DNA of 64,000 nt from Halomonas alkalisoli (GTDB taxonomy: Bacteria > Pseudomonadota > Gammaproteobacteria > Pseudomonadales > Halomonadaceae). A model generated the notes under the pieces. That model searched no databases and was not told the origin of the DNA. It worked only from the letters and a program-made list of their open reading frames with translations. The position numbers and the translations under genes were made by a program. Numbering within the stretch: the stretch's first letter is position 1; each line of letters opens with the position of its first letter. The stretch is from contig NZ_JAKCMI010000044.1 in assembly GCF_021412585.1 (NCBI RefSeq), forward strand, positions 62,001-126,000, in the 5' to 3' direction. This document shows positions 1 through 64,000 of this stretch, one piece after another.

Positions 1-315
1 CAGGGCGGATTGGGGGTCATGGCCGAGCGCAATCGGCGCAAGAGCGCCAGGCTCTACGACGCCATCGATGGCAGCGGCTTCTACGTCTGTCATCCACGCT
101 CAATGGACCGGTCGCCCATGAATGTCTGCTTTCATCTGGCCGATGATGCACTGACGGGAAAATTCCTGCAGTCAGCCAGCGCGCAGGGGCTGCTGAACCT
201 TCAGGGCCACCCGGCCACCGGCGGAGTCCGGGCCAGCCTCTACAATGCCATGCCCGAAGCGGGCGTCGACGCCCTGATCGCCTTCATGCAGGCGTTCGCC
301 TTGCGGCACGCCTGA
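1..315 (+). CDS. serC: Phosphoserine aminotransferase, C-terminal fragment
   Basis: The reading frame is open from the first base and ends at a TGA at 313-315, so only about the last 104 residues are present. They match the end of SerC: a 'DRSPMNVCFHL' strand, then 'GLLNLQGHPATGGVRASLYN', then 'AMPEAGVDALIAFMQAF'. In the whole enzyme this PLP-dependent class V aminotransferase converts 3-phosphohydroxypyruvate to phosphoserine for serine and pyridoxine synthesis. The PLP lysine lies in the missing part. The 5' end is cut by the window edge, not by mutation. Confidence 0.9.
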   Translation, partial: QGGLGVMAERNRRKSARLYDAIDGSGFYVCHPRSMDRSPMNVCFHLADDALTGKFLQSASAQGLLNLQGHPATGGVRASLYNAMPEAGVDALIAFMQAFALRHA

Positions 316-345
316 TCCAGGTGCCGGGCCGCTGGCCGGCCCTGG

Positions 346-1290
346 ATGCTTTTCTTCACGCCAGGGTTTGCTCCCATGTCCCGCTACCTCATGACCGCCT
401 TGATGCATCACCAGCCGCCTCTTGGCCGCAAGCTCGCCTTCGTCCGGGCCAGGCTGAGTGCCCGTCTCCTGGCGGGGCTGTCGCGGCTGCCCGCCACAGC
501 CCCGGTGCGGGTCATGGGGCTGACGTTTCCGAACCCGCTCGGTATTGCCGCCGGATTCGATAGGCGGGGAGAGCTGGGGCGGCAGGCAGGCGCCCTGGGG
601 TTCGGCGCCATCGAAATCGGCACGCTCACCCCGCGGAACGCGGCCGCCTATGTGGCCAGCAGGCCGGTGCGCGCTACCACCGGCACCCTCCTGGGTATCA
701 ACATCGGGATGAGCCCCGAGACGGAGCCATCCCAGGCCCAGCATGACTATCTCGTCGGTCTGCGGGCGGTATGGGGCCAGGCCGACTATGTCGCCATCAA
801 CCTGAGCAGCCCCCAGGCGACCGAACTGCTGCATCCGAGCCGTCGGGAGACACTGGAGGCGCTCCTGGTGGCCCTGAAACGCGAGCAGCGGGCCTTGACC
901 GTGGTGTCCGGCCGCTACGTGCCGCTGGCGGTGAAGATCAAGCTGCCGCTCGAGAGCGTGGAGCTGCCCGAAGCCGTGACCCGGCTGGCGGCACTGCGCT
1001 TCGATGCCCTGATCGCTGCCCTCGATGTCGGCCCGCCGGCCACGCCGCAACGCTATGCCGACTGGCAGGTGTCGCAACGCCAGCGACAGGCCTGCGATCG
1101 GATCGAGCGGCTCGCGGCCATGCTGGCGGGACGGCTGCCGATCATTGCGGTAGGGGGAATCGGCTCGGCGCAGCACGTCGCCGGACGCCTGCGAGCCGGC
1201 GCCGCTCTGGTGCAGTTGCATAATGCCCTGGTCTACGAGGGCCCCCGGGTCGCCCTGGCCATTCATAAGGCGTCGTTGCCGGCCGGCTGA
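346..1290 (+). CDS. Dihydroorotate dehydrogenase-like flavoprotein (divergent PyrD family)
   Basis: A 314-residue protein with the class 2 PyrD plan. It has 'VMGLTFPNPLGIAAGFD' near residue 62, 'FGAIEIGTLTPR', 'LGINIGMS', 'YVAINLSSPQ' (the position of the catalytic serine in class 2 enzymes), 'PLAVKIKLPL', and the C-terminal FMN-phosphate loop 'IIAVGGIGSAQHVAGRLRAGAALVQLHNALVYEGP'. Several usually strict residues differ: the D-K-N-G after the first motif is D-R-R-G, and the INRMGFNN segment is missing. It may be a side-branch paralogue rather than the housekeeping enzyme for pyrimidine synthesis. No strong ribosome site marks the start; ATG 376 is an alternative. It lies 30 bp after serC on the same strand. 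Confidence 0.7.
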   Translation: MLFFTPGFAPMSRYLMTALMHHQPPLGRKLAFVRARLSARLLAGLSRLPATAPVRVMGLTFPNPLGIAAGFDRRGELGRQAGALGFGAIEIGTLTPRNAAAYVASRPVRATTGTLLGINIGMSPETEPSQAQHDYLVGLRAVWGQADYVAINLSSPQATELLHPSRRETLEALLVALKREQRALTVVSGRYVPLAVKIKLPLESVELPEAVTRLAALRFDALIAALDVGPPATPQRYADWQVSQRQRQACDRIERLAAMLAGRLPIIAVGGIGSAQHVAGRLRAGAALVQLHNALVYEGPRVALAIHKASLPAG

Positions 1291-1331
1291 AGGCTGGCCT
1301 GCCCTTGGCCAGTCGATCCAGTTGGCTCGGT

Positions 1332-2564
1332 TTATCCCGCAGCGGGCCGCTCGAGCCCCAGCACCCTGGCCTCTTCCCGCCGTCGTCGGTGCAGGTCCCA
1401 GAGTGCCGCGCCGCCCAGCACCACGAAGCCGAGCAGTTCCACCCATGCTCGGTAGTCGATGAACAGGGCGTAGAGAACGGCCGCACTGCCCGCTGCCGCC
1501 AGCAGTATCGGGCCGATGGCGCGGTGGTACCGGTAGCCGCCGGCCAGCGCCACCAGGGTGAGCAGCACGAAGCCGGCGATGGTGCCGGCCCAGGCGCCCT
1601 CATGCAGTGCCAGGCCGATGCCGAGCAGTGGCAGCAGGCCGACCAGCGCCATGGTGCCATAGCAGCTCAGCAGGGCGAGTCCCAGTGCCGACAGGCCCAG
1701 CAGGCCGCGCCGGCGAAGTCGCAGCAGCCAGCGCCGCGGATCGAGTCGTCTCGACCATTGGCGGGGCAGGGAGGGCGCCCGCTCGCCGCGGCGCATGCCG
1801 AGTTCGATGGAGTGGGCGCCGAAGCTCTCCGCAACCTCCCGGGTCTGGGCGCTGGGGCTCAGGGCGAAATAGTCATGGCTGCCTACCGTCGCCACCTCCT
1901 CGAACCCGGCGTCTTCGAACAGCGCGATCAGGTCCTCCCTTATCGTGGCGCCCACCACGCATTCGACCCATAGCCGCGGATCGTCGTGACAGTCCACCGA
2001 GACCGGACGATGAATGACCACGTCGGCAAGCTGCAGGCGACCGTTTGAACGCAGGACGCGAAACATCTCGGCGACGGCGCGCCGCTTGTCCGGCACCAGG
2101 TTGAGGGCGCCGTTGCTGGTGATGGCGTCGATGCTGGCATCGGGCAGCGGCAGCTGTTCCGCCGAGGCCTGCACCACATCGAGATTGCCGGCGTCGCAGC
2201 GTTGGGCGGACTGCTTGAGCTTGCGTGTCATGGCGGCGGTGAGGTCAAGGGCGATCACCCGACCGGCGGGGCCGACGATGCGACTGGCAATCAGCGAGTC
2301 GTTGCCGGCACCGGCGCCGATGTCGAGCACCGTGTCGCCGGGTCGGATGGCGTCGGCCCGAAAGGGGTAGCCGACCCCGGCGAAGGAGCCCAGCAACGCT
2401 GGTGGCAGCTCGGCCGTGTACTCCGCCGGATAGCCGAGCTGTTCGCTGGCCTTGCCGCCGACAGGAAAGTGAAAGGGCGAGGCGGGCGCCTCGGCCACGG
2501 CGGTGTACATGTCCTGGACCGCCGAGACGATCTGCTGTCGTGAATACCCCAGTAGGGCCACCAT
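1332..2564 (-). CDS. ArsM-like SAM methyltransferase fused to a MerC-like membrane domain
   Basis: A 410-residue protein in two parts. Residues 1-255 are a class I SAM methyltransferase of the ArsM/UbiE type (motif I 'VLDIGAGAGND' at 79-89, acidic 'ALDLT' after strand 2, 'SNGALNL' at 150-156). Residues 285-391 hold four hydrophobic helices with a basic tail 'HRRRREEAR', resembling MerC-like membrane modules. The MerC family normally has paired cysteines in its helices, but only Cys301 is seen here. ArsM enzymes usually carry a cysteine in the 'SNCVINL' segment; here it is glycine, so arsenite methylation is doubtful. AAGGAGGT sits just before ATG 2564. It is the third gene of the sigma/anti-sigma operon, 18 bp after the anti-sigma gene. 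Confidence 0.8.
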   Translation of the reverse strand: MVALLGYSRQQIVSAVQDMYTAVAEAPASPFHFPVGGKASEQLGYPAEYTAELPPALLGSFAGVGYPFRADAIRPGDTVLDIGAGAGNDSLIASRIVGPAGRVIALDLTAAMTRKLKQSAQRCDAGNLDVVQASAEQLPLPDASIDAITSNGALNLVPDKRRAVAEMFRVLRSNGRLQLADVVIHRPVSVDCHDDPRLWVECVVGATIREDLIALFEDAGFEEVATVGSHDYFALSPSAQTREVAESFGAHSIELGMRRGERAPSLPRQWSRRLDPRRWLLRLRRRGLLGLSALGLALLSCYGTMALVGLLPLLGIGLALHEGAWAGTIAGFVLLTLVALAGGYRYHRAIGPILLAAAGSAAVLYALFIDYRAWVELLGFVVLGGAALWDLHRRRREEARVLGLERPAAG

Positions 2565-2582
2565 GAGGGACCTCCTTCGGGC

Positions 2583-2846
2583 TCAGTGGGACCTGTCCGG
2601 CTCGTCATCGTCGAACCTGTCCAGCAGGCTGCCGATGCGGCGATATAGCCGAGGCGGTGCCTTGACCGTGCCGGATGCCGCCACCCTGGCCCGTAGTCGT
2701 TTTTCGAATTCGGCCCGCGTGAAGCAGTCGCGACAGCGGGACAGGTGCCGCTCGATATCGGCCGTCTGCTGGTGGTCCAGCTCCCGGTCGAGATAGTCGA
2801 AGAGCCGCTCGATGACCTCCTCGCAGCTCAAGTCTCTCGGGCTCAT
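2583..2846 (-). CDS. Zinc-binding anti-sigma factor (ZAS type)
   Basis: An 87-residue soluble protein with the ZAS signature: Cys8, then His34-x3-Cys38-x2-Cys41 ('HLSRCRDC'). In this family the H/C ligands bind zinc and hold a partner ECF sigma factor inactive; many members release it when the cysteines are oxidised. Its start overlaps the sigma stop in an ATGA (2843-2846), so the two are probably translationally coupled and act as a pair. There is no membrane segment, so the signal would be cytoplasmic. Oxidation or thiol-reactive metals/metalloids are plausible inducers given the neighbours, but this is inference. Confidence 0.88.
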   Translation of the reverse strand: MSPRDLSCEEVIERLFDYLDRELDHQQTADIERHLSRCRDCFTRAEFEKRLRARVAASGTVKAPPRLYRRIGSLLDRFDDDEPDRSH

Positions 2847-3472
2847 GGCTTCTGCCCTCCCTTGTCGGTATGGCCGGCTGCCATGCCGACTTCCTTGGCC
2901 TGTTGCCAGAGCCGTTTCTGCAGCAGCGAGCGTGCCCGGTTCAGCCGTGAGCGGACGGTACCCAGCGGGATACCGAGCAGGCCGGACACCTCTTCATACG
3001 TATAACCCTGCACCTCAACCAGCACGATCGCGACCCGGTACGGGTCGGGAAGCGCATCCAGCGCCTCCTGCAGTTCCTCCTGCAGCAGGCTGTTGAAGAA
3101 CTGATCCTCCAGGCTGCCCCACCAGAGCAGGAAGGGCTGGTGCAGCTGCTGGAACAGGGTGAAGCCGTCGGCATCGAGGTCGTCCGGCGCAGCGGTGTCA
3201 CTATCGGCTGCGGCCCGGGGGCGACTCTGCCGTCGGCGCCACTCGCTGATGAAGGTGTTGGTCAGGATATGGAACAGCCAGGCGTCGAAGCGCTCGGGGT
3301 CGCGCAGCTTGTCGAGCCGTGTCCAGGCCCTGACCACCGCTTCGGCGACGATATCCTCGGCATCGTCGGGGTTGCGGGTCAGGCGCAGCGCCGTTCCGTA
3401 GAGCCGATCCATCAAGGGCTCCAGGCGCTGTTCGAACCACTGCCGCCGATGGGTGGCGTCGCGGAATGTCAT
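2843..3472 (-). CDS. ECF-family RNA polymerase sigma factor
   Basis: A 209-residue sigma factor. Region 2 lies at about 20-85 ('LYGTALRLTRNPDDAEDIVAEAVVRAW' and the DNA-melting 'FDAWLFHILTNTFISEWRRR'), region 4 at about 134-190 ('LPDPYRVAIVLVEVQGYTYEEVSGLLGIPLGTVRSRLNRAR'). I chose ATG 3472, preceded by GGGGG, because it gives the normal short N-terminus. ATG 3550 also has an AGAGG site and would add 26 residues. Still longer versions are excluded if the promoter at 3610-3635 is real, because they would begin upstream of transcription. The operon order is sigma, anti-sigma, methyltransferase-MerC fusion. Confidence 0.88.
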   Translation of the reverse strand: MTFRDATHRRQWFEQRLEPLMDRLYGTALRLTRNPDDAEDIVAEAVVRAWTRLDKLRDPERFDAWLFHILTNTFISEWRRRQSRPRAAADSDTAAPDDLDADGFTLFQQLHQPFLLWWGSLEDQFFNSLLQEELQEALDALPDPYRVAIVLVEVQGYTYEEVSGLLGIPLGTVRSRLNRARSLLQKRLWQQAKEVGMAAGHTDKGGQKP

Positions 3473-3609
3473 GACATCCCCCGGTTCGACCCGCCGAAGC
3501 GGAGCAAGCCATGCCGTCGAGCTGCGGGTGAGCTGGCTGGTGCGGGTCATTGGGCACCTCTTGAGCATGGAACGTCCCAGGGCAGCGGGCAAATCGCGTT
3601 TGTGGCAAG

Positions 3610-3635
3610 GACGCGGCACGGGCCGCAAAGGTTCC
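3610..3635 (-). promoter_or_regulatory. ECF-type promoter for the sigma operon
   Basis: On the minus strand GGAAC (3635-3631) is followed after 17 bp by CGTC (3613-3610), the usual -35/-10 pattern of RpoE-like ECF sigma factors. It lies about 140 bp upstream of the sigma start and implies positive autoregulation. The divergent partner at 3671-3696 has the same elements and spacing. Confidence 0.62.
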
Positions 3636-3670
3636 CGTTTCAGCTGTTTCCACAGCGGCGGTCATGCCCG

Positions 3671-3696
3671 GGAACAATGACGGGCGTCGGTGCGTC
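3671..3696 (+). promoter_or_regulatory. ECF-type promoter for the second methyltransferase
   Basis: GGAAC (3671-3675), 17 bp, CGTC (3693-3696). Transcription would begin near 3703, about 50 bp before the ATG at 3753. It mirrors the promoter at 3610-3635, so one sigma factor could fire both sides of the hub. Confidence 0.65.
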
Positions 3697-3752
3697 CTTG
3701 GGGCACACGGCGACTCGACGTCGTGTCGTATCAGCCAAAGAGGAGAGCGACC

Positions 3753-4544
3753 ATGGCTATCAGCGCACAAGCGACACCCGCCGCGGTGAATCGAAGCGAG
3801 TTGGAGGAGCGGGTCAAGGCGATGTACCACGAGGTGGCAGAGACACCGGATCATGACTTTCATTTCGAGATGGGCCGTGCACTGGCCGAACGACTGGGCT
3901 ATGACCCGGCGGCGCTCGACCGGATTCCGGCCGCGGCCATCGACTCCTTCGCCGGTGTCGGCCACTTCTTCGATCTGGTGGCGCTGCGTCCCGGCGAGAC
4001 GGTGCTGGACCTCGGCAGCGGCTCCGGCATGGACAGCCTGATCGCCGCCCTGGCGGTAGGCGCCGAGGGCCGTGTCGAGGGGCTCGATATGACCGAGGCC
4101 CAGCGGGAGAAGGCAACCCGCCTGGCCCGGAAAGCGGGCTTCGCCAACGTCGAATTCCACGCCGGCTATATCGAATCGCCGCCCTTCCCCGATGGCAGTA
4201 TCGATGCGGTCATCAGCAATGGCGTGATCAACCTGTCGGCGGACAAGCCAAGGGTCTTCGCCGAGGCGGCGCGGGTGCTGAAGTCCGGCGGACGCCTGGC
4301 GCTGGCCGATATCGTCACCGAAAAACCGCTTCCCGAGAGCGTCTCCTGCAACGCCACCCTGTGGGCCGCCTGCATCGGCGGTGCCCTGCAGCAGGATGCC
4401 TATCGTGCGGCCATCGAATCGGCCGGCCTGGTCATCGAGGCCTGGCGCGAGCACCCCGAGTACCGCTTCCTGACCGAGTCGGCCCAGGGGGCTAGCAGTA
4501 CCTATGGGGTCAAGAGCATCTCGCTGCTGGCCGTCAAGGCCTGA
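3753..4544 (+). CDS. ArsM-like SAM-dependent methyltransferase
   Basis: A 263-residue class I methyltransferase. Motif I is 'VLDLGSGSGMDS' (84-95), an acidic 'GLDMTEAQ' follows strand 2, 'SNGVINLS' is at 155-162 and 'VLKSGGRLALADIV' at 175-188. It is clearly a paralogue of the N-terminal half of the gene at 1332-2564: both share 'MYxxVAExP', 'FHF', 'LGY', 'SFAGVG' and the same order of motifs. The ArsM cysteine before V-I-N-L is glycine here; Cys199 and Cys207 remain. The substrate is unknown; a metalloid or small electrophile is possible. AGAGGAGAG precedes ATG 3753. A cupin gene follows after 38 bp. Confidence 0.85.
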   Translation: MAISAQATPAAVNRSELEERVKAMYHEVAETPDHDFHFEMGRALAERLGYDPAALDRIPAAAIDSFAGVGHFFDLVALRPGETVLDLGSGSGMDSLIAALAVGAEGRVEGLDMTEAQREKATRLARKAGFANVEFHAGYIESPPFPDGSIDAVISNGVINLSADKPRVFAEAARVLKSGGRLALADIVTEKPLPESVSCNATLWAACIGGALQQDAYRAAIESAGLVIEAWREHPEYRFLTESAQGASSTYGVKSISLLAVKA

Positions 4545-4582
4545 GTGAAGCCGCATCACACAACGCAGAGGAGTGAAGCACC

Positions 4583-5023
4583 ATGAACCCCATCATCAAG
4601 AAGTCAGCACTGACCCTGGGCCTGGTCGCGGCCCTGCCCTTCGCCGCGGCGCTCGCCCAGGACGATGCCCTGCCGGAAGGCTTCCAGACCGAGCCGGTGT
4701 TGAAGACGACCACTACCCGCGACGGCGATGCCATCGTCTGGCCCGAGGGGACGCCGGAGATCGTCTCCGTGATCGGCATCATCGAGCCCGGCGGGCGGAC
4801 GCCGCTGCATCAGCATCCGGTGCCCGTCTTCGTCTATGTGCTCGAGGGCGAGGTCGAGCTGCGCACCGAGGGCGGCGATCCCCATACCTACGGCACAGGA
4901 GAGGCCTATATCGAAGCGCTCAACCGGGATCATCAGCTCTTCAATGTGACGGACAGCGATGCCAAGATCCTGGTGGTGTTCGCCGCGGCGGAAGGCCAGC
5001 CCACGACAGTGGCAAGCGAGTAA
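4583..5023 (+). CDS. Exported cupin-domain protein
   Basis: A 146-residue protein with a signal peptide (residues 1-25, 'SALTLGLVAALPFAAALAQ'). A single small cupin follows: 'TPLHQHPVPVFVYVLEGEVELRTEGG' gives the His-x-His...Glu metal-site pattern and 'NRDHQLFNVT' the second cupin motif. The predicted location is the periplasm. It follows the methyltransferase at 3753-4544 and probably shares its ECF promoter. No substrate can be read from the sequence. A sensor, a dioxygenase-like enzyme or a metal-binding protein are all possible. Confidence 0.82.
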   Translation: MNPIIKKSALTLGLVAALPFAAALAQDDALPEGFQTEPVLKTTTTRDGDAIVWPEGTPEIVSVIGIIEPGGRTPLHQHPVPVFVYVLEGEVELRTEGGDPHTYGTGEAYIEALNRDHQLFNVTDSDAKILVVFAAAEGQPTTVASE

Positions 5024-5191
5024 GCCGTGTGCTCGGTTGTTGCGGGGCCGAGGCTGCTGGATGCCCCGCGCAACCGAACCACCCGATGGATCGCAGGGGC
5101 GCTGCACGCCGGGGATGGAGTGCGGCGCTCTTGCGATAGCGGGACAAGGCGCTAGCATGGCGGAAAGATTCATCCTTTTGAGGAGTCCGCC

Positions 5192-5611
5192 ATGTGGATG
5201 CAGCAGGAGCTGCGATTGGCGCCGCGTTCGCGGGGCTTTCACCTGATCACCGGGGAGGTAGTCGAGGGTGTGTCCGGGCTGGCCGAGGTGTCGATCGGGC
5301 TGCTGCACCTGCAGCTGCTGCACACCTCGGCGTCACTGACCCTCAACGAGAACGCCGACCCGGACGTGCGCCACGACCTGGATGCCTTCCTGCGCGAGCG
5401 CATCCCCGGGGATCTTCCCTACTTCCGCCACACCCTGGAGGGTCCGGACGACATGCCCGCCCATGTCTGCGCCAGCCTGCTGGGTACCCAGCTCACCCTG
5501 GCGGTGCGCGACGGTCGCCTGGCGCTGGGGACCTGGCAGGGCATCTGGCTCGGCGAGCATCGCGACCACGGCGGGGCGCGGCGGCTCATCGCCACCCTGC
5601 AGGGGGAGTAA
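5192..5611 (+). CDS. yjbQ: YjbQ family protein (UPF0047)
   Basis: A 139-residue protein with the family hallmarks '[17 protein letters not shown]', '[13 protein letters not shown]' and '[16 protein letters not shown]'. The fold carries a conserved His/Asp/Glu metal-like site. E. coli YjbQ has weak thiamine-phosphate synthase activity, but its real role is unsettled. AGGAG lies at 5181-5185 before ATG 5192. It is a single-gene unit converging on the SulP gene. Confidence 0.92.
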
Positions 5612-5622
5612 GGGCACGGCGC

Positions 5623-7368
5623 TCAGCGCTCGCGCTCCGACAGCCAGTGCCGCGCCAGACGCTGGGCGTGGTCCAGGTGGTTCACGGCGGAGAGTCGACC
5701 GGCCTCGCGATAGAGGCCGGCGCGGCGCAGCTTCATGACCATGCGCGCCGGCATGCCGATGAAGATCAGCCCCACGTCGCGGCTGCGCAGCTCCTCGACC
5801 AGCGATTGCAGGGCGACGATGGCGGTGGTATCGAGGCTCGGGACGTCGCGCATGTCGAGCATCACCACGCGCACCTCCGGGTCGACGATGCGCAGCGAGG
5901 AGATGGCCTTCTCGGCGGCGCCGAAGAATAACGGCCCGTTGACGTCATAGAGCGCCACCTGGCGTGGCAGGCTGCGGGCCAGCTCGCTATCGCCCGAGTC
6001 GAGTCGGCGGGCGTGGGTAATCTCGGCCATGCGGCGAATGAACAGCGCGGCGGCCAGGCCGATCCCCACCGCCACCGCCAGCACCATGTCGAACACCACC
6101 GTGAGCAGGAAGCAGATCACCAGTATCGCCACATCGCTGCCCGGCGCGCTTTTCAGGGTGTGAACGAAATGGCGTGCCTCGCTCATGTTCCAGGCGATGA
6201 TGAACAGCAGGGCGGCGAGTGCCGCCATGGGGACGAGCCCCAGCACACCGGCGAGCGCCACCACCGCCAGCAGCACCACCACGGAATGGACCACGGCGGC
6301 CACCGGCGAGAAGGCGCCGCTGCGAATGTTGGTGGCGGTTCGCGCCAGGGCCGCCGTGGCGGTGATGCCGCCGAAGAAGGGCACCACGATGTTGCCGAGG
6401 CCCTGGCCCACCAGCTCGGCATTGGGATCGTGGCGGGTGCGGGTCAGGCCGTCGGCCACCACGGCACAGAGCAGTGACTCGATGGCGGCCAGCATGGCGA
6501 TGGCCAGTGCCGGGCCGAGCAACTCCCGGATCAGGCTGAAGTTCACCACGAGTGGCGTACCGTCCGGGCCTGGCAGCCGCCAGGGGAGCACCAGATCCGG
6601 CACAAAGGGCGGAATGCCGCTGCCGGTCCGGCCCTGGAATTCCCAGCTGAAGCGCGAGGCGATGGTATCGATCTCGATGCCCAGCGGTATCACCGCCTGC
6701 GCGGCCAGGGTGCCCACGACCAGGCCGACCAGGGGGGCCGGCACCGGCACCTTGAGCCGTGGCCAGAGGATCAGGGTGGCCAGGGTGAGCAGCCCCACGC
6801 CGATTTCGGCCGGGGCCAGGGTCGGCAATGCGTGCAGGACGAGCGCCAGGTTGTGCAGCGTACTGTCGCCCAGCGGGACCTGGTCGAGCCCCAGGAAGTC
6901 GGGAAGCTGCAGCAGGGCGATCACCACGGCGATACCGGCGGTGAAGCCCAGCACCACCGGATAGGGCACGAATTGGATCAGGCTGCCCAGCCGTGCGAGT
7001 CCCAGTGCCACCAGGATCAGCCCCGCCATCAGGGTGGCGATCAGTAGCCCTCCGACGCCATGACTGGCGACGATGGGAAACAGGATCACCACGAAGGCCG
7101 CAGTGGGGCCGGAAATATTGAAGCGTGAACCGCCGGTCAGCGCGATGATGGCACCGGCAACGATGGCGGTATAGAGCCCGTGCTGGGGCGGTACGCCGGT
7201 GGCGATGGCCAGCGCCATGGAGAGCGGAACCGCAACGATCCCGATGGTCAGCCCGGCCATCAGGTCACGACGCAGCTCGGCGAGCCCATAGCCCTCGCGC
7301 CAGGCGGCAAGCAGGGCGCTGCCGGGCATGGGCAGCTGGTAGCGAGGCTTGAGCGAGTGGCGAGACAT
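5623..7368 (-). CDS. SulP family anion transporter with STAS domain
   Basis: A 581-residue protein. A multi-helix SulP core (about 35-430) contains 'NISGPTAAFVVILFPI', 'GFTAGIAVVIALLQLPDFLGL' and 'IESLLCAVVADGLTR'. A C-terminal STAS domain (about 450-560) contains 'GPLFFGAAEKAIS' and 'VVMLDMRDVPSLDTTAIVAL'. The family exchanges or symports sulfate, bicarbonate or C4-dicarboxylates; the NISGPTAA subgroup includes DauA (YchM), so dicarboxylate or bicarbonate uptake is possible. ATG 7368 has AGGAA just upstream, so a longer frame beginning at 7494 is not needed. The second SulP gene (62453-63943) belongs to a different subgroup. Confidence 0.9.
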   Translation of the reverse strand: MSRHSLKPRYQLPMPGSALLAAWREGYGLAELRRDLMAGLTIGIVAVPLSMALAIATGVPPQHGLYTAIVAGAIIALTGGSRFNISGPTAAFVVILFPIVASHGVGGLLIATLMAGLILVALGLARLGSLIQFVPYPVVLGFTAGIAVVIALLQLPDFLGLDQVPLGDSTLHNLALVLHALPTLAPAEIGVGLLTLATLILWPRLKVPVPAPLVGLVVGTLAAQAVIPLGIEIDTIASRFSWEFQGRTGSGIPPFVPDLVLPWRLPGPDGTPLVVNFSLIRELLGPALAIAMLAAIESLLCAVVADGLTRTRHDPNAELVGQGLGNIVVPFFGGITATAALARTATNIRSGAFSPVAAVVHSVVVLLAVVALAGVLGLVPMAALAALLFIIAWNMSEARHFVHTLKSAPGSDVAILVICFLLTVVFDMVLAVAVGIGLAAALFIRRMAEITHARRLDSGDSELARSLPRQVALYDVNGPLFFGAAEKAISSLRIVDPEVRVVMLDMRDVPSLDTTAIVALQSLVEELRSRDVGLIFIGMPARMVMKLRRAGLYREAGRLSAVNHLDHAQRLARHWLSERER

Positions 7369-7459
7369 GGCGGTTCCTGAGTGGATAACGGCGTATATTA
7401 CGCTAAGCCGCAGTGAGGAAGTGGCGCAAGACGGCCAAGGTAGGGGAGGACAGACGCAA

Positions 7460-7487
7460 GACGGCGGCGCCCTGGGGCGCCGCCGTC
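7460..7487 (-). terminator. Strong hairpin after betT
   Basis: A perfect 12-bp inverted repeat (7460-7471 with 7476-7487, loop CTGG) lies about 20 bp beyond the betT stop. It has no long T-run on the minus strand, so it could be an imperfect intrinsic terminator or an mRNA 3'-end stabiliser. Confidence 0.6.
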
Positions 7488-7506
7488 GGTTCAAGCCACC
7501 GGGTTT

Positions 7507-9555
7507 CTAGGCCTGGCTGGCCGCTGCGGGTGGTTCACCCACCGCACCCGGCATGGCCTGTACATAACCGCCCTGGCCGGCGAGTGCCAGGAAGTGCAGG
7601 TGGCTCTCGTATTCCGACAGCACATCGGCGATGACCTGGCCACGGGTAAAGCCGTTGAGATCCTTCTCCAGGCCGCCTTCTGCCAGGTAGACGTCAAGGC
7701 GCACGTAATAGTCGTCGTCCGCCGGCAGGAAGCTCGGCGTGCGCATGCGATGCGGACACACCTGATAGACGAAGCTGGCGGCCTCGCCCAGGTCCACCTG
7801 CAGCGTCAGGCACGGCAGGGCTTCGCCCTCGAGATGCTCCTCGGTCACGTTGGCGGTCTGGCCGCGGCTCTCCAGCTCCTGGGCGAACTGGGTCAGTGCC
7901 GGGCGAATGGCGTGCTCGATGGTGACGGCGGCACCGGCACGGTTGGAGGTGTCGAGCGCTCTGTCCAGGCGCTCGCGCCAGTCGCCGCCAGGCGCTGTCC
8001 CGGTCACCTGTCGACGCGCATCGGCCTTGCTGCCCTCGAGCTTCAGCGCCTTGTACATCCCCACCATGATGGCGAAGATCACCAGCGAGAAGGGAAGGGC
8101 GGTGATCACCACCGCACTTTGCAGCGCCGCCAGGCCACCCGCCATCAGCAGAGCCACCGTCACCAGGCCGATCATCATCGACCAGAAGATGCGCAGCTTG
8201 ATCGGCGCGTCGTGGTTCACGTCGGACAGGATCGAGGTGAAGTTGGCCAGTACCAGGGCCCCGGAGTCCGCCGAGGTAATGAAGAAGACGATGCCAAGCA
8301 CGGTGACTACGGCGGCGGTCAGGCCGATATAGGGGTAGTGCTCGAGCAGGGTATACATGGTGGTCTGCGGTGTGTTCAGGGCCTGCTCGCCGAGCTCGAC
8401 GATTCCCTGGTTGGCCACCAGTTCGATACCGCTGTTACCGAACACCGACATCCACACCATCATGAAGGCCAGCGGAATGCCCAGCGCCCCGGCGACGAAC
8501 TGGCGGATGGTGCGTCCGCGCGAGATGCGGGCCAGGAAGAGGCCGACGAAAGGCGTCCAGGCGATCCACCAGCCCCAGAAGAAGATCGTCCACCACATCT
8601 TCCACTCGTTGGCCTCGTCGCCGGCAAAGGCGTAGGTATCGAAGCTCTTGGCGATGAAGGTGGAGAAGTAGTCACCGGCGTTGTTCACTGCCATGTCGAG
8701 CAACTGCAGGGTGTGGCCCTGGAACAGCACGAACAGCAGCAGCGCCAGCGCCAGCAGCATGTTGAATTCCGACAGCCGGCGGATGCCCTTCTCCACGCCG
8801 CTGACCACCGAGATGGTGGCGAGGACCACCACCAGGGCGATCAGGATGACCTGCACCGAGAGGCTTTCGGGTACGTTGAACATGTAGGCCAGCCCGTAGT
8901 TGAGCTGCATCACGCCGATGCCCAGGCTGGTGGCGATACCGAACACGGTAGAGATCACCGCGGTGATGTCCACGGCGTTGCCGATGGGGCCATGGATGCG
9001 CTTGCCGAGCAGCGGGTAGAGCGCGCTGCGTATGGCCAGCGGCAAGCGATGGCGATAGCTGAAATAGGCCAGTGCCATGCCCATCAGCACATAGAGCCCC
9101 CAGCCGGACAGCCCCCAGTGCATGAAGGTCTGGACCACGGCGGCGCGCATCGCCTCCTGGCTTTCCGGCGTCATGTCCGGTGGCGCCAGGTAGTGTGCCA
9201 CCGGCTCGGCGACGCTGAAGAACAAGAGGTCGATGCCGATGCCGGCGGCGAACAGCATGGCCGCCCATGACAGCGTCGAGAACTCCGGCCGCGAATGGTC
9301 GGGGCCGAGGCGGATGCTGCCGAAGCGCGACATGCCGATGGCGACCACGAAGACGAGATAGGCCACGACCGCCAGCATGTAGTACCAGCCGAAGGTCTGG
9401 CTGACCCAGGCCAGGCCGGCATCGAAGAAGGCGCCGGCTTCCTCGGTGAAGGTCATGGTCAAGACGAGGAAGACCAGGATGCCGGCGACGGAGCCGTGGA
9501 AGACCACGGGATTCAGTCGATCGCGTCGTTCGGGAAGCGGATTATCAAGCGCCAT
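7507..9555 (-). CDS. betT: BCCT family choline transporter, BetT type
   Basis: A 682-residue protein, close to the 677 of E. coli BetT and longer than BetP-class members. It has the BCCT signature 'GWWIAWTPFVGLFLARISRGRTIRQFV', BetT-like stretches 'LSGWGLYVLMGMALAYFSYR' and 'HGPIGNAVDITAVISTVFGIATSLGIGV', twelve predicted helices, and a long cytoplasmic C-tail after about residue 515. In BetT this tail tunes uptake to osmolarity. It probably imports choline for glycine betaine synthesis by proton symport. The start is ATG 9555. The betIBA genes are not in the window, but a BetI-like operator lies upstream. Confidence 0.9.
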   Translation of the reverse strand: MALDNPLPERRDRLNPVVFHGSVAGILVFLVLTMTFTEEAGAFFDAGLAWVSQTFGWYYMLAVVAYLVFVVAIGMSRFGSIRLGPDHSRPEFSTLSWAAMLFAAGIGIDLLFFSVAEPVAHYLAPPDMTPESQEAMRAAVVQTFMHWGLSGWGLYVLMGMALAYFSYRHRLPLAIRSALYPLLGKRIHGPIGNAVDITAVISTVFGIATSLGIGVMQLNYGLAYMFNVPESLSVQVILIALVVVLATISVVSGVEKGIRRLSEFNMLLALALLLFVLFQGHTLQLLDMAVNNAGDYFSTFIAKSFDTYAFAGDEANEWKMWWTIFFWGWWIAWTPFVGLFLARISRGRTIRQFVAGALGIPLAFMMVWMSVFGNSGIELVANQGIVELGEQALNTPQTTMYTLLEHYPYIGLTAAVVTVLGIVFFITSADSGALVLANFTSILSDVNHDAPIKLRIFWSMMIGLVTVALLMAGGLAALQSAVVITALPFSLVIFAIMVGMYKALKLEGSKADARRQVTGTAPGGDWRERLDRALDTSNRAGAAVTIEHAIRPALTQFAQELESRGQTANVTEEHLEGEALPCLTLQVDLGEAASFVYQVCPHRMRTPSFLPADDDYYVRLDVYLAEGGLEKDLNGFTRGQVIADVLSEYESHLHFLALAGQGGYVQAMPGAVGEPPAAASQA

Positions 9556-10011
9556 GTGGAGCCTACTCCTGTCGGTTGGATAGTCCCCCGCCGGTTTACG
9601 ACACCGAGGCGCGCTGTGGATTGTTCTCCACAATCGAAAGCACGCCTGGCTGGTGTCCAGGCAAGGCCAGTCGAATCAGCCCCAGGAGACGACTCCTTCC
9701 GTATCGCTGTAGCGGGCTGCCCCGATGGCTGAATGACGGGAAGCGTTTTTATTGAATGAACGTTCAAATAAAATACGCACATCTTGGCCAAGCTTCAACC
9801 CTGCGTTTACTGAGAGCCGGTAAACGTTAACGGAAGCCTGGAGTTCTGCTTGCAGAACGCCTTGAGACAGCTATACCTGTTGTAACCGACTGCAAGCAGG
9901 AAGCCAGGCACGCTGCGCCAGCCACGACAAGGATGCGTTCGGGACGACTGACCTGCCGGGTTGGCCGGCGGGAATGCAAGTATCAGAACAATGATAATTC
10001 CGGAGTATGCA
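9556..10011. other. Divergent betT / TRAP control region
   Basis: These 456 bases hold no convincing gene. They contain the BetI-like palindrome (9757-9766), an AT-rich tract around it, a GTTTAC/GTAAAC inverted repeat (9805-9810, 9820-9825), and small hairpins such as TTCTGC/GCAGAA at 9844-9857. No intrinsic terminator was seen. Confidence 0.7.
9752..9771. promoter_or_regulatory. BetI-like operator
   Basis: The perfect palindrome TGAACGTTCA (9757-9766) is flanked by TT at distance 3 on the left and AA on the right, inside an AT-rich tract. It resembles the TTGA...TGAACGTTCA...TCAA sites described for the choline-sensing TetR regulator BetI. It lies about 200 bp upstream of betT. Confidence 0.55.
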
Positions 10012-11259
10012 ATGGCTCATGAAAAGCAACCGGCCGACCAGCCGGACGTTAACCGCACTGCAACGGCTTCTACCTCGACAGTTTCAAGCACACCCGATTC
10101 CAGTACGCCATCCGCCACAAGCACCGATCGACAATCCCGCCGCCGCTTTCTCACCGGCTCGGCTGCTGCCGTGGGGGCCGGTGCCGTTGCCGCAGTAGGC
10201 TTTCCCAGTATCGCCGTGGCCCAGACCACGACCCTGCGTTTCCAGAGTACCTGGCCCAATCAGGATATCTTCCACGAGTTTGCCGCCGATTATGTGCGCA
10301 TCGTCAATGAGATGTCCGGTGGTCGTCTGCGATTGAACCTGCTGCCTGCTGGGGCGGTGGTCGGGGCGCTGCAGATGCAGGATGCGGTGATCTCCGGTGC
10401 TCTGGACGGCGGCCATGGGGTCTCGGCCTACTGGTACGGCAAGCACAAGGCATTCTCGCTGTTCGGTACGCCGCCGCCGTTTGGCTGGGACGCGCATCAG
10501 TTCCTGGCGTGGTTCTGGAACGGCGATGGCATGGCGCTCTACAACGAGCTGCTCGAGAACATGGAGCTGCCGCTGGTTGGCTATCTCACGGGACCCATGC
10601 CGACCCAGGCCCTGGGCTGGTTCAAGGAGCCGATCCGTAGCGTAGAGGACCTGCAAGGACTCAAGTACCGCACCGTGGGGCTGGCGGCCGACCTGATGCG
10701 CGAATTCGGCGCAGCCGTCACCATCATGGGGGGTGGGGATATCGTCCCGGCCATGGACCGCGGCCTGCTCGACGGTGCCGAGTTCAACAATCCCTCTTCC
10801 GACCGCCTGCTGGGCTTTCCCGATGTCAGCAAGACCTGGATGCTGCGCAGCTATCACCAGGATTGTGAATCCTTCGAGATCATTCTCAACAAGGCGAAGC
10901 ACGATAGCCTGCCCGAGGAGTTCCAGGCCATCCTGCAATATGCCGCCAAGGCTGCCTCGTCGGAGATGTACTGGAAGGCCATGGACCGCTACCCGAAGGA
11001 CCTGCAGGCCATGCGCGAGCAGCAGGGCGTACAGACCTACATCACTCCCGATTCGGTCCTCGAGGCCCAGCTTACGGCCTGGGATACCGTCATCGAGAGC
11101 GAGTCGAACAACAGCGAGTTCTTCAAGCGGGTGGTCGACAGTCAGCGCGAGTACTGCGAACGGGTCGTCGGTTGGCACCTGGAGGGCAACACCCCCAAGG
11201 AACCGGCCTATCGCCATTTCTACGGCAAGGAGCCTACCGACACTTCCACCATCCTGTAA
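10012..11259 (+). CDS. TRAP transporter substrate-binding protein (DctP family, Tat-exported)
   Basis: A 415-residue protein. A 41-residue Ser/Thr-rich cytoplasmic lead is followed by a twin-arginine signal 'SRRRFLTG' (42-49) with cleavage near 'AVAQ' (70). The DctP fold resembles the TakP / mannitol-chloroaromatic branch: 'GALQMQDAVISGALDGGHGVSAYWYGKH', 'GLKYRTVGLAADLMREFGA' and 'MGGGDIVPAMDRGLLDGAEFNNP'. In this branch ligands are 2-oxo acids or other small carboxylates. It is not TeaA, the ectoine binder, whose motifs are absent. CGGAG at 10001-10005 supports ATG 10012 over ATG 9991. Confidence 0.88.
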   Translation: MAHEKQPADQPDVNRTATASTSTVSSTPDSSTPSATSTDRQSRRRFLTGSAAAVGAGAVAAVGFPSIAVAQTTTLRFQSTWPNQDIFHEFAADYVRIVNEMSGGRLRLNLLPAGAVVGALQMQDAVISGALDGGHGVSAYWYGKHKAFSLFGTPPPFGWDAHQFLAWFWNGDGMALYNELLENMELPLVGYLTGPMPTQALGWFKEPIRSVEDLQGLKYRTVGLAADLMREFGAAVTIMGGGDIVPAMDRGLLDGAEFNNPSSDRLLGFPDVSKTWMLRSYHQDCESFEIILNKAKHDSLPEEFQAILQYAAKAASSEMYWKAMDRYPKDLQAMREQQGVQTYITPDSVLEAQLTAWDTVIESESNNSEFFKRVVDSQREYCERVVGWHLEGNTPKEPAYRHFYGKEPTDTSTIL

Positions 11260-11393
11260 CGTATTTCGGTCCTCGACCCGCTCCCGGCGGGTCGGGGCCG
11301 ATGCCTGTCAGCTTGCCGATGCCAGGATGGCGTCGGAAGTCATGCTGCGGGGAGCCGATGGGTACGCGGTGACTCCCCTGGCGAGAGGTCTCC

Positions 11394-11990
11394 ATGCGCT
11401 TCATCTTTTTTATTGATCACCTGAGCACCTGGGCGGGGAAACTCTTCGCCTGGGCGATCCTGATACTCACCTTTGTGGTGAGCTACGAAGTCTTCATGCG
11501 CTATGTCATGGGAGCGCCCACGGCCTGGGCCTACGACACCAGCTACATGCTCTATGGCACGCTGTTCATGATGAGCGGCGCCTATGCCCTGGCACACAGT
11601 GCCCACGTGCGGGCCGACGTGGTATCGCGCTATTTTCCGCCGCGGGTTCAAGCCGGGCTGGATCTTGGCCTGTACATGATTTTCTTCTATCCGGGCATTC
11701 TGGCGCTGGTGTGGTATGGCTGGGACTTCTTCGCGCTCTCCTATCGCCAGAACGAGCACAGTTCCTTTACCCCGGGCGGGCCGCCCATCTACCCCTTCAA
11801 GTTCGTCATTCCCGCGGCGGCATTCCTGCTGATGGTGCAGGGCGTTGCCGAAGTCAGCCGGTGCGTGCTGTGCCTGAAGCATGGCGAATGGCCGAGGCGA
11901 CTCGGTGACGTGGAGGAGATCGCGATCCCGGTCAACAAGCAGGAAGAGATCAAGGCCGCCCAGTCCGATTCCGGGGAGACGCGTCAATGA
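11394..11990 (+). CDS. TRAP transporter small permease (DctQ)
   Basis: A 198-residue protein with four predicted helices and the DctQ core 'VVSYEVFMRYVMGAPTAWAYDTSYMLYGTLFMMSGAYAL', then 'HVRADVV'. The charged C-tail (about 165-198) is longer than usual. AGAGGT precedes the start. Its TGA overlaps the ATG of the large permease in ATGA, so the pair is probably co-translated. With the binding protein and DctM it makes a sodium-driven importer. Confidence 0.92.
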   Translation: MRFIFFIDHLSTWAGKLFAWAILILTFVVSYEVFMRYVMGAPTAWAYDTSYMLYGTLFMMSGAYALAHSAHVRADVVSRYFPPRVQAGLDLGLYMIFFYPGILALVWYGWDFFALSYRQNEHSSFTPGGPPIYPFKFVIPAAAFLLMVQGVAEVSRCVLCLKHGEWPRRLGDVEEIAIPVNKQEEIKAAQSDSGETRQ

Positions 11991-13306
11991 CCGAGCCACA
12001 GGTAGGTATCATGATGCTGGGCATGCTGGTCGCGCTGATCATGCTCGGTTTCCCCATCGCCTTCACCCTGATCGCCATGGGCGTGGCCTTCGGCTATTTC
12101 GCCATCGGCGACATCATCTTCTCGCTGCTGGTCCAGCGCGCCTATGGGGTCATGGCCAACGACGTCCTGATTGCCGTACCGCTCTTCCTGTTCATGGGCT
12201 ATCTGGTGGAGCGAGCGAACATACTCGACCGGCTGTTCTCAAGCCTGCAACTGGCCGCCCGGGGCATGCCCGCCTCGCTGGCGGTGGCGAGCCTGATCAC
12301 CTGCGCCCTGTTCGCTACCGCCACCGGCATCGTTGGTGCGGTGGTCACCCTGATGGGGCTGCTGGCCCTGCCGGCGATGCTCAATGCCGGCTACGACAAG
12401 CGCATGTCCAGCGGCGTGATCTGTGCCGGCGGTTGCCTCGGTATCCTGATCCCACCGAGCATCATGCTGATCCTCTATGGTGCCATGGCCGGGGTCTCGG
12501 TCGTCCGGTTGTATGCGGCCGCGCTGCTGCCGGGGCTGTTGCTGGCGGGGCTCTACATCGCCTATGTGATGGGGCGGGCGTTGATCAATCCCAAGGTGGC
12601 GCCGAAGCTCTCACGGGAGGAGCTCGATGTGCCGCTGGGCCAGGTCTACTGGGGGCTTCTGACCTCGTTCGTACCGCTGTTCGTACTGATCATGTCGGTG
12701 CTGGGGGCGATCCTGTTCGGCCTGGCCACACCGCATGAGGCTGCGGGAATCGGGGCGCTGGGTGCCATCCTGCTGGCGGCGGCCTATCGTCAGTTGACAT
12801 TCGCACGGCTCAGGGAGGCGGTCTTTCTCACTGCGAGAACCAGTGCCATGGTCTGCTGGCTGTTCGTCGGTTCGTGGATCTTCTCGTCGGTGTTTTCGCT
12901 GCTCGACGGTCACTCGCTGATCGAACATTGGATCAGCGGCATGTCGTTGACCCCGCTGCAGTTCCTGATCCTGGCCCAGGTGATGATCTTCATTCTCGGC
13001 TGGCCCCTGGAGTGGACCGAGATCATCATCATCTTCGTGCCGATCTTCCTGCCCCTGCTGGCCATGTTCGGCATCGATCCGCTGTTCTTCGGCGTGCTCG
13101 TGGCGCTCAATATCCAGACCTCCTTCCTGACGCCCCCCATGGCCATGTCGGCCTTCTATCTCAAGGGCATCGCGCCAAAGAGCGTGCAGTTGAACGATAT
13201 CTTCCTGGGTATCGCTCCCTTCCTGCTGCTGGTGATCGTGGCGATGGTGATTCTCTACAACTTCCCGGGTATCGCCATGTGGCTGCCGGGCGTGCTCTAC
13301 AACTAG
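11987..13306 (+). CDS. TRAP transporter large permease (DctM)
   Basis: A 439-residue membrane protein with about twelve helices. Typical DctM motifs are 'VPLFLFMGYLVERANILDRLF', 'GGCLGILIPPSIMLILYGAMAGVSVVRLY', 'TPHEAAGIGALGA' and 'NIQTSFLTPPMAMSAFYLKGIAP'. It is the translocation subunit of the TRAP system encoded from 10012. Length and the 'GVSVVRLYAAALLPG' segment fit the same 2-oxo-acid/mannitol-type branch as the binding protein. Confidence 0.93.
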   Translation: MTEPQVGIMMLGMLVALIMLGFPIAFTLIAMGVAFGYFAIGDIIFSLLVQRAYGVMANDVLIAVPLFLFMGYLVERANILDRLFSSLQLAARGMPASLAVASLITCALFATATGIVGAVVTLMGLLALPAMLNAGYDKRMSSGVICAGGCLGILIPPSIMLILYGAMAGVSVVRLYAAALLPGLLLAGLYIAYVMGRALINPKVAPKLSREELDVPLGQVYWGLLTSFVPLFVLIMSVLGAILFGLATPHEAAGIGALGAILLAAAYRQLTFARLREAVFLTARTSAMVCWLFVGSWIFSSVFSLLDGHSLIEHWISGMSLTPLQFLILAQVMIFILGWPLEWTEIIIIFVPIFLPLLAMFGIDPLFFGVLVALNIQTSFLTPPMAMSAFYLKGIAPKSVQLNDIFLGIAPFLLLVIVAMVILYNFPGIAMWLPGVLYN

Positions 13307-13322
13307 CGGACGAGCGCCCATG

Positions 13323-13348
13323 AAAAGGCCCGACACGGAGGTCGGGCC
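13323..13348 (-). terminator. Intrinsic terminator after the spy-like gene
   Basis: A perfect 8-bp stem GGCCCGAC/GTCGGGCC (13327-13334, 13341-13348) with a 6-base loop is followed on the minus strand by TTTT (13326-13323). It lies 27 bp beyond the stop of the gene at 13376-14026. On the plus strand there is no T-run. Confidence 0.8.
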
Positions 13349-13375
13349 AGGGGCAACGGTGCGTCGAGCCAAGCG

Positions 13376-14026
13376 TCAGTCGGCGTGCTTCTCGCCACGC
13401 GGCTTGCCATGGCCCTTGTGGCCTCGCGGCTGCATCATGGCCTTCATGGCTTCGATCTGCTCTTCGCTCAGCAGCTCGCCGAGGGCTTCCTGATGCTCGT
13501 CGCGCAGCGCCTGCCAGGCTTCTCGGCGCTCCTCGCGGGAATCGAAGGTTTGGCCGCGCAGTTCCCGCATGTCGGCATAGAGGGATTGGCGAAGCTCGGT
13601 GAGTTCCTCGCGCTCCTCGTCGGAGAGCTCCCAGCTGTCGACCAGGGCGCTCAGGCGTTGCGGCATGTCCTGATGGCCATATCCGTGGCGTTCGCCACGC
13701 TGTTCCTGGCGCATCTCGCGCTTGGCCTCGCGTAGTGCCTCTCGCTCCTCCTCGTCGAGGATCTGATCCATGCGTTCGCGATGCTGCTGGTGCAGCTCGC
13801 GCAGGGCCTGGTGGTGCTCCTCATGTGCCTCTTCCAGGGCGGCGCGGGTCTCCTCGTCGAGTCCGGCGCGCTCGAACAGCGCCTGGCGTCGCTCCTCGAA
13901 GCGCTCCTGGCGCTGTTCGCTCCAATCCTTGTCGCCCTGGCCGGCAGTCGCCGCCAGCGACAGCGGAGCGATGGCGACGGCGAGCAGGGCAGGCATCAAC
14001 AGCGTGCGGGACATTGAACGTTTCAT
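13376..14026 (-). CDS. Spy/CpxP-like periplasmic helical protein
   Basis: A 216-residue protein with a signal peptide ('LLMPALLAVAIAPLSLAATAG') and an almost entirely charged, helical mature part rich in E, R, H and Q. Two LTxxQ-like helical units are seen: 'LDEETRAALEEAHEEHHQALRELHQQHRERM' and 'LSDEEREELTELRQSLYADMREL'. The His-rich tail 'RGHKGHGKPRGEKH' might bind metal. Family members chaperone unfolded periplasmic proteins or damp two-component sensing. It follows baeR and carries its own TGCA direct repeats upstream, as expected for a BaeR-controlled gene. AGGAG precedes ATG 14026. Confidence 0.78.
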   Translation of the reverse strand: MKRSMSRTLLMPALLAVAIAPLSLAATAGQGDKDWSEQRQERFEERRQALFERAGLDEETRAALEEAHEEHHQALRELHQQHRERMDQILDEEEREALREAKREMRQEQRGERHGYGHQDMPQRLSALVDSWELSDEEREELTELRQSLYADMRELRGQTFDSREERREAWQALRDEHQEALGELLSEEQIEAMKAMMQPRGHKGHGKPRGEKHAD

Positions 14027-14078
14027 ATCAAGCAACTCCTCGGTGCTGGGGTGATGGTGCCAGTATCCGGAAGCGGCG

Positions 14079-14104
14079 TGCAGCGGGCGTGCATGGAGTG
14101 TGCA
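14079..14104 (-). promoter_or_regulatory. Triple TGCA direct repeat: candidate BaeR site for the spy-like gene
   Basis: TGCA occurs at 14079-14082, 14090-14093 and 14101-14104, an exact 11-bp period, each preceded by G on the plus strand. OmpR-family regulators bind direct repeats of one helical turn. On the minus strand a GATACT -10-like hexamer follows, so the repeats overlap the -35 position. The same pattern occurs upstream of the efflux operon (20706-20720). Confidence 0.6.
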
Positions 14105-14117
14105 AACACTGTGGCGC

Positions 14118-14837
14118 CTACTCCTCGGGTTGATACTTGTAGCCTACCCCGTAGACCGAGCGAATGATCTCGCGTTCGGGCCAAGTGTCGGAAATCTTCT
14201 TGCGCAGCTTCTTGACGTGGCTGTCGACGGTACGCTCGGAGACGATGCGATGGTCGCGGTACATGCGGTCCATCAGCTGGTCGCGGGAGAAGATCCGCCC
14301 CGGCGACTGCATCATCACCTTCAGCAGCTGGTACTCGACGGCGGTCAGGCCCAGGTCCTGGCCATCGGCCAGGGCACGCCAGCCGTCGTCGTCCAGCACC
14401 AGGTTGCTGCCGTCGCTGGCCGCAGGGTCACTGGCGGCCCGGCTGCGGCGCAGTACGGCTTTGACCCGGGCGACGACTTCCCGTGGGCTGAACGGCTTGC
14501 AGATGTAGTCGTCGGCACCCAGCTCCAGGCCCAGCAGGCGGTCCACTTCTTCGACCCTGGCCGTGAGCATGATGATGGCGAGCTTCGGCCAGCGCTGGCG
14601 AATCTCACGGCACAGGGTCAGGCCGTCGGTACCCGGCAGCATCAGGTCGAGCAGCACCAGCGACGGGGCGCCCTCGCCAGCCATGCTCTCCTGCAGCCAG
14701 GGCAGTACCGCGTCGCCATGGTCGATAGGGTGCGTGGCGAAGCCGCTACCCTCGAGGTAGTCGGCCACCAGGCGGGCGATCTTGGGCTCGTCTTCGACAA
14801 TCAGCAGGGTGTCTCGCGGGACATCGGCGTCGTGCAT
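14118..14837 (-). CDS. baeR: BaeR-like response regulator (OmpR family)
   Basis: A 239-residue protein. The receiver domain has the acidic 'VEDEPK', phospho-acceptor Asp64 in 'VLLDLMLPG' and Lys114 in 'YICKPFSP'. The C-terminal winged helix runs from about 140 ('VEYQLLKVMMQSPGRIFSRDQLMDRMY', 'RTVDSHVKKLRKKI'). 'ARVEEVDRLLGLELGADDYICKPFSPREVVARVKAVLRR' is very like BaeR. Its gene follows the kinase by 12 bp and is the last gene of the efflux operon. The likely role is to turn on the pump and the spy-like gene on envelope stress. Confidence 0.9.
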   Translation of the reverse strand: MHDADVPRDTLLIVEDEPKIARLVADYLEGSGFATHPIDHGDAVLPWLQESMAGEGAPSLVLLDLMLPGTDGLTLCREIRQRWPKLAIIMLTARVEEVDRLLGLELGADDYICKPFSPREVVARVKAVLRRSRAASDPAASDGSNLVLDDDGWRALADGQDLGLTAVEYQLLKVMMQSPGRIFSRDQLMDRMYRDHRIVSERTVDSHVKKLRKKISDTWPEREIIRSVYGVGYKYQPEE

Positions 14838-14849
14838 GGGGTCCTTTCC

Positions 14850-16277
14850 TTATCGGCTGGGTATGTCGTCTTCCAGGGCGGGAAACTCGATGGTCCAGCA
14901 TAACCCACCCAGCGAGGCGGCAGTGGCACGCATGGTGCCGCCATGACTCTTCACCAGCGCGCTGGCGATGGAGAGCCCCAGCCCGCTGCCGCCACTGGCC
15001 CGGTTGCGTGAGCCCTCCACCCGATAGAGCCGCTCGGTGAGACGGCCGAGGGCCTCGTCCGGCACCCCCGGTAGGCTGTCCTCCCAGGTGATCCGGACGC
15101 GATCGCCTTCGTGGCTCAGGCTCACCTCCAGCCGGCCGGGCGGCGCGGTATAGGCGCGGCTGTTGTCGAGCAGGTTGCTCCAGAGCTGGCGCAGTCGGCG
15201 GGCATCGCCACGAACCCAGGCCGGTTTCTGGATGTCTGTGGCGAGTTCCAGGCCGCTGTCATCGAGCCAGCCGTTGGCCTCGTCGAGCCATGCGGCGAGG
15301 CTTTCGGCCAGGTCCAGGGGGGCGAGCTGCACCTCCAGGGCACCGGCATCGCTCTGCGACAGCAGCCGCAGGTCGGCGACCAGGCGCTCCAGCTGGCCGA
15401 CCTCCTGGGCGAGCGAATAGAGGTTGTCCTCATTGAAGGGCCGAATGCCATCCTGCATCGCCTCGATCTCGCCGCGCAGTATCGACAGGGGCGTACGCAG
15501 CTCATGGGCGATGTCCGAGACCCAGCGGGCCCGGGCCTCACGGCTGGCTTCCAGGGTGGCCGCCAGCACATTGAAATCGTGGGCCAGGCGCGAGAGATCG
15601 TCACGCCCCTGCTCCTGCAGGCGGGTGCTGTAGTCGCCCTCGGTGAGACGCCGGGTGGCCAGGGCCATGCTGCGGGTGCGGCGACCCAGCCACCAGGCGA
15701 GCCCGCCGGCCAGCAGCAGCGAGGCCACGCCCAGCGCGGCGATGATGATGCCCAGGTTGCGCTGCTGGCGGGATAGGAAGATGCGATCCATGCGGGCCAT
15801 CAGCTGCTGGGGAGGGCGGTAGCCCAGGGTGCCGACCTGCTCGCCCTCGTGCTCGATGGGCAGCCAGTGCAGCTCCGAGGCGGTTTCGCTGTCGTCCGGG
15901 GCAAGGCCGATCACCGGCAGGCCATCGGCATCATGCAGCACGAAGTCCCGGGCATCGCCCAGGCGGCGTTCGATGCCGTGGGCAGGGGGGCCTTCGCCGG
16001 GCCACAGCTGCTGGCGAACCAGGCCCTGCCAGGCCGGCGGAGAGTCGCGCAGCCACTGCCATCCGCCACGTCTTGCCCACTCCTGGCCGAGCCCTTCCGC
16101 CAGGGTTTCGGCACGGCTGGCCTGGGTGGTTTCCAGGTAATCGATGAAGCCGCGATCCAGGCTGCGCGACACCGCCAGGAAGACCAGCCCGGCAATGCCC
16201 ACGTTGACCACCAGGATGATCACGAACAGCTTGATCCCCAGGCGTGAAATGGCAGGGCGGGGAAGACGAAGGCTCAT
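14850..16277 (-). CDS. baeS: BaeS-like sensor histidine kinase
   Basis: A 475-residue inner-membrane kinase: TM1 about 15-37, a periplasmic sensor 38-175, TM2 about 176-197, then a HAMP linker. His258 lies in 'DIAHELRTPLSILRGEIEAMQDGIRP'. The ATPase has 'LWSNLLDNSRAY' (N box), 'EDSLPGVPDEALGRL' and 'GGSGLGLSIASALV'. The 'YRVEGSRNRASGGSGLGL' string is typical of BaeS. The start overlaps the RND stop (ATGA, 16274-16277), which ties the sensor to the pump it controls. BaeS in E. coli responds to indole, tannins, flavonoids, metals and envelope damage. Confidence 0.9.
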   Translation of the reverse strand: MSLRLPRPAISRLGIKLFVIILVVNVGIAGLVFLAVSRSLDRGFIDYLETTQASRAETLAEGLGQEWARRGGWQWLRDSPPAWQGLVRQQLWPGEGPPAHGIERRLGDARDFVLHDADGLPVIGLAPDDSETASELHWLPIEHEGEQVGTLGYRPPQQLMARMDRIFLSRQQRNLGIIIAALGVASLLLAGGLAWWLGRRTRSMALATRRLTEGDYSTRLQEQGRDDLSRLAHDFNVLAATLEASREARARWVSDIAHELRTPLSILRGEIEAMQDGIRPFNEDNLYSLAQEVGQLERLVADLRLLSQSDAGALEVQLAPLDLAESLAAWLDEANGWLDDSGLELATDIQKPAWVRGDARRLRQLWSNLLDNSRAYTAPPGRLEVSLSHEGDRVRITWEDSLPGVPDEALGRLTERLYRVEGSRNRASGGSGLGLSIASALVKSHGGTMRATAASLGGLCWTIEFPALEDDIPSR

Positions 16278-19200
16278 CGGGTGGGCTCCAATGACTCGGT
16301 GGCGAGGTGGCGACCATGGATACGTTCGCGCAGGCGTTCCAGCATCAGGTAGAGGCAGGGTACCAGTACCATCAGGATCACGGTGGCGAAGAGCATGCCG
16401 AAGCCGAGCGAAATGGCCATGGGGATCATGAAGCGAGCCTGACGCGATGTCTCGAAGATCATCGGGGCAAGCCCGAGGAAGGTGGTCATGGTCGTCATCA
16501 TGATGGGTCTCAGGCGACGTGTCGCGGCGGCGACGATGGCTTCACGCGCACCCAGGCCTTCCCGGCGGCGCCGGTTGGCATAGTCGATCAGGACGAGGGC
16601 ATCGTTGATGACCACGCCGGAGAGCGCCAGCATGCCCATCAGGCTGATCACCGATAGTCCGTACCCCATGATCATGTGGCCGGCCACGGCCCCGATCACA
16701 CCGAAGGGGATCGCGGCCAACACTAGCAGCGGCTGCAGATAGCTACGGAAGGGTATTGCCAGCAGGGCGTAGAGGGCGATCAGCGTCAGCCAGGTGGCCT
16801 GGGAGAGCACCGAGACGTTGTCGGCGGTCTCCTGCTGGCGGCCACCAGGAGCGACCTCGAGTCCCGGCCAGCCGACCTGGAGGGCGGGAAAGACGTCGGT
16901 CTGCAGCGTGCCCAGCACCTGATTGACCTGGGTTTCGCTGGCCACCTCGGCGGTAACGTTGATGATACGCCGGCCGTCGATACGCTGAAGCGTTGTGGCA
17001 GCACGGCCCAGGTGGATATCGGCCACACGATGGAGTGGCGCCGTCACGCCATCCGGGGTGCGGATCGGTAGCTGGTAGAGGTCGCTAAGGCTGCTCCTGT
17101 CGTCGCGGGGAAGCCTGACGACCACGCTGATCTCGTGACGGCCGACGAATTGCTCGATGGCGGTGACGCCCTGCAGCGGGCCGCGTAGCTGCCCGGCAAG
17201 ATCTGCGCCGGTCAGCCCCATGGCCTGTCCTTCCGACGACAGGCGGATCTCCAGCTGGGGCTTGCCGTCGGCCAGGCCGCTGTCGATATCGGTGAGGCCA
17301 TCGAGCTCGGCGAGTTCATCGGCCAGTCGGGTTGCGGCGGCTTCCAGTGCCCCGCTATCGGGATGGGAGAGGCGCAGGGTCAGGTCGGCTCCCTGGCCGG
17401 GGCCACCGAAGTCGGACTCGAAGCGCACCGCCTGGACCCCGGTGAAATCGCCGGCCTCTTCCCGCCAGGCCCGTGCCACCCGGGAGGGGGGCCAGTCGTC
17501 GAGGCTGTCACGCGCCAGGGTGAGGCGTACGTTCAGGCGATCGCCATCGATCTGGGCGCGGGTGGCGGAAAAGCGCGGACCACCTTCCTGTTGGCTCAAT
17601 ACCAGGGCACTCTCCAGCAGCTGGTCGCGTACTCGGCGATCCTCGCTGATGGGGCTGCCGACGGGCAGGGTTACCGTGGCCTGAACCCGGTCTGACTCGG
17701 CCCTCGGCATCAGCGAAAAGCCTAGTCGGCCGCTCATGGCCCAGGCGATGGCGACGACCAGCAGGGCAATGGCGAGGCAGACGGTCAGCAGCCGCTGATC
17801 CAGGGCGCGCTGCAGGAAAGGGGTGAATTGGTGCTGGGTGAAATGGGACAGCCCGCCCTGCAAGGTCCGGCGCAGACGGTCCAGCGGCTTGAGCCAGGCC
17901 GAGCCTTCGCGGCCACCGGCGCGGTGGGCCAGGTGCCCGGGCAGAATGAACAGCGCTTCCAGCCAGGAGACCAGGAATACCGTGATCACCACCACCGGAA
18001 CCACGGCGAAGATCATGCCCAGAAAGCCCGGCAGGAACAGCAGCGGCAGGAAGGCGACGATATTGGAGAGGATGGCGAAACTGATCGGCACGGCCATCTC
18101 CCTGGCGCCGCGCACCGCGGCTTCGCGCAGGGAGTGACCCTGCTCGCGATAGCTGTGGATGTTCTCGCCGACCATGATGGCATCGTCGACCACGATACCC
18201 AGTGCAATGATGAAGGCGAACATCGACATCATGTTGATCGAGACGCCCAGCCAGGGCAGGAAGAGCATGGCCCCGAGGAAGGCCGTGGGGATGCCCAGGG
18301 TGACCCAGAACGCCAGGCGTGCCTCCAGGAACAGCGCCATCAGTACCAGCACCAGCGCCAGCCCCAGCCAGGCGTTCTTCAGCAGCAGAGAGAGGCGGTC
18401 GCGGTAGACCTCGGAAGTGTCCCGCGACACGCTCAGGCTGACCCCTTCGGGCAGCCCGGCGCGCAGCCGCTCGAGCTGTGCGGTGACGGCATCGGAGACG
18501 CCGATCGGCGTCTGGTTACCGATCTGGTACACCTCCAGGCTGATACCCGGGTCGCCGTTGAACAGTACCTCGCTGTCGGTTTCGGCGAAGCCGTCCACGA
18601 CCTGTGCGATATCGCCAAGCCGCAGCCGTGCACCGTCAGGCGAGCCGATGATCGGCAGGTCGGCAAAACCGGTGATATCGTCGCGACGCCCCTGGTAGCG
18701 GACCAGCCACTCCCCCTCGCCGGTGGCCAGCCGACCACCGGCAAGATCCATGGCTTCGTCGCCGATCCGGCTTGCCAGTTGACGGTGTTCGATGCCGTGT
18801 CGCCGCATGGCCTCTTCATCGAGGAGCACCTGGATTTCGCGGTCGCGATTACCCGAGAGCTCGACCCGTGAAATGCCGGGAGCCGCCTGCAGTTCGGCAC
18901 GGATCTCCTCGGCAACCTCATGCAGCAGCCGTTCATCCACCCAGCCATGCAGCTGCAGGCTCATGACGCTGCGTGAGCGACCTGCCAGGCTGAAGCGTGC
19001 CGGGTCGGCCGCGGCAGGCAGCGTGGTGATCGCATTGATGGCCTGTTGTATTTCCTGGTAGACCCGCATCACCTCGACGCCTTCGACCAGGGTGGCCGAA
19101 ACCCGTCCGGCCCCCTCATTAGCGGTGGCGGTCAGCTCGTCGATACCATCCACGTCGGCCAGTGCCGCCTCCATGGGCAGCAGCAGGCTGCGCTCCACCT

Positions 19201-19381
19201 CTCCGGGGGTGGCACCGGGATAGCCGATGGCGACATGAATGATCTCCAGCTCGAAATCGGGGAAGACCTCCTTCTTGATCGTGGTCGATGCGGCCAGGCC
19301 CCCGACGATCAGCAGCAGCATCAGCAGGTTGGGGGCGACGCCGTGATGCACCATCCAGGCGATGGGGCCGCGGCGCATCAT
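16274..19381 (-). CDS. RND efflux pump, HAE-1-like inner-membrane subunit
   Basis: A 1035-residue AcrB/MdtB-like protein with twelve helices and two large periplasmic loops. Early 'IKKEVFPDFELEIIHVAIGYPGATPGEVERSLLLPME' and the helix-4 'GIVVDDAIMVGENI', which includes the two aspartates of proton relay, are intact. The C-terminal half has 'SYLQPLLVLAAIPFGVIGAVAGH' and 'INDALVLIDYANRRR'. It would pump lipophilic compounds, bile-like acids or dyes out with the adaptor encoded just upstream. No outer-membrane TolC partner is in the operon. Four-base overlaps join it to the adaptor and to baeS. Confidence 0.92.
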   Translation of the reverse strand: MMRRGPIAWMVHHGVAPNLLMLLLIVGGLAASTTIKKEVFPDFELEIIHVAIGYPGATPGEVERSLLLPMEAALADVDGIDELTATANEGAGRVSATLVEGVEVMRVYQEIQQAINAITTLPAAADPARFSLAGRSRSVMSLQLHGWVDERLLHEVAEEIRAELQAAPGISRVELSGNRDREIQVLLDEEAMRRHGIEHRQLASRIGDEAMDLAGGRLATGEGEWLVRYQGRRDDITGFADLPIIGSPDGARLRLGDIAQVVDGFAETDSEVLFNGDPGISLEVYQIGNQTPIGVSDAVTAQLERLRAGLPEGVSLSVSRDTSEVYRDRLSLLLKNAWLGLALVLVLMALFLEARLAFWVTLGIPTAFLGAMLFLPWLGVSINMMSMFAFIIALGIVVDDAIMVGENIHSYREQGHSLREAAVRGAREMAVPISFAILSNIVAFLPLLFLPGFLGMIFAVVPVVVITVFLVSWLEALFILPGHLAHRAGGREGSAWLKPLDRLRRTLQGGLSHFTQHQFTPFLQRALDQRLLTVCLAIALLVVAIAWAMSGRLGFSLMPRAESDRVQATVTLPVGSPISEDRRVRDQLLESALVLSQQEGGPRFSATRAQIDGDRLNVRLTLARDSLDDWPPSRVARAWREEAGDFTGVQAVRFESDFGGPGQGADLTLRLSHPDSGALEAAATRLADELAELDGLTDIDSGLADGKPQLEIRLSSEGQAMGLTGADLAGQLRGPLQGVTAIEQFVGRHEISVVVRLPRDDRSSLSDLYQLPIRTPDGVTAPLHRVADIHLGRAATTLQRIDGRRIINVTAEVASETQVNQVLGTLQTDVFPALQVGWPGLEVAPGGRQQETADNVSVLSQATWLTLIALYALLAIPFRSYLQPLLVLAAIPFGVIGAVAGHMIMGYGLSVISLMGMLALSGVVINDALVLIDYANRRRREGLGAREAIVAAATRRLRPIMMTTMTTFLGLAPMIFETSRQARFMIPMAISLGFGMLFATVILMVLVPCLYLMLERLRERIHGRHLATESLEPTR

Positions 19382-20646
19382 GAGGTGGGCTCCCTGACGG
19401 CGCCTGCGGGGCGTTCGCTGTCGGCGATCCGAGCGCGAAGGCGCATGCCCTCCCGGGGCTGGCCGAGCTGGGAGATGACGATGCGCTGGTCCTCCTCCAG
19501 ACCCTGTTCGATCAGTACTCGCTCGTCGCCCCGGTGCAAGACCGCGACCTGGCGGCGGCGAAGGCGGTCCTCATCGTCCAGTACCCAGATCTCGTCGCCG
19601 GGGCGCAGTGCCGCTACCGGCAGCACGAAGAGCCCCTCACGGGGGCGGGTGGCGAAGTCGAGCCGCGCCATGTCGCCGAGGCGCAGGGCGGGGGAGCCCT
19701 GCTCGAGGCCGAGAGGATCGTCCACCGCCACCAGCAGCTGGGCCTGAAGGCCGTTCTCCTCCAGCGTCGGCAGCACGGCGATCAGTTCGCCCAGCCGTTC
19801 GTGGCCGGCGGGCCAGCTGCGGCTGCTGATGGTGACCTGGCTGCCGGGGGTGTCGTCCGTTGCGGCGTCCAGCCAGCCCAGTGCCTCGCCGGGTAGTGAG
19901 ACCCGGACCCAGAAGCGCGTGACATCGACCAGATGCAGCAGCTCGGTGCCGTTGGATACCTCGCTGCCGGCGCCCAGCAGCCGAGACTGCACCATGCCGC
20001 GCCAGGGCGCGGTGAGAGTGGTGCGCTGCAGGTCGAGGCGGGCCCGGTCCCGGGCCGTCGTGGCGCGTTCGACTTCCGCTTCGGCCACGCGCAGCTGAGG
20101 CTCACGCAGCACCAGGGCTCGCCTGTCGGCGGGCAGGTTGCGACCGAAACTTTGATACTCCGACTGGGCGCGCTGCTGTTCGCCCCGCTCCATGGCCAGT
20201 TGGGCCTGAGCCTGGGCCAATCCCGCTTCGGCGTCGCGCAGCGCCAGACGCAAGTCGGTGTCGTCCATGCGGGCCAGGGGGGCGCCGGCCTCCACCACCA
20301 TGCCGGGCAGGGTGTTCGGGGCGAACTCGAGCAACTGGCCGGCGATCCGGCTGGAGAGATGCGCCTCGCGCTCGGCCTGCACGCGACCGAAGCCATGCAG
20401 TGAGGGTGCCGCGGCGCGCTGGTGAGCGGTGACGACGTCCACCAGCGGGGGCGGTGCCTCGGCGGGGGCACGGCGCTCCACCCGCGGCGGCTGGCTGATC
20501 AGCCACCAGGCCAGGAACAGGCCGCCCGCCAGTACCAGCAGGGCCAGCAGGGGACCAAGAGTGAGGCGCCCCCGTTGTCGAGCATGGAAACCGGGGCGAT
20601 GCGGCGCGCAGGGAGCGGCGGCGTGACGAGGCATAGGGTGGCTCAC
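19378..20646 (-). CDS. RND efflux periplasmic adaptor (membrane fusion protein)
   Basis: A 422-residue HlyD/AcrA-type protein. An N-terminal anchor is at about 30-51 ('LGPLLALLVLAGGLFLAWWLI'), the barrel-sandwich halves around 'GFGRVQAEREAHLSSRIAGQLLEFAPNTLPGMVVEAGAPLARMDD' and 'LTAPWRGMVQSRLLGAGSEVSNGTELLHLVD', with a helical hairpin between them. It is the first gene of the pump-BaeSR operon. The frame opens with GTG 20646; ATG 20634 is an equally good start, and neither has a clear ribosome site. Confidence 0.88.
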   Translation of the reverse strand: MSHPMPRHAAAPCAPHRPGFHARQRGRLTLGPLLALLVLAGGLFLAWWLISQPPRVERRAPAEAPPPLVDVVTAHQRAAAPSLHGFGRVQAEREAHLSSRIAGQLLEFAPNTLPGMVVEAGAPLARMDDTDLRLALRDAEAGLAQAQAQLAMERGEQQRAQSEYQSFGRNLPADRRALVLREPQLRVAEAEVERATTARDRARLDLQRTTLTAPWRGMVQSRLLGAGSEVSNGTELLHLVDVTRFWVRVSLPGEALGWLDAATDDTPGSQVTISSRSWPAGHERLGELIAVLPTLEENGLQAQLLVAVDDPLGLEQGSPALRLGDMARLDFATRPREGLFVLPVAALRPGDEIWVLDDEDRLRRRQVAVLHRGDERVLIEQGLEEDQRIVISQLGQPREGMRLRARIADSERPAGAVREPTS

Positions 20647-20705
20647 GACGGGGGGACGGCCCCGTCATCATCCACCCGTGCGATGCAGCCAATAGTCAGG
20701 AATCG

Positions 20706-20724
20706 TGCAAGCAATATGCAAGCA
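20706..20724 (-). promoter_or_regulatory. TGCAAGCA direct repeat: candidate BaeR site for the efflux operon
   Basis: TGCAAGCA is repeated at 20706-20713 and 20717-20724, an 11-bp period. On the minus strand the repeats overlap a TTGCAT -35-like element; a GACTAT -10-like element follows 18 bp later. Start codons lie about 60 bp downstream. It matches the triple repeat before the spy-like gene. Confidence 0.6.
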
Positions 20725-20741
20725 GAGGGCAGGTGCCGTGA

Positions 20742-21797
20742 TCAGGGGCAGGTGTCACCGACCAGCAGTTCGGTATGCAGCATCTTGGCATGGGGTTCAT
20801 CGAGTCCCAGGATCATGCGGGCCGCCAGGCGTCCCTTGGTATGGCTCTCCTGGCACACGGTGGTGAGCCTTGGCGCCCGGTACTGCCCCTCGGCGATACC
20901 GTCGAAGCCAGTCAGCCGTAGATCCTCGGGAACGCGAATGCCACGCTGCTCGGCCAGGGTCAGGGCGGTCAGGGCGAGACGGTCCGACATGCAGAGCAGC
21001 AGGTCCGGCCGCTCCTCGTCCGGCAGGTCGAGAATCGACTCGATCACCGGGGCGCAGACGTCGAAGGTATTCTCTTCCACGTTCCATTTCGGCACCCGTT
21101 CGGTCTCGAAGCCATGCTCGGCCAGGGCGCGGTCAAAGCCCATCAGTCGTGCACGGGTAATGGTGCGATCGGCCGGCAGCAGGGCATGGTCGGGCGTGAT
21201 GTAGCCGTTGCAGGGCTCGGCGGTCAGGCGCAGGTTGACGATCGCGGGTCGCCTGGGCCTCCTTGCCTTCAGGGCATACTGGGCGATGGCGTAGCAGGCC
21301 GGTTCGTTGTCGATATGTACCGATGGATAGCCCGTCACATTGAAATCCACTGCCACCAGCGAAGCCTGAACGGGAAGCGAGTCGAGCAGCTCCGAGGTGG
21401 GTATCAGGCCATAGACGATAAAGCCGTCCGCCATGCTTGCCGAGCCCGGAATCGGGCTCTGGGCCTGGCGCGCGGAGAGCAGCAGCAGGGTATGGCCCTG
21501 GGCGTCGAGGACTTCGGCAACCCCCGAGAGGAACTCGCTGGATACGGCGTCGTTGAGACTGTAGGTGAGGCTCTCGGCGAGCAGCACTGCAATGATGCGC
21601 GAGCGGCCGGTGCGCAGGCTGCGGGCCTTGGCGTCGGGCCCGCGATAGCCGAGCCGCTTGGCTTCGTCGAGGATGCGCTCCCGCAGCGCCGGCGAGAGCT
21701 GGTCCGGCCGATTGAAGGCATTGGAGATGGTGGCGGTGGAAACGCCCATCTCCCGTGCCAGGTCCTTCAGGGTCATGCGGCGCGACGGTTTTGACAC
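20742..21797 (-). CDS. LacI family repressor of the alpha-glucoside operon
   Basis: A 351-residue regulator. The helix-turn-helix 'MTLKDLAREMGVSTATISNAFNRP' starts at residue 8, the hinge and a periplasmic-binding-like sugar domain follow ('DGFIVYGLIPT', 'LRLTGFDGIAEGQYRAPRLTTVCQ'). I chose GTG 21797 because AGGAAAAG precedes it; ATG 21824 and 21833 would add a short tail. It is the last gene after thuK. A symmetric LacI-type operator lies at 27863-27878, so it probably represses the operon until a disaccharide binds. Confidence 0.87.
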   Translation of the reverse strand: MSKPSRRMTLKDLAREMGVSTATISNAFNRPDQLSPALRERILDEAKRLGYRGPDAKARSLRTGRSRIIAVLLAESLTYSLNDAVSSEFLSGVAEVLDAQGHTLLLLSARQAQSPIPGSASMADGFIVYGLIPTSELLDSLPVQASLVAVDFNVTGYPSVHIDNEPACYAIAQYALKARRPRRPAIVNLRLTAEPCNGYITPDHALLPADRTITRARLMGFDRALAEHGFETERVPKWNVEENTFDVCAPVIESILDLPDEERPDLLLCMSDRLALTALTLAEQRGIRVPEDLRLTGFDGIAEGQYRAPRLTTVCQESHTKGRLAARMILGLDEPHAKMLHTELLVGDTCP

Positions 21798-21864
21798 TTT
21801 TTCTTTTCCTGCTAATGAGTGCATGCCAAGCATACCGTCCCGGTCGTGGCCGCGACAGTCCCGC

Positions 21865-22971
21865 TCATGCCACGGCGCTTACGGCCTTGACCGGGAGTGC
21901 TCGGCCTTCGCCGTCGAACAGGTGGACATGCGCCGGGTCCGGGGCCAGCGCGACCCGCTGCCCGACCGACCAGTGGGTGGGCGCCTCGCTGCGCTGGATC
22001 AGCAGGGTGTCGCCCTCCTTGGGGTCGAGGTAGACATAGACCTCGTTGCCCAGGTACTCGACGTTGACGATCTCGAAGCTGTTGGCGCCCTGGGCCTCGG
22101 TCAGGCGCAGGTGCTCGGGGCGTACGCCGATCGTCAGGCCGGCGCCCTTGGCCTGGCCGACAGCATCCTGGGGCAGGTCGAGTTGGGCCATGCCGCTGGC
22201 GCTGACACGACAGCCCGATTCGTCGGCATCGAGCAGCTTTGCCGGCATGAAATTCATGGTCGGCGAGCCGATGAAACCGGCCACGAATCGGGTCGCCGGG
22301 CGCTGGTAGAGCTCATGGGGGCTGCCTACCTGTTCGATGCGGCCACCATTGAGTACCACGATCTTGTCGGCCAGGGTCATGGCTTCCACCTGATCATGGG
22401 TGACGTAGATCATGGTGGACTCGAGACGCTGGTGCAGGCGGGCGATCTCATTGCGCATCTGGACCCGCAGCGAAGCGTCCAGGTTCGAGAGTGGCTCGTC
22501 GAACAGCAGGATTCGGGGTTCGCGCGCCATGGCCCGCCCCATCGCGACGCGCTGGCGCTGGCCGCCGGAGAGCGCCTTGGGCTTGCGCTCCAGCAGCTCC
22601 TCCAGCTGCAGGATGCGGGCGGTGGCCATGACCCGTTCATGAACGGTTTCCTGGGATGCCTTGGCCAGCTTGAGCCCGAAGGCCATGTTCTCGTAGACCG
22701 TCATATGCGGATAGAGGGCATAGGACTGGAACACCATGCCGACACCGCGCTCCCGGGGCGGCAGATCGTTGACCACGGTGTTGCCGATGGAGAGCTCGCC
22801 GTCGCTGATCGATTCCAGCCCGGCGATCAGCCGCAGCAGGGTGGACTTGCCGCAGCCGGAGGGGCCGACGAAGACCACGAATTCGCCGTCACCGATGGCC
22901 AGGTCCACATCCTTGATGATATGGGTGCTGCCGAAGACCTTGTTGACCTTGTCGAGTTTGACGCTTGCCAT
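21865..22971 (-). CDS. thuK: Sugar ABC transporter ATPase (MalK/UgpC/ThuK type)
   Basis: A 368-residue ATPase. Walker A 'GPSGCGKST', Q-loop 'MVFQSYALYPHMTVYENMAFGL', signature 'LSGGQRQRVAMGRA', Walker B 'ILLFDEPLSNLDA' and H-loop 'YVTHDQ' are all intact. A C-terminal TOBE regulatory domain follows from about 235 ('IGVRPEHLRL'). It would energise the ThuEFG sugar importer. AAGGAGA precedes ATG 22971. A 94-bp gap with a hairpin and tandem repeats separates it from the glucosidase gene. Confidence 0.92.
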   Translation of the reverse strand: MASVKLDKVNKVFGSTHIIKDVDLAIGDGEFVVFVGPSGCGKSTLLRLIAGLESISDGELSIGNTVVNDLPPRERGVGMVFQSYALYPHMTVYENMAFGLKLAKASQETVHERVMATARILQLEELLERKPKALSGGQRQRVAMGRAMAREPRILLFDEPLSNLDASLRVQMRNEIARLHQRLESTMIYVTHDQVEAMTLADKIVVLNGGRIEQVGSPHELYQRPATRFVAGFIGSPTMNFMPAKLLDADESGCRVSASGMAQLDLPQDAVGQAKGAGLTIGVRPEHLRLTEAQGANSFEIVNVEYLGNEVYVYLDPKEGDTLLIQRSEAPTHWSVGQRVALAPDPAHVHLFDGEGRALPVKAVSAVA

Positions 22972-22984
22972 GGAATATCTCCTT

Positions 22985-23021
22985 GCCGGCCCGCTGATGG
23001 GTTGCCTCGTCGCGGGCCGGC
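22985..23021. repeat. 10-bp inverted repeat between the glucosidase and thuK genes
   Basis: GCCGGCCCGC (22985-22994) pairs perfectly with GCGGGCCGGC (23012-23021), with a 17-base loop. Lacking a T-run, it is more likely an intercistronic mRNA stability or processing element than a full terminator. Confidence 0.6.
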
Positions 23022-23026
23022 AGTGT

Positions 23027-23060
23027 TGTTATGAGCACTGTTATGAGCGTTGTTATGAGC
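23027..23060. repeat. Three tandem 12-bp units (TGTTATGAGC core)
   Basis: TGTTATGAGC occurs at 23027-23036, 23039-23048 and 23051-23060, separated by two bases each time. The array lies directly after the glucosidase stop. It is too short and too regular in period to be a CRISPR array. Confidence 0.85.
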
Positions 23061-23065
23061 GTGTC

Positions 23066-24685
<1,620 letters not shown>

Positions 24686-24713
24686 CTTGGATTCCTTGAA
24701 TAACATCAGGTGA

Positions 24714-25556
24714 TTACCCTTTGACCGCGCCAGCGGTGAGGCCCGACACGATGCGCCGCTGGAAGATGATCACCAGCACCACCAGCGGCACGGTGACCAC
24801 CACCGAGGCCGCCATGATCGGCCCCCAGGGCAGCTCGTAGGCGCTGCCGCCGGAGAGCAGGGCGATGGCGACCGGCACGGTGCGCTGGCTGTCGGTGAGG
24901 GTGAAGGTCAGGGCGAAGAGGAACTCGTTCCACGCAGCGATGAAGGCGAGCAGGCCTGTCGTCGCCATGGCCGGCCACATCAGCGGCAGGAACACCTTGG
25001 TGATGATGACCCAGGGGGTGGCGCCATCCATGATGGCGGCCTCCTCGAGTTCCATGGGCAGCTGGCGCATGAAGGTGGTCAGCACCCAGACGGTGAAGGG
25101 CAGGGTGAAGATGGTATAGCTGAGTATCAGCCCGCCGGGATTGTTGTAGAGATTGAGCGCACGGATGACCTCGAACAGGCCGGAGAGCACCGCGACCTGC
25201 GGAAACATCGAGACGCCCAGGATCACCAGCAGCACGGTACTGCGTCCGCGAAAGCGCACCCGGCCCAGCGCGTAGGAGGCCGTGATGCCGAGCAGCAGGG
25301 CGATGAACACCACGCTGGTGGCAACCAGGATCGAGTTGAAGATGGCCTGCAGGAAGCTGCGCTGGCTGAAGACCTGTATGTAGTTGGTGAAATCCAGGCG
25401 AGAGGGCCATAGCTCGACCCGGAAAAGCTCGCTGGAGGGGGTGAAGGAGGTCTTCACCGCATAGTAGAACGGGAAGACCGCGATCACGACGATCAGGGCT
25501 ACCAGGACCCAGAAACCGATGCGGGTGGCGTGTTTGGAGAGCTGGCGCGAGGTCAT
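24714..25556 (-). CDS. thuG: Sugar ABC transporter permease (MalG/ThuG type)
   Basis: A 280-residue inner-membrane protein with six helices and the ATPase-contact EAA loop 'EAAIMDGATPWVIITKVFLPLMWP' (about 190-213). Sizes and order of the whole set (binding protein 421, ThuF 325, ThuG 280, ATPase 368) match trehalose/maltose ThuEFGK systems better than AglEFG, whose G subunit is longer. It abuts thuF with no gap. Confidence 0.9.
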   Translation of the reverse strand: MTSRQLSKHATRIGFWVLVALIVVIAVFPFYYAVKTSFTPSSELFRVELWPSRLDFTNYIQVFSQRSFLQAIFNSILVATSVVFIALLLGITASYALGRVRFRGRSTVLLVILGVSMFPQVAVLSGLFEVIRALNLYNNPGGLILSYTIFTLPFTVWVLTTFMRQLPMELEEAAIMDGATPWVIITKVFLPLMWPAMATTGLLAFIAAWNEFLFALTFTLTDSQRTVPVAIALLSGGSAYELPWGPIMAASVVVTVPLVVLVIIFQRRIVSGLTAGAVKG

Positions 25557-26533
25557 CAGTCGCCTCCCAGTTTCAGTTGATTGCGACCGAGGTAGAGGTA
25601 GGCGATGGTCGCAAGGGCGATGATCAGGAACAGCAGGGTGGAGGCGGCGCTGCCGTAGCCCACGTCCTGGAACTCGACCAGCTGCTGGCGTGCGTAGATC
25701 GACATGGACATGGTGCTGGTGGAGTTGGAGGTCAGCACGTAGATGACGTCGAACACGCGCAGGGCGTCGAGCAGGCGGAAGATCACCGCCACCATCAGCG
25801 CCGGGGTGATCAGCGGCAGGGTGACCCTGAAGAAGACCCTTACCGGATGGATGCCGTCGACCTCGGCGGCCTCATAGCAGTCCTTGGGCAGCATCTGCAG
25901 GGCGGCCAGCACCAGCAGGGCGACGAAAGGGGTGGTCTTCCACACGTCGACCATGATCACCGCCCACATGGAGTAGCTGGCGTCGGCCGTCCAGGCGATC
26001 GGCTCGCCGATGATCCCGATCACCATCAGCAGGTGGTTGATGATCCCGAACTGGTCGTTGAGCATCCAGGCCCACATCTGCGCCGAGACGATGGTGGGGA
26101 TCGCCCAGGGGATCAGCACCGCGGCACGCACCAGCGTGCGCCCCTTGAACTCGGCGTTGAGCACCAGCGCCACGATGATGCCGAACACCACCTCCAGCGA
26201 GACCGAGACTACCGAGAAGTAGACGGTGTTCCAGACGGCGCGCCACCAGATGGGGTCGGCCAGCACGCCGTACCAGCGACCATCTTCATAGATCAGATAG
26301 TTCTCCAGTCCAATGAACAGGGTATCGCTCAGGTCGGACAGGGAGGCATCGGTAAAACTGAAGTAGAAGGTGCGCAGCAGCGGCCAGCCCGCAACCAGGA
26401 CAAGGACGACCAGCATCGGGGCCAGAAAGATCCAGGCGGCACGCACCCTCTGGCGACGCACCTTGGTGCTGCGCTTGTGCCTTGGCAGGGGGCGCGCCGC
26501 GATCGGCGCGCTTTCGGTTACGGGAGTCGACAT
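25556..26533 (-). CDS. thuF: Sugar ABC transporter permease (MalF/ThuF type)
   Basis: A 325-residue permease with an N-terminal basic stretch, six helices and the EAA loop 'YEAAEVDGIHPVRVFFRVTLPLITPAL'. The longer open frame reaching 26929 is an artefact that overlaps the binding-protein gene. GGAG seven bases before ATG 26533 marks the true start. It forms the membrane channel with ThuG. Confidence 0.9.
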   Translation of the reverse strand: MSTPVTESAPIAARPLPRHKRSTKVRRQRVRAAWIFLAPMLVVLVLVAGWPLLRTFYFSFTDASLSDLSDTLFIGLENYLIYEDGRWYGVLADPIWWRAVWNTVYFSVVSVSLEVVFGIIVALVLNAEFKGRTLVRAAVLIPWAIPTIVSAQMWAWMLNDQFGIINHLLMVIGIIGEPIAWTADASYSMWAVIMVDVWKTTPFVALLVLAALQMLPKDCYEAAEVDGIHPVRVFFRVTLPLITPALMVAVIFRLLDALRVFDVIYVLTSNSTSTMSMSIYARQQLVEFQDVGYGSAASTLLFLIIALATIAYLYLGRNQLKLGGD

Positions 26534-26549
26534 TTCGGGCTCCAGGAGG

Positions 26550-27815
<1,266 letters not shown>

Positions 27816-27862
27816 GGCAGTTTTCCTTGTCGGCTTGTTCTTATGGGGCTGGCTGTCTGATG

Positions 27863-27878
27863 ACTTAAACGATTAAGT
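27863..27878. promoter_or_regulatory. LacI-family operator upstream of thuE
   Basis: ACTTAAAC|GATTAAGT is a 16-bp site symmetric at seven of eight positions around a central CG, the standard layout for LacI-family dimers. It lies 48-63 bp upstream of thuE and is the probable target of the regulator at 20742-21797. Confidence 0.65.
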
Positions 27879-27988
27879 TCGTCGGCGCTCAGTTAGCCGC
27901 TTATTGGCACGGAGATCAACCTAGACTTTTGGCTAAGTGTAGCGGAGGCGCGCATTCTGCCGCTGTGACAGCGTCGTCGCCTCGCGGC

Positions 27989-28915
27989 TTAGAGCGACAG
28001 GAAGAAGAGGATCAAGGGCGGCGACAGTAGCGAAAGAATGAATCCGCTGACCACGGCGATCGGTACGCAGGCCACCCCGCCGTGCTGCTGGATGACCGGC
28101 AGGGTGAAGTCCATGGAGGTCGCACCACCGTAGCCGATGGCCAGTGGCGCGTGGCGGTGGATCAGCAGCGGGATGAGGATGAAGGCCAGCAGTTCACGGG
28201 CCAGGTCGTTGAAGAAGGCCACGCCGCCGAGCAGAGGGCCGAGCTGATCACCGATCAGGATGCCCGAGAGCGAATACCAGCCGAAGCCGGACGCCAGCGC
28301 CAGTCCTTCGTTCCAGTTCAGGCCGAGGAGCGGGGCGGCGATCAGGCCGCCAACCAGGGAGCTGGCGGCCAGGGTCGTGGCAATGGCCAGGCCGTGACGG
28401 TTGAGCAGGATCTGGCGCAGCGGCATGCCCGAATTGCGCAGCTGACAGCCGATCAAGGCGAGCAGGGCATAGAGCGCCCATTCGGCCAGCTGTTCGGCGG
28501 TGGTGAAGATGGCCTGGCCGCCCAGCCAGCTCAGGGCGAGCCCGATCAGCACCCCGAAGACCACCACCGCGACCAGCGCCAGGGAGCCGATCAGGGCGGC
28601 TATCTTGGTGGTCGGTGCGTCGGCGACGACCGGCGAGGCGCCGAAGCGCAGCCCGAGCCGGCGAGACAGCCACCAGAGGGCCGCCAGGTTGACGGCAGTA
28701 ATGACGCTGAACAGCAGCAGTGCCTGGCCGCCCATGCGCGACAGCTCGCGCATCAGGTCGTCGAGGCCGGCCAGGCTGACCCCCATCAGCAGCAGAATGA
28801 GATAGACCGAGGCGTTGACGCCGCGGTTGATCAGGTTCATCAGGCCGGCATGGCGAACCGGCACCAGGTAGCCCAGCAGCAGCGGCAGAAGGACGATCAA
28901 CAGCCCGCTCAACAT
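27989..28915 (-). CDS. lysO: LysO family (lysine exporter-like) membrane protein
   Basis: A 308-residue protein with about eight to ten helices. The family signature 'GFGWYSLSGILIGDQLGPLLGGVAFFNDLARELLAFILIP' is present at about 215-254. E. coli LysO (YbjE) exports lysine and its toxic analogues. AGAGGT precedes ATG 28915, so the longer frame to 28954 is not preferred. It stands alone, transcribed away from thuE's region. Confidence 0.87.
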   Translation of the reverse strand: MLSGLLIVLLPLLLGYLVPVRHAGLMNLINRGVNASVYLILLLMGVSLAGLDDLMRELSRMGGQALLLFSVITAVNLAALWWLSRRLGLRFGASPVVADAPTTKIAALIGSLALVAVVVFGVLIGLALSWLGGQAIFTTAEQLAEWALYALLALIGCQLRNSGMPLRQILLNRHGLAIATTLAASSLVGGLIAAPLLGLNWNEGLALASGFGWYSLSGILIGDQLGPLLGGVAFFNDLARELLAFILIPLLIHRHAPLAIGYGGATSMDFTLPVIQQHGGVACVPIAVVSGFILSLLSPPLILFFLSL

Positions 28916-28991
28916 CGAGACCTCTTCCCTTGTCGTGGCCGCCGGGCGGCACAAAGCGCCACACTCTAGCAGCCTTTTGCGGCGAGCGCTG

Positions 28992-29025
28992 CCGTCGACT
29001 CGACCGGCCTAGGTCGAGCCGACGG
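28992..29025. terminator. Inverted repeat between DUF3108 and lysO genes
   Basis: 28992-29005 pairs with 29012-29025 over 13 of 14 positions with a 6-base loop. It lies about 35 bp beyond the DUF3108 stop on the minus strand. There is no clear T-run, so termination is a suggestion. Confidence 0.45.
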
Positions 29026-29059
29026 GGCATCCACTGGGGAGTCGCGATCTTGCAGCGGG

Positions 29060-29782
29060 TCAGGGGGCCTGGGTGTCGAGGGAGGTGAGCCGCAGCCGGC
29101 TCTTGCGCTTGCCGTCGCGGCGATAGTCCACGGCCAGCAACAAGCCGGGAAGCTCGGGGTGGAAGTGGAAGGTCATCGTCCGGTCAGGCGTTTCCGGGTC
29201 CATCACCTCGACCTTGACCGCCTCGAACTCGCCGGCTGGGAGGCTCAGCGTCTCTCGGTCGTGCACCCGGTAGTCGAGGGACTCCTCACGGCCACGATGA
29301 TCCTGATAGACCAGGCGACAGCCGGCCTCCTCCTGGCAGCTGCCATTCAGGGCGCTCAGGGAGAGGTCGAACAGGGCAGCCTGACGATCGGGCAGCTTGC
29401 TGAGCTCGTCGGTGCCAAGCCGGTAGTCGCCGCCAATGCCAAACAACGAATAGCCGCTGGCGTAGTTCACCGAGCGAACGCCATCCGGGGTCAGGAAGAA
29501 GCGGCTGCGTTCATTGCCGCGAGCCACGGCGATGGAGGCATTCATTCGGCTCTGCCAGTGATGGTTGTCCCGGATCAGGCGGTGCTCGATGGAGGCGTTG
29601 GGCCAGCCGCTCACCTCCAGCCGGTATCGCGCGTCGAAGGGCTGGGGAGTGACCCGGCGTTCGGTATCGCTGACCGACGCGGGCTTGGCAGCCGTCGGGG
29701 CCGCCATGGCCTGGGCGGTGCCCAGCGACAGCAGTAGCAGCGGCAAGGCCAGCATGGTGAGAGGGCGCAACGGTCGGTTCAT
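29060..29782 (-). CDS. DUF3108 family exported protein
   Basis: A 240-residue protein with a signal peptide ('LTMLALPLLLLSLGTAQAMA'). It shows the DUF3108 pattern: 'FDARYRLEVSGWPNASIEHRL', 'VRSVNYASGYSLFGIGGDYRL', 'LSLPAGEFEAVKVEV' and 'TMTFHFHPELPGLLLAVDYRRDGKRKSRL'. The family is periplasmic and of unknown function. It contains two cysteines (about residues 147 and 152) that could pair. ATG 29794 is an alternative start; neither has a strong ribosome site. Confidence 0.78.
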   Translation of the reverse strand: MNRPLRPLTMLALPLLLLSLGTAQAMAAPTAAKPASVSDTERRVTPQPFDARYRLEVSGWPNASIEHRLIRDNHHWQSRMNASIAVARGNERSRFFLTPDGVRSVNYASGYSLFGIGGDYRLGTDELSKLPDRQAALFDLSLSALNGSCQEEAGCRLVYQDHRGREESLDYRVHDRETLSLPAGEFEAVKVEVMDPETPDRTMTFHFHPELPGLLLAVDYRRDGKRKSRLRLTSLDTQAP

Positions 29783-29846
29783 GGGACTCAACATGGGGTG
29801 GTGAGGAAAAGAGTGACGAAGTGACAAGGAGTCTGAGCACGGGAAG

Positions 29847-29894
29847 GCGCCCCGGGTTCCCCGATGCACGCTTGTTGCATGTTCTCCGGGGCGC
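29847..29894 (-). terminator. Compound hairpin after pncB
   Basis: Outer arms GCGCCCCGG (29847-29855) and CCGGGGCGC (29886-29894) pair perfectly, with an inner ATGCA/TGCAT stem. It starts 3 bp after the pncB stop. There is no T-run; it may stabilise or end the mRNA. Confidence 0.45.
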
Positions 29895-29896
29895 TA

Positions 29897-31240
29897 TCAC
29901 CCTTGCTGCAGGCGCTTCAATTCCTCGCTGAGCCCCACCGGGTAGTCGCTCTCGCCCGGCGCGAGCCGGGTCAGCGCCTCGGGCATCTCCGCGAGACAGG
30001 ATCGAACCCGTTCACGGGCATCGGCGGCCATGGCCATGACCGACTCGTCCAGCTTGCCGCCCTGCACCAGGGGCACCAGCATCGGTTCGCCATCGACGCT
30101 CCGTTCATCGCGGCTGGCGATGATGTCGCCGGCATAGCGGCCCTGGGCATCCCGTCGCCGGTAGAGCTGCTTGCGCCCGGGCAGGTTGACCTTGCCCGTC
30201 GAGTGCTTGACCCGGGGTATGCCCGCATACTCCACCAGCTTGTAGGAGAGGTCGATGACCGGCGCGTCGGCCGAGACCCCCATCTGCGTGCCCACGCCGA
30301 AGGCGTCGATGGGCGCATCATCCTCGACAAGCTCCTGGATCCTGTATTCATCGAGGCCACTGCTGGCGATAATCCGGATAGCTTCCAGGCCGGCTGCGTC
30401 GAGCAGGGCGCGGGAGCGGTGAGCGAGTTCGCCCAGGTCGCCGGAGTCGAGTCGAACCGCACTGACGCGCAGGTCGGGCTCCTCCGCCATCAGCTCGATG
30501 ACCATGCGGACACCCTCCAGGGTATCGTGGGTATCCACCAGCAGGGTGGTGTCCGGATAGTGGCGCGCGAAGGCACGGAAGGCCGCGCGCTCGCTGTCAT
30601 GGGCCAGGATGTAGCTGTGCGCCATGGTGCCGTTGATTTCCAGGTCGTGGCGCAGTCCGCCCAGCACGTTGCTGGTGGCGGCGAGGCCCGCGGTACGGTA
30701 GGCGCGCACCCCGCGTACCGCCGCGTCGACACCGTGCATGCGTCGCATGCCGAAGTCGACCACCGGCCGGCCCTGGGCGGCCATGACGAGGCGTACGGCC
30801 TTGGAGGCCAGCACCGTTTCCAGCTGCACCAGGTTCATGATCAGGCTCTCGAGCAGCTGTGCCTCGGCAATCGGTGCATCCACTTCCAGGAAGGGCTCGT
30901 TCGGGAACACCGGCGTCCCTTCCGGCAGGGTCCAGATATCGCCGGTGAAGCGCCAGCCGGCCAGCCAGTCGAGGAAGGCATCGTCGAACTTCCCGGTGCC
31001 GGCCAGCTGGCTCAGGGCCGATGAGGAAAAGCGAAGCCGACTGGCCAGTGCGGCGGCATGCTGCTGGCCGCAAGCGAGCATGAAGCGCCGGGTGGGCGGC
31101 AGCTTGCGAAAGTAGAGGCTGAAGGTGGCCCGCTCCTGCATCGACTCCTTCCAGTAGGCCTGGAGCATGGTCAACTGGTAGAGGTCGGTGAGCAAGGCCA
31201 GGTCGCCGTCATCCACCTGTACGGAGATGGGCTGACTCAT
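29897..31240 (-). CDS. pncB: Nicotinate phosphoribosyltransferase
   Basis: A 447-residue enzyme of the NAPRTase family: 'LLTDLYQLTMLQAYW' at the N-terminus, 'VDFGMRRMHGVDAAVRGVRAYRTAG' in the middle, 'VRLDSGDLGELAHRSR', and the phosphate-binding 'IDAFGVGTQMGVSADAP'. It converts nicotinate and PRPP to nicotinate mononucleotide. It overlaps pncA by four bases (31237-31240), making a two-gene NAD salvage operon. Confidence 0.92.
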   Translation of the reverse strand: MSQPISVQVDDGDLALLTDLYQLTMLQAYWKESMQERATFSLYFRKLPPTRRFMLACGQQHAAALASRLRFSSSALSQLAGTGKFDDAFLDWLAGWRFTGDIWTLPEGTPVFPNEPFLEVDAPIAEAQLLESLIMNLVQLETVLASKAVRLVMAAQGRPVVDFGMRRMHGVDAAVRGVRAYRTAGLAATSNVLGGLRHDLEINGTMAHSYILAHDSERAAFRAFARHYPDTTLLVDTHDTLEGVRMVIELMAEEPDLRVSAVRLDSGDLGELAHRSRALLDAAGLEAIRIIASSGLDEYRIQELVEDDAPIDAFGVGTQMGVSADAPVIDLSYKLVEYAGIPRVKHSTGKVNLPGRKQLYRRRDAQGRYAGDIIASRDERSVDGEPMLVPLVQGGKLDESVMAMAADARERVRSCLAEMPEALTRLAPGESDYPVGLSEELKRLQQG

Positions 31241-31803
31241 TGGCGAACCTCGATGCCTTCGGCTTCCAGCTCACGGATGCAGCGGCCCCGGGCCTCGGGG
31301 TCGACGGGCGCCGTCAGCCCGGCCAGCAGCACGACTTCGAAGCCTTCCTGGCGTGCTTCCTTGGCGGTGGCCAGTACGCAGACGTCCATGGCCAGGCCGC
31401 ACACCACCACGCGACGGATGCCTCGGTCGCGCAGGTAGCCGCCCAGGCCAGTGCCGTCGAAGGCGGAGTAGGCATCGGCATCGAAGGCCGTGGCCTTGCT
31501 GACACGGATGGTGTCGTCGGTGAAGTCGAGGTCCGAGTGGAAGGCGGCGCCGGGGGTATCCTGTACGCAGTGCACCGGCCAGGTGCCGCCGCGATGCTCG
31601 AAGCTGGCATGGTCGACGGGATGCCAGTCGCGCGAGGCGACCACCGGCGCACCGGCGGCACGGGCGGCCGCGATCTCGGTATTGATACCGGGCACCAGTG
31701 CCTTGCCGCCTGTCACCGGTAGGGCACCCCCCTCGCAGAAGTCATTCTGCATGTCCACGACCAGCAGGGCGTCTTGCTTGCGGTAGTCCAGTTGCGTAGT
31801 CAT
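31237..31803 (-). CDS. pncA: Nicotinamidase
   Basis: A 188-residue isochorismatase-fold amidase with the full catalytic triad Asp17 ('VVDMQNDFCEGGALPV'), Lys103 ('VSKAT') and Cys142 ('AMDVCVLATAKEA'), and metal ligands in 'SRDWHPVDHASF' (Asp59, His61, His65). It turns nicotinamide into nicotinate, the substrate of PncB encoded next. GGAGGT lies before ATG 31803. Confidence 0.93.
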   Translation of the reverse strand: MTTQLDYRKQDALLVVDMQNDFCEGGALPVTGGKALVPGINTEIAAARAAGAPVVASRDWHPVDHASFEHRGGTWPVHCVQDTPGAAFHSDLDFTDDTIRVSKATAFDADAYSAFDGTGLGGYLRDRGIRRVVVCGLAMDVCVLATAKEARQEGFEVVLLAGLTAPVDPEARGRCIRELEAEGIEVRQ

Positions 31804-31893
31804 CGTGCACCTCCAGGGAGGGCGATGGGTATGTCCTTCAGACTATCTCCTATCTCGCTGTACTTGTAGGGGTGAGGTCGCGGTCGCGGGGAT

Positions 31894-32829
31894 TCAATAG
31901 CCGGCGCTGGGGTTCACGGTCTCGAGCGTTTCGCCCGCCTCGAAGGCCTCGATCAGTTCGGCGACCTGCCCCACGGCTTCCTTCAGCGGTGTGGGGCCGG
32001 CCATGTGCGGCGTTACCCATACCCTCGGGTGCGACCAGAGCGGGTTTTCCCGGGGCAGCGGCTCCTCGGGAAAGGCGTCGAGCAAGGCACCGCGAAGCCG
32101 GCCCTCGGTTTCACCTTCCCCCAGCGCCTCCAGCAGTGCCACTTCATCGATCAGGGTGCCGCGCCCGGGATTGATCAGGCTGGCGCCTTCCGGCAGGGCG
32201 GCCAGTGTCTCGGCATCGATGATGTGGCGGGTCTCCGGGGTTCCGGGTAGCAGCAATACCAGCGTGCGTACCCGGCCGAGCAGGTCGAACAGGCCGTCGT
32301 CACCATGGTGGCAGGCGATGCCGTCGAGCCGCTTGGGAGAGCGGCTCCAGCCGTGGACCGGAAAGCCGTCGGCGGCGACCATCCTGGCCACCTTGGCGCC
32401 GATGGCACCGAGGCCCAGTACGCCCACCGGCCAGTCGCCCTTGTCGTCTACGGCATGCTCTCGCCATTCACGGTGGGCCTGCTGGCGCCGGTAGCGGTCG
32501 AAGTCGCGCTGGAAATGCAGTACGCCGTAACGCACGTAGTCACCGATCAGCTCGGCCATGCCGGCATCGCGCAGCTTGACGATGGGCACGCCCTCGGGCA
32601 GGCCGGGGTTGTTGAGCAGGGCGTCGACACCGGCACCCAGGTTGATGATTCCCTTCAGGTTGGCGTGCTCCCGCAGCAGCGACTCGGGCGGCTTCCAGGC
32701 GGCCAGGTAGTCGATATCCCGGCGTTGGTGGGCGGGTGCTTCGCTGGTGACGATCTCGGCGGCAGGCAGGTGTTCGGCCAGGGCGTCGCGCCAGCTGGCC
32801 GCCTCGTCGATATGGATCAATACACGCAT
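31894..32829 (-). CDS. ghrA: Glyoxylate/hydroxypyruvate reductase A-like dehydrogenase
   Basis: A 311-residue D-2-hydroxyacid dehydrogenase. The NAD(P) fold motif is 'VLGLGAIGAKVARM' (137-150); Arg223 in 'INPGRGTLID', the glutamate after 'LLDAFPEE' and His275 in 'VTPHMAGPT' form the active site. It reduces glyoxylate or hydroxypyruvate, or another 2-oxo acid. It precedes enuR's stop on the same strand by 26 bp (enuR lies upstream of it), so it may be co-transcribed with the ectoine regulator. A role with the 2-oxo acids released there is only a suggestion. Confidence 0.88.
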   Translation of the reverse strand: MRVLIHIDEAASWRDALAEHLPAAEIVTSEAPAHQRRDIDYLAAWKPPESLLREHANLKGIINLGAGVDALLNNPGLPEGVPIVKLRDAGMAELIGDYVRYGVLHFQRDFDRYRRQQAHREWREHAVDDKGDWPVGVLGLGAIGAKVARMVAADGFPVHGWSRSPKRLDGIACHHGDDGLFDLLGRVRTLVLLLPGTPETRHIIDAETLAALPEGASLINPGRGTLIDEVALLEALGEGETEGRLRGALLDAFPEEPLPRENPLWSHPRVWVTPHMAGPTPLKEAVGQVAELIEAFEAGETLETVNPSAGY

Positions 32830-32855
32830 GGGGTCTCCTTCCGGTTTCGTGAAGG

Positions 32856-34262
32856 TCAGTAGATGATCTGCATCATGGGCGGGGGGGCTTCGTCGAGCAA
32901 TATGGCCAGTCGTTGCAGTCCCTCCTCCAGGCGCTTCAGGCTCTGCTCGGCGCCCAGGCTCACTCGGATGCGTCGCGGGGGCGGCGTCTGCTCCACCATG
33001 AACGGCACGGCGGTGGTGATGGCCAGGCCCTCCTGCTCGGCCTGTTGCTGCAACTCCTCCGCTCGCCAGGCATCGGGTAGCGTTACCCAGACATGCAGGC
33101 TGGTGGGGCGGGAGGCGCGGGAGTGATGGCCGAGCAGGCGTGCGGCGAGCTTCTGGCGCTCGCCCAGCAGCTCCCGCTGTTCGGCGGCCATGGCCTCGAT
33201 GCTGCCGTCGGCGATCCAGCGGTCGGCGAGTTCGAAGATCAGCGGCGTGGCCATCCAGGTGGTGGCCCGCATCCGCGGCAGCACGTGGTGGAGTTGGCCG
33301 CGGGGCACGGTCAAGTAGCCGGCGCGCAGTCCTGGCACGGTGACCTTGGTCATGCTGGTGACATGGAAACCGAGCTGGGGGATCCGGGCGGTGAGGGAGG
33401 CCAAGCTCGGAGCTTCGAGCAGGGCATGCACATCATCCTCGATCAGCCACACCCGATGGCGCGCCAGAACCTCGGCCACAGCGTCACGGCGGGCCTCGCT
33501 CATGGTCGCGCCGGTCGGATTCAACTGGGTCGGGGTCAGATAAACGGCCCTCGGCTTGAAACGATGACACGCCGATTCCAGCGCCTCAGGAATAACGCCT
33601 TCGCTGTCGATGGCCACGCCGCGCAGCTGAAAGCCCAGGGTGCGCGACAGGGCGATCAGGCCATGGTCGGTGAGGGCCTCGGTGAGGACCAAGTCGCCGT
33701 GTTGCACCACGCTTGCGATGGCCAGCATCAGGCCATGAGCCGCGCCGTTGCAGAGAATCCTGTCGTCCATCTCGCCGGGCACACCGAGTCGGGACTGCAG
33801 CCAGGCGCTGGCCCGCTCCCGCTGGTGGGGAAGTCCGGCGATGGGGCGACAGGCGGTAATCACGTCGGGGTTGGCATGGTCCGCCAGTTCGATCAGCGCC
33901 TGGCGAAAGCGCAGGTGGTGTCCGGGCGGGCAGACCGGGTGGGCGATGGAGAGGTCGATCAGGAGGCTTTCGCTGCGCGGCTCGTGGCCGCGCAGGTAGG
34001 CCGACTCCCGGGCGTCGTCCAGGGCGTTGACCCAGGTGCCGCTGCCGACTCGCGCCTGAACCAGGCCCATCTTCTCGGCCTGGGCGTAGGCCCGTGAAAC
34101 GGTCTGAACGCTGACGGCGAGGCTTTCGGCCAGCTGTCGATGAGGTGGCAGGCGGGTGCCCGGGGTGAGCTCCCCCAGGCGAATTGCCTCCGACAGGGCG
34201 CGGGCAATGGCTAGGTACTTGGGACCGGTGTCGGTCAAGTAGGGAGTCAGATCAATTGTCAT
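32856..34262 (-). CDS. enuR: EnuR-type MocR/GntR regulator of ectoine catabolism
   Basis: A 468-residue protein. Residues 1-80 form a GntR winged helix ('LPPHRQLAESLAVSVQTVSRAYAQAEKMGLV') and 100-460 a fold type I aminotransferase-like domain with PLP lysine Lys306 in 'SMTKVTVPGLRAGYL'. EnuR represses ectoine breakdown genes until its PLP meets the intermediates ADABA or DABA. It is divergent from doeA. An operator-like inverted repeat lies between them and an extra half-site overlaps its own start codon. 'MTIDLTPYLTDTGPKYLAIA' matches the usual EnuR N-terminus. Confidence 0.88.
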   Translation of the reverse strand: MTIDLTPYLTDTGPKYLAIARALSEAIRLGELTPGTRLPPHRQLAESLAVSVQTVSRAYAQAEKMGLVQARVGSGTWVNALDDARESAYLRGHEPRSESLLIDLSIAHPVCPPGHHLRFRQALIELADHANPDVITACRPIAGLPHQRERASAWLQSRLGVPGEMDDRILCNGAAHGLMLAIASVVQHGDLVLTEALTDHGLIALSRTLGFQLRGVAIDSEGVIPEALESACHRFKPRAVYLTPTQLNPTGATMSEARRDAVAEVLARHRVWLIEDDVHALLEAPSLASLTARIPQLGFHVTSMTKVTVPGLRAGYLTVPRGQLHHVLPRMRATTWMATPLIFELADRWIADGSIEAMAAEQRELLGERQKLAARLLGHHSRASRPTSLHVWVTLPDAWRAEELQQQAEQEGLAITTAVPFMVEQTPPPRRIRVSLGAEQSLKRLEEGLQRLAILLDEAPPPMMQIIY

Positions 34263-34330
34263 GATGCAATAAAGCCTTTGACCGCCAGCAGAGGTGTGGT
34301 GCTAGTATCAGCTTAGCGACATTGACTGGA

Positions 34331-34367
34331 TATTGTCATGATTTCCTGATGCAAAATCATGACAATA
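34331..34367. promoter_or_regulatory. Perfect 14-bp inverted repeat, candidate EnuR operator
   Basis: TATTGTCATGATTT (34331-34344) and AAATCATGACAATA (34354-34367) are exact reverse complements around a 9-bp spacer. The core ATTGTCATGAT occurs a third time at 34255-34265 over the enuR start codon. The position midway between enuR and doeA fits control of both. Confidence 0.72.
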
Positions 34368-34401
34368 ATATTCCACCGAGCGGTGTCCGATAACCCCTGG
34401 T

Positions 34402-34429
34402 CCGGCCCTCTCTGCATGGAGACGGCCGG
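34402..34429 (+). promoter_or_regulatory. Leader hairpin of doeA
   Basis: CCGGCC(c)TCTC pairs with GAGA(c)GGCCGG around a TGCATG loop: ten pairs with one C/C mismatch. It lies about 30 bp before doeA and may shape access to the leader mini-ORF and doeA start. Confidence 0.45.
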
Positions 34430-34443
34430 TTATTGGTGATGCT

Positions 34444-34461
34444 ATGGCGAACGCTTCATGA
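34444..34461 (+). CDS. Possible 5-codon leader ORF overlapping doeA start
   Basis: ATG GCG AAC GCT TCA TGA encodes M-A-N-A-S. Its TGA overlaps the doeA ATG at 34458-34460. GGTGA lies at a fair distance before this ATG, whereas doeA itself has no clear ribosome site, so doeA may depend on translational coupling. Weak evidence from sequence alone. Confidence 0.3.
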   Translation: MANAS

Positions 34462-35657
34462 ATCAGGTCTCCCTGCCCTTCACTCGTCAGGAATATGCCA
34501 GCCGACTGTGGAAGGTCCGCGCCGAGATGGCGAGCCGAGGCATCGACGTGCTCATCATCAGCGATCCCTCCAACATGGCCTGGCTGACCGGCTATGATGG
34601 CTGGTCCTTCTATGTGCATCAGTGCGTCCTGGTGGCGCTGGAAGGAGAGCCGGTCTGGTATGGCCGTCGCATGGACGCCAACGGGGCGTTGCGGACCTGC
34701 TGGATGGACCCGGACAATATCACCTACTACCCCGATTACTACGTGCAGAACCCGGACATGCACCCCATGGACTACCTGGCCCAGTCGATCATGCCCGATC
34801 GCGGCTGGCACCAGGGGGTGGTGGGCATGGAAATGGATAACTACTACTTTTCCGCCAAGGCCTACCAGTGCCTGCTGCGCGAACTGCCCCATGCCCGCTT
34901 CCTGGATGCCAATGCGCTGGTCAACTGGTGCCGGGCGATCAAGTCGCCCCAGGAAGTCGCCTACATGCGCGTCGCCGGCAAGATCGTCGAGGGCATGCAT
35001 ACGCGTATCCTCGAAGTGATCGAGCCCGGCCTGCCCAAGAGCAAGCTGGTTTCCGAGATCTACCGGGTCGGTATCGAGGGTTGGGTGGATGATAACGGCA
35101 AGGTCTTTGGCGGCGACTATCCCGCCATCGTGCCCATGCTGCCCACCGGCAAGGATGCGGCGGCGCCTCACCTGACCTGGGACGACACGCCGTTCCGCGA
35201 GGGCGAGGGCACGTTCTTCGAGGTTGCCGGTGTGTTCAAGCGTTACCATGCGCCGCTGTCGCGCACCGTGTTCCTGGGGCGGCCGCCCCAGGAGTTCATC
35301 CGTGCCGAGTCGGCGCTGCTGGAGGGCATCGAGCGCGGCCTGGCCGTGGCCAAGCCCGGCAATCGTACCGCCGATATCGCCATGGCGCTGGGGGCGGCCA
35401 TGGACAAGTACGGCTTCGACCGGGGCGGGGCGCGCTGCGGCTATCCCATCGGTATCAGCTACCCGCCCGACTGGGGTGAGCGCACCATGAGCCTGCGCCC
35501 CTCCGACGAGACCATCCTGCAGCCGGGCATGACCTTCCACTTCATGCCTGGCCTGTGGCAGGACGAGTGGGGCCTGGAGATCACCGAGAGCATTCTGATC
35601 ACCGAGACAGGCTGCGAAGCGTTGGCGAACTTCCCCCGCCAGCTGTTTGTGCGCTGA
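34458..35657 (+). CDS. doeA: Ectoine hydrolase DoeA
   Basis: A 399-residue M24 (creatinase/prolidase fold) protein, the same length as the characterised Halomonas DoeA. It has 'MAWLTGYDGWSFYVHQCVL', 'NWCRAIKSPQEVAYMRVAGKIVEGMHTRI', 'GYPIGISYPPDWGERTMSLRPSDETILQPGMTFHFMPGLW' and 'ITESILIT'. It opens the ectoine ring to N-acetyl-diaminobutyrate (mainly the alpha isomer, which also signals to EnuR). First gene of doeA-doeB-doeX. Confidence 0.95.
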   Translation: MNQVSLPFTRQEYASRLWKVRAEMASRGIDVLIISDPSNMAWLTGYDGWSFYVHQCVLVALEGEPVWYGRRMDANGALRTCWMDPDNITYYPDYYVQNPDMHPMDYLAQSIMPDRGWHQGVVGMEMDNYYFSAKAYQCLLRELPHARFLDANALVNWCRAIKSPQEVAYMRVAGKIVEGMHTRILEVIEPGLPKSKLVSEIYRVGIEGWVDDNGKVFGGDYPAIVPMLPTGKDAAAPHLTWDDTPFREGEGTFFEVAGVFKRYHAPLSRTVFLGRPPQEFIRAESALLEGIERGLAVAKPGNRTADIAMALGAAMDKYGFDRGGARCGYPIGISYPPDWGERTMSLRPSDETILQPGMTFHFMPGLWQDEWGLEITESILITETGCEALANFPRQLFVR

Positions 35658-35831
35658 GTGCCAGCGACAACCGGCCACAGCGAGGGGCGCCGGGGTAGGC
35701 CGGAAGGGAGGTCCGAGGCCAGGGATGGCCGAGGTAGCGCCCATGGATGGGTTCACAGCGCCTCCCTGAAGGCCTATCGCCGGAATAGCCCCGAGCGACT
35801 GCCCGCTATGATAGAACAAGGAGTTTCCGAC

Positions 35832-36860
35832 ATGACCAAGCCTCCCGGCCAACTGCGCCCAAGCCCGATCAGTGCCACCGTCGACTTCGATGCCGACGGC
35901 GTCCAGCATGGCTTCCTCAAGCTGCCCATCTCCGTGGACGAGTCCGCCTGGGGTGCGGTGATGATCCCGGTGACCGTGGTCAGGAACGGTGAGGGTCCCA
36001 CGGCCCTGCTGACAGGCGGCAACCACGGCGATGAGTACGAGGGCATTACCTCGCTGCTCAAGCTGTCGAACACCCTGCGCGCCGAGGACGTCAACGGCCG
36101 GGTCATCATCGTACCCTGCATGAACACCCCGGCGGTGATGGCCGGCAAGCGCACCTCGGGGCTGGACGGCGGCAACCTCAATCGCAGCTTTCCCGGCGAC
36201 CCCAACGGCAGCGTGACCGCGAAGATCGCCGACTACTTCACCCGGGTGATGGTGCCGATGTGCGACGTGGTGCTCGATCTCCACTCCGGTGGGCGCACCC
36301 TGGACATCATTCCCTTCGGCGCTTCCCATGTGCTGGAGAATCCCGAGCAGCAGCGTCAGGCCCTCGAGGGAGCCAAGGCCCTGGGCGCACCCTACGCCAT
36401 GATGATGTTCGAGCTCGATGCCGCCTCGCTGTTCGACACCGTGGTAGAGGAGCAGGGCAAGATATTCGTGGCCACCGAGCTGGGCGGCGGTGGCACCTCG
36501 ACGCCGGAAAGCCTGGCCATCACCGAGCGCGGAATTCGCAACTTCCTGATCCACTTCGGTCTCATGCGGGGCGAGGTGGAGCTGCCAGTCGAGCCGCAGA
36601 TCTATCTCGATATGCCGGATGCCAGCTGCTATGTGCAGAGCGAGCACTCGGGGCTGCTCGAGCTGACCCTGATGCTGGGCGACGTGGTCCGGAAGGGCGA
36701 TGTGATCGCCCGGGTCTACGACCTGACCCGCAGCGGCACGCCACCGGTAGAGTATCGCGCCGGCCGCAGCGGCGTGCTCGCGGCCCGACGCTTTCCTGCC
36801 CAGGTCAACATGGGCGATACCATTGCCGTGATTGCCGAAGTCGTGGAGTCGCTGGGGTGA
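35832..36860 (+). CDS. doeB: N-alpha-acetyl-L-2,4-diaminobutyrate deacetylase DoeB
   Basis: A 342-residue zinc-dependent hydrolase of the AstE/AspA type. Metal ligands are His65 and Glu68 in 'GGNHGDEYEG' and His151 in 'LDLHSGGR'; a later acidic residue lies in 'VATELGGGG'. It removes acetate from ADABA to give L-2,4-diaminobutyrate. AAGGAG at 35817-35822 supports ATG 35832; the longer open frame back to 35658 is not coding by start signals. Its stop shares one base with the doeX ATG. Confidence 0.93.
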   Translation: MTKPPGQLRPSPISATVDFDADGVQHGFLKLPISVDESAWGAVMIPVTVVRNGEGPTALLTGGNHGDEYEGITSLLKLSNTLRAEDVNGRVIIVPCMNTPAVMAGKRTSGLDGGNLNRSFPGDPNGSVTAKIADYFTRVMVPMCDVVLDLHSGGRTLDIIPFGASHVLENPEQQRQALEGAKALGAPYAMMMFELDAASLFDTVVEEQGKIFVATELGGGGTSTPESLAITERGIRNFLIHFGLMRGEVELPVEPQIYLDMPDASCYVQSEHSGLLELTLMLGDVVRKGDVIARVYDLTRSGTPPVEYRAGRSGVLAARRFPAQVNMGDTIAVIAEVVESLG

Positions 36861-37333
36861 TGAAGCTCGATCGCTATGACCTGAAGATCCTCGAGATCCT
36901 CTCCCGGGACGGGCGCATTACCAAGTCCAGGCTGGCCGAGGCGATCAACCTCTCGGTCAGTCCCTGCTGGGAGCGTGTGCGTCGCCTGGAGAAGGCCGGC
37001 ATCATCGAAGGCTACAGTGCGCGCATCAACCCCGAGGCCCTGGTGCGACGCACGCCGGTCTGGGTTCAGATCGAGCTGAAGCAACACAACGCGGCTAGCT
37101 TCGCCCGCTTCGAGGCACTGGTCCACGCCACACCGGAGGTGACCGAATGCGTGGCGGTGGGAGGCGGGGTGGACTACCTGATGAAGGTGGAAGCCGACTC
37201 CGTCGATGCCTATCAGCGCCTGATCGATGCCTGGCTGACCTCCGAGACCGGCATCGAGCGCTACTTCACCTATATCGTCACCAAGAGCGTCAAGCAGAAG
37301 AGCGCCCACACGCTTCCCGATGGCCTGGACTGA
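36860..37333 (+). CDS. doeX: Lrp/AsnC-type regulator DoeX
   Basis: A 157-residue regulator: an N-terminal HTH ('YDLKILEILSRDGRITKSRLAEAINLSVSPCWERVRRLEKAGII') and a C-terminal ligand-binding RAM domain ('VTECVAVGGGVDYLMKVEADSVDAYQRLI'). Its ATG begins on the last base of the doeB stop (TGATG), so it is coupled. DoeX binds near ectoine catabolic promoters in Halomonas and is the second regulator of this locus besides EnuR. Confidence 0.9.
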   Translation: MKLDRYDLKILEILSRDGRITKSRLAEAINLSVSPCWERVRRLEKAGIIEGYSARINPEALVRRTPVWVQIELKQHNAASFARFEALVHATPEVTECVAVGGGVDYLMKVEADSVDAYQRLIDAWLTSETGIERYFTYIVTKSVKQKSAHTLPDGLD

Positions 37334-37520
37334 ATCATCAACTGGGCTACGACGACACTTGAGAAAGCATCGTTGATTACATGTTGATGGATTTGGCTTA
37401 AGCTTGAGGCGAGCCTTTGCTCACCTGTGCCGGGCGATCCCGCTGACGCTTCCTTGATGACGTTGACCGCACAAGACAGCGCCCCGGATGTACCGAGATC
37501 GCCTACGGAGACGAGCGACG

Positions 37521-38390
37521 ATGTCCTATTTCACCATTGCCGGTGTGCAGATGCATGCGCTGCACCACGGCGACAATACCGAAGCGATGCGACACCGTGT
37601 CGACGTGTTGATGAGCCGCTTCCCCCAGGTCCAGATGGTGCTGTTCAGCGAGCTGATGCCCCTGGGGGCGTCACCGCACCATGCCCAGGCGATGCCCAGC
37701 GCCGCCGAGGCGATGTTCTGCCAGCTGGCCGAGCAGCACCGCATCTGGTTGATTCCCGGCTCCATGTTCGAACGGGTCGGCGAGAGCGTCTACAACACCC
37801 TGTCGGTGATCGATCCACATGGCCATGTCGTGGCCCGCTATCGCAAGCAGTTCCCCTTCCTCCCCTACGAGGCGGGCGTGGAGAGCGGCAGCGAGTTCGT
37901 GACCTTCGATGTGCCCAACGTGGGCCGCTTCGGGGTGTCGATCTGTTACGACATGTGGTTCCCCGAGACCACCCGCACCCTGGCGGCCATGGGGGCGGAG
38001 GTGATCCTTCATCCCACCATGACCGATACCATCGACCGCGATATCGAACTCTCCATCGCGCGGACCAATGCGGCGGTCAACCAGTGCTATTTCTTCGATA
38101 TCAACGGCGCCGGCGCCATCGGTAACGGGCGCTCCATCGTGGTCGGCCCCTCCGGCGACGTCATCCACCAGGCGGGCACCGGCGAGGAGATTATGCCCAT
38201 AGAGGTAGACATGAACCGGGTGCGCCGCGAGCGCGAAACCGGCCTGCGCGGTCTCGGCCAGCCGTTGAAGAGCTTCCGCGACCGTCGCGTCGACTTCTCG
38301 GTGTACCGTAGCGAGAACGGTTCCAGTGCGTTTCTGGATACCCTGGGACCGTTGGCCAAGCCCCTGCGAGCCGACGTCGAGGAGTACTGA
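37521..38390 (+). CDS. Nitrilase-superfamily carbon-nitrogen hydrolase
   Basis: A 289-residue amidase-fold protein with the Glu-Lys-Cys triad: Glu44 ('LFSELMPLGA'), Lys109 ('RYRKQFPF') and Cys142 ('VSICYDMWFPET'). It would hydrolyse an amide or carbamoyl group, or in reverse transfer one; the substrate is unknown. GGAG lies ten bases before ATG 37521. It opens a four-gene block with 26-64 bp gaps between doeX and doeC, which suggests a compound linked to diaminobutyrate or ectoine. The 187-bp gap before it leaves room for a separate promoter. Confidence 0.86.
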   Translation: MSYFTIAGVQMHALHHGDNTEAMRHRVDVLMSRFPQVQMVLFSELMPLGASPHHAQAMPSAAEAMFCQLAEQHRIWLIPGSMFERVGESVYNTLSVIDPHGHVVARYRKQFPFLPYEAGVESGSEFVTFDVPNVGRFGVSICYDMWFPETTRTLAAMGAEVILHPTMTDTIDRDIELSIARTNAAVNQCYFFDINGAGAIGNGRSIVVGPSGDVIHQAGTGEEIMPIEVDMNRVRRERETGLRGLGQPLKSFRDRRVDFSVYRSENGSSAFLDTLGPLAKPLRADVEEY

Positions 38391-38416
38391 CGGCACCAAG
38401 AGCCACGGGAGAGTGC

Positions 38417-40015
38417 ATGCTGGAGACCCTGATTCGTGCCCTGCGCCGTTTGTTCGGCCAGGCTCCGGCGGCGGGCTTTACCCCGCCGCCGTCCACCGGA
38501 CCCACCCCGACGGCGGGTTCCTCCACTGATGGAGCGACAAAAATGCGCAAAATAACAACCATTGCCGACGTTCGCCGCCATTTTCTCAGCAACAAGGAGC
38601 CGATTTACTTCATCTCCGCCACCAACTTCAATCTGCTCGGCATCGGCGATTGGGTGGGCAATTTTCGCCATATCAACTACATCGACTGCTTCGACGGCCA
38701 GCAGCGCAACGTCTTCGTGCCCAAGGAGAAGTTCCCCCGGGACTTCGAGAGCATCGAGGACATCAACAACTACCTGCTCGAGCACAAGGAGGTCATCGAC
38801 TTCATCCAGTCGAGGGCCGATGGCGAGAACGCCGGTGTGGCGGCTTTCCTGATGTTCGACGAGCATACCGAGGAAGTCTGCCGGCAGCTGGGGCTTAGGG
38901 TCGCCTTCCCTCCCGCCGCACTCCGGCAGCGCATGGACAACAAGATCGAGACGGTGCGGATCGGCAACAAGGCCGGCGTGCCCAGCGTGCCCAACGTGCT
39001 GGCCAAGGTCGGCAGCTACCAGGAGCTGCTCGAGGTGAGCCGCGAGCTGGGCCACGACCTGGTGGTCCAGACCGCCTTTGGCGATTCCGGCCACACCACC
39101 TTCTTCATCGCCAGCGAAGAGGACTACTACAAGCATGCCGAGGAGATCGAGGCCGAGCCCGAGGTCAAGATCATGAAGCGCATCAACTGCCGCGGCTCGG
39201 CGATCGAGGCCTGTGCCACCCGCTGCGGAACCGTGGTAGGCCCGCTGATGACCGAGCTGGTCGGCTTCAAGACGCTGACGCCCTACAAGGGGGGGTGGTG
39301 CGGCAACGAGATGTTCGCCGGCGCCTTCACCCAGGAGATCCGCGACAAGGCCCGTGAGTACACCTTCCTGTTCGGCGAGGCCCTGCGCGAGGAGGGCTAC
39401 CGCGGCTACTTCGAGCTCGATTTCCTGATCGACATGGACAACGGCGAGGTCTATCTGGGCGAACTCAACCCGCGGGTCACCGGGGCAAGCTCGTTGACCA
39501 ACGTGGCCGCCTTCGCCCACTCCGATATTCCGCTGTTCCTCTTCCACCTGCTGGAGTTCTCGGATCTCGATTTCGAGCTGGACATCGAGGAGATCAACCA
39601 CCGCTGGTCGCATCCCGACAGCGTCGACAGCTGGAGCCAACTGGTGATCAAGCACACCGACGAGAGCGTCGACCTGCTCACCCAGGCCCCGCGTACCGGC
39701 GTGTGGAAGATGGCCGAGGACGGCAGCATCGGCTACGACCACTACAGCTATCACCCCCACGCCGCCGAGAACGATCAGGAAGGTTTCTTCCTGCGCATCA
39801 GCGGCGCCGGCGACTTCCGCTACGAGGGGGCGGATCTCGGTATCCTGATCACCCGCGGCCGGTTGATGGACGACGACTTCCAGCTCACCGAGCGTGCCCG
39901 TGCCTGGATCGACGGCATTCGCGGCCAGTATGCCGGCCAGTCGCTGCAGGACCCGGTGGTGGAGGAGGTGGCCGTCAGCCATGCCGTCGGTGGCGGCAAC
40001 TTCAAGATTCTCTGA
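38417..40015 (+). CDS. ATP-grasp ligase (biotin carboxylase-like)
   Basis: A 532-residue protein from ATG 38417 (GGGAGAG upstream), or 490 residues from ATG 38543 (GGAG upstream). ATP-grasp features include 'RMDNKIETVRIGNKAGVPSVPN' (lid lysines), 'GHDLVVQTAFGDSGHTTFFI' and the metal-binding 'YRGYFELDFLIDMDNGEVYLGELNPRVTGASSLT', with Glu and Asn in the order expected. Such enzymes join a carboxylate to an amine via an acyl phosphate. There is no biotin-carrier partner nearby, so amide ligation is likelier than carboxylation. The extra 42-residue N-terminus is Pro/Thr-rich and contains a 10-bp GC hairpin in its DNA. Confidence 0.84.
   Translation: MLETLIRALRRLFGQAPAAGFTPPPSTGPTPTAGSSTDGATKMRKITTIADVRRHFLSNKEPIYFISATNFNLLGIGDWVGNFRHINYIDCFDGQQRNVFVPKEKFPRDFESIEDINNYLLEHKEVIDFIQSRADGENAGVAAFLMFDEHTEEVCRQLGLRVAFPPAALRQRMDNKIETVRIGNKAGVPSVPNVLAKVGSYQELLEVSRELGHDLVVQTAFGDSGHTTFFIASEEDYYKHAEEIEAEPEVKIMKRINCRGSAIEACATRCGTVVGPLMTELVGFKTLTPYKGGWCGNEMFAGAFTQEIRDKAREYTFLFGEALREEGYRGYFELDFLIDMDNGEVYLGELNPRVTGASSLTNVAAFAHSDIPLFLFHLLEFSDLDFELDIEEINHRWSHPDSVDSWSQLVIKHTDESVDLLTQAPRTGVWKMAEDGSIGYDHYSYHPHAAENDQEGFFLRISGAGDFRYEGADLGILITRGRLMDDDFQLTERARAWIDGIRGQYAGQSLQDPVVEEVAVSHAVGGGNFKIL
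38466..38491 (+). repeat. 10-bp GC hairpin ahead of the internal ATP-grasp start
   Basis: CGGCGGCGGG (38466-38475) pairs perfectly with CCCGCCGCCG (38482-38491), with the 6-base loop CTTTAC. It lies within the optional N-terminal extension and about 50 bp before ATG 38543, so it may separate two starts or regulate translation. Confidence 0.55.
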
Positions 40016-40028
40016 GCGGAGTGAAGCG

Positions 40029-40048
40029 GCGCCACCCTGCGGTGGCGC
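40029..40048 (+). repeat. Hairpin covering the start region of the C45 gene
   Basis: GCGCCACC (40029-40036) pairs with GGTGGCGC (40041-40048), loop CTGC. The right arm includes the only ribosome-site-like GGTGG before ATG 40051, so translation of this gene may be coupled to the ATP-grasp gene that ends at 40015. Confidence 0.55.
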
Positions 40049-40050
40049 GG

Positions 40051-41058
40051 ATGCCTGATATGGAGAAGACGCTGATTTTCCGCACCGTCCGCGAGGAGAG
40101 CCCGGGCGCCAAGTGGCAGTCGCTGTTCGACTACCACTGGCCGGCCTATGAGCAGTGGTATCTGGCCGAGGGCGAGCGTGAGCGTCCGGCCTATCTGGCC
40201 TGCTACAACGCCCTGCGACAGCATATGCCGGAGCTGCTGGATACCTACCGGGCCCTCTGCGCCCTGGCCGGCGGCGGCGACCTGGCCGCGCGACTGTTGA
40301 GCCTCTATCGGCCGCCTCCCTATATCACCGGCTGCTCCCAGGCGGTGCTGGCGCGCAGCGACACCACCGTGCTGGCGCGCAACTACGACTACCCGCCAGA
40401 GCTCTGCGAAGGGACCATCCTCTACACCAACTGGAACGGGCGCGGCGTCATTGCCATGTCCGACTGCCTCTGGGGGGTACTCGATGGCATCAACGACAGC
40501 GGCCTTTCGGTATCGCTGGCCTTCGGCGGTCGCAAGGTGGTGGGGGAGGGCTTCGGCGCGCCGATCATCCTGCGCTACATCCTGGAGTTCTGCGAGACGG
40601 TGCCCGAGGCCGCCGCCGTGCTGGCCCGGGTGCCGACGCATATGGCCTACAACATCACCGTGGCCGATGCCGCCGGTCGCTATGTCACGGCGATGATCGC
40701 CCCGGACCAGCGCGCCAGCATTCGCCGCGTACCGGTGGCCACCAACCACCAGAAGAAGATCGAGTGGTATGCCCATGCCCTGGCCTCCGAGACCCTGATC
40801 CGCGAGCGCCAGCTGTCGATCCTGGTGGACGATGAAAGCACCACCGAGGAGCGCCTGGTCTCGGCCTTCTTCTCGCCACCGCTGTTTCGCCACGACTACC
40901 GGCGCGGGCTGGGGACCGTCTACACCGCGGTCTACCGGCCCCGGGACGGGCACGCCCAGTACCACTGGCCGGGAATGTGGCTGAAACTCTCCTTCGATCA
41001 CTTTCCGGAGCAACAGCTGACCGTGCGCTACGGCGCACGCGGCCTCAATGCAGGCTGA
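40051..41058 (+). CDS. C45 / acyl-CoA:6-APA acyltransferase-like Ntn hydrolase
   Basis: A 335-residue protein. 'YITGCSQAVLARSDTTVLARNYDYPP' gives the Gly94-Cys95 self-cleavage site and the R-N-x-D loop of the C45 (AAT) and choloylglycine-hydrolase-like group; 'WNGRGVIAMSDCLWGVLDGINDSGLSVSLAFGG' and 'VPVATNH' follow. These enzymes split or exchange linear amides with the freed N-terminal cysteine. There is no signal peptide. It sits between an amide-forming ligase and an amino-acid decarboxylase, fitting a role in cutting or trimming an N-acyl or peptide-like intermediate (inference). ATG 40060 is an alternative start. Confidence 0.82.
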   Translation: MPDMEKTLIFRTVREESPGAKWQSLFDYHWPAYEQWYLAEGERERPAYLACYNALRQHMPELLDTYRALCALAGGGDLAARLLSLYRPPPYITGCSQAVLARSDTTVLARNYDYPPELCEGTILYTNWNGRGVIAMSDCLWGVLDGINDSGLSVSLAFGGRKVVGEGFGAPIILRYILEFCETVPEAAAVLARVPTHMAYNITVADAAGRYVTAMIAPDQRASIRRVPVATNHQKKIEWYAHALASETLIRERQLSILVDDESTTEERLVSAFFSPPLFRHDYRRGLGTVYTAVYRPRDGHAQYHWPGMWLKLSFDHFPEQQLTVRYGARGLNAG

Positions 41059-41122
41059 GTCTCGCCGGGTACCTGCCCAGGCGGTCGACAACAATCAATA
41101 ACGAACGGGATGGGGTGTCGTC

Positions 41123-43927
41123 ATGCAAGAGACCAGTCAATCCGAATCGTCCTATACGGTGCCTGAAACGGCCTATACGGCGCTGGGTTTCTACCACAAG
41201 ATCTCACAGCTGCGAGCCGATACCTGGAATGCCCTCAAGCGGGACCTGGGCATCCTGGTCAAGCTCAACGATGAGAGCCGGGCGAAGAACCTGATCAAGG
41301 CCATCGACGTCAAGCTCACCCGGCTGGAGATCATCGAGGACTACCACGCCTTCCCCTCCAAGGAGGACTTTCGTCATCTCTGGTCGCTCTTCGACCGCGA
41401 GGAGTACGTGCTGCTGGAGAAGGTGGTCAAGCGCCTGGTTCGTGCGCTGATCAGCGAATCCTACCGCCGTCGCCATGTCGATCTCAGCGACAGCGACGCC
41501 AATGCCGAAGACCTGGAAACCCTGGATGCCCTGGCCCAGCTGCGGCGTGGCCATCCGGCCTCCAACAGTGCCGCCCAGCCCTACTTCGAGCTGCTGATCG
41601 TCGACAACCTCTCCCCACAGGAGGAGGAGGTGGTGCGCGAGGCCTTCCGCAACATGCGTCGCCCCGAGGACAAGTTCGTCTACGACGTGGTCACCGTGCG
41701 CAGCTTCGAGGATGCGCTGATCGCGGTGCTGGTCAACCCCAATATCCAGGCCTGCCTGATCCGCTACGAGTTCCCCTACAAGTCGAAGTACAACCTGAGC
41801 GCGCTGCGCAACTACCTGGAGGGGCTGTCGGAGAAGGAGCTGGAGAACCAGACCGAGGCCGAGCGCAGTATCCTGCTCAGCTCGATGATTCACGAACTGC
41901 GCCCGGAGATAGACCAGTTCCTGGTCACCAGTGGCGACGTCGAGGCCACGGCCAGTCGCGATATCCGCTACTTCAACCGGATCTTCTATCGCGAGACCGA
42001 CTACATCGAGCAGCACCACACCATCCTGCGGGCCATCGACAGTCGCTACCGCACGCCGTTCTTCGATGCCCTGCGCGAATACAGCAAGAAGCCCACCGGG
42101 GTCTTCCACGCCATGCCCATCTCCCGGGGGAAGTCGGTGACCCGCTCCCATTGGGCCGGTCAGATGATCGACTTCTACGGCATCAATATCTTCCTCGCCG
42201 AGACGTCGGCCACCTCTGGCGGGCTCGATTCGCTGCTGCAGCCCTACGGGCCGATCAAGAAGGCCCAGGAGTACGCGGCCCGGGCCTTCGGTGCCAGGCA
42301 GAGCTTCTTCGTCACCAACGGCACCTCCACGGCCAACAAGATCGTGGTCCAGGCCCTGGTCAAGCCGCGGGACATCGTGCTGGTCGACCGGGACTGCCAC
42401 AAGTCGCACCACTACGGCATGGTGCTGGCCGGTGCCCACGTCAGCTATCTCGACTCCTATCCGCTGCACGACTACTCCATGTACGGCGCGGTGCCGCTGC
42501 ACGATATCAAGAAGACCCTGCTGGGCTACAAGCGCTCGGGCCAGCTGCACAAGGTGAAGATGCTGCTGCTGACCAACTGCACCTTCGACGGCGTGGTCTA
42601 CAACGTGCGCCGGGTGATGGAGGAGTGCCTGGCGATCAAGCCGGACCTGGTGTTCCTGTGGGACGAGGCGTGGTTCGCCTTCGCCTCCTTCAACCCCACC
42701 TACCGGCCGCGCACCGCCATGCATGCGGCACGCACCTTGCGAGAGCGCTACCGCAGCGACAAGTACCGGGAGGAGTACGATGCGTGGAAGGCCGAGTTCG
42801 ACGAACTCGATCCGGACGATGACGCCACCTGGCTGGAGCGTCGGCTGATGCCCGACCCGGATGAGGTACGTATCCGTGCCTATGCCACCCACTCCACCCA
42901 CAAGACCCTGACCTCGCTGCGCCAGGGCTCGATGATCCACGTCTTCGACCAGGACTATCGGCAGAAGGTCGAGGCCCCGTTCCACGAGGCCTACATGACC
43001 CATACCTCCACCTCGCCCAACTACCAGATCGTGGCGTCGCTGGATGTAGGGAGGATGCAGGCGGAGATGGAGGGCTTCGAGCTGGTCCACGCCCAGGTCG
43101 AGGCAGCGCTGTCGCTGCGCGAGCAGCTTTACAGCCACCCGCTGCTGCAGAAGTACTTCCGCGTATTGAAGAACAAGGACATGGTGCCGGCGGAGTACCG
43201 CGAGTCCGGCGTCGAGTCCTACTACGACCCGGTGACGGGCTGGAACAAGATGGAGGAGGCCTGGGCCCGGGACGAATTCGTCGTCGACCCCAGCCGCATC
43301 ACCATCGCCATCGGCGCGACCGGGGTCGATGGCGATACCTTCAAGAACGAATTCCTGATGAACAAGTACGGTATCCAGATCAACAAGACCTCGCGCAACA
43401 CCGTGCTGTTCATGACCAACATCGGCACCACCCGTGGCTCCATCGCCTATCTGCTGGATGTGCTGATCAAGCTGGCCAAGGAGTTCGACAATCTCTGGGA
43501 GGACAGCAGCCGGCCGGAGCGCAAGATCATCGAGAACCGCGTCCACTCCCTGACCCAGGAGCTGCCGCCGCTGCCCGACTTCAGCCGCTTTCACGATGCC
43601 TTTCGCCCCGATGCCGAGAGCGCCACGCCGGAAGGAGACATCCGCCGGGCCTATTTCCTCAGCTACGACGAGGAGAACACCGAGTACCTGCGCTTCGACA
43701 ACGGCGAGCTGCAGGGCCAGATGCGAGCGGGGCGCGACGTGGTCTCGGCGAGCTTCGTGATTCCCTACCCCCCGGGTTTCCCGGTACTGGTGCCGGGGCA
43801 GGTGGTCAGCGAGGGGATTCTTCACTTCCTGCAGGCGCTGGATGTCACCGAGATCCACGGCTATCGGCCGGAGCTGGGCCTGCTGGTGTTTACCGAGGAA
43901 GCATTGAACGAGCCTCCCGACAGCTGA
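41123..43927 (+). CDS. Large Orn/Lys/Arg-type PLP decarboxylase
   Basis: A 934-residue fold type I decarboxylase. The first 330 or so residues are helical and receiver-like ('LLIVDNLSPQEEEVVREAFRNMRRP'). The PLP domain has 'NGTSTANKIVVQALVKPRDIVLVDRDCHKSHHYG', 'LVFLWDEAWFAF' and Lys594 in 'ATHSTHKTLTSLRQGSM'. A C-terminal OKR domain follows ('FVIPYPPGFPVLVPGQVVSEGILHFL'). It is longer than the roughly 715-residue LdcC/SpeC enzymes. Candidates for substrate are basic amino acids, including 2,4-diaminobutyrate made by DoeB, which would give 1,3-diaminopropane; this is inference from place only. Confidence 0.87.
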   Translation: MQETSQSESSYTVPETAYTALGFYHKISQLRADTWNALKRDLGILVKLNDESRAKNLIKAIDVKLTRLEIIEDYHAFPSKEDFRHLWSLFDREEYVLLEKVVKRLVRALISESYRRRHVDLSDSDANAEDLETLDALAQLRRGHPASNSAAQPYFELLIVDNLSPQEEEVVREAFRNMRRPEDKFVYDVVTVRSFEDALIAVLVNPNIQACLIRYEFPYKSKYNLSALRNYLEGLSEKELENQTEAERSILLSSMIHELRPEIDQFLVTSGDVEATASRDIRYFNRIFYRETDYIEQHHTILRAIDSRYRTPFFDALREYSKKPTGVFHAMPISRGKSVTRSHWAGQMIDFYGINIFLAETSATSGGLDSLLQPYGPIKKAQEYAARAFGARQSFFVTNGTSTANKIVVQALVKPRDIVLVDRDCHKSHHYGMVLAGAHVSYLDSYPLHDYSMYGAVPLHDIKKTLLGYKRSGQLHKVKMLLLTNCTFDGVVYNVRRVMEECLAIKPDLVFLWDEAWFAFASFNPTYRPRTAMHAARTLRERYRSDKYREEYDAWKAEFDELDPDDDATWLERRLMPDPDEVRIRAYATHSTHKTLTSLRQGSMIHVFDQDYRQKVEAPFHEAYMTHTSTSPNYQIVASLDVGRMQAEMEGFELVHAQVEAALSLREQLYSHPLLQKYFRVLKNKDMVPAEYRESGVESYYDPVTGWNKMEEAWARDEFVVDPSRITIAIGATGVDGDTFKNEFLMNKYGIQINKTSRNTVLFMTNIGTTRGSIAYLLDVLIKLAKEFDNLWEDSSRPERKIIENRVHSLTQELPPLPDFSRFHDAFRPDAESATPEGDIRRAYFLSYDEENTEYLRFDNGELQGQMRAGRDVVSASFVIPYPPGFPVLVPGQVVSEGILHFLQALDVTEIHGYRPELGLLVFTEEALNEPPDS

Positions 43928-44046
43928 GGCTCCTGGGCGGGGTGCAGAAAAAACGACACTTCCGCCCGTCACGACAAAAAAAACCGTATCGGGAGCCTCG
44001 ATGATCGGAAAGTCCTGATCCCGCTTAGCCCTTACCCTGTAGACAT

Positions 44047-44067
44047 CGGGCAGCCATTGGCTGCCCG
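44047..44067 (+). promoter_or_regulatory. Hairpin in the doeC leader
   Basis: CGGGCAGCC (44047-44055) pairs with GGCTGCCCG (44059-44067), loop ATT, followed by CCATATTTT. It could terminate the decarboxylase transcript or act in the doeC leader, 62 bp before the start. TTTGTCAT just after it resembles the EnuR half-site weakly. Confidence 0.5.
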
Positions 44068-44129
44068 CCATATTTTGTCATCACCGGCCATTCGTCAGGC
44101 AGGACCAGCCGGTGTCAGGGGAGGTGCCC

Positions 44130-45623
44130 ATGAAACTGTCCAAGACGCTGTCCGCTCGAATCGAAGATCCACGCCTGTTCCGCCAGTATGCCTATGTGAA
44201 TGGCAAGTGGACCCACGGCGAGGGGGGCCGCGAGGAGGCCGTGTTCGACCCGGCCACGGGCGAGGCGATCGGCCATATCCCCTGGCTGGAAGCCCATCAG
44301 ATTCGTGAAGCCGTGGACGCCGCCGAGGCTGCCTTCGTGCACTGGCGGGCGCTGCGTGCCGACGAGCGCTGCGAGCGTCTCCTGGCCTGGTACGACCTGA
44401 TTCAGGCCAACCGCGAAGACCTGGCCACCATCATGACACTGGAGCAGGGCAAGCCGCTGCCCGACGCCCGCGGCGAAGTCGAGTACGGTGCCAGCTTCGT
44501 GCGCTGGTTCGCCGAGGAGGGCAAGCGTACCTTCGGTGAGACCATTCCCAGCCACATCCCCAACGCGGCGCTGGGAACCCTCAAGGAGCCCGTTGGCATC
44601 GCGGCGCTGATCACGCCCTGGAACTTCCCGCTGGCGATGATCACCCGCAAGGCCGCCGCCGCCATGGCGGCGGGCTGCCCGGTGATCGTCAAGCCGGCCG
44701 GCGAGACCCCTTTCTCGGCGCTGGCGCTGGCCGAACTGGCCGAGCGTGCCGGTATCCCGGCGGGCATCTTCAACGTCGTGCTCGGCGATGCTCCCGAGGT
44801 GTCGAAGATTCTGTGTGCCGAGGAGCGCGTCAAGGCGCTCTCTTTCACCGGCTCCACCCGGGTGGGGCGGCTGCTGATCGAGCAGAGCGCCGGCACCGTC
44901 AAGCGGCTCTCCATGGAGCTCGGCGGCAACGCGCCCTTTATCGTCGCGCCGGACATGGACCCCAAGGAAGCGGCCTTCGCCGCCGTGGCGGCCAAGTTCC
45001 AGACCGCCGGCCAGGACTGCCTGGCGGCCAACCGTATCCTGGTGCATGAGTCGATCCACGACGAGTTCGTCGAGCACTTCGTCGAGCGCATGGCGGCGCT
45101 GACCGTGGGCAACGGCCTGGAGAGCGAGATCGACCTGGGGCCGCTGATCCATCGCCAGGCGGTGGACAAGGCCGCCGCCATCGTCGACGATGCCATCTCC
45201 CGGGGCGCCAGGCTGGTGGCCGGCGACCAGAACCAGGCGCCGGGGCCCAACTTCTTCATGCCCGTGCTGCTCACCGGGGTGACTCGGGATATGCAGGTAT
45301 GGCGCGAGGAAAACTTCGCACCGGTGGCCGGCGTTACCGCGTACAGTGACGACGATCAGGTGATCGAAATGGCCAACGACACCGAATATGGCCTGGCGGC
45401 CTACGTCTACACCCATGACATTCGACGCATCTGGAAGATGTTGCGGGCGCTGGAGTTCGGCATGGTCAGCGTCAACTCGGTGAAGATGACCGGCCCGCCC
45501 GTACCCTTCGGCGGCGTCAAGCAGTCCGGCCTCGGCCGCGAGGGCGGCATTACCGGTATCGACGAGTACCTGGAGACCAAGTATTACTGCCTCGGCGGCC
45601 TGGGGTCGGTCTCCGGAAGCTAG
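44130..45623 (+). CDS. doeC: Aspartate-semialdehyde dehydrogenase DoeC
   Basis: A 497-residue NAD(P)-dependent aldehyde dehydrogenase of the GabD-like group. Asn165 ('LITPWNFPLAM'), Lys188, Glu263 ('SMELGGNAPF') and Cys297 ('AGQDCLAANRI') are all in place. In ectoine breakdown DoeC oxidises aspartate-semialdehyde, the DoeD product, to aspartate. GGGGAGGTG precedes ATG 44130. By sequence alone succinate-semialdehyde dehydrogenase would be equally possible; the neighbouring doeD settles the call. Confidence 0.9.
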   Translation: MKLSKTLSARIEDPRLFRQYAYVNGKWTHGEGGREEAVFDPATGEAIGHIPWLEAHQIREAVDAAEAAFVHWRALRADERCERLLAWYDLIQANREDLATIMTLEQGKPLPDARGEVEYGASFVRWFAEEGKRTFGETIPSHIPNAALGTLKEPVGIAALITPWNFPLAMITRKAAAAMAAGCPVIVKPAGETPFSALALAELAERAGIPAGIFNVVLGDAPEVSKILCAEERVKALSFTGSTRVGRLLIEQSAGTVKRLSMELGGNAPFIVAPDMDPKEAAFAAVAAKFQTAGQDCLAANRILVHESIHDEFVEHFVERMAALTVGNGLESEIDLGPLIHRQAVDKAAAIVDDAISRGARLVAGDQNQAPGPNFFMPVLLTGVTRDMQVWREENFAPVAGVTAYSDDDQVIEMANDTEYGLAAYVYTHDIRRIWKMLRALEFGMVSVNSVKMTGPPVPFGGVKQSGLGREGGITGIDEYLETKYYCLGGLGSVSGS

Positions 45624-45852
45624 CAAATAACACTCAGCCGGGATGCGACATCGAGCGATATCTACCCGAGGGCGCTGAGGCAAGCGTAGCGGCGCGCGGC
45701 GATCGACAGGGATGTCGATCGAGAATCGGCAAGAGGGACCTTGTTCCGATTCGACGCGCAAGCTGCAAGCGAAGCCTCAGGGTTTCGTCCGAGGGCATCG
45801 CGAGCTGTCGCATGGCGGCGATGTACACCCAGAAATGAGTCCTGTGAACATT

Positions 45853-45873
45853 CTCCCCGGCGGAGCCGGGGAG
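45853..45873 (+). promoter_or_regulatory. Hairpin in the doeD leader
   Basis: CTCCCCGGC (45853-45861) and GCCGGGGAG (45865-45873) form a perfect 9-bp stem with loop GGA, 22 bp before doeD. The 272-bp doeC-doeD gap shows no gene. A terminator-antiterminator or stability role is possible. Confidence 0.5.
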
Positions 45874-45895
45874 CCCTGAGAAAAGAGAGAACCGC

Positions 45896-47320
45896 ATGAG
45901 CCAGCAGCACAAGGATCTGATCGATCGTGACCGCAAGGTGACCTTCCACGCCTCCACTCACCTGCGCGACTTCGCCCACGGCGACGCCCCGGGCCGGGTG
46001 ATCACCGGCGGCAAGGGCATTCACATCGTCGACAAGGACGGCCGCGAGTTCATCGACGGCTTTGCCGGGCTCTACTGCGTCAACATCGGCTACGGTCGCA
46101 CCGAGGTGGCCGAGGCGATCTACCAGCAGGCGCTGGAGCTCTCCTACTATCACACCTACGTGGGCCACTCCAACGAGCCTCAGATTGCGCTCTCCGAGAA
46201 GATCCTCGCGCTGGCTGGCCCCGGCATGTCCAAGGTCTACTACGGCATGTCGGGCAGCGATGCCAACGAGACCCAGCTGAAGATCGTGCGCTACTACAAT
46301 AACGTGCGTGGCCTGCCGCAGAAGAAGAAGGTCATCTCGCGCATGCGCGGCTACCACGGCTCCGGCATCGCCTCAGGCTCGCTGACCGGGCTCAAGGCGT
46401 TCCACGACCACTTCGATCTGCCCATCGACACCATTCGTCATACCGAGGCGCCGTTCTACTACCAGCGCGCAGCGGAGCTGGAAGGGATGTCCGAGCAAGA
46501 ATTCTCGAAGCACTGCGCGCGCAAGCTCGAGGAGATGATCCTGGCCGAAGGGCCCGACACCGTGGCTGCCTTCATCGGCGAGCCGGTGCTGGGTACCGGC
46601 GGTATCGTGCCGCCGCCGGAAGGTTACTGGACGGAGATCCAGGCAGTGCTGGCCAAGTACGACATCCTGCTGATCGCCGACGAAGTGGTCTGCGGCTTCG
46701 GGCGGATCGGCGCCGACTTCGGCAGCCACTACTACGGCATCAAGCCCGACCTCATCACCGTGGCCAAGGGCCTGACCAGCGCCTACCAGCCGCTCTCCGG
46801 CGTGATCGTCGGCGACCGCGTGTGGAGCGTACTCGAGCAGGGCACCGGCGAGTATGGCCCCATCGGCCACGGTTGGACCTATTCCGGCCACGCCCTGGGC
46901 TGTGCCGCGGGCCTTGCCAACCTGGCGATCATCGAACGCGAAGGACTCACTGCCAATGCCGCCGAGACCGGCGCCTACCTGCAGCAGCAGATGCAGGCCG
47001 CCTTCGGTGACCATCCGGTGGTGGGCAACGTGCGTGGCGTGGGCATGCTGGCCGCGCTGGAGTTCTCCGTCGACCCGGCCCGGCGTCAGCACTTCGATGC
47101 CGCGCACAAGGTCGGCCCGCGTATCGCCGCCGCGGCCCTCGACGAGAACCTGATCGCCCGCGCCATGCCCCAGGGCGATATCCTGGGCTTCGCGCCGCCG
47201 CTGACCACCACCCGCGCCGAAGTCGACGAGATCGTCGCCCGCGCCCGGCGTGCCGTGGACAAGGTCACCGACCAGCTGGTCCGCGAGGGCGTGGTCAAGG
47301 CCACCATGTCCGTCGGGTGA
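45896..47320 (+). CDS. doeD: L-2,4-diaminobutyrate transaminase DoeD
   Basis: A 474-residue class III aminotransferase. Asp262 in 'LLIADEVVCGFGRIG' contacts the PLP ring and Lys291 in 'LITVAKGLTSAYQPLSG' holds PLP; 'YYGMSGSDANETQLKIVRYYNN' and 'GWTYSGHALGCAAGLANL' complete the site. It moves the 4-amino group of L-2,4-diaminobutyrate to an acceptor, giving aspartate-semialdehyde for DoeC. It has its own 272-bp upstream region. Confidence 0.92.
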   Translation: MSQQHKDLIDRDRKVTFHASTHLRDFAHGDAPGRVITGGKGIHIVDKDGREFIDGFAGLYCVNIGYGRTEVAEAIYQQALELSYYHTYVGHSNEPQIALSEKILALAGPGMSKVYYGMSGSDANETQLKIVRYYNNVRGLPQKKKVISRMRGYHGSGIASGSLTGLKAFHDHFDLPIDTIRHTEAPFYYQRAAELEGMSEQEFSKHCARKLEEMILAEGPDTVAAFIGEPVLGTGGIVPPPEGYWTEIQAVLAKYDILLIADEVVCGFGRIGADFGSHYYGIKPDLITVAKGLTSAYQPLSGVIVGDRVWSVLEQGTGEYGPIGHGWTYSGHALGCAAGLANLAIIEREGLTANAAETGAYLQQQMQAAFGDHPVVGNVRGVGMLAALEFSVDPARRQHFDAAHKVGPRIAAAALDENLIARAMPQGDILGFAPPLTTTRAEVDEIVARARRAVDKVTDQLVREGVVKATMSVG

Positions 47321-47390
47321 TACCGGCACCTGCCGTGGGTCTCCGCGGCAGGGATCGCTACAGGTTCTATACTCCCAGTCAGTATGTCAG

Positions 47391-47419
47391 CCGGGCCCTT
47401 GTGGCCCGGTTCGGCTTTT
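47391..47419 (+). terminator. Probable terminator after doeD
   Basis: CCGGGCC (47391-47397) pairs with GGCCCGG (47403-47409), loop CTTGT, extended by AGCC...GGCT and followed by TTTT (47416-47419). It lies about 70 bp past doeD and 26 bp before eutB. Confidence 0.5.
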
Positions 47420-47444
47420 GGCCCGACACGATCCAGGGGTGACC

Positions 47445-48440
47445 ATGCTGCCACGCCATGGGGTGACGCCAGCCCTGATCTACGAGGCGCGCCGGCGCAT
47501 TGCCGGCCAGGTGGTGCGCTCGCCGCTGATCCACTCGATGGCGCTCTCCGCGCGCTTCGATGCCGACATCTACCTGAAGCTGGAAACCTGCCAGCCGAGC
47601 GGCGCCTTCAAGCTGCGCGGCGCCACCAACATGATTGCGGCGCTGATCGAGCGCCACGGCCGCGATGCCCTGGCCGCGGGTGTGACCACGGCCTCCACCG
47701 GCAATCATGGCCGGGCGGTGGCCCTTGCCGCGGCGCGGCTCGGTGTGCCGGCGACGATCTGCCTGTCGCACCTGGTGCCGGCCAACAAGGTGGCCGCCAT
47801 CGAGACGCTGGGCGCCGAGGTTGTCCGGGTGGGCGAGAGCCAGGACGAGGCCTTCGGCGAGGTCGAGCGCCTGGTGCGCGAGCGTGGCATGACCCTGATC
47901 CCGCCCTTCGACGACCCGTTGATAGCAGCCGGGCAGGGCACCATCGGCCTGGAACTGATGGAGGATGCACCGGATCTCGACCGGGTGATCGTCGGGCTCT
48001 CCGGTGGCGGCCTGCTGGGCGGCATTGGTGCTGCGGTAAAGGCCATACGCCCCGGGACCCGGATCACCGGCGTCAGCCTGGCTCGCGGGGCGGCCATGTG
48101 GGAAAGCCTGCAGGCGGGTCGCCCCGTCGAGGTGGAAGAGGTCGAGAGCCTGGGCGACTCCCTGGGCGGCGGCATCGGTCACGACAATCGCTGCACCCTG
48201 GCCCTGGTGGGCGAAGTCATGGATGACCACTACCAGGTCTCGGAGCCGGCCATCGCCCATGCCATGGTCGATATCCTGGAACACGAGAAGCTGCTGGTGG
48301 AAGGGGCCGCCGCGGTCGGCCTGGCGGCCATGGCGGAGCATCGGATCGATGTGCAAGGACAGCGGGTGGCGCTGATCCTCTCCGGTAACGGCGTATCGCT
48401 TGAAACCTTTGACCGAGCACGGAAAATAGCCAATCGATAG
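47445..48440 (+). CDS. eutB: Hydroxyectoine utilization dehydratase EutB
   Basis: A 331-residue fold type II PLP enzyme of the threonine dehydratase kind. Lys56 in 'PSGAFKLRGATNM' binds PLP, 'STGNHGRAVALAAARLG' binds the substrate carboxylate, and 'GLSGGGLLGGIGAAVKA' the PLP phosphate. In hydroxyectoine breakdown EutB is proposed to deaminate the hydroxy-diaminobutyrate intermediate. AGGGGTG precedes ATG 47445. This EutB is not the ethanolamine lyase of the same name. Confidence 0.88.
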   Translation: MLPRHGVTPALIYEARRRIAGQVVRSPLIHSMALSARFDADIYLKLETCQPSGAFKLRGATNMIAALIERHGRDALAAGVTTASTGNHGRAVALAAARLGVPATICLSHLVPANKVAAIETLGAEVVRVGESQDEAFGEVERLVRERGMTLIPPFDDPLIAAGQGTIGLELMEDAPDLDRVIVGLSGGGLLGGIGAAVKAIRPGTRITGVSLARGAAMWESLQAGRPVEVEEVESLGDSLGGGIGHDNRCTLALVGEVMDDHYQVSEPAIAHAMVDILEHEKLLVEGAAAVGLAAMAEHRIDVQGQRVALILSGNGVSLETFDRARKIANR

Positions 48441-48443
48441 AGT

Positions 48444-48489
48444 AGGAGCCTGTCGGACTTAACGCTGAGGTCAAATCCGACAGGCTCCT
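48444..48489. repeat. 14-bp inverted repeat, REP-like, between eutB and eutC
   Basis: AGGAGCCTGTCGGA (48444-48457) and TCCGACAGGCTCCT (48476-48489) are exact reverse complements with an 18-base loop. The form resembles dispersed extragenic palindromes, but only one copy is present in this window. It may also protect the eutB mRNA end. Confidence 0.7.
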
Positions 48490-48516
48490 GGAACCAGGCG
48501 CAAACAGGAGGATGTC

Positions 48517-49464
48517 ATGCAGCTCTATCGGTGCGACGCTATCGCAGCGGTCGTCGGCATCGACCACGCGGCCATGTCAGCGATCGAGGCGGGCTTCGCC
48601 GCCCTGGGGCGGGGCGAGGCGGTGCAGCCACCGATCCTTTCCATGTCCATGGAGGAGTTCAACAGCGAGGTCGACGTCAAGACGGCCCATATCAAGGGCT
48701 GGGAGCGTTTCGCGATCAAGGTCAGTACCGGCTCCTTCGACAATCCCAGGCGCGGCCTGCCGAGCCTCAATGGCCTGATGATGGTCTTCTCGGCCGAGAC
48801 CGGGCTGGTGGAGGCCGTGTTCTTCGACGAAGGCTACCTGACCATGGTGCGCACCGCCCTGGCCGGGGCCATTGCCGCCAAGCATCTCTCCCGCGAGGAC
48901 AGTCGTCGCGTGGCAGTGATCGGTGCCGGCGAGCAGGCGCATCGTCAGGTCGAGGCGCTGCGCCTGGTGCGCGACATCGATATTGTCGATATCTGGGCTC
49001 GGCGCAGCGAAAGCGCCGAGGCCTATGCCAATCACATGCGTGAGCAAGGGTTGGAAGTGCATATGCACGACAGCGTTCACGCCGCCTGCGATCAGGCCGA
49101 TATCATCGTCACCGCCACCCCGTCGCGGGAGCCGCTGCTGCACGCCCGGGATTTGCCCGAGGGCGTGCATGTCACCGCCATGGGCTCGGACAGCCCCGAC
49201 AAGCGTGAACTCGATGAGTCGGTGCTGACCCGTGCCGACGCCTTCGTCTGTGATACCCACGCACAGAGCGAGAACAACGGCGAGCTCAAGGCGTTTGCCG
49301 GTCGTGAGGTCCCGTTCAAGGTTCACGAGCTGGGCAGGGTGGTCGCCGAGTGCCAGCGGCTGCGTCTGTCGGACGCCACCATCACGGTGTGCGACCTGAC
49401 CGGCACCGGGGTACAGGACACCGCCATCGCCGGTTTTGCCCTCTCGCGCCTGGCCGGAGATTGA
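48517..49464 (+). CDS. eutC: Hydroxyectoine utilization protein EutC (ornithine cyclodeaminase family)
   Basis: A 315-residue mu-crystallin/ornithine cyclodeaminase-type NAD(P) enzyme: 'NGLMMVFSAETGLVEAVFFDEGYLTMVRTALAGAIAAKHL', the Rossmann loop 'VAVIGAGEQAHRQVEAL', 'ADIIVTATPSREPLL' and 'HVTAMGSDSPDKRELD'. Paired with EutB it is thought to process hydroxyectoine-derived intermediates towards the DoeD/DoeC steps. GGAGG lies nine bases before ATG 48517. Confidence 0.88.
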   Translation: MQLYRCDAIAAVVGIDHAAMSAIEAGFAALGRGEAVQPPILSMSMEEFNSEVDVKTAHIKGWERFAIKVSTGSFDNPRRGLPSLNGLMMVFSAETGLVEAVFFDEGYLTMVRTALAGAIAAKHLSREDSRRVAVIGAGEQAHRQVEALRLVRDIDIVDIWARRSESAEAYANHMREQGLEVHMHDSVHAACDQADIIVTATPSREPLLHARDLPEGVHVTAMGSDSPDKRELDESVLTRADAFVCDTHAQSENNGELKAFAGREVPFKVHELGRVVAECQRLRLSDATITVCDLTGTGVQDTAIAGFALSRLAGD

Positions 49465-49521
49465 ATCGCCGCTCGCCAGCCCCCATGCTGAGGGGATCAT
49501 GGCAACCGAAGGGCACAGCAG

Positions 49522-50205
49522 ATGACACAGGTACTGGCGTTCGACGTCTATGGCACCTTGATCGATACCCATGGCGTGGTCACCGAACTGGAAGCGAGAC
49601 TGGGCGCCTCTGACATGGCGGAGCAGGCCGCGGAGTTCTCCCGCCGCTGGCGTGACAAGCAGCTGGAGTACAGCTTTCGCCGCGGCCTGATGGGGGCCTA
49701 TGTACCCTTTTCACAGTGCACGCTCGAGGCGCTCGAATTCACCGACCGGGCACTGCAGACCCGCCTCTCCGATGTCGACAAGGACCACCTGATGGCGGTC
49801 TACGGCCAGCTCCCCGCCTTCCCCGAAGTGCCCGAGGCGCTGACACGGCTGGTCGAGAGCGGCGTGCGCTGCGTGGCCTTTTCCAATGGCACGGGGGCGG
49901 ACGTCTCCGGCCTGCTCGACAAGGCCGAGATACTCGATCGTTTCGAAGCCGTGATCAGCGTCGACGAGATCAAGCGCTTCAAGCCCGACCCGGCGGTCTA
50001 CGCTCACCTGCGCAATCGCCTCGAAGTCGACCCAGGCGATACCTGGCTGATCTCCAGTAACCCCTTCGATGTGATCGGTGCACGCCACGCCGGGCTGCAT
50101 GCCGCCTGGGTGCGCCGCAGCCTTGACGCCCCCTTCGACCCCTGGGCCATCGAGCCCGACCTGACCGTGCCCGATCTCGATTCGCTGTGCGAACGGCTGG
50201 GCTGA
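49522..50205 (+). CDS. HAD family hydrolase, haloacid dehalogenase type II-like
   Basis: A 227-residue protein with nucleophile Asp8 ('LAFDVYGTLID'), 'RWRDKQLEYSFRRGLMGAY', 'AFSNGTG', Lys in 'KRFKPDPAVY' and 'ISSNPFDVIGARHAGLHAAWVRR'. These match L-2-haloacid dehalogenases (DehII), whose arginine and SSN motifs are conserved. It follows eutC by 57 bp on the same strand and is often seen in ectoine loci, but its role there is unknown. Confidence 0.87.
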   Translation: MTQVLAFDVYGTLIDTHGVVTELEARLGASDMAEQAAEFSRRWRDKQLEYSFRRGLMGAYVPFSQCTLEALEFTDRALQTRLSDVDKDHLMAVYGQLPAFPEVPEALTRLVESGVRCVAFSNGTGADVSGLLDKAEILDRFEAVISVDEIKRFKPDPAVYAHLRNRLEVDPGDTWLISSNPFDVIGARHAGLHAAWVRRSLDAPFDPWAIEPDLTVPDLDSLCERLG

Positions 50206-50334
50206 CGCGACGGCGGCTCCCTCAGCACTCTTTCAATACTCCCCCGGCACGCTTCCGCCACCCGCTCCATCACGCTTCGACCACCATCGCCCAGAACACC
50301 GCCCGGGGCTCCCCCAGGCAGGAACCCTCCTCCA

Positions 50335-50367
50335 GCGCCATCGGCAAAAGGAATTTGCCGATGGCGC
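50335..50367. repeat. Perfect 14-bp hairpin with AGGAA in the loop
   Basis: GCGCCATCGGCAAA (50335-50348) and TTTGCCGATGGCGC (50354-50367) are exact complements around AGGAA. There is no T-run on either side. It lies about 115 bp before the TTL-PqqD gene. The loop looks like a ribosome site for a short frame starting at 50361. Confidence 0.7.
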
Positions 50368-50441
50368 GTAAGGTTCGGTCCCCGATGTCGACAGAACCCC
50401 TACGCGAACAGCAGCCAGGCCAGAGGTCGTGGCTCACATAA
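50361..50441 (+). CDS. Possible 26-residue peptide ahead of the TTL-PqqD gene
   Basis: ATG 50361 begins a 26-codon frame, MARKVRSPMSTEPLREQQPG and six further residues, ending at TAA. AGGAA in the hairpin loop is seven bases upstream while the ATG is inside the stem, so translation would need the stem open. It could be a leader peptide, a substrate of the downstream ligase, or chance. No homologue is recognised. Confidence 0.25.
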   Translation: MARKVRSPMSTEPLREQQPGQRSWLT

Positions 50442-50483
50442 CAATGGATTCACTATCCGATGATGGTTCAGGAGGTTGCCGGG

Positions 50484-53000
50484 ATGACGGATCAAACGAC
50501 TCCTTCACGTCGCTACTGGTTGGGTGGCAAGCGCGCCGCCGAGCAGGATCGGTTCTTTCGTGACGCGCTCGATCCGCTGGGGTGGAAAGTCGGCGATGAC
50601 GAACAGTGGGATGCCGGCTGGTACACCGGGATGCCGGATCCCGCCCAGTTCAAGAAGGTATCCCCCGAGCGCAAGCTCAATCACTACCCCGGCAACAATG
50701 CGCTCACGGTCAAGAGTCGCCTCCACGATACGCTCCTGGCGGTGAGGGATCGTGTCGCCCAATCCTTCGGTACGGCGGCCACATCGCGGCTGGCCTTCTT
50801 TCCCCGGGTCTACTCCATGCCGGAGGACTATCATGACCTCCAGCAGACGGCATTGTCCCATCCCGAGAAACGCTGGATTCTAAAGCCCAAGAATGCCTCC
50901 AAGGGCAAGGGCATTCGTGTGCTGCGTGATGCGGCGGATACGCCACTGGAGGCCAATTGGATGGTCCAGGAGTATCTTGCCAATCCGCACACCATTCGTG
51001 GCCACAAGTATGTCCTGCGCCTCTACGTGCTGGTGGCCTCCATCCAGCCGCTGCGGCTATATCTCTACCACCAGGGTTTTGCCAAGCTGGCATCGGAGCC
51101 CTACGACCCCAACGACATGGACAACCCGTTCAGTCAACTGACCAATCCCGACATCAATGCGCTCAATACCTCGGCGGAGATTCCCGTCGAGTTCATCGAT
51201 CTGCACCGCTATCGGCAGTGGCTGCGCGAGCAGGGCCATGACGATGAGCGTCTTTTTGCCCAGATCCACGACCTGGTGACACTGACCGTGATCGGCGCCA
51301 CGGATGCCATTCGCCGGCGCACGGCGCAGGTCGGTGCCGACCCGCAGGGGTGCTATGAGCTGCTGGGGCTCGACTGCATGGTGGATGATGCCCTGAAGCC
51401 CTGGATACTCGAATGCAACCTCAGCCCTTCGCTGGGTATCTGTGCCGAGCCAGAGAATGGCGGCCTCGTCGAGGCAGAGGTCAAGGGGGGGCTGGTGAAG
51501 GACATGGTCTCGCTGGTGGGGATCGACAACCCGGCCGTGGCGGCCAGGTCGGCGGAGGTGGCGCGTAGGGGAGTGGCGGCCGAACTCGCCCGCGACGCAC
51601 AGGACGAGGAGGCTCGCGCCGGCGGTTTTCTGCGCCTCTTCCCCAGTGCCGAGCCGGAACGCTACCTGCCTTTCTTCACCCTGCCGAGCCTCGCCGACAT
51701 GCACCTGGCCGATGGTCTCGCGGGGCAGCCTCTCCTACGGCCGGTGCTGACGGCCTGGCAGGTGTCGGAGGTGCTCGATGAGGATCAGCTTGCCCTCTAT
51801 GCCACGCACACCGGACGCTACTACCGCCTGAACGATAGCGCAGCCCTCATCTGGCTGCTGGCGACCGAGGGATTCGACCCGGACGCCATTGTCGATCAGC
51901 TGTCACGGGCCGGCGAGGCTTCAGGAACCGACGCCGAGCCGCGGCCCGATCGACAGGAACTGCGCCGTCATGTCTGGGACTGTCTGTCGGAGTGGTGCCG
52001 CGAAGGGTTGCTCAGGCAGCGTGGCGCACAGGACGATGGGGCGCTGGTCCCTGTCGAAGTGGCCAGCGACGCGAGCGTGGCCCCGTCCTGCCAGCCCATG
52101 CGCCTGGCTTGTGGCGGCAGGCAGTGGATTCTCCACACCGACAGTGCGCCGGCACTGTCGCGCCTCTCTGCGCTACTCTACAGGCAGCTCACGCCGCTTC
52201 AGGAGGGTGACGATACCGCCCGGTCTCCCCGGCTGGAAGTGCTGCGAGACGCTCCCGGCTACACCCTGGCGGCCGAAGGACGGGTTCTGGCCTCACGATT
52301 GACCCTGGCCGAATTGGGGCCCCAGGTGCTCGCCTATCTTGCTCGCCAGGCCCCTTCGAGCGAACAGCTTGTCATCGATGCCGGCCTGCTGACCACGCCT
52401 CAAGGCGCTGCCGTGATCTGTCTCTTTCCTCCCGACACCGGCGACGCCCAAGCCATGCTACGACAGTTTGCCAGGACGTTCAGGGTGACGAGGGGACTGC
52501 GGCTGGATGCCCTCACCCTTTCCCATGGCGAGCCACTGGGGCTGCCCATCGCACTGGACGGCCGGAATGGCTGTCTGGATGACAGTGAACCAGAGGGCTC
52601 GATGCCTGAGAGTGTCCAGGTGCGTGGGGTGATCCTCATGCGTCATCACCCCGAGGCTCTCGATGGCGCTGACGGCGAGCTGATGGCTCCCGACGCCGAT
52701 GACAGTGAGCTATCGATCCTCGATGCCCTGGGTGCCCTGTTGCCATCCTCCTTCACTGTCGGCGGTAAGCCCTTGTCAGGTGCCACCGTCACGGCGTTGT
52801 CCGAATGGTTGTCCCGGTGCGAGCGGCTCACTCTCCATGTGGCTAGTGACAGCCAGGCAGACCGGCGGACGACAGAGGCGCAAGGAGAGCCAGCGGACGT
52901 GTCGCTGAGCGAATCCCTGGAAAGGCGAGTAAGCGAGCTGCTTGGGCAACGTACAGCCTCTGCAAGAGGAAAGGCTGAGCAGGCAGAACTGCCGGGATGA
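50484..53000 (+). CDS. TTL-type ATP-grasp / PqqD-like / HprK-like fusion protein
   Basis: An 838-residue protein. Residues about 60-345 form a tubulin-tyrosine-ligase-type ATP-grasp domain: 'WILKPKNASKGKGIRVL' (131-147), 'VQEYLANPHTIRGHKYVLRLYVLV' (161-184) and 'LLGLDCMVDDALKPWILECNLSPSL' (293-317, with Asp297, Glu310 and Asn312 as metal ligands). Residues about 425-512 look like PqqD ('LYATHTGRYYRLNDSAALIWLLATEGFD'). Residues about 600-700 recall the HprK-like domain of PqqD-associated proteins, but the P-loop is lost ('CLFPPDTGDAQAM'). TTL enzymes add amino acids to protein ends; PqqD domains bind leader peptides. A peptide or protein modifier is likely. AGGAGG at 50470-50475 fixes ATG 50484. 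Confidence 0.8.
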   Translation: MTDQTTPSRRYWLGGKRAAEQDRFFRDALDPLGWKVGDDEQWDAGWYTGMPDPAQFKKVSPERKLNHYPGNNALTVKSRLHDTLLAVRDRVAQSFGTAATSRLAFFPRVYSMPEDYHDLQQTALSHPEKRWILKPKNASKGKGIRVLRDAADTPLEANWMVQEYLANPHTIRGHKYVLRLYVLVASIQPLRLYLYHQGFAKLASEPYDPNDMDNPFSQLTNPDINALNTSAEIPVEFIDLHRYRQWLREQGHDDERLFAQIHDLVTLTVIGATDAIRRRTAQVGADPQGCYELLGLDCMVDDALKPWILECNLSPSLGICAEPENGGLVEAEVKGGLVKDMVSLVGIDNPAVAARSAEVARRGVAAELARDAQDEEARAGGFLRLFPSAEPERYLPFFTLPSLADMHLADGLAGQPLLRPVLTAWQVSEVLDEDQLALYATHTGRYYRLNDSAALIWLLATEGFDPDAIVDQLSRAGEASGTDAEPRPDRQELRRHVWDCLSEWCREGLLRQRGAQDDGALVPVEVASDASVAPSCQPMRLACGGRQWILHTDSAPALSRLSALLYRQLTPLQEGDDTARSPRLEVLRDAPGYTLAAEGRVLASRLTLAELGPQVLAYLARQAPSSEQLVIDAGLLTTPQGAAVICLFPPDTGDAQAMLRQFARTFRVTRGLRLDALTLSHGEPLGLPIALDGRNGCLDDSEPEGSMPESVQVRGVILMRHHPEALDGADGELMAPDADDSELSILDALGALLPSSFTVGGKPLSGATVTALSEWLSRCERLTLHVASDSQADRRTTEAQGEPADVSLSESLERRVSELLGQRTASARGKAEQAELPG

Positions 53001-53058
53001 GAGCGGCTGGGACGGGCTGGCCAGGAAGCGATTCAGCAGTGCTGGGCGGTCTGCGGCC

Positions 53059-53250
53059 TCACTCCTGCTCATCCCGGGCGGCAGGCTCGAAGCGCTTGCC
53101 GGCCTCGTGCAGCATGTCGAACTGCCGATTGCACTGGCTGCAGGCGCCACACATCGCCAGGTGGACGCGTAGCGAGAGGCGTTCCTGCCACACCAGGGGG
53201 CGATCCAGGCGTTGCGACATCAGCTCGGTGGCGCGTCGGCACATGATCAT
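53059..53250 (-). CDS. Small zinc-finger anti-sigma factor (zf-HC2)
   Basis: A 63-residue protein consisting of the zinc-finger module alone: Cys4, then His30-x3-Cys34-x2-Cys37, plus Cys40 ('HLAMCGACSQC'). 'CRRATELMSQRLDRPLVWQERLSLRVH' is typical of short anti-sigma proteins next to ECF genes. The start overlaps the sigma stop by four bases (53247-53250). No membrane segment is present, so the signal is probably cytoplasmic. It ends 58 bp from the TTL-PqqD stop, convergent. Confidence 0.85.
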   Translation of the reverse strand: MIMCRRATELMSQRLDRPLVWQERLSLRVHLAMCGACSQCNRQFDMLHEAGKRFEPAARDEQE

Positions 53251-53831
53251 GGCGTTTCCTCCGTCAGCCAGCCCTGTTCGATGCAGGCCCTCAGCCGCAG
53301 GCGGGCCCGGTGCAGGATGACCCAGCAGTTGTTCTCCCTGATGCCAAGCTCGCGGCAGATCTCCTCGGTCGATAGCCCCATCAGTTCACGCAGCGAGAAG
53401 ACGCGTGCCACGTTGTCCGGCAGGGCGATCATGCAGGCATCGAACACCTGCCAGAATGTCTCGCTCTCAAAGGCTGCCTCCGGCTCCCCCCAGCTGGCGG
53501 GACGCGCCTCCTTGACCCAACTGCCGTTCCGGCGGAACTGACGGTCGATGGCCTCGTCATCGGCCTCATCTTCCAGGGGTTGCCAGGTGCCCTGGCGCTT
53601 CTGGGCCCGCATGGTATCGAGAATCTTGAACTTGAGGATGCCGAAGACCCAGGTTTCATAGCCGGATCGTCCGGAAAAGCTATCCTGATTCTCGATGGCG
53701 GCTTCGAGGGTGTCCTGGACCGCATCTTCGGCCTGGGCGTGATTGCGTAGATGCAGGCGCGCGAAGGAGAGCAGCCGAGGCCGAACGGCAGTCAGACGCT
53801 GCATGCGGTCGTCTAGCGGCGGGATGCTCAC
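53247..53831 (-). CDS. ECF-like RNA polymerase sigma factor
   Basis: A 194-residue sigma factor: region 2 at about 15-80 ('LLSFARLHLRNHAQAEDAVQDTLEAAIEN' and 'ETWVFGILKFKILDTMRAQKR'), region 4 at about 130-185 ('LPDNVARVFSLRELMGLSTEEICRELGIRENNCWVILHRARLRLRACIE'). It starts at GTG 53831 with AAGGA seven bases before. It is of a different subgroup from the sigma factor at 2843-3472, and no GGAAC/CGTC promoter was seen in front of it. The pair's targets are unknown. Confidence 0.88.
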   Translation of the reverse strand: MSIPPLDDRMQRLTAVRPRLLSFARLHLRNHAQAEDAVQDTLEAAIENQDSFSGRSGYETWVFGILKFKILDTMRAQKRQGTWQPLEDEADDEAIDRQFRRNGSWVKEARPASWGEPEAAFESETFWQVFDACMIALPDNVARVFSLRELMGLSTEEICRELGIRENNCWVILHRARLRLRACIEQGWLTEETP

Positions 53832-53962
53832 GGGGTGATCCTTTCGGGTTCTTGTTTGTCGTCAGCATGCAGGCCCTATCAGGGCAGGGCAAGCCCTCCA
53901 CGTTGAACAAACGCAGAATGACCGTCTCGCATTGCCCCGTCACGATGGCGGCCACGAGCGGC

Positions 53963-54595
53963 TCAATGAGTGAGCTCGATCACTTCTCCGCCGGCGGCCG
54001 CCGCGTCGTCTCTGTCGTGGGTAACCAGCAGGCTCGGCAGGCCGGCCTGGCGCAACTGGGTAAAAACCAGTTGACGCATCTCCTGGCGCAGGTGGGTATC
54101 AAGCTTGGAGAAGGGCTCGTCAAGGAGCACGGCACAGGGCCGGGAGAGCAGCAGGCGCATCAGGGCCACCCGGGCCTTCTGGCCGCCGGAGAGGGTGGCC
54201 GGGTCACGATCGCCGAAACCGGTCAGGCCGATCTGCTCCAGCGCCGTCTCGACTTGCCGGGGCTTGTCGCGGGTGGCGCGCGGCATGCCGAACCGCAGGT
54301 TGCCGGCGACCGACAGATGGGGAAACAGCAGCGGATCCTGGAACAGCAGGCCGATGCCGCGCCGCTCTGCCGGCAGGTGGGTGATATCGCGACCGTCCAG
54401 GTGCGCGTGGCCGCTGGCCTCGAAATCCCCTGTCAGGAAACCGGCGAGCCAGGCCAACAGGGTCGACTTTCCCGAACCGGAAGGCCCCATCACCGTGAGA
54501 ATCTCACCGGGGCCGATATGGGCATCGAGCTCCAGCAGCACGGTGCCATCCAGCGCGATGCGCAGGCTGTCGATCTCGAGATGATGGTGCGTCAT
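53963..54595 (-). CDS. ynjD: ABC transporter ATPase, YnjD type
   Basis: A 210-residue ATPase. Walker A 'GPSGSGKST', Q-loop 'GLLFQDPLLFPHLSV', signature 'LSGGQKARVALMR', Walker B 'AVLLDEPFSKLD' and the H-loop 'LVTHDRDD' are complete. It lacks the C-terminal regulatory domain of MalK-like ATPases, as YnjD does. It overlaps the permease gene by four bases and powers the importer encoded by the next two genes upstream. Confidence 0.87.
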   Translation of the reverse strand: MTHHHLEIDSLRIALDGTVLLELDAHIGPGEILTVMGPSGSGKSTLLAWLAGFLTGDFEASGHAHLDGRDITHLPAERRGIGLLFQDPLLFPHLSVAGNLRFGMPRATRDKPRQVETALEQIGLTGFGDRDPATLSGGQKARVALMRLLLSRPCAVLLDEPFSKLDTHLRQEMRQLVFTQLRQAGLPSLLVTHDRDDAAAAGGEVIELTH

Positions 54596-56289
54596 GGTGA
54601 CCCTCGCATTCCACGGCGTTTGGCCCAGAGCAGCCGCGGCAAACCGACGGCAATGATGAAGCCCACCAGCGGCAGGCTGGCCTGGACCAGTGCCCAGACC
54701 CCGATCGCCCGGCGGTTCCCTCCCGACGCGAGCGCCACCGCCTCGGTGGTGACAGTGGGCACGCGACCGGCACCCAGCAGCTGGGTGGGTAGATACTGGC
54801 CGATACTGACGGCAAGGCCAACGGCACAGGCGGTGAGGATCGGCGCCAGCAACAGGGGCAGGCGTACCCGCCAGAAGACGGCATTAGTCGAGCTGCCCAG
54901 CGTTCGCCCGAGCTGCGACCAGCGTGGGTCGAGGCGTCGGTAGGACTCCGACAGCGAGAGAAACACATAGGGCAGCACGAAGAGCAGGTGGCCGAAGATG
55001 ACCAGGCCATGGTTTGGGCGGCTGCCGAGGGATTCCATGACCACCACCAGGCCGAACAGGAAGGCGATCTGCGGCACGATCAGCGGCAGATAGAGCAGCC
55101 CCAGTGCCGACAGCAGCCGCCCTTGGGCCGGATGGCGTCCGGTGCGCTGCTCGTTTTCCAGCGCCGCCAGGGTGAGCGCCAGGGCGATCAATGTCGAGAC
55201 TGCGGCGATGATCAGCGTCGAGGCCACCGGGCCCGTCAGCGAGGGCAGGGCGCGAATCCAGTGCGTCGCGGTGAAGCCCTGGGGCAGGGCATCGGGAAAG
55301 CGCCAGAAGCCGGCCACGGAGTTGAGTGCCAGGCTGCCGATACCGACGAAGGCGGTGAGGGTGGCGAACAGGATCAACCCCTTTCCGGCCAGGCGCAGCG
55401 GCTGCTCTCCGCGTTGCCGCCCGCCCCGGGCTACCCAGCGACGCCCCAGGCAGGCGACACCCCGCTCCAGGCACCACCAGACCACAAGGGCGGCGGCGGT
55501 GATGCCCAGCTGCAACACGGCACCGGCCGAGGCCATGAAACGCCGGGAGAGGTCGGGGTCGTTGAACCAGGCGAGGATCGACACGGAGAGCGTCGGCGGC
55601 AGGGTGGGGCCGAGGATCAGTGCCACGTCGACCACCGCGGTGGCATAGGCGATCACCGCGTAGACCGGAAGACGGATCAGCGGGTAGAGGGCCGGCGCCA
55701 CGACCTTCAGCCAGGCGATGGTCGGACGGTAGCCGAGTGAGCGGGCCATCGCCACGCGCCTTTCGGGATCGAGCTGTGGCAGGGCGGCAAGGCTCATCAA
55801 CAGCAGGAAGGGGATTTCCTTGATGACAAGCCCAGCCATCAGCGACAGCCCCCAGGGGTCCTGGACGATCAGCGCATCGGGGGGACGCTCCCAGCCGGTC
55901 AGCCCCGGCGATATCAGTCGCGAGATCAGGCCCGACGGCGCGATCAGAAAGGCCAGCCCGAAGGCGGCGGCGGCATGGGGAATCGACAGCAGCGGCGAGA
56001 CCATGCGCCGAATCCAGCGATCGAGCCGGCTGCCCGACGCGCTTGCCAGAAACAGCAACACGACCGTCAGCGAGGCGACGGTGGTGGCAAGGCCGCTGAC
56101 GAAACTGACCGTCACCGAGCGGGCGAGCCCGGGCTGGGCGAACAGGTCGCGCCAGGGTGCGAGGCTGAACTCGGTGCCACCCAGGGCCGGCAGATAGCCG
56201 AAGGCGGGCAGCACCGCCATGGCCAGCCCGGCCAGGATGGGTGCCACCAGCAGCGTGACGATCAGAGCCGGTGCGAGACGCAGCATCAT
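54592..56289 (-). CDS. ynjC: ABC transporter permease, fused double-domain YnjC type
   Basis: A protein of about 565 residues with twelve helices, made of two permease halves in one chain, as in ThiP, FbpB and YnjC. The EAA-like loops are 'PERRVAMARSLGYRPTIAWLKVVAPALYPLI' in the first half and 'DPRWSQLGRTLGSSTNAVFWRVRLPLLLAPI' in the second. Substrate class is uncertain: thiamine-like, iron or small organic ions are carried by relatives. Start is unsure; GTG 56316 would add nine residues. Confidence 0.85.
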   Translation of the reverse strand: MMLRLAPALIVTLLVAPILAGLAMAVLPAFGYLPALGGTEFSLAPWRDLFAQPGLARSVTVSFVSGLATTVASLTVVLLFLASASGSRLDRWIRRMVSPLLSIPHAAAAFGLAFLIAPSGLISRLISPGLTGWERPPDALIVQDPWGLSLMAGLVIKEIPFLLLMSLAALPQLDPERRVAMARSLGYRPTIAWLKVVAPALYPLIRLPVYAVIAYATAVVDVALILGPTLPPTLSVSILAWFNDPDLSRRFMASAGAVLQLGITAAALVVWWCLERGVACLGRRWVARGGRQRGEQPLRLAGKGLILFATLTAFVGIGSLALNSVAGFWRFPDALPQGFTATHWIRALPSLTGPVASTLIIAAVSTLIALALTLAALENEQRTGRHPAQGRLLSALGLLYLPLIVPQIAFLFGLVVVMESLGSRPNHGLVIFGHLLFVLPYVFLSLSESYRRLDPRWSQLGRTLGSSTNAVFWRVRLPLLLAPILTACAVGLAVSIGQYLPTQLLGAGRVPTVTTEAVALASGGNRRAIGVWALVQASLPLVGFIIAVGLPRLLWAKRRGMRGSP

Positions 56290-56368
56290 CTTGGTAATTG
56301 CCCCCGTTCGCGCCACTCACGGCATCGCCGGCTCAGGCCGAATCGCATCGTGACGATGGAATTCGCCA

Positions 56369-57580
56369 TCAGTTACCGACGTAGCGGGCCTGCCAGGCGT
56401 CTGCCAGGGCGTCGACCCAGCTGGGGTGGGGTTGGCCGAGCAACTCGCCGAGTTCGTCCGGCGCCAGGGTGGCGATACCCAGGTCGATGTCATCGAACAG
56501 CGCGCGGTCGGCAGGCTCTAGGGTCGCCAGCGACAGCACGGTGCCGCTGCCCCACACCACCGGGTCCTGCTTTCTGGCCTGCGCCTCGGGAGAGAGCAGG
56601 TAGTCGGCGACCACCATGGCGCCGGCCTTGTGCTGGGCGTTATAGGGGATTGCCATGAAGCTCATATTGCCGATCATGCCGTGGTCGTGGACATAGCTGC
56701 GCACGCTGTCGGGCAGCTCGAAGTTGGCGATGGCGCCGGACGCCTCGGTGGTGCTGAAGGAGAGGGCGATGCTGATCTCACCGTCGCCCATCAGCCGGCG
56801 CAGCTCCGAGCTGTTGGCCGGGAAGGCGCGACCGCTGCGCCACAGGTGCGGGTGGAGTTCGTCGAGGAATGCCCACAGCGGGGCCGAAACCTCGTCGAAG
56901 TCCTCTTCCCGCATGGGCTCGTAGAGGATGTCGGTGTCCTCTGCCAGTTCCAGCAGCGCCTGTGTAATGAAGGCATTGCCGAGAAAGTTGGGTACCCGGG
57001 CGTAAGTGAAGTCACCCGGGTTCTCCCGGGCCCAGTCGAGGAGTTCGGGCATGGAGCGCGGGTGCTCGTCCACCAGCGCCGTATCGTAATAGAACACCAC
57101 CTGGGAGCTGCTCCAGGGCGATTCCAGGCCGTCCACCGGGATCGTCCAGTCGTAACGCACCGCCGGCGTGTTGTCCGGATCGGTCAGCGGATAGTGGGGT
57201 AGTTGCTCCGACCAGGGGCCGAACAGCAGGTCGTTGGCCTTCATGGTGGCGAAGTTCTCGCCGTTGATCCAGATCAGGTCGACGTTGCCGCGCTCATGGT
57301 TGCCGGCCTGCTTCTCGGCCAGCACCCGCGACACTGCCTCGGCGGTGTCGCCGATCTTGACGTGCACCAGCTCGATGTCGTGCCGCTCGGCGACCTGGCG
57401 TGCCGTCCACTGGATGTAGTCGTTGATGCGCTCTTCGCCGGCCCAGGCGTACCAGTAGACGGTTTGCCCACGTGCCTCATCGAGCACGGATTCCCAGTCG
57501 CCGGGATCGGGGGCGGCATGCAGCGGGGCGGAGAGCAGCAGAGCAAGTGGCAAGGTGGAAGCGAGCATACGGTTCAGCAT
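56369..57580 (-). CDS. ynjB: ABC transporter substrate-binding protein, YnjB type
   Basis: A 403-residue periplasmic protein with a signal peptide ('MLASTLPLALLLSAPLHA'). It belongs to the YnjB/spermidine-thiamine binding group: 'WESVLDEARGQTVYWYAWAGEERINDYIQWTA', 'VDLIWINGENFATMKANDLLFGPW' and 'YDWTIPVDGLESPWSSSQVVFYYD'. AGGAAC precedes ATG 57580. No THI-box riboswitch was found in the 250 bases before it, so thiamine as substrate is not supported here. Confidence 0.87.
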   Translation of the reverse strand: MLNRMLASTLPLALLLSAPLHAAPDPGDWESVLDEARGQTVYWYAWAGEERINDYIQWTARQVAERHDIELVHVKIGDTAEAVSRVLAEKQAGNHERGNVDLIWINGENFATMKANDLLFGPWSEQLPHYPLTDPDNTPAVRYDWTIPVDGLESPWSSSQVVFYYDTALVDEHPRSMPELLDWARENPGDFTYARVPNFLGNAFITQALLELAEDTDILYEPMREEDFDEVSAPLWAFLDELHPHLWRSGRAFPANSSELRRLMGDGEISIALSFSTTEASGAIANFELPDSVRSYVHDHGMIGNMSFMAIPYNAQHKAGAMVVADYLLSPEAQARKQDPVVWGSGTVLSLATLEPADRALFDDIDLGIATLAPDELGELLGQPHPSWVDALADAWQARYVGN

Positions 57581-57830
57581 TGGCAGGTTCCTGATGCGGT
57601 GTTCGGTCAGTGGATGGTCGAAGGTAGCCTGGATTCCTTACAGCATTGGCCTGATTTTTCTCTTTTTTTTACCTTCTTGCGCATTCTTGCCGTGCGCCTG
57701 TAAGTAATCGCTCTCGGCTCCTACCAAAGGATACCGCTGGCAAGCGGCGGTGCGACATGGCCCTTTGGGTCCAGAGAATGCAAACAACAACCAACGGCTT
57801 GATCGGAATTTCATCATGGAGGTAGATACC

Positions 57831-58517
57831 ATGCCACAGCATGACGACAAGCGCCGCAGGCTGCTAGGGCGTCTCAGTCAACAGCTCGCCTATACGGCCC
57901 CGGTACTGGCGCTGATGGCTGGCGGTGCCGCGCTGCACGCCACGACGATCAATGCATCGACCGACTCAGGCTACGGGCCTGTTTCCGAAGAGACGCTGCT
58001 GCTGGCCAGCAACCATGCCCAAGGTGAGGCAGAGGCAGAGGCGGAAGGAGAAGCAGAGGCCGAAGCCGAGGGGGAGGCAGAAGCCGAAGCAGAGGGTGAA
58101 GGTGAAGCAGAAGCCGAAGGTGAAGCAGAGGCTGGCGATCGCTCGGCGGTAGAGCGCCCCGAGGGTTATACCCCAGGGTATAGCGAGGACGGTGAAAACG
58201 CCCCGGCGCTGCTGGCACTGGGCGAAGAGCTGTTCAACGACCCCAGCTTGAGTACGACAGGCCTCTCCTGCGCCTCCTGTCATGCGGGAGATACAGGCTA
58301 CCTGGAGACCTTCGAGCAACCCTATCCGCATCGGGTGGCAATGGGAGAGAATCTCTTTGGCATGGAAATGGTGCATGCCGACGAAATGGTCCAGATGTGC
58401 ATGGTCAGCCCCATGGCCGCCGAGGCGCTGGGGTGGGACAGCGAGGAGCTGGCGGCACTCTCGGCCTATGTGGTCGAAGTGCAGCGGCGCTATGCCGGCG
58501 AACCCCATAATCTCTGA
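57831..58517 (+). CDS. Acidic-repeat cytochrome c
   Basis: A 228-residue protein with GGAGGT seven bases before ATG 57831. A basic N-terminus and hydrophobic segment (about 17-38) suggest export. Residues 65-101 are a pure Ala/Glu/Gly repeat (units of E-A-E-A-E-G). One haem site Cys147-x-x-Cys150-His151 ('CASCH') follows in a small class I cytochrome domain; methionines near 'GMEMVHADEMVQMCM' could be the sixth ligand. It could carry electrons in the periplasm; the acidic spacer may extend it from the membrane. Its partner is unknown. Confidence 0.82.
   Translation: MPQHDDKRRRLLGRLSQQLAYTAPVLALMAGGAALHATTINASTDSGYGPVSEETLLLASNHAQGEAEAEAEGEAEAEAEGEAEAEAEGEGEAEAEGEAEAGDRSAVERPEGYTPGYSEDGENAPALLALGEELFNDPSLSTTGLSCASCHAGDTGYLETFEQPYPHRVAMGENLFGMEMVHADEMVQMCMVSPMAAEALGWDSEELAALSAYVVEVQRRYAGEPHNL
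58024..58133 (+). repeat. Low-complexity GAGGC/GAAGC repeat inside the cytochrome gene
   Basis: Repeated hexamer- to 18-mer-like units (gaggcagaggc, gaagcagaagc and variants) encode the Ala-Glu-Gly tract. Slippage here could change tract length between strains without a frame change when whole 6-base units move. Confidence 0.8.
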
Positions 58518-58544
58518 CGCTCCACAACGATAGACACCACGCTC

Positions 58545-58571
58545 GCCCGATGCCGTCCAGCGGCATCGGGC
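58545..58571 (+). terminator. Strong hairpin after the cytochrome gene
   Basis: GCCCGATGCCG (58545-58555) pairs with CGGCATCGGGC (58561-58571), loop TCCAG. It lies 28 bp past the stop. There is no T-run, so it is a probable but not classic terminator. Confidence 0.55.
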
Positions 58572-58720
58572 CATTGCGTTCCGGTAAAGATAATGCTCGA
58601 CCCTGCGTTAACGTCTCTGCACTGCTAATCTGAATTCAGAAGTACCTGAAGTAGGAATTGCATGCTTCTGGGGGGAGGCCGCTTTCGCTACGTCGGGACG
58701 CCAAGCTAGGAAGAGTCATC

Positions 58721-60229
58721 ATGCGGACACGCCGGGTTGCCTTCGTTCATCGCTTTCTCCTGCTGACCAGCCTGCTGTGCCTGGTTCTCGGCGGCGGGCT
58801 GCTGGCCTGGCAGACGCAGGCACAGGAGAGCGAGCGGGTTGCCCTGGTCATGACCATCGACGGTGCCATCGGCCCAGCTACCGGCGACTATTTCCAGCGC
58901 GGCCTGGCACTTGCCGTCGAGCGCGATGCGGAACTCGTCGTGGTACAGATGGACACCCCGGGTGGGCTCGACGCCACCATGCGCAGCATGATCCGCAGCA
59001 TGCTCACCTCGCCGGTACCGGTGGCTATCTATGTCTCGCCCAGTGGCTCCCGGGCCGCCAGTGCCGGTACCTATCTCCTTTACGGCAGCCATGTTGCGGC
59101 CATGGCACCTGCTACCCATCTCGGGTCGGCCACGCCGGTACAGATTGGGGGCGGCTTCCCCGGCATGGATGAGCCGGACGACGAAAATGACCGCAGCGGG
59201 GCTGGGGAGGAAGACAACGAGGCCGGCGGTGAGGCCAATGGCAACGGTAACGGCAGCGCCGAAGAGGAAGCGGGGGCCAACGGCGAGTCGAATGGAGACG
59301 AGGCCGCTCCCGAAGAGGAGGAAGACGCCGATACGCGCCGCCGTGGCGAAACCGCCATGGAGCGCAAGGTACTCGAGGATGCCGTCTACTATATTCGCGG
59401 GCTGGCCGAACGCCACGGTCGCAACGCCGACTGGGCCGAGGAGGCGGTTCGCGAAGCGGTCAATCTGACCTCCCGCGAGGCATTGGAGAAGAACGTGATC
59501 GACGTGGTGGCCGTCGATATCGAGGATCTGCTGGCCCAGATCGACGGTCGCGAGGTGGTGATGGAGCACGGCGAGCGGACACTGGATACGGCCGAGTTGA
59601 CCATCGAGCGCTTCGACCCCGACTGGCGCACTCAGCTGCTGCAGGTGATCACCAACCCCAATGTCGCCTACTTCCTGATGATCATCGGCTTCTACGGGCT
59701 GATCTTCGAGCTGTCCAATCCCGGCAGCCTGGTTCCCGGCACCATCGGCATAATCTGCCTGCTGTTGGCGCTTTTCGCCTTTCAGCTGCTGCCGATCAAC
59801 TATGCGGGGCTGGCATTGATACTGGTAGGGCTGGCGCTGATCGTGGGCGAGGCTTTGATGCCCAGCTTCGGCATTCTGGGGATGGGCGGCATCGTCGCCT
59901 TCGTGATCGGATCGGTGATGCTGATGGATGCAGACAACCTGAGAATCTCGCTGCCGTTGATCGGCGGCATCGCGCTGGTGGCGGCGATCTTCATGCTGTG
60001 GACACTGACGCGCTTCATGGGGCTGCGCCGACGACCGGTCAGGACCGGTCATGAACAGCTGCTCGGCAGCCAGGGGCGAGCGCTCGAGCGCTTCGAGGGC
60101 CGTGGCCATGTTCGTGTGAAGGGGGAGCGCTGGAACGCCCGCAGCACCAGCCCGCTGCACAAGGATCAGGTCGTCAGGGTCGTCGCGGTCGAGGGGTTGA
60201 CCCTGGTCGTGGAGCCTGTCGATACCTGA
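58721..60229 (+). CDS. NfeD-type membrane serine protease (stomatin partner)
   Basis: A 502-residue protein with a signal or anchor at 11-30. The ClpP-like domain has catalytic Ser114 ('GSRAASAGTYLLYGS') and Lys216 ('MERKVLEDAVYYIRGLAERHGRN'), aligned to the Ser97/Lys138 dyad of the archaeal 1510-N protease. Four or five helices lie at about 315-435 and an OB-fold NfeD tail at about 440-502. Residues about 150-207, between Ser and Lys, are an unusual Glu/Gly/Asn-rich insert. It pairs with the SPFH gene 69 bp downstream. AGGAAGAG precedes ATG 58721. Confidence 0.9.
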   Translation: MRTRRVAFVHRFLLLTSLLCLVLGGGLLAWQTQAQESERVALVMTIDGAIGPATGDYFQRGLALAVERDAELVVVQMDTPGGLDATMRSMIRSMLTSPVPVAIYVSPSGSRAASAGTYLLYGSHVAAMAPATHLGSATPVQIGGGFPGMDEPDDENDRSGAGEEDNEAGGEANGNGNGSAEEEAGANGESNGDEAAPEEEEDADTRRRGETAMERKVLEDAVYYIRGLAERHGRNADWAEEAVREAVNLTSREALEKNVIDVVAVDIEDLLAQIDGREVVMEHGERTLDTAELTIERFDPDWRTQLLQVITNPNVAYFLMIIGFYGLIFELSNPGSLVPGTIGIICLLLALFAFQLLPINYAGLALILVGLALIVGEALMPSFGILGMGGIVAFVIGSVMLMDADNLRISLPLIGGIALVAAIFMLWTLTRFMGLRRRPVRTGHEQLLGSQGRALERFEGRGHVRVKGERWNARSTSPLHKDQVVRVVAVEGLTLVVEPVDT

Positions 60230-60298
60230 ACCGCTGCGATACTTGACTGCTGAAAGTACCGATACAACTCAGCCTTAGCGATACCAAGGAGATGGACC

Positions 60299-61132
60299 AT
60301 GCTGATTTCCTATCTCGTGCCAGTGGTACTGGTTCTCATGCTGATCGCCGCATCGATCCGCATCCTGCCCGAGTACAAGCGGGGCGTCGTGTTCTTTCTG
60401 GGTCGCTTCCAGGCGGTCAAGGGGCCCGGTCTGATCATCGTGATTCCCGGTATCCAGCAGATGACCCTGGTGGACCTGCGCGTGATCACCATGGACGTGC
60501 CGGAGCAGGACGTCATCTCCCAGGACAACGTCACCGTCAAGGTCAACGCGGTGCTCTACTTCCGGGTGGTCGATCCGGAGAAGGCGATCATCCAGGTCGA
60601 GAATTTCACCGTTGCCACCAGCCAGCTGTCCCAGACCACGCTACGTTCGGTGCTGGGCAAGCATGACCTGGACGAGATGCTCTCCGAGCGTGACAAGCTC
60701 AACGACGATATCCAGGAGATCATCGATGCCCAGACCGAGGAGTGGGGCATCAAGGTGGCCAACGTCGAGATCAAGCATGTCGATCTCGACGAGAGCATGA
60801 TTCGCGCCATTGCCCGCCAGGCCGAGGCCGAGCGTGAGCGCCGCGCCAAGGTGATCCACGCCGAGGGTGAGTTGCAGGCGTCCAGGAAGCTGGTCGAGGC
60901 GGCCAACGTCATGGCCGAGAACTCGGCGGCGCTACAGCTTCGCTACCTGCAGACCATGAGCGACATGAGCAACAAGAATGCCTCCACCATCGTGTTCCCC
61001 TTGCCCATGGACATCATGGAGGCGTTCCGGCACCTGAAGGCGTCACCGGCCGCTCAGGCGCGGGCCGATAGGAGCGCCCAGGGCGGCAGCGAACAGGGCA
61101 GTGGCGAGCAGGGCAGCAGTGACGCCACCTGA
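60299..61132 (+). CDS. Stomatin/slipin-like SPFH protein
   Basis: A 277-residue protein with one N-terminal membrane anchor (1-20), then the SPFH/PHB domain ('[40 protein letters not shown]', '[24 protein letters not shown]'). A helical coiled coil follows ('[30 protein letters not shown]') with a Ser/Gly/Gln tail. Slipins form rings that gather and guard membrane proteases; the NfeD protease encoded before it is the expected partner. AAGGAGA precedes the start. Confidence 0.92.
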
Positions 61133-61183
61133 CCTTACTGCCATGGGCACACCTCTAGGCGACCCACCGACAGCGAGGTCGCC

Positions 61184-62098
61184 TTGATTCACTCCCTATC
61201 GCACCGCCAGCAGGGGCTGTTGCTGACCGGCGGCGGTGCGCTGATCATTTCCCCCGATGCGCTGCTGATCAAGCTGATCGGCTTGCCGGATGCGGACATC
61301 CTGGTCTGGCGTGGCCTGCTGACCGCCTTGGGCTTCATCGCCATCGTCGCCGCGCGCCATGGGCATGGCTTCATCGAGGCCTATCGGCGCTGCGGCTGGA
61401 CCGGTATCGGTGTCGCTGTGCTGTTCAGCTTCTCCACCTTCGGTTTCGTGCTGGGCAATCAGTACACCAAGGGCGGCAATGTATTGATGATCCTGGCCGG
61501 TGCGCCCTTGATTGCGGCGCTGCTGTCGCGGCTCTTCCTCAAGGAGCACCTCCCACGGCGGACCTGGCTGGCGATCTGGCTCTGCCTGCTGGGGACCTCA
61601 CTGATCGTGCTCGACGATGCCGGTGCCGGTTCGTGGATCGGCAACGGCTTCGCGCTACTGGCCGCCACTGCCCTGGCCGCCAACTTTACCCTCTGTCGCA
61701 CCCGCCCCGGCATCGACATGAGCCCCATGTTGACCCTGTCGGGACTGATCGTGGCCGCCGTGGCGGGCCTGTTCGGCATGGCCACCGGCAGCCTGTCATT
61801 GCCCCCCACCGACAGCCTGCTGCTGCTGGTACTGCTCTGCCTGGTGCTGCTGCCGCTGGGTTTCACCCTGATCCAGCGCGGGCCGCTCTACCTGCCTGCC
61901 GCTGAAGTGGGCCTGCTGATGCTGCTGGAAGTGGTGGCGGGCACGCTGTGGGTGTGGTGGCTGCTCGCCGAGCGGCCCGCGCCGGTGGCCCTGCTCGGGG
62001 GTAGCCTGGTGCTGGGCACCCTGCTGGCCAAGGGGCTATACGAGCGCCAGCTCGAGCGGCGGCTTCGTGCCCAGGGTGCAGCGCAGCATCCTTTCTGA
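61184..62098 (+). CDS. EamA/DMT family transporter
   Basis: A 304-residue protein with ten predicted helices in two EamA halves (about 10-145 and 155-290), for example 'FVLGNQYTKGGNVLMILAGAPLIAALLSRLFLKEHLPRRTW' and 'EVGLLMLLEVVAGTLWVWWLLAERP'. The family exports amino acids, purines or other metabolites; the cargo cannot be told. It begins with TTG at 61184, with GAGGT six bases before it; no ATG fits. Confidence 0.85.
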   Translation: MIHSLSHRQQGLLLTGGGALIISPDALLIKLIGLPDADILVWRGLLTALGFIAIVAARHGHGFIEAYRRCGWTGIGVAVLFSFSTFGFVLGNQYTKGGNVLMILAGAPLIAALLSRLFLKEHLPRRTWLAIWLCLLGTSLIVLDDAGAGSWIGNGFALLAATALAANFTLCRTRPGIDMSPMLTLSGLIVAAVAGLFGMATGSLSLPPTDSLLLLVLLCLVLLPLGFTLIQRGPLYLPAAEVGLLMLLEVVAGTLWVWWLLAERPAPVALLGGSLVLGTLLAKGLYERQLERRLRAQGAAQHPF

Positions 62099-62452
62099 TA
62101 GACTTCGCCGCTCATGTCAGGGCCGTTATTAAGACGAAAGTCGAGGTATGATCGAAGTCGACGCCCGGCCCTGCAATAAAAGAGCAAGGAACGATATCAA
62201 CGTGCATACCCTCCTGACAGGGCTGGCCACGCCACCCTAGCGCAATCACCTCCCCCGGTTTCCGGCTGGTGGGCCGTTCCATTCGGCACACTGCCCGCAA
62301 CGCCATGGGCGCCCCGCGCCCAATCTGCATGACCCGAAACGCGACGACCCTGATGCACCGCACCGGACCGAACCGGTGTGGCCTTGGCGTGGCGCTCGAG
62401 ACAAGACCCTGGCGCCTGACGGCACGACTATAACCATCGACTGGGCAATAGC
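62099..62452 (+). other. Long untranslated leader before the second SulP gene
   Basis: These 354 bases hold no convincing gene. A TATGAT -10-like element lies at 62147-62152. Short inverted repeats include CACCGG/CCGGTG and GGGCGC/GCGCCC around 62310-62380. No known riboswitch was recognised by eye. A structured 5' leader is possible. Confidence 0.5.
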
Positions 62453-63943
62453 ATGTACGAATCCATCAAGCAGACTTGGTTCTCCAATATCAAGGGCGAT
62501 ACCCTCGCCGGTATCGTCGTCGCATTGGCGTTGATTCCCGAGGCCATCGCCTTCTCGATCATCGCCGGTGTCGACCCCAAGGTCGGCCTCTACGCCTCCT
62601 TCTGTATCGCGGTGGTCATCGCCTTCACCGGCGGCCGGCCGGGCATGATCTCTGCCGCCACCGGTGCCATGGCACTGCTGATGGTGACCCTGGTGCGCGA
62701 CCATGGCCTCGAATACCTGCTGGCGGCCACGCTGCTCACCGGCGTGCTGCAGATCGTCGCGGGTTATCTCAGGCTGGCCGAGCTGATGCGCTTCGTGTCG
62801 CGCTCGGTCGTCACGGGCTTCGTCAACGCCCTGGCGATCCTCATTTTCATGGCGCAGCTGCCGGAACTCACCAATGTCACCTGGCACGTCTACGTCATGA
62901 CCCTGGCCGGGCTCGGCATCATCTATCTCTTTCCCTATGTGCCGAAGATCGGCAAGTCGATTCCCTCGCCGCTGGTGTGCATCGTGGTGCTGACCGGGGT
63001 CTACCTGCTTTCCGGCATGGAAATCCGCACCGTGGGTGACATGGGTGAGCTACCCGACTCTCTGCCGATGTTCCTGTGGCCCGACGTGCCGCTGAACTTC
63101 GAGACCCTGTGGATCATCCTGCCCTATTCGCTGATGCTGACCGTGGTGGGTCTGCTGGAGTCGATGATGACCGCCACCATCGTCGATGACCTGACCGATA
63201 CCACCAGCGACAAGAACCGCGAGTGCAAGGGCCAGGGCATCGCCAATATCGGCTCCGGCCTGCTCGGCGGCATGGCGGGCTGTGCGATGATTGGCCAGTC
63301 GGTGATCAACGTGAAATCGGGGGGACGAGGTCGCCTCTCTACCCTGGTGGCCGGGGTTTTGCTGCTGATCTTGGTGGTGTTCCTTTCCGACTGGGTGTCG
63401 CTGATTCCCATGGCGGCGCTGGTGGCGGTGATGATCATGGTCTCCATCGGTACCTTCAGCTGGGCTTCGATCCGTGACCTCAAGCAGCACCCGATGAGCA
63501 CCAACATCGTCATGCTGGCCACCGTCGTTGTCACGGTGCTGACCCATAATCTGGCGATCGGGGTCTTCGTCGGCGTGCTGCTCGCCGCCATGAACTTCGC
63601 CAACAAGGTCGGCAATATCCTCTACATCGGCTCCGACGAAGCCGATGAGGGAAATCGTCGGGTCTACAAGGTGGTAGGGCAGGTGTTCTTCGCCTCCTCC
63701 GAGCGCTTCGGTAACGCCTTCGACTTCAAGGAAACCGTGCAGAAGGTCACCATCGATCTTTCCCGCGCGCATTTCTGGGACATTACCGCCGTGCAGACGC
63801 TGGATCGTGTGGTGATCAAGTTCCGCCGCGAGGGCACCGAGGTGGAGCTGATCGGGCTCAACGAGGCGAGTGCCACCATCGTCGACCGCTATGCCGTGCA
63901 TGACGACCCGGCTGCCGTCGAGAAACTGATGGGCGGGCATTGA
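62453..63943 (+). CDS. SulP family anion transporter with STAS domain (BicA-like subgroup)
   Basis: A 496-residue protein that begins almost directly in the transport core: '[36 protein letters not shown]', '[17 protein letters not shown]', '[20 protein letters not shown]' and '[30 protein letters not shown]'. A short STAS domain is at about 395-490 ('[17 protein letters not shown]', '[20 protein letters not shown]'). This A-I-A-F-S subgroup includes bicarbonate and sulfate carriers. Sodium-dependent bicarbonate uptake would suit a halophile but is not shown. Confidence 0.9.
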
Positions 63944-64000
63944 TCCGGTGTTCGGGCGGCCGTGCTGTGACGTGGCGGCCCGATGGTGGTAGAACGTATG

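Follow-up and report, generated by a model that had tools for sequence, protein, structure and literature searches.

The ligase gene and its surroundings

The window, a stretch of 64,000 nucleotides of Halomonas alkalisoli DNA, harbors two genes of interest on its forward strand. At 50484–53000 lies the gene for an 838-amino acid TTL-PqqD-HprK-like ligase, delineated by its open frame, an upstream AGGAGG, Pfam TTL and PqqD matches and an AlphaFold model (mean pLDDT 84.5); 4.8 kb downstream, at 57831–58517, a candidate substrate of 228 amino acids is encoded. The single ORF of the ligase spans 50460–53000 (+). ATG 50484, the start given in an earlier sequence-only reading, has the AGGAGG 8 bases 5′ of it and is the better start. 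Pfam spans are numbered below with residue 1 at 50460, catalytic residues with residue 1 at 50484. A 40-base second DNA match inside the same genome was put down to chance.

The ligase gene is adjoined on the reverse strand by a zf-HC2 anti-sigma-like gene (53062–53253; Pfam zf-HC2, E 1.6e-8) and an ECF sigma factor gene (53247–53831; Pfam Sigma70_r2/r4_2), both of which are regarded as associated only. In a near-identical locus of another genome (L033), the ECF sigma factor falls in ORF cluster 3, which is found in 43 of 79 loci; neighboring ORFs were picked by length and codon-position GC, without a gene finder, and neighbor counts are therefore approximate. Genes for ECF sigma, zf-HC2, DUF302 and DinB-like proteins recur near the enzyme. 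The upstream aldehyde dehydrogenase, aminotransferase, threonine-dehydratase-like, cyclodeaminase-like and HAD genes (the last named by Pfam, flanking genes otherwise by eye) and the downstream ABC transporter were rejected as parts of the system, because no more than 9 to 24 of the 79 loci contain their clusters.

The TTL ATP-grasp catalytic domain is located at 50670–51455 (Pfam TTL at residues 71–332, E 1.8e-53, 182 bits versus a curated cut-off of 20.1). TTLL6 is matched by sequence with E 2e-39 and is also the nearest solved structure (Foldseek E 5e-28, TMt 0.82). The closest sequence neighbors are the polyglutamylases TTLL6 and TTLL7; when solved relatives are ranked by sequence and fold, three glutamylases (TTLL6, TTLL7 and TTLL11) come first, before TTL, in a compared set that included no solved glycylase. 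For residue conservation, the window enzyme was aligned with those of 71 of the 79 loci, omitting frames of more than 900 amino acids (L060, L061, L064) and frames that were broken or cut (L083, L085, L096, L105, L108). The seven catalytic residues K134, G141, G143, R179, D297, E310 and N312 are identical in all 72 proteins, in line with the earlier claim of intact ATP-grasp ligands. At two further positions the family departs from TTLL6. K140 (50901–50903) stands in the alignment opposite the Gln that was equated with TTLL6 Gln180 and is Lys in 47 and Arg in 25 of the 72 proteins and Gln in none; L313 (51420–51422) stands opposite the His that was equated with TTLL6 His362 and is Leu in all of them. 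A basic residue in place of Gln at TTLL6 Q180 is connected with the division of chain initiators from elongators in PMC7970040 and PMC12366701, the former of which also describes a role of H362. In the alignment, TTLL7 has Met and Arg at these positions. The initiator/elongator rule is drawn from TTLL6, and its transfer to the bacterial enzyme may fail.

The TTL domain is followed by a PqqD-type RRE domain (51741–52019), which is predicted to bind leaders. It is recognized by Pfam PqqD at residues 445–518 (E 5.2e-7, 30.3 bits versus a curated cut-off of 23.4), and its nearest solved structures are lasso-peptide RREs in complex with leaders; the match to a lasso B1 protein with its leader covers 84 of 85 residues with a VIA Z of 12.5. 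The C-terminal part, to which no Pfam model assigns a name, contains an HprK/PEPCK-like domain (52053–52853). It aligns in hhalign with three P-loop-bearing PqqD-HprK-like fusions (probability 98.7, E 3e-16, 300 columns), which themselves match HprK_rel_A at 62–67 bits, under the cut-off of 200. Its fold resembles that of PEPCK (VIA Z 9.7 over about 244 residues), while Foldseek matches to PEPCK/HprK folds have E values of 0.004–0.05, i.e., above 0.001. The Walker A P-loop GxxxxGK[S/T] is absent in 72 of 72 aligned proteins, for which reason the domain is not classed as a kinase. The sequence-only reading had placed TTL, PqqD-like and dead HprK-like segments, the last with a ruined P-loop, in one chain, and profile and fold searches uphold all three. 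It had also said beforehand what would speak against it, namely a lack of PqqD/HprK similarity or homologues always located in a known unrelated pathway; both similarities were found, and the homologues are not confined to such a pathway.

Precursor genes and their pairing with the ligase

The candidate substrate encoded at 57831–58517 is composed of a leader, a Glu-rich tail and a heme domain, as judged from the leader profile, Pfam SoxA-TsdA_cyt-c and the translation. The leader or signal-like segment MPQHDDKRRRLLGRLSQQLAYTAPVLALMAGGAALHATTINAS (57831–57959) matches profile A1 of 54 leaders with E 5e-21 and includes YTAP (57891–57902), a YxxP motif of the kind bound by lasso/PqqD-type RREs; PMC12710340 gives W/Y/LxxP as the motif bound by PqqD-type RREs. 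The tail (58017–58133) comprises 39 amino acids, of which 18 are E, 14 A, 6 G and 1 Q, and was evident from the translation and from a pattern search that returned 6 matches versus a mean of 0.00 in shuffles. The heme-binding motif CASCH (58269–58283), noted on reading the sequence and by a heme-domain profile match, belongs to a SoxA/TsdA-type cytochrome domain (Pfam SoxA-TsdA_cyt-c, E 1.1e-9). A second, short precursor-like gene of the same genome is located at L112:1501–1788, on another contig than the enzyme. The earlier statement that no standard RiPP genes lie nearby thus has to be revised, in that a non-standard precursor-like gene is located within the window and another on a separate contig.

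In other genomes, a small precursor gene adjoins the enzyme gene in 73 of 79 loci. This count joins the second of two precursor patterns with an ORF cluster that is linked partly by low-complexity tails; the patterns alone find 71 (first) and 70 (second) of the 79 loci. For the remaining six loci a candidate precursor is found elsewhere in the genome (L033, L085/L108, L099, L100) or farther off in the locus (L069). Its orientation and position vary (downstream, divergent, convergent or distant), while the pairing with the enzyme is constant. The earlier reading had allowed for a substrate encoded elsewhere or a cellular protein; given how often the precursor gene is the immediate neighbor, a dedicated protein that is exported is the likelier substrate. 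A dedicated, gene-encoded precursor with leader and core, as expected of a RiPP pathway, is present, and the signal-like character of the leader suggests that it would be cleaved off.

The precursors share a layout of a signal-peptide-like leader, usually with YxxP, a Glu-rich (E/A/G) tail and sometimes a heme domain. By eye, the leader resembles a Sec signal peptide, with a charged start, a hydrophobic core and AxA. The same leader-plus-tail module precedes unrelated ends, namely nothing, a SoxA/TsdA-like domain or a P460-like domain; short precursors terminate within the Glu-rich tail, and cytochrome-type precursors carry it mid-protein. In the latter, a later Cys-Met pair is invariant in 32 of 32 proteins; this pair is the only informative feature, as the 33 heme rows were selected by CxxCH itself, and one of them, L049, was dropped because its CxxCH arose by chance in an ORF extended too far. 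The tails contain 24% Gly. Among 79 distinct tails, 23 are devoid of K, S, T and C from residue 61 on, the rest containing some, and 51 include a run of 20 or more E/A/G/Q/D/P.

In the precursor cluster, which was defined without a motif requirement, 65 of 84 distinct members have YxxP ahead of the tail, versus 65 of 1132 other neighboring ORFs, which served as control. Of the 19 members lacking it, 15 have V, H or F for Y and 4 have none in the stretch examined, two of these (L090, L093) being cut so that the leader lies outside it. The wider motif [YVHF]xxP is frequent anyway (446 of the 1132 control ORFs). Among 79 leaders picked by pattern, YxxP occurs in 64, VxxP in 8, HxxP in 4, FxxP in 1 and another sequence in 2, the selecting pattern itself having required a Pro behind such a residue.

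Enzyme and leader also occur together across genomes. Of 117 genomes, among them that of the window, all 36 with the enzyme have the leader, versus 3 of the 81 that lack the enzyme (Fisher p 5e-27, kinship ignored), a comparison in which all positives belong to one genus and the leader profile, made from precursors at enzyme loci, is biased toward enzyme-bearing genomes. The three exceptions are G008, which is 100% complete and has a cytochrome-type precursor with intact tail and no enzyme match, and G002 and G031 (79% and 86% complete, resp.), in which the leader is present and the enzyme absent. In the phylum, the full-length enzyme was found in at least 3 of 398 genomes, with the best 2 candidates per genome scored, and strong leader matches in the same at least 3 of 398, with the best 15 scored. 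Weak leader matches in G406 and G490 (E about 5e-4) were set aside as chance, since by eye the ORFs read as aminotransferases; with both, the tally would be 5 of 398. Likewise, the enzyme matches in G133, G183, G275, G279, G281 and G326 are weak or partial and not full-length (9 of 398 with them), and three of these partial matches (L147, L148, L150) proved on reading to be PqqD-HprK-like fusions with P-loops. The enzyme-precursor pairing is well supported; to be counted against it are that the two genes are neighbors in related genomes and that G008 keeps the precursor without the enzyme.

Proposed reaction and alternatives

The earlier description as a peptide or protein tagging enzyme fits the domain make-up and the precursor pairing, from which the activity itself is predicted. 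We think it likely that the enzyme is a TTLL-like ligase guided by a leader, with amino acids, probably glutamate, as donors and the Glu side chains in exported tails as acceptors. In the cytosol, the PqqD/RRE domain would capture the YxxP-type leader of the dedicated precursor; the role left to the P-loop-less HprK-like domain may be that of a rigid spacer or of a platform for binding. At the expense of ATP, an amino acid, which is most likely glutamate, would then be coupled by the TTL domain to side chains of Glu in the disordered E/A/G tail, in a chemistry modelled on that of eukaryotic TTLLs on tubulin tails and of TTLL5 on the Glu-Gly repeats of RPGR. Branching at side chains is suggested by the K/R found where TTLL6 has Q180 and the L found where it has H362. 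The modified protein would then be exported, as a free anionic tail in the one case and as a c-type cytochrome bearing that tail in the other. It counts against this proposal that a branched chain would have to pass Sec.

The same enzyme-substrate pair might operate with a donor other than glutamate, as a glycylase of the TTLL3/8/10 kind or with another amino acid. TTLL members are glutamylases, glycylases or tyrosine ligases according to PMC7970040, and the Gly content of the tails would suit such a donor, but the nearest solved relatives are the glutamylases named above, with the stated gap in the compared set; a different donor is rated as rather unlikely. Extension at the C-terminal carboxyl of the tail, as by TTL or TTLL11, would dispense with side-chain branching. 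For TTLL11, addition of Glu to C-terminal carboxyls is reported in PMC11574253, and the short precursors do end inside their Glu-rich tails. This mode would, however, miss the mid-protein tails of the cytochrome-type precursors, and the elongase Gln is replaced by K/R throughout the 72 proteins, so that we regard it as quite improbable.

A graspetide-like enzyme, in which the ATP-grasp domain cross-links Glu with Ser/Thr/Lys within the precursor, is very improbable. The outline is similar to that given in PMC8939145, i.e., an ATP-grasp enzyme, a dedicated small precursor and a Glu-rich core, but the domain here is TTL by profile and fold, many tails lack K, S, T and C or include long E/A/G/Q/D/P runs in the proportions given above, and the tail in the window is made up of E/A/G/Q only. 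There is, finally, a very slight chance that the Glu-rich proteins are not substrates at all and merely share an operon or stress regulon with a ligase of different target. Adjacency alone is no proof of contact, the ECF sigma, zf-HC2, DUF302 and DinB-like genes also recur nearby, and the precursor of G008 stands without an enzyme. Against this, the H. alkalisoli genome retains the short precursor and the enzyme on different contigs, PqqD-type RREs read leader motifs of this sort, and the pairing persists while the position of the precursor shifts among loci.

Relation to known systems

With the eukaryotic TTLL glutamylases (TTLL6; TTLL5 on RPGR ORF15) the enzyme shares the TTL ATP-grasp core and common catalytic residues. 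The likeness to TTLL5/RPGR extends to an acidic Glu/Gly-rich target and to a separate region for recruitment of the target, a role played in RPGR by the basic domain. Glutamylation of the acidic, Glu/Gly-rich RPGR repeats by a TTLL is described in PMC13052805. In contrast to the eukaryotic TTLLs, the present enzyme is bacterial, would recruit by PqqD/RRE a target that is apparently exported, includes a P-loop-less HprK-like domain and involves no tubulin. The RRE part agrees with the lasso-peptide B1/PqqD RREs (TbiB1, TfuB1) in fold (Z 12.5) and YxxP-type leader motif, whereas here it shares its chain with a TTL ligase, the leader at the same time resembles a signal peptide, and a long E/A/G tail forms the core. 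HprK-related kinase A (TIGR04352) and its PqqD-fused relatives likewise have a PqqD-like part followed by an HprK-like domain; in the present family the P-loop is lost in 72 of 72 proteins and a TTL ligase has been added N-terminally. Graspetides also combine an ATP-grasp enzyme with a dedicated precursor, but belong to a different ATP-grasp branch, and many of the present tails are without cross-link partners.

The DUF2063/DUF2282 systems (bufferins) are similar in pairing an RRE protein with signal-peptide precursors, albeit without a TTL enzyme, and their precursor is not known to be a Glu-rich tail. Their RRE-containing protein and precursors bearing Sec signal peptides are documented in PMC12710340. 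Bacterial protein glutamylation, as predicted here, has a precedent in the Legionella effector SidJ, for which polyglutamylation by a protein-kinase-like fold is reported in PMC6858067; the two enzymes differ in fold. No description of the TTL-PqqD-HprK-like fusion or its precursors was found in the open-licence literature among the matches listed.

On balance, we lean slightly toward seeing in this system a bacterial counterpart of the tubulin tail code, i.e., an unrecognised RiPP-like class in which a leader-guided TTLL would build branched Glu (or Gly) chains on exported tails and cytochromes, one module being placed on different heme proteins. If this is true, TTLL-type tail modification would extend beyond eukaryotes to a system in which the leader and the small substrate are both defined, and RRE-guided enzymes would gain amino-acid ligation on exported cytochromes. 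It would further offer a simple model of TTLL action on Glu/Gly-rich repeats such as those of RPGR ORF15, a region altered in retinal disease, and would imply that many strains of Halomonas, Vreelandella and Marinobacter carry a hidden modification, to which proteomics would be blind unless the added mass is searched for. The TTL domain (E up to 1e-10) was detected in 2 of 299 sampled phylum genomes, both times within the TTL-PqqD-HprK-like family; this restriction points to a possible exchange of the catalytic domain with eukaryotes.

Domain architecture of the ligase

The enzyme gene lies in an open frame at 50460-53000 (+) and probably starts at ATG 50484, which is preceded by AGGAGG 8 bases upstream. 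The sequence-only reading had described a TTL-type ligase fused to PqqD-like and dead HprK-like domains; the gene is confirmed by this frame and by Pfam matches above curated cut-offs to TTL (residues 71-332, E 1.8e-53) and PqqD (residues 445-518, E 5.2e-7; both ORF numbering). By sequence, two tubulin polyglutamylases are the closest solved proteins, TTLL6 at E 2e-39 and TTLL7 at E 9e-35, followed by weaker matches to TTLL11 (1e-18) and TTL itself (7e-11 at best). TTLL6 is also the top fold match of the whole-protein model (mean pLDDT 84.5; Foldseek E 5e-28, TM 0.82 by target length). Of 299 sampled phylum genomes, 2 have a TTL-domain match (E up to 1e-10), both in this enzyme family, a rarity that may reflect transfer from or to eukaryotes.

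The C-terminal half (51696-52853) was modelled separately (mean pLDDT 88.0). Its first part matches the RREs of the lasso-peptide proteins TbiB1 and TfuB1, solved with leaders (Z 12.5, 84 of 85 residues), and the remainder matches PEPCK (Z 9.7 across about 244 residues); PEPCK and HprK structures in the Foldseek list have E values of 0.004 to 0.05, worse than the 0.001 mark. Profile-profile comparison with three PqqD-HprK-like fusions, which themselves score 62-67 bits with HprK_rel_A, under its 200-bit cut-off, gave a probability of 98.7 over 300 columns and placed PPDTGDAQ of the window opposite GNPGAGKT of the first fusion. Because GxxxxGK[S/T] is found in none of 72 aligned enzyme-family proteins, the HprK-like domain is, as judged from sequence, dead across the whole aligned family, the window's copy being no exception; this assignment of the sequence-only reading is thus borne out, together with the profile-profile match.

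Glu-rich partner proteins

In a scan of genome contigs, 110 stretches matched, 89 were confirmed and 80 were kept, giving 79 distinct enzyme loci, mainly from Halomonas, Billgrantia, Vreelandella and Marinobacter, and also from several alphaproteobacterial groups. Billgrantia montanilacus is the nearest named relative (96% identity). At L083, L096 and L105 (also L009) the enzyme is split into two overlapping or adjacent frames, by sequencing error or decay, and one genome carries remnants of a second copy (G019:C1:919162-919863, a 261-aa frame) beside the full enzyme of locus L006.

Clustering of neighbour ORFs revealed a small Glu-rich protein adjoining the enzyme. Such proteins share a leader with the consensus MTxxxEKRRxLLxRLSRxLGYTAPALALVASGxAFQAVA (54 leaders); past position 60, the tails of 67 short precursors consist of 40.5% E, 24.8% A and 23.9% G. 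YxxP stands ahead of the tail in 65 of 84 distinct cluster members, which were picked without requiring any motif, versus 65 of 1132 other neighbour ORFs, counted over their first 70 residues. In 15 further members Y is replaced by V, H or F, a wider motif that is frequent anyway (446/1132 controls). A 2025 survey (PMC12710340) reports that RREs of the FusE, McjB, PqqD and StsC types recognize W/Y/LxxP, and that in lasso peptides the motif is YxxP.

No Pfam or NCBIfam model matches leader and tail above cut-off. They precede three different ends: nothing, a SoxA/TsdA-like domain, or a P460-like domain with CxxCH, the last in two Pararhodobacter genomes and as a weak match under the Pfam cut-off. 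The SoxA/TsdA-like passengers contain CxxCH, the selection criterion for the 32 cytochrome-type rows, and a later Cys-Met pair (32/32 after one chance row was dropped). That the same module precedes differing passengers argues for leader and tail forming a single functional unit. The P460-like heme passengers (L200, L201) carry CxxCH near the C-terminus; a similar frame at L101 11694 (-) is interrupted by the contig end.

A precursor directly adjoins the enzyme in 73 of 79 loci; 58 of these are short, on the same strand and downstream (up to 700 bases), 12 are cytochrome-type, divergent and upstream, and 3 are short and convergent. At L069 the precursor lies farther away within the locus, and at L033 a cytochrome-type precursor follows 4.7 kb downstream, with a second leader match on a different contig. 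L085 and L108, both fragments of the same genome, share two leader matches elsewhere in it; L099 and L100 have one each elsewhere in their genomes.

Among 117 genomes including the window's own, the enzyme occurs in 36 and the leader in 39, that is, in 36/36 enzyme genomes versus 3/81 others (Fisher p 5e-27, kinship ignored). Every positive belongs to a single genus, and precursors at enzyme loci supplied the sequences for the leader profile. The three exceptions are G002 (79% complete), G031 (86%) and G008 (100%). Complete G008, of the same genus, encodes a cytochrome-type precursor whose Glu-rich tail is intact (L183 8735 onward, +), but the enzyme found no match there; it may have been lost recently or have diverged, or the tail may stay unmodified. 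Among 398 phylum genomes, the full-length enzyme is present in 3 (9 if weak partial matches are counted) and the leader in 5, namely these 3 and two whose matches look like chance; the two enzyme-bearing genomes outside the genus hold both precursor types.

The window's own genome has two leaders. One belongs to a candidate substrate at 57831-58517, composed of a leader with YTAP, a 39-residue tail (18 Glu) and a heme domain (SoxA/TsdA cytochrome c, E 1.1e-9, motif CASCH). Its tail DNA is repetitive, yet codon choice varies, with several codons apiece for Ala, Gly and Glu, which suggests selection at the protein level. The other is a short precursor on another contig (L112:1501-1788), followed by a DinB_2-like gene (1878-2441), possibly a third component; in 50/79 loci a member of a DinB-like cluster is found downstream of the enzyme. 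Since enzyme and short precursor are separated in H. alkalisoli, the sequence-only reading found no partner; its outline of a peptide- or protein-tagging enzyme holds, but it missed these two precursors.

Predicted reaction and its alternative

Two studies (PMC7970040, PMC12366701) name Gln180 as the TTLL6 residue that chiefly determines chain elongation, and report that the pair Arg180 and Ile362 favours gamma-linked initiation. These places were located from differences between wild-type and engineered TTLL6 sequences, the PDB titles naming initiation and elongation analogues. As K or R and Leu, respectively, occupy them in 72/72 aligned bacterial enzymes, the TTL domain would catalyze side-chain branching on Glu. 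The donor, probably glutamate, is inferred solely from the nearest relatives. The closest known analogue of the putative target is the Glu-Gly repeat of RPGR ORF15, which is glutamylated by a TTLL (PMC13052805).

About two chances in three are given to a leader-guided TTLL-like ligase acting on exported Glu-rich tails, where binding, modification and export are all predicted. A graspetide-like enzyme, whose ATP-grasp domain would form cross-links in the precursor, is very improbable. The finding of YxxP in 65/84 rather than nearly all leaders takes a trace from the former estimate and adds a trace to the latter.

Each part belongs to a known kind; none of the literature matches listed shows an RRE and a TTLL-type ligase together with Glu-rich exported proteins.

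Possible role and gene neighbourhood

The exported tail may form an anionic brush, buffer metals or give cytochromes a surface on which to dock. Recurring neighbours of the enzyme are an ECF sigma factor, zf-HC2, DUF302, DUF3047 and DinB-like genes, from which an envelope or redox stress setting might be speculated. In the window, the ECF sigma factor and zf-HC2 anti-sigma-like gene (53062-53831, -) are convergent to the enzyme gene; the sigma cluster occurs in 43/79 loci, and a small cluster, zinc-finger-like by eye, in 29/79. A sulfurtransferase-like gene together with the SoxA/TsdA-like heme domain hints at sulfur chemistry. A frame at L186 5577-6374 (-), near precursor or enzyme, resembles a thiosulfate sulfurtransferase when inspected by eye, and its cluster is present in 34/79 loci.
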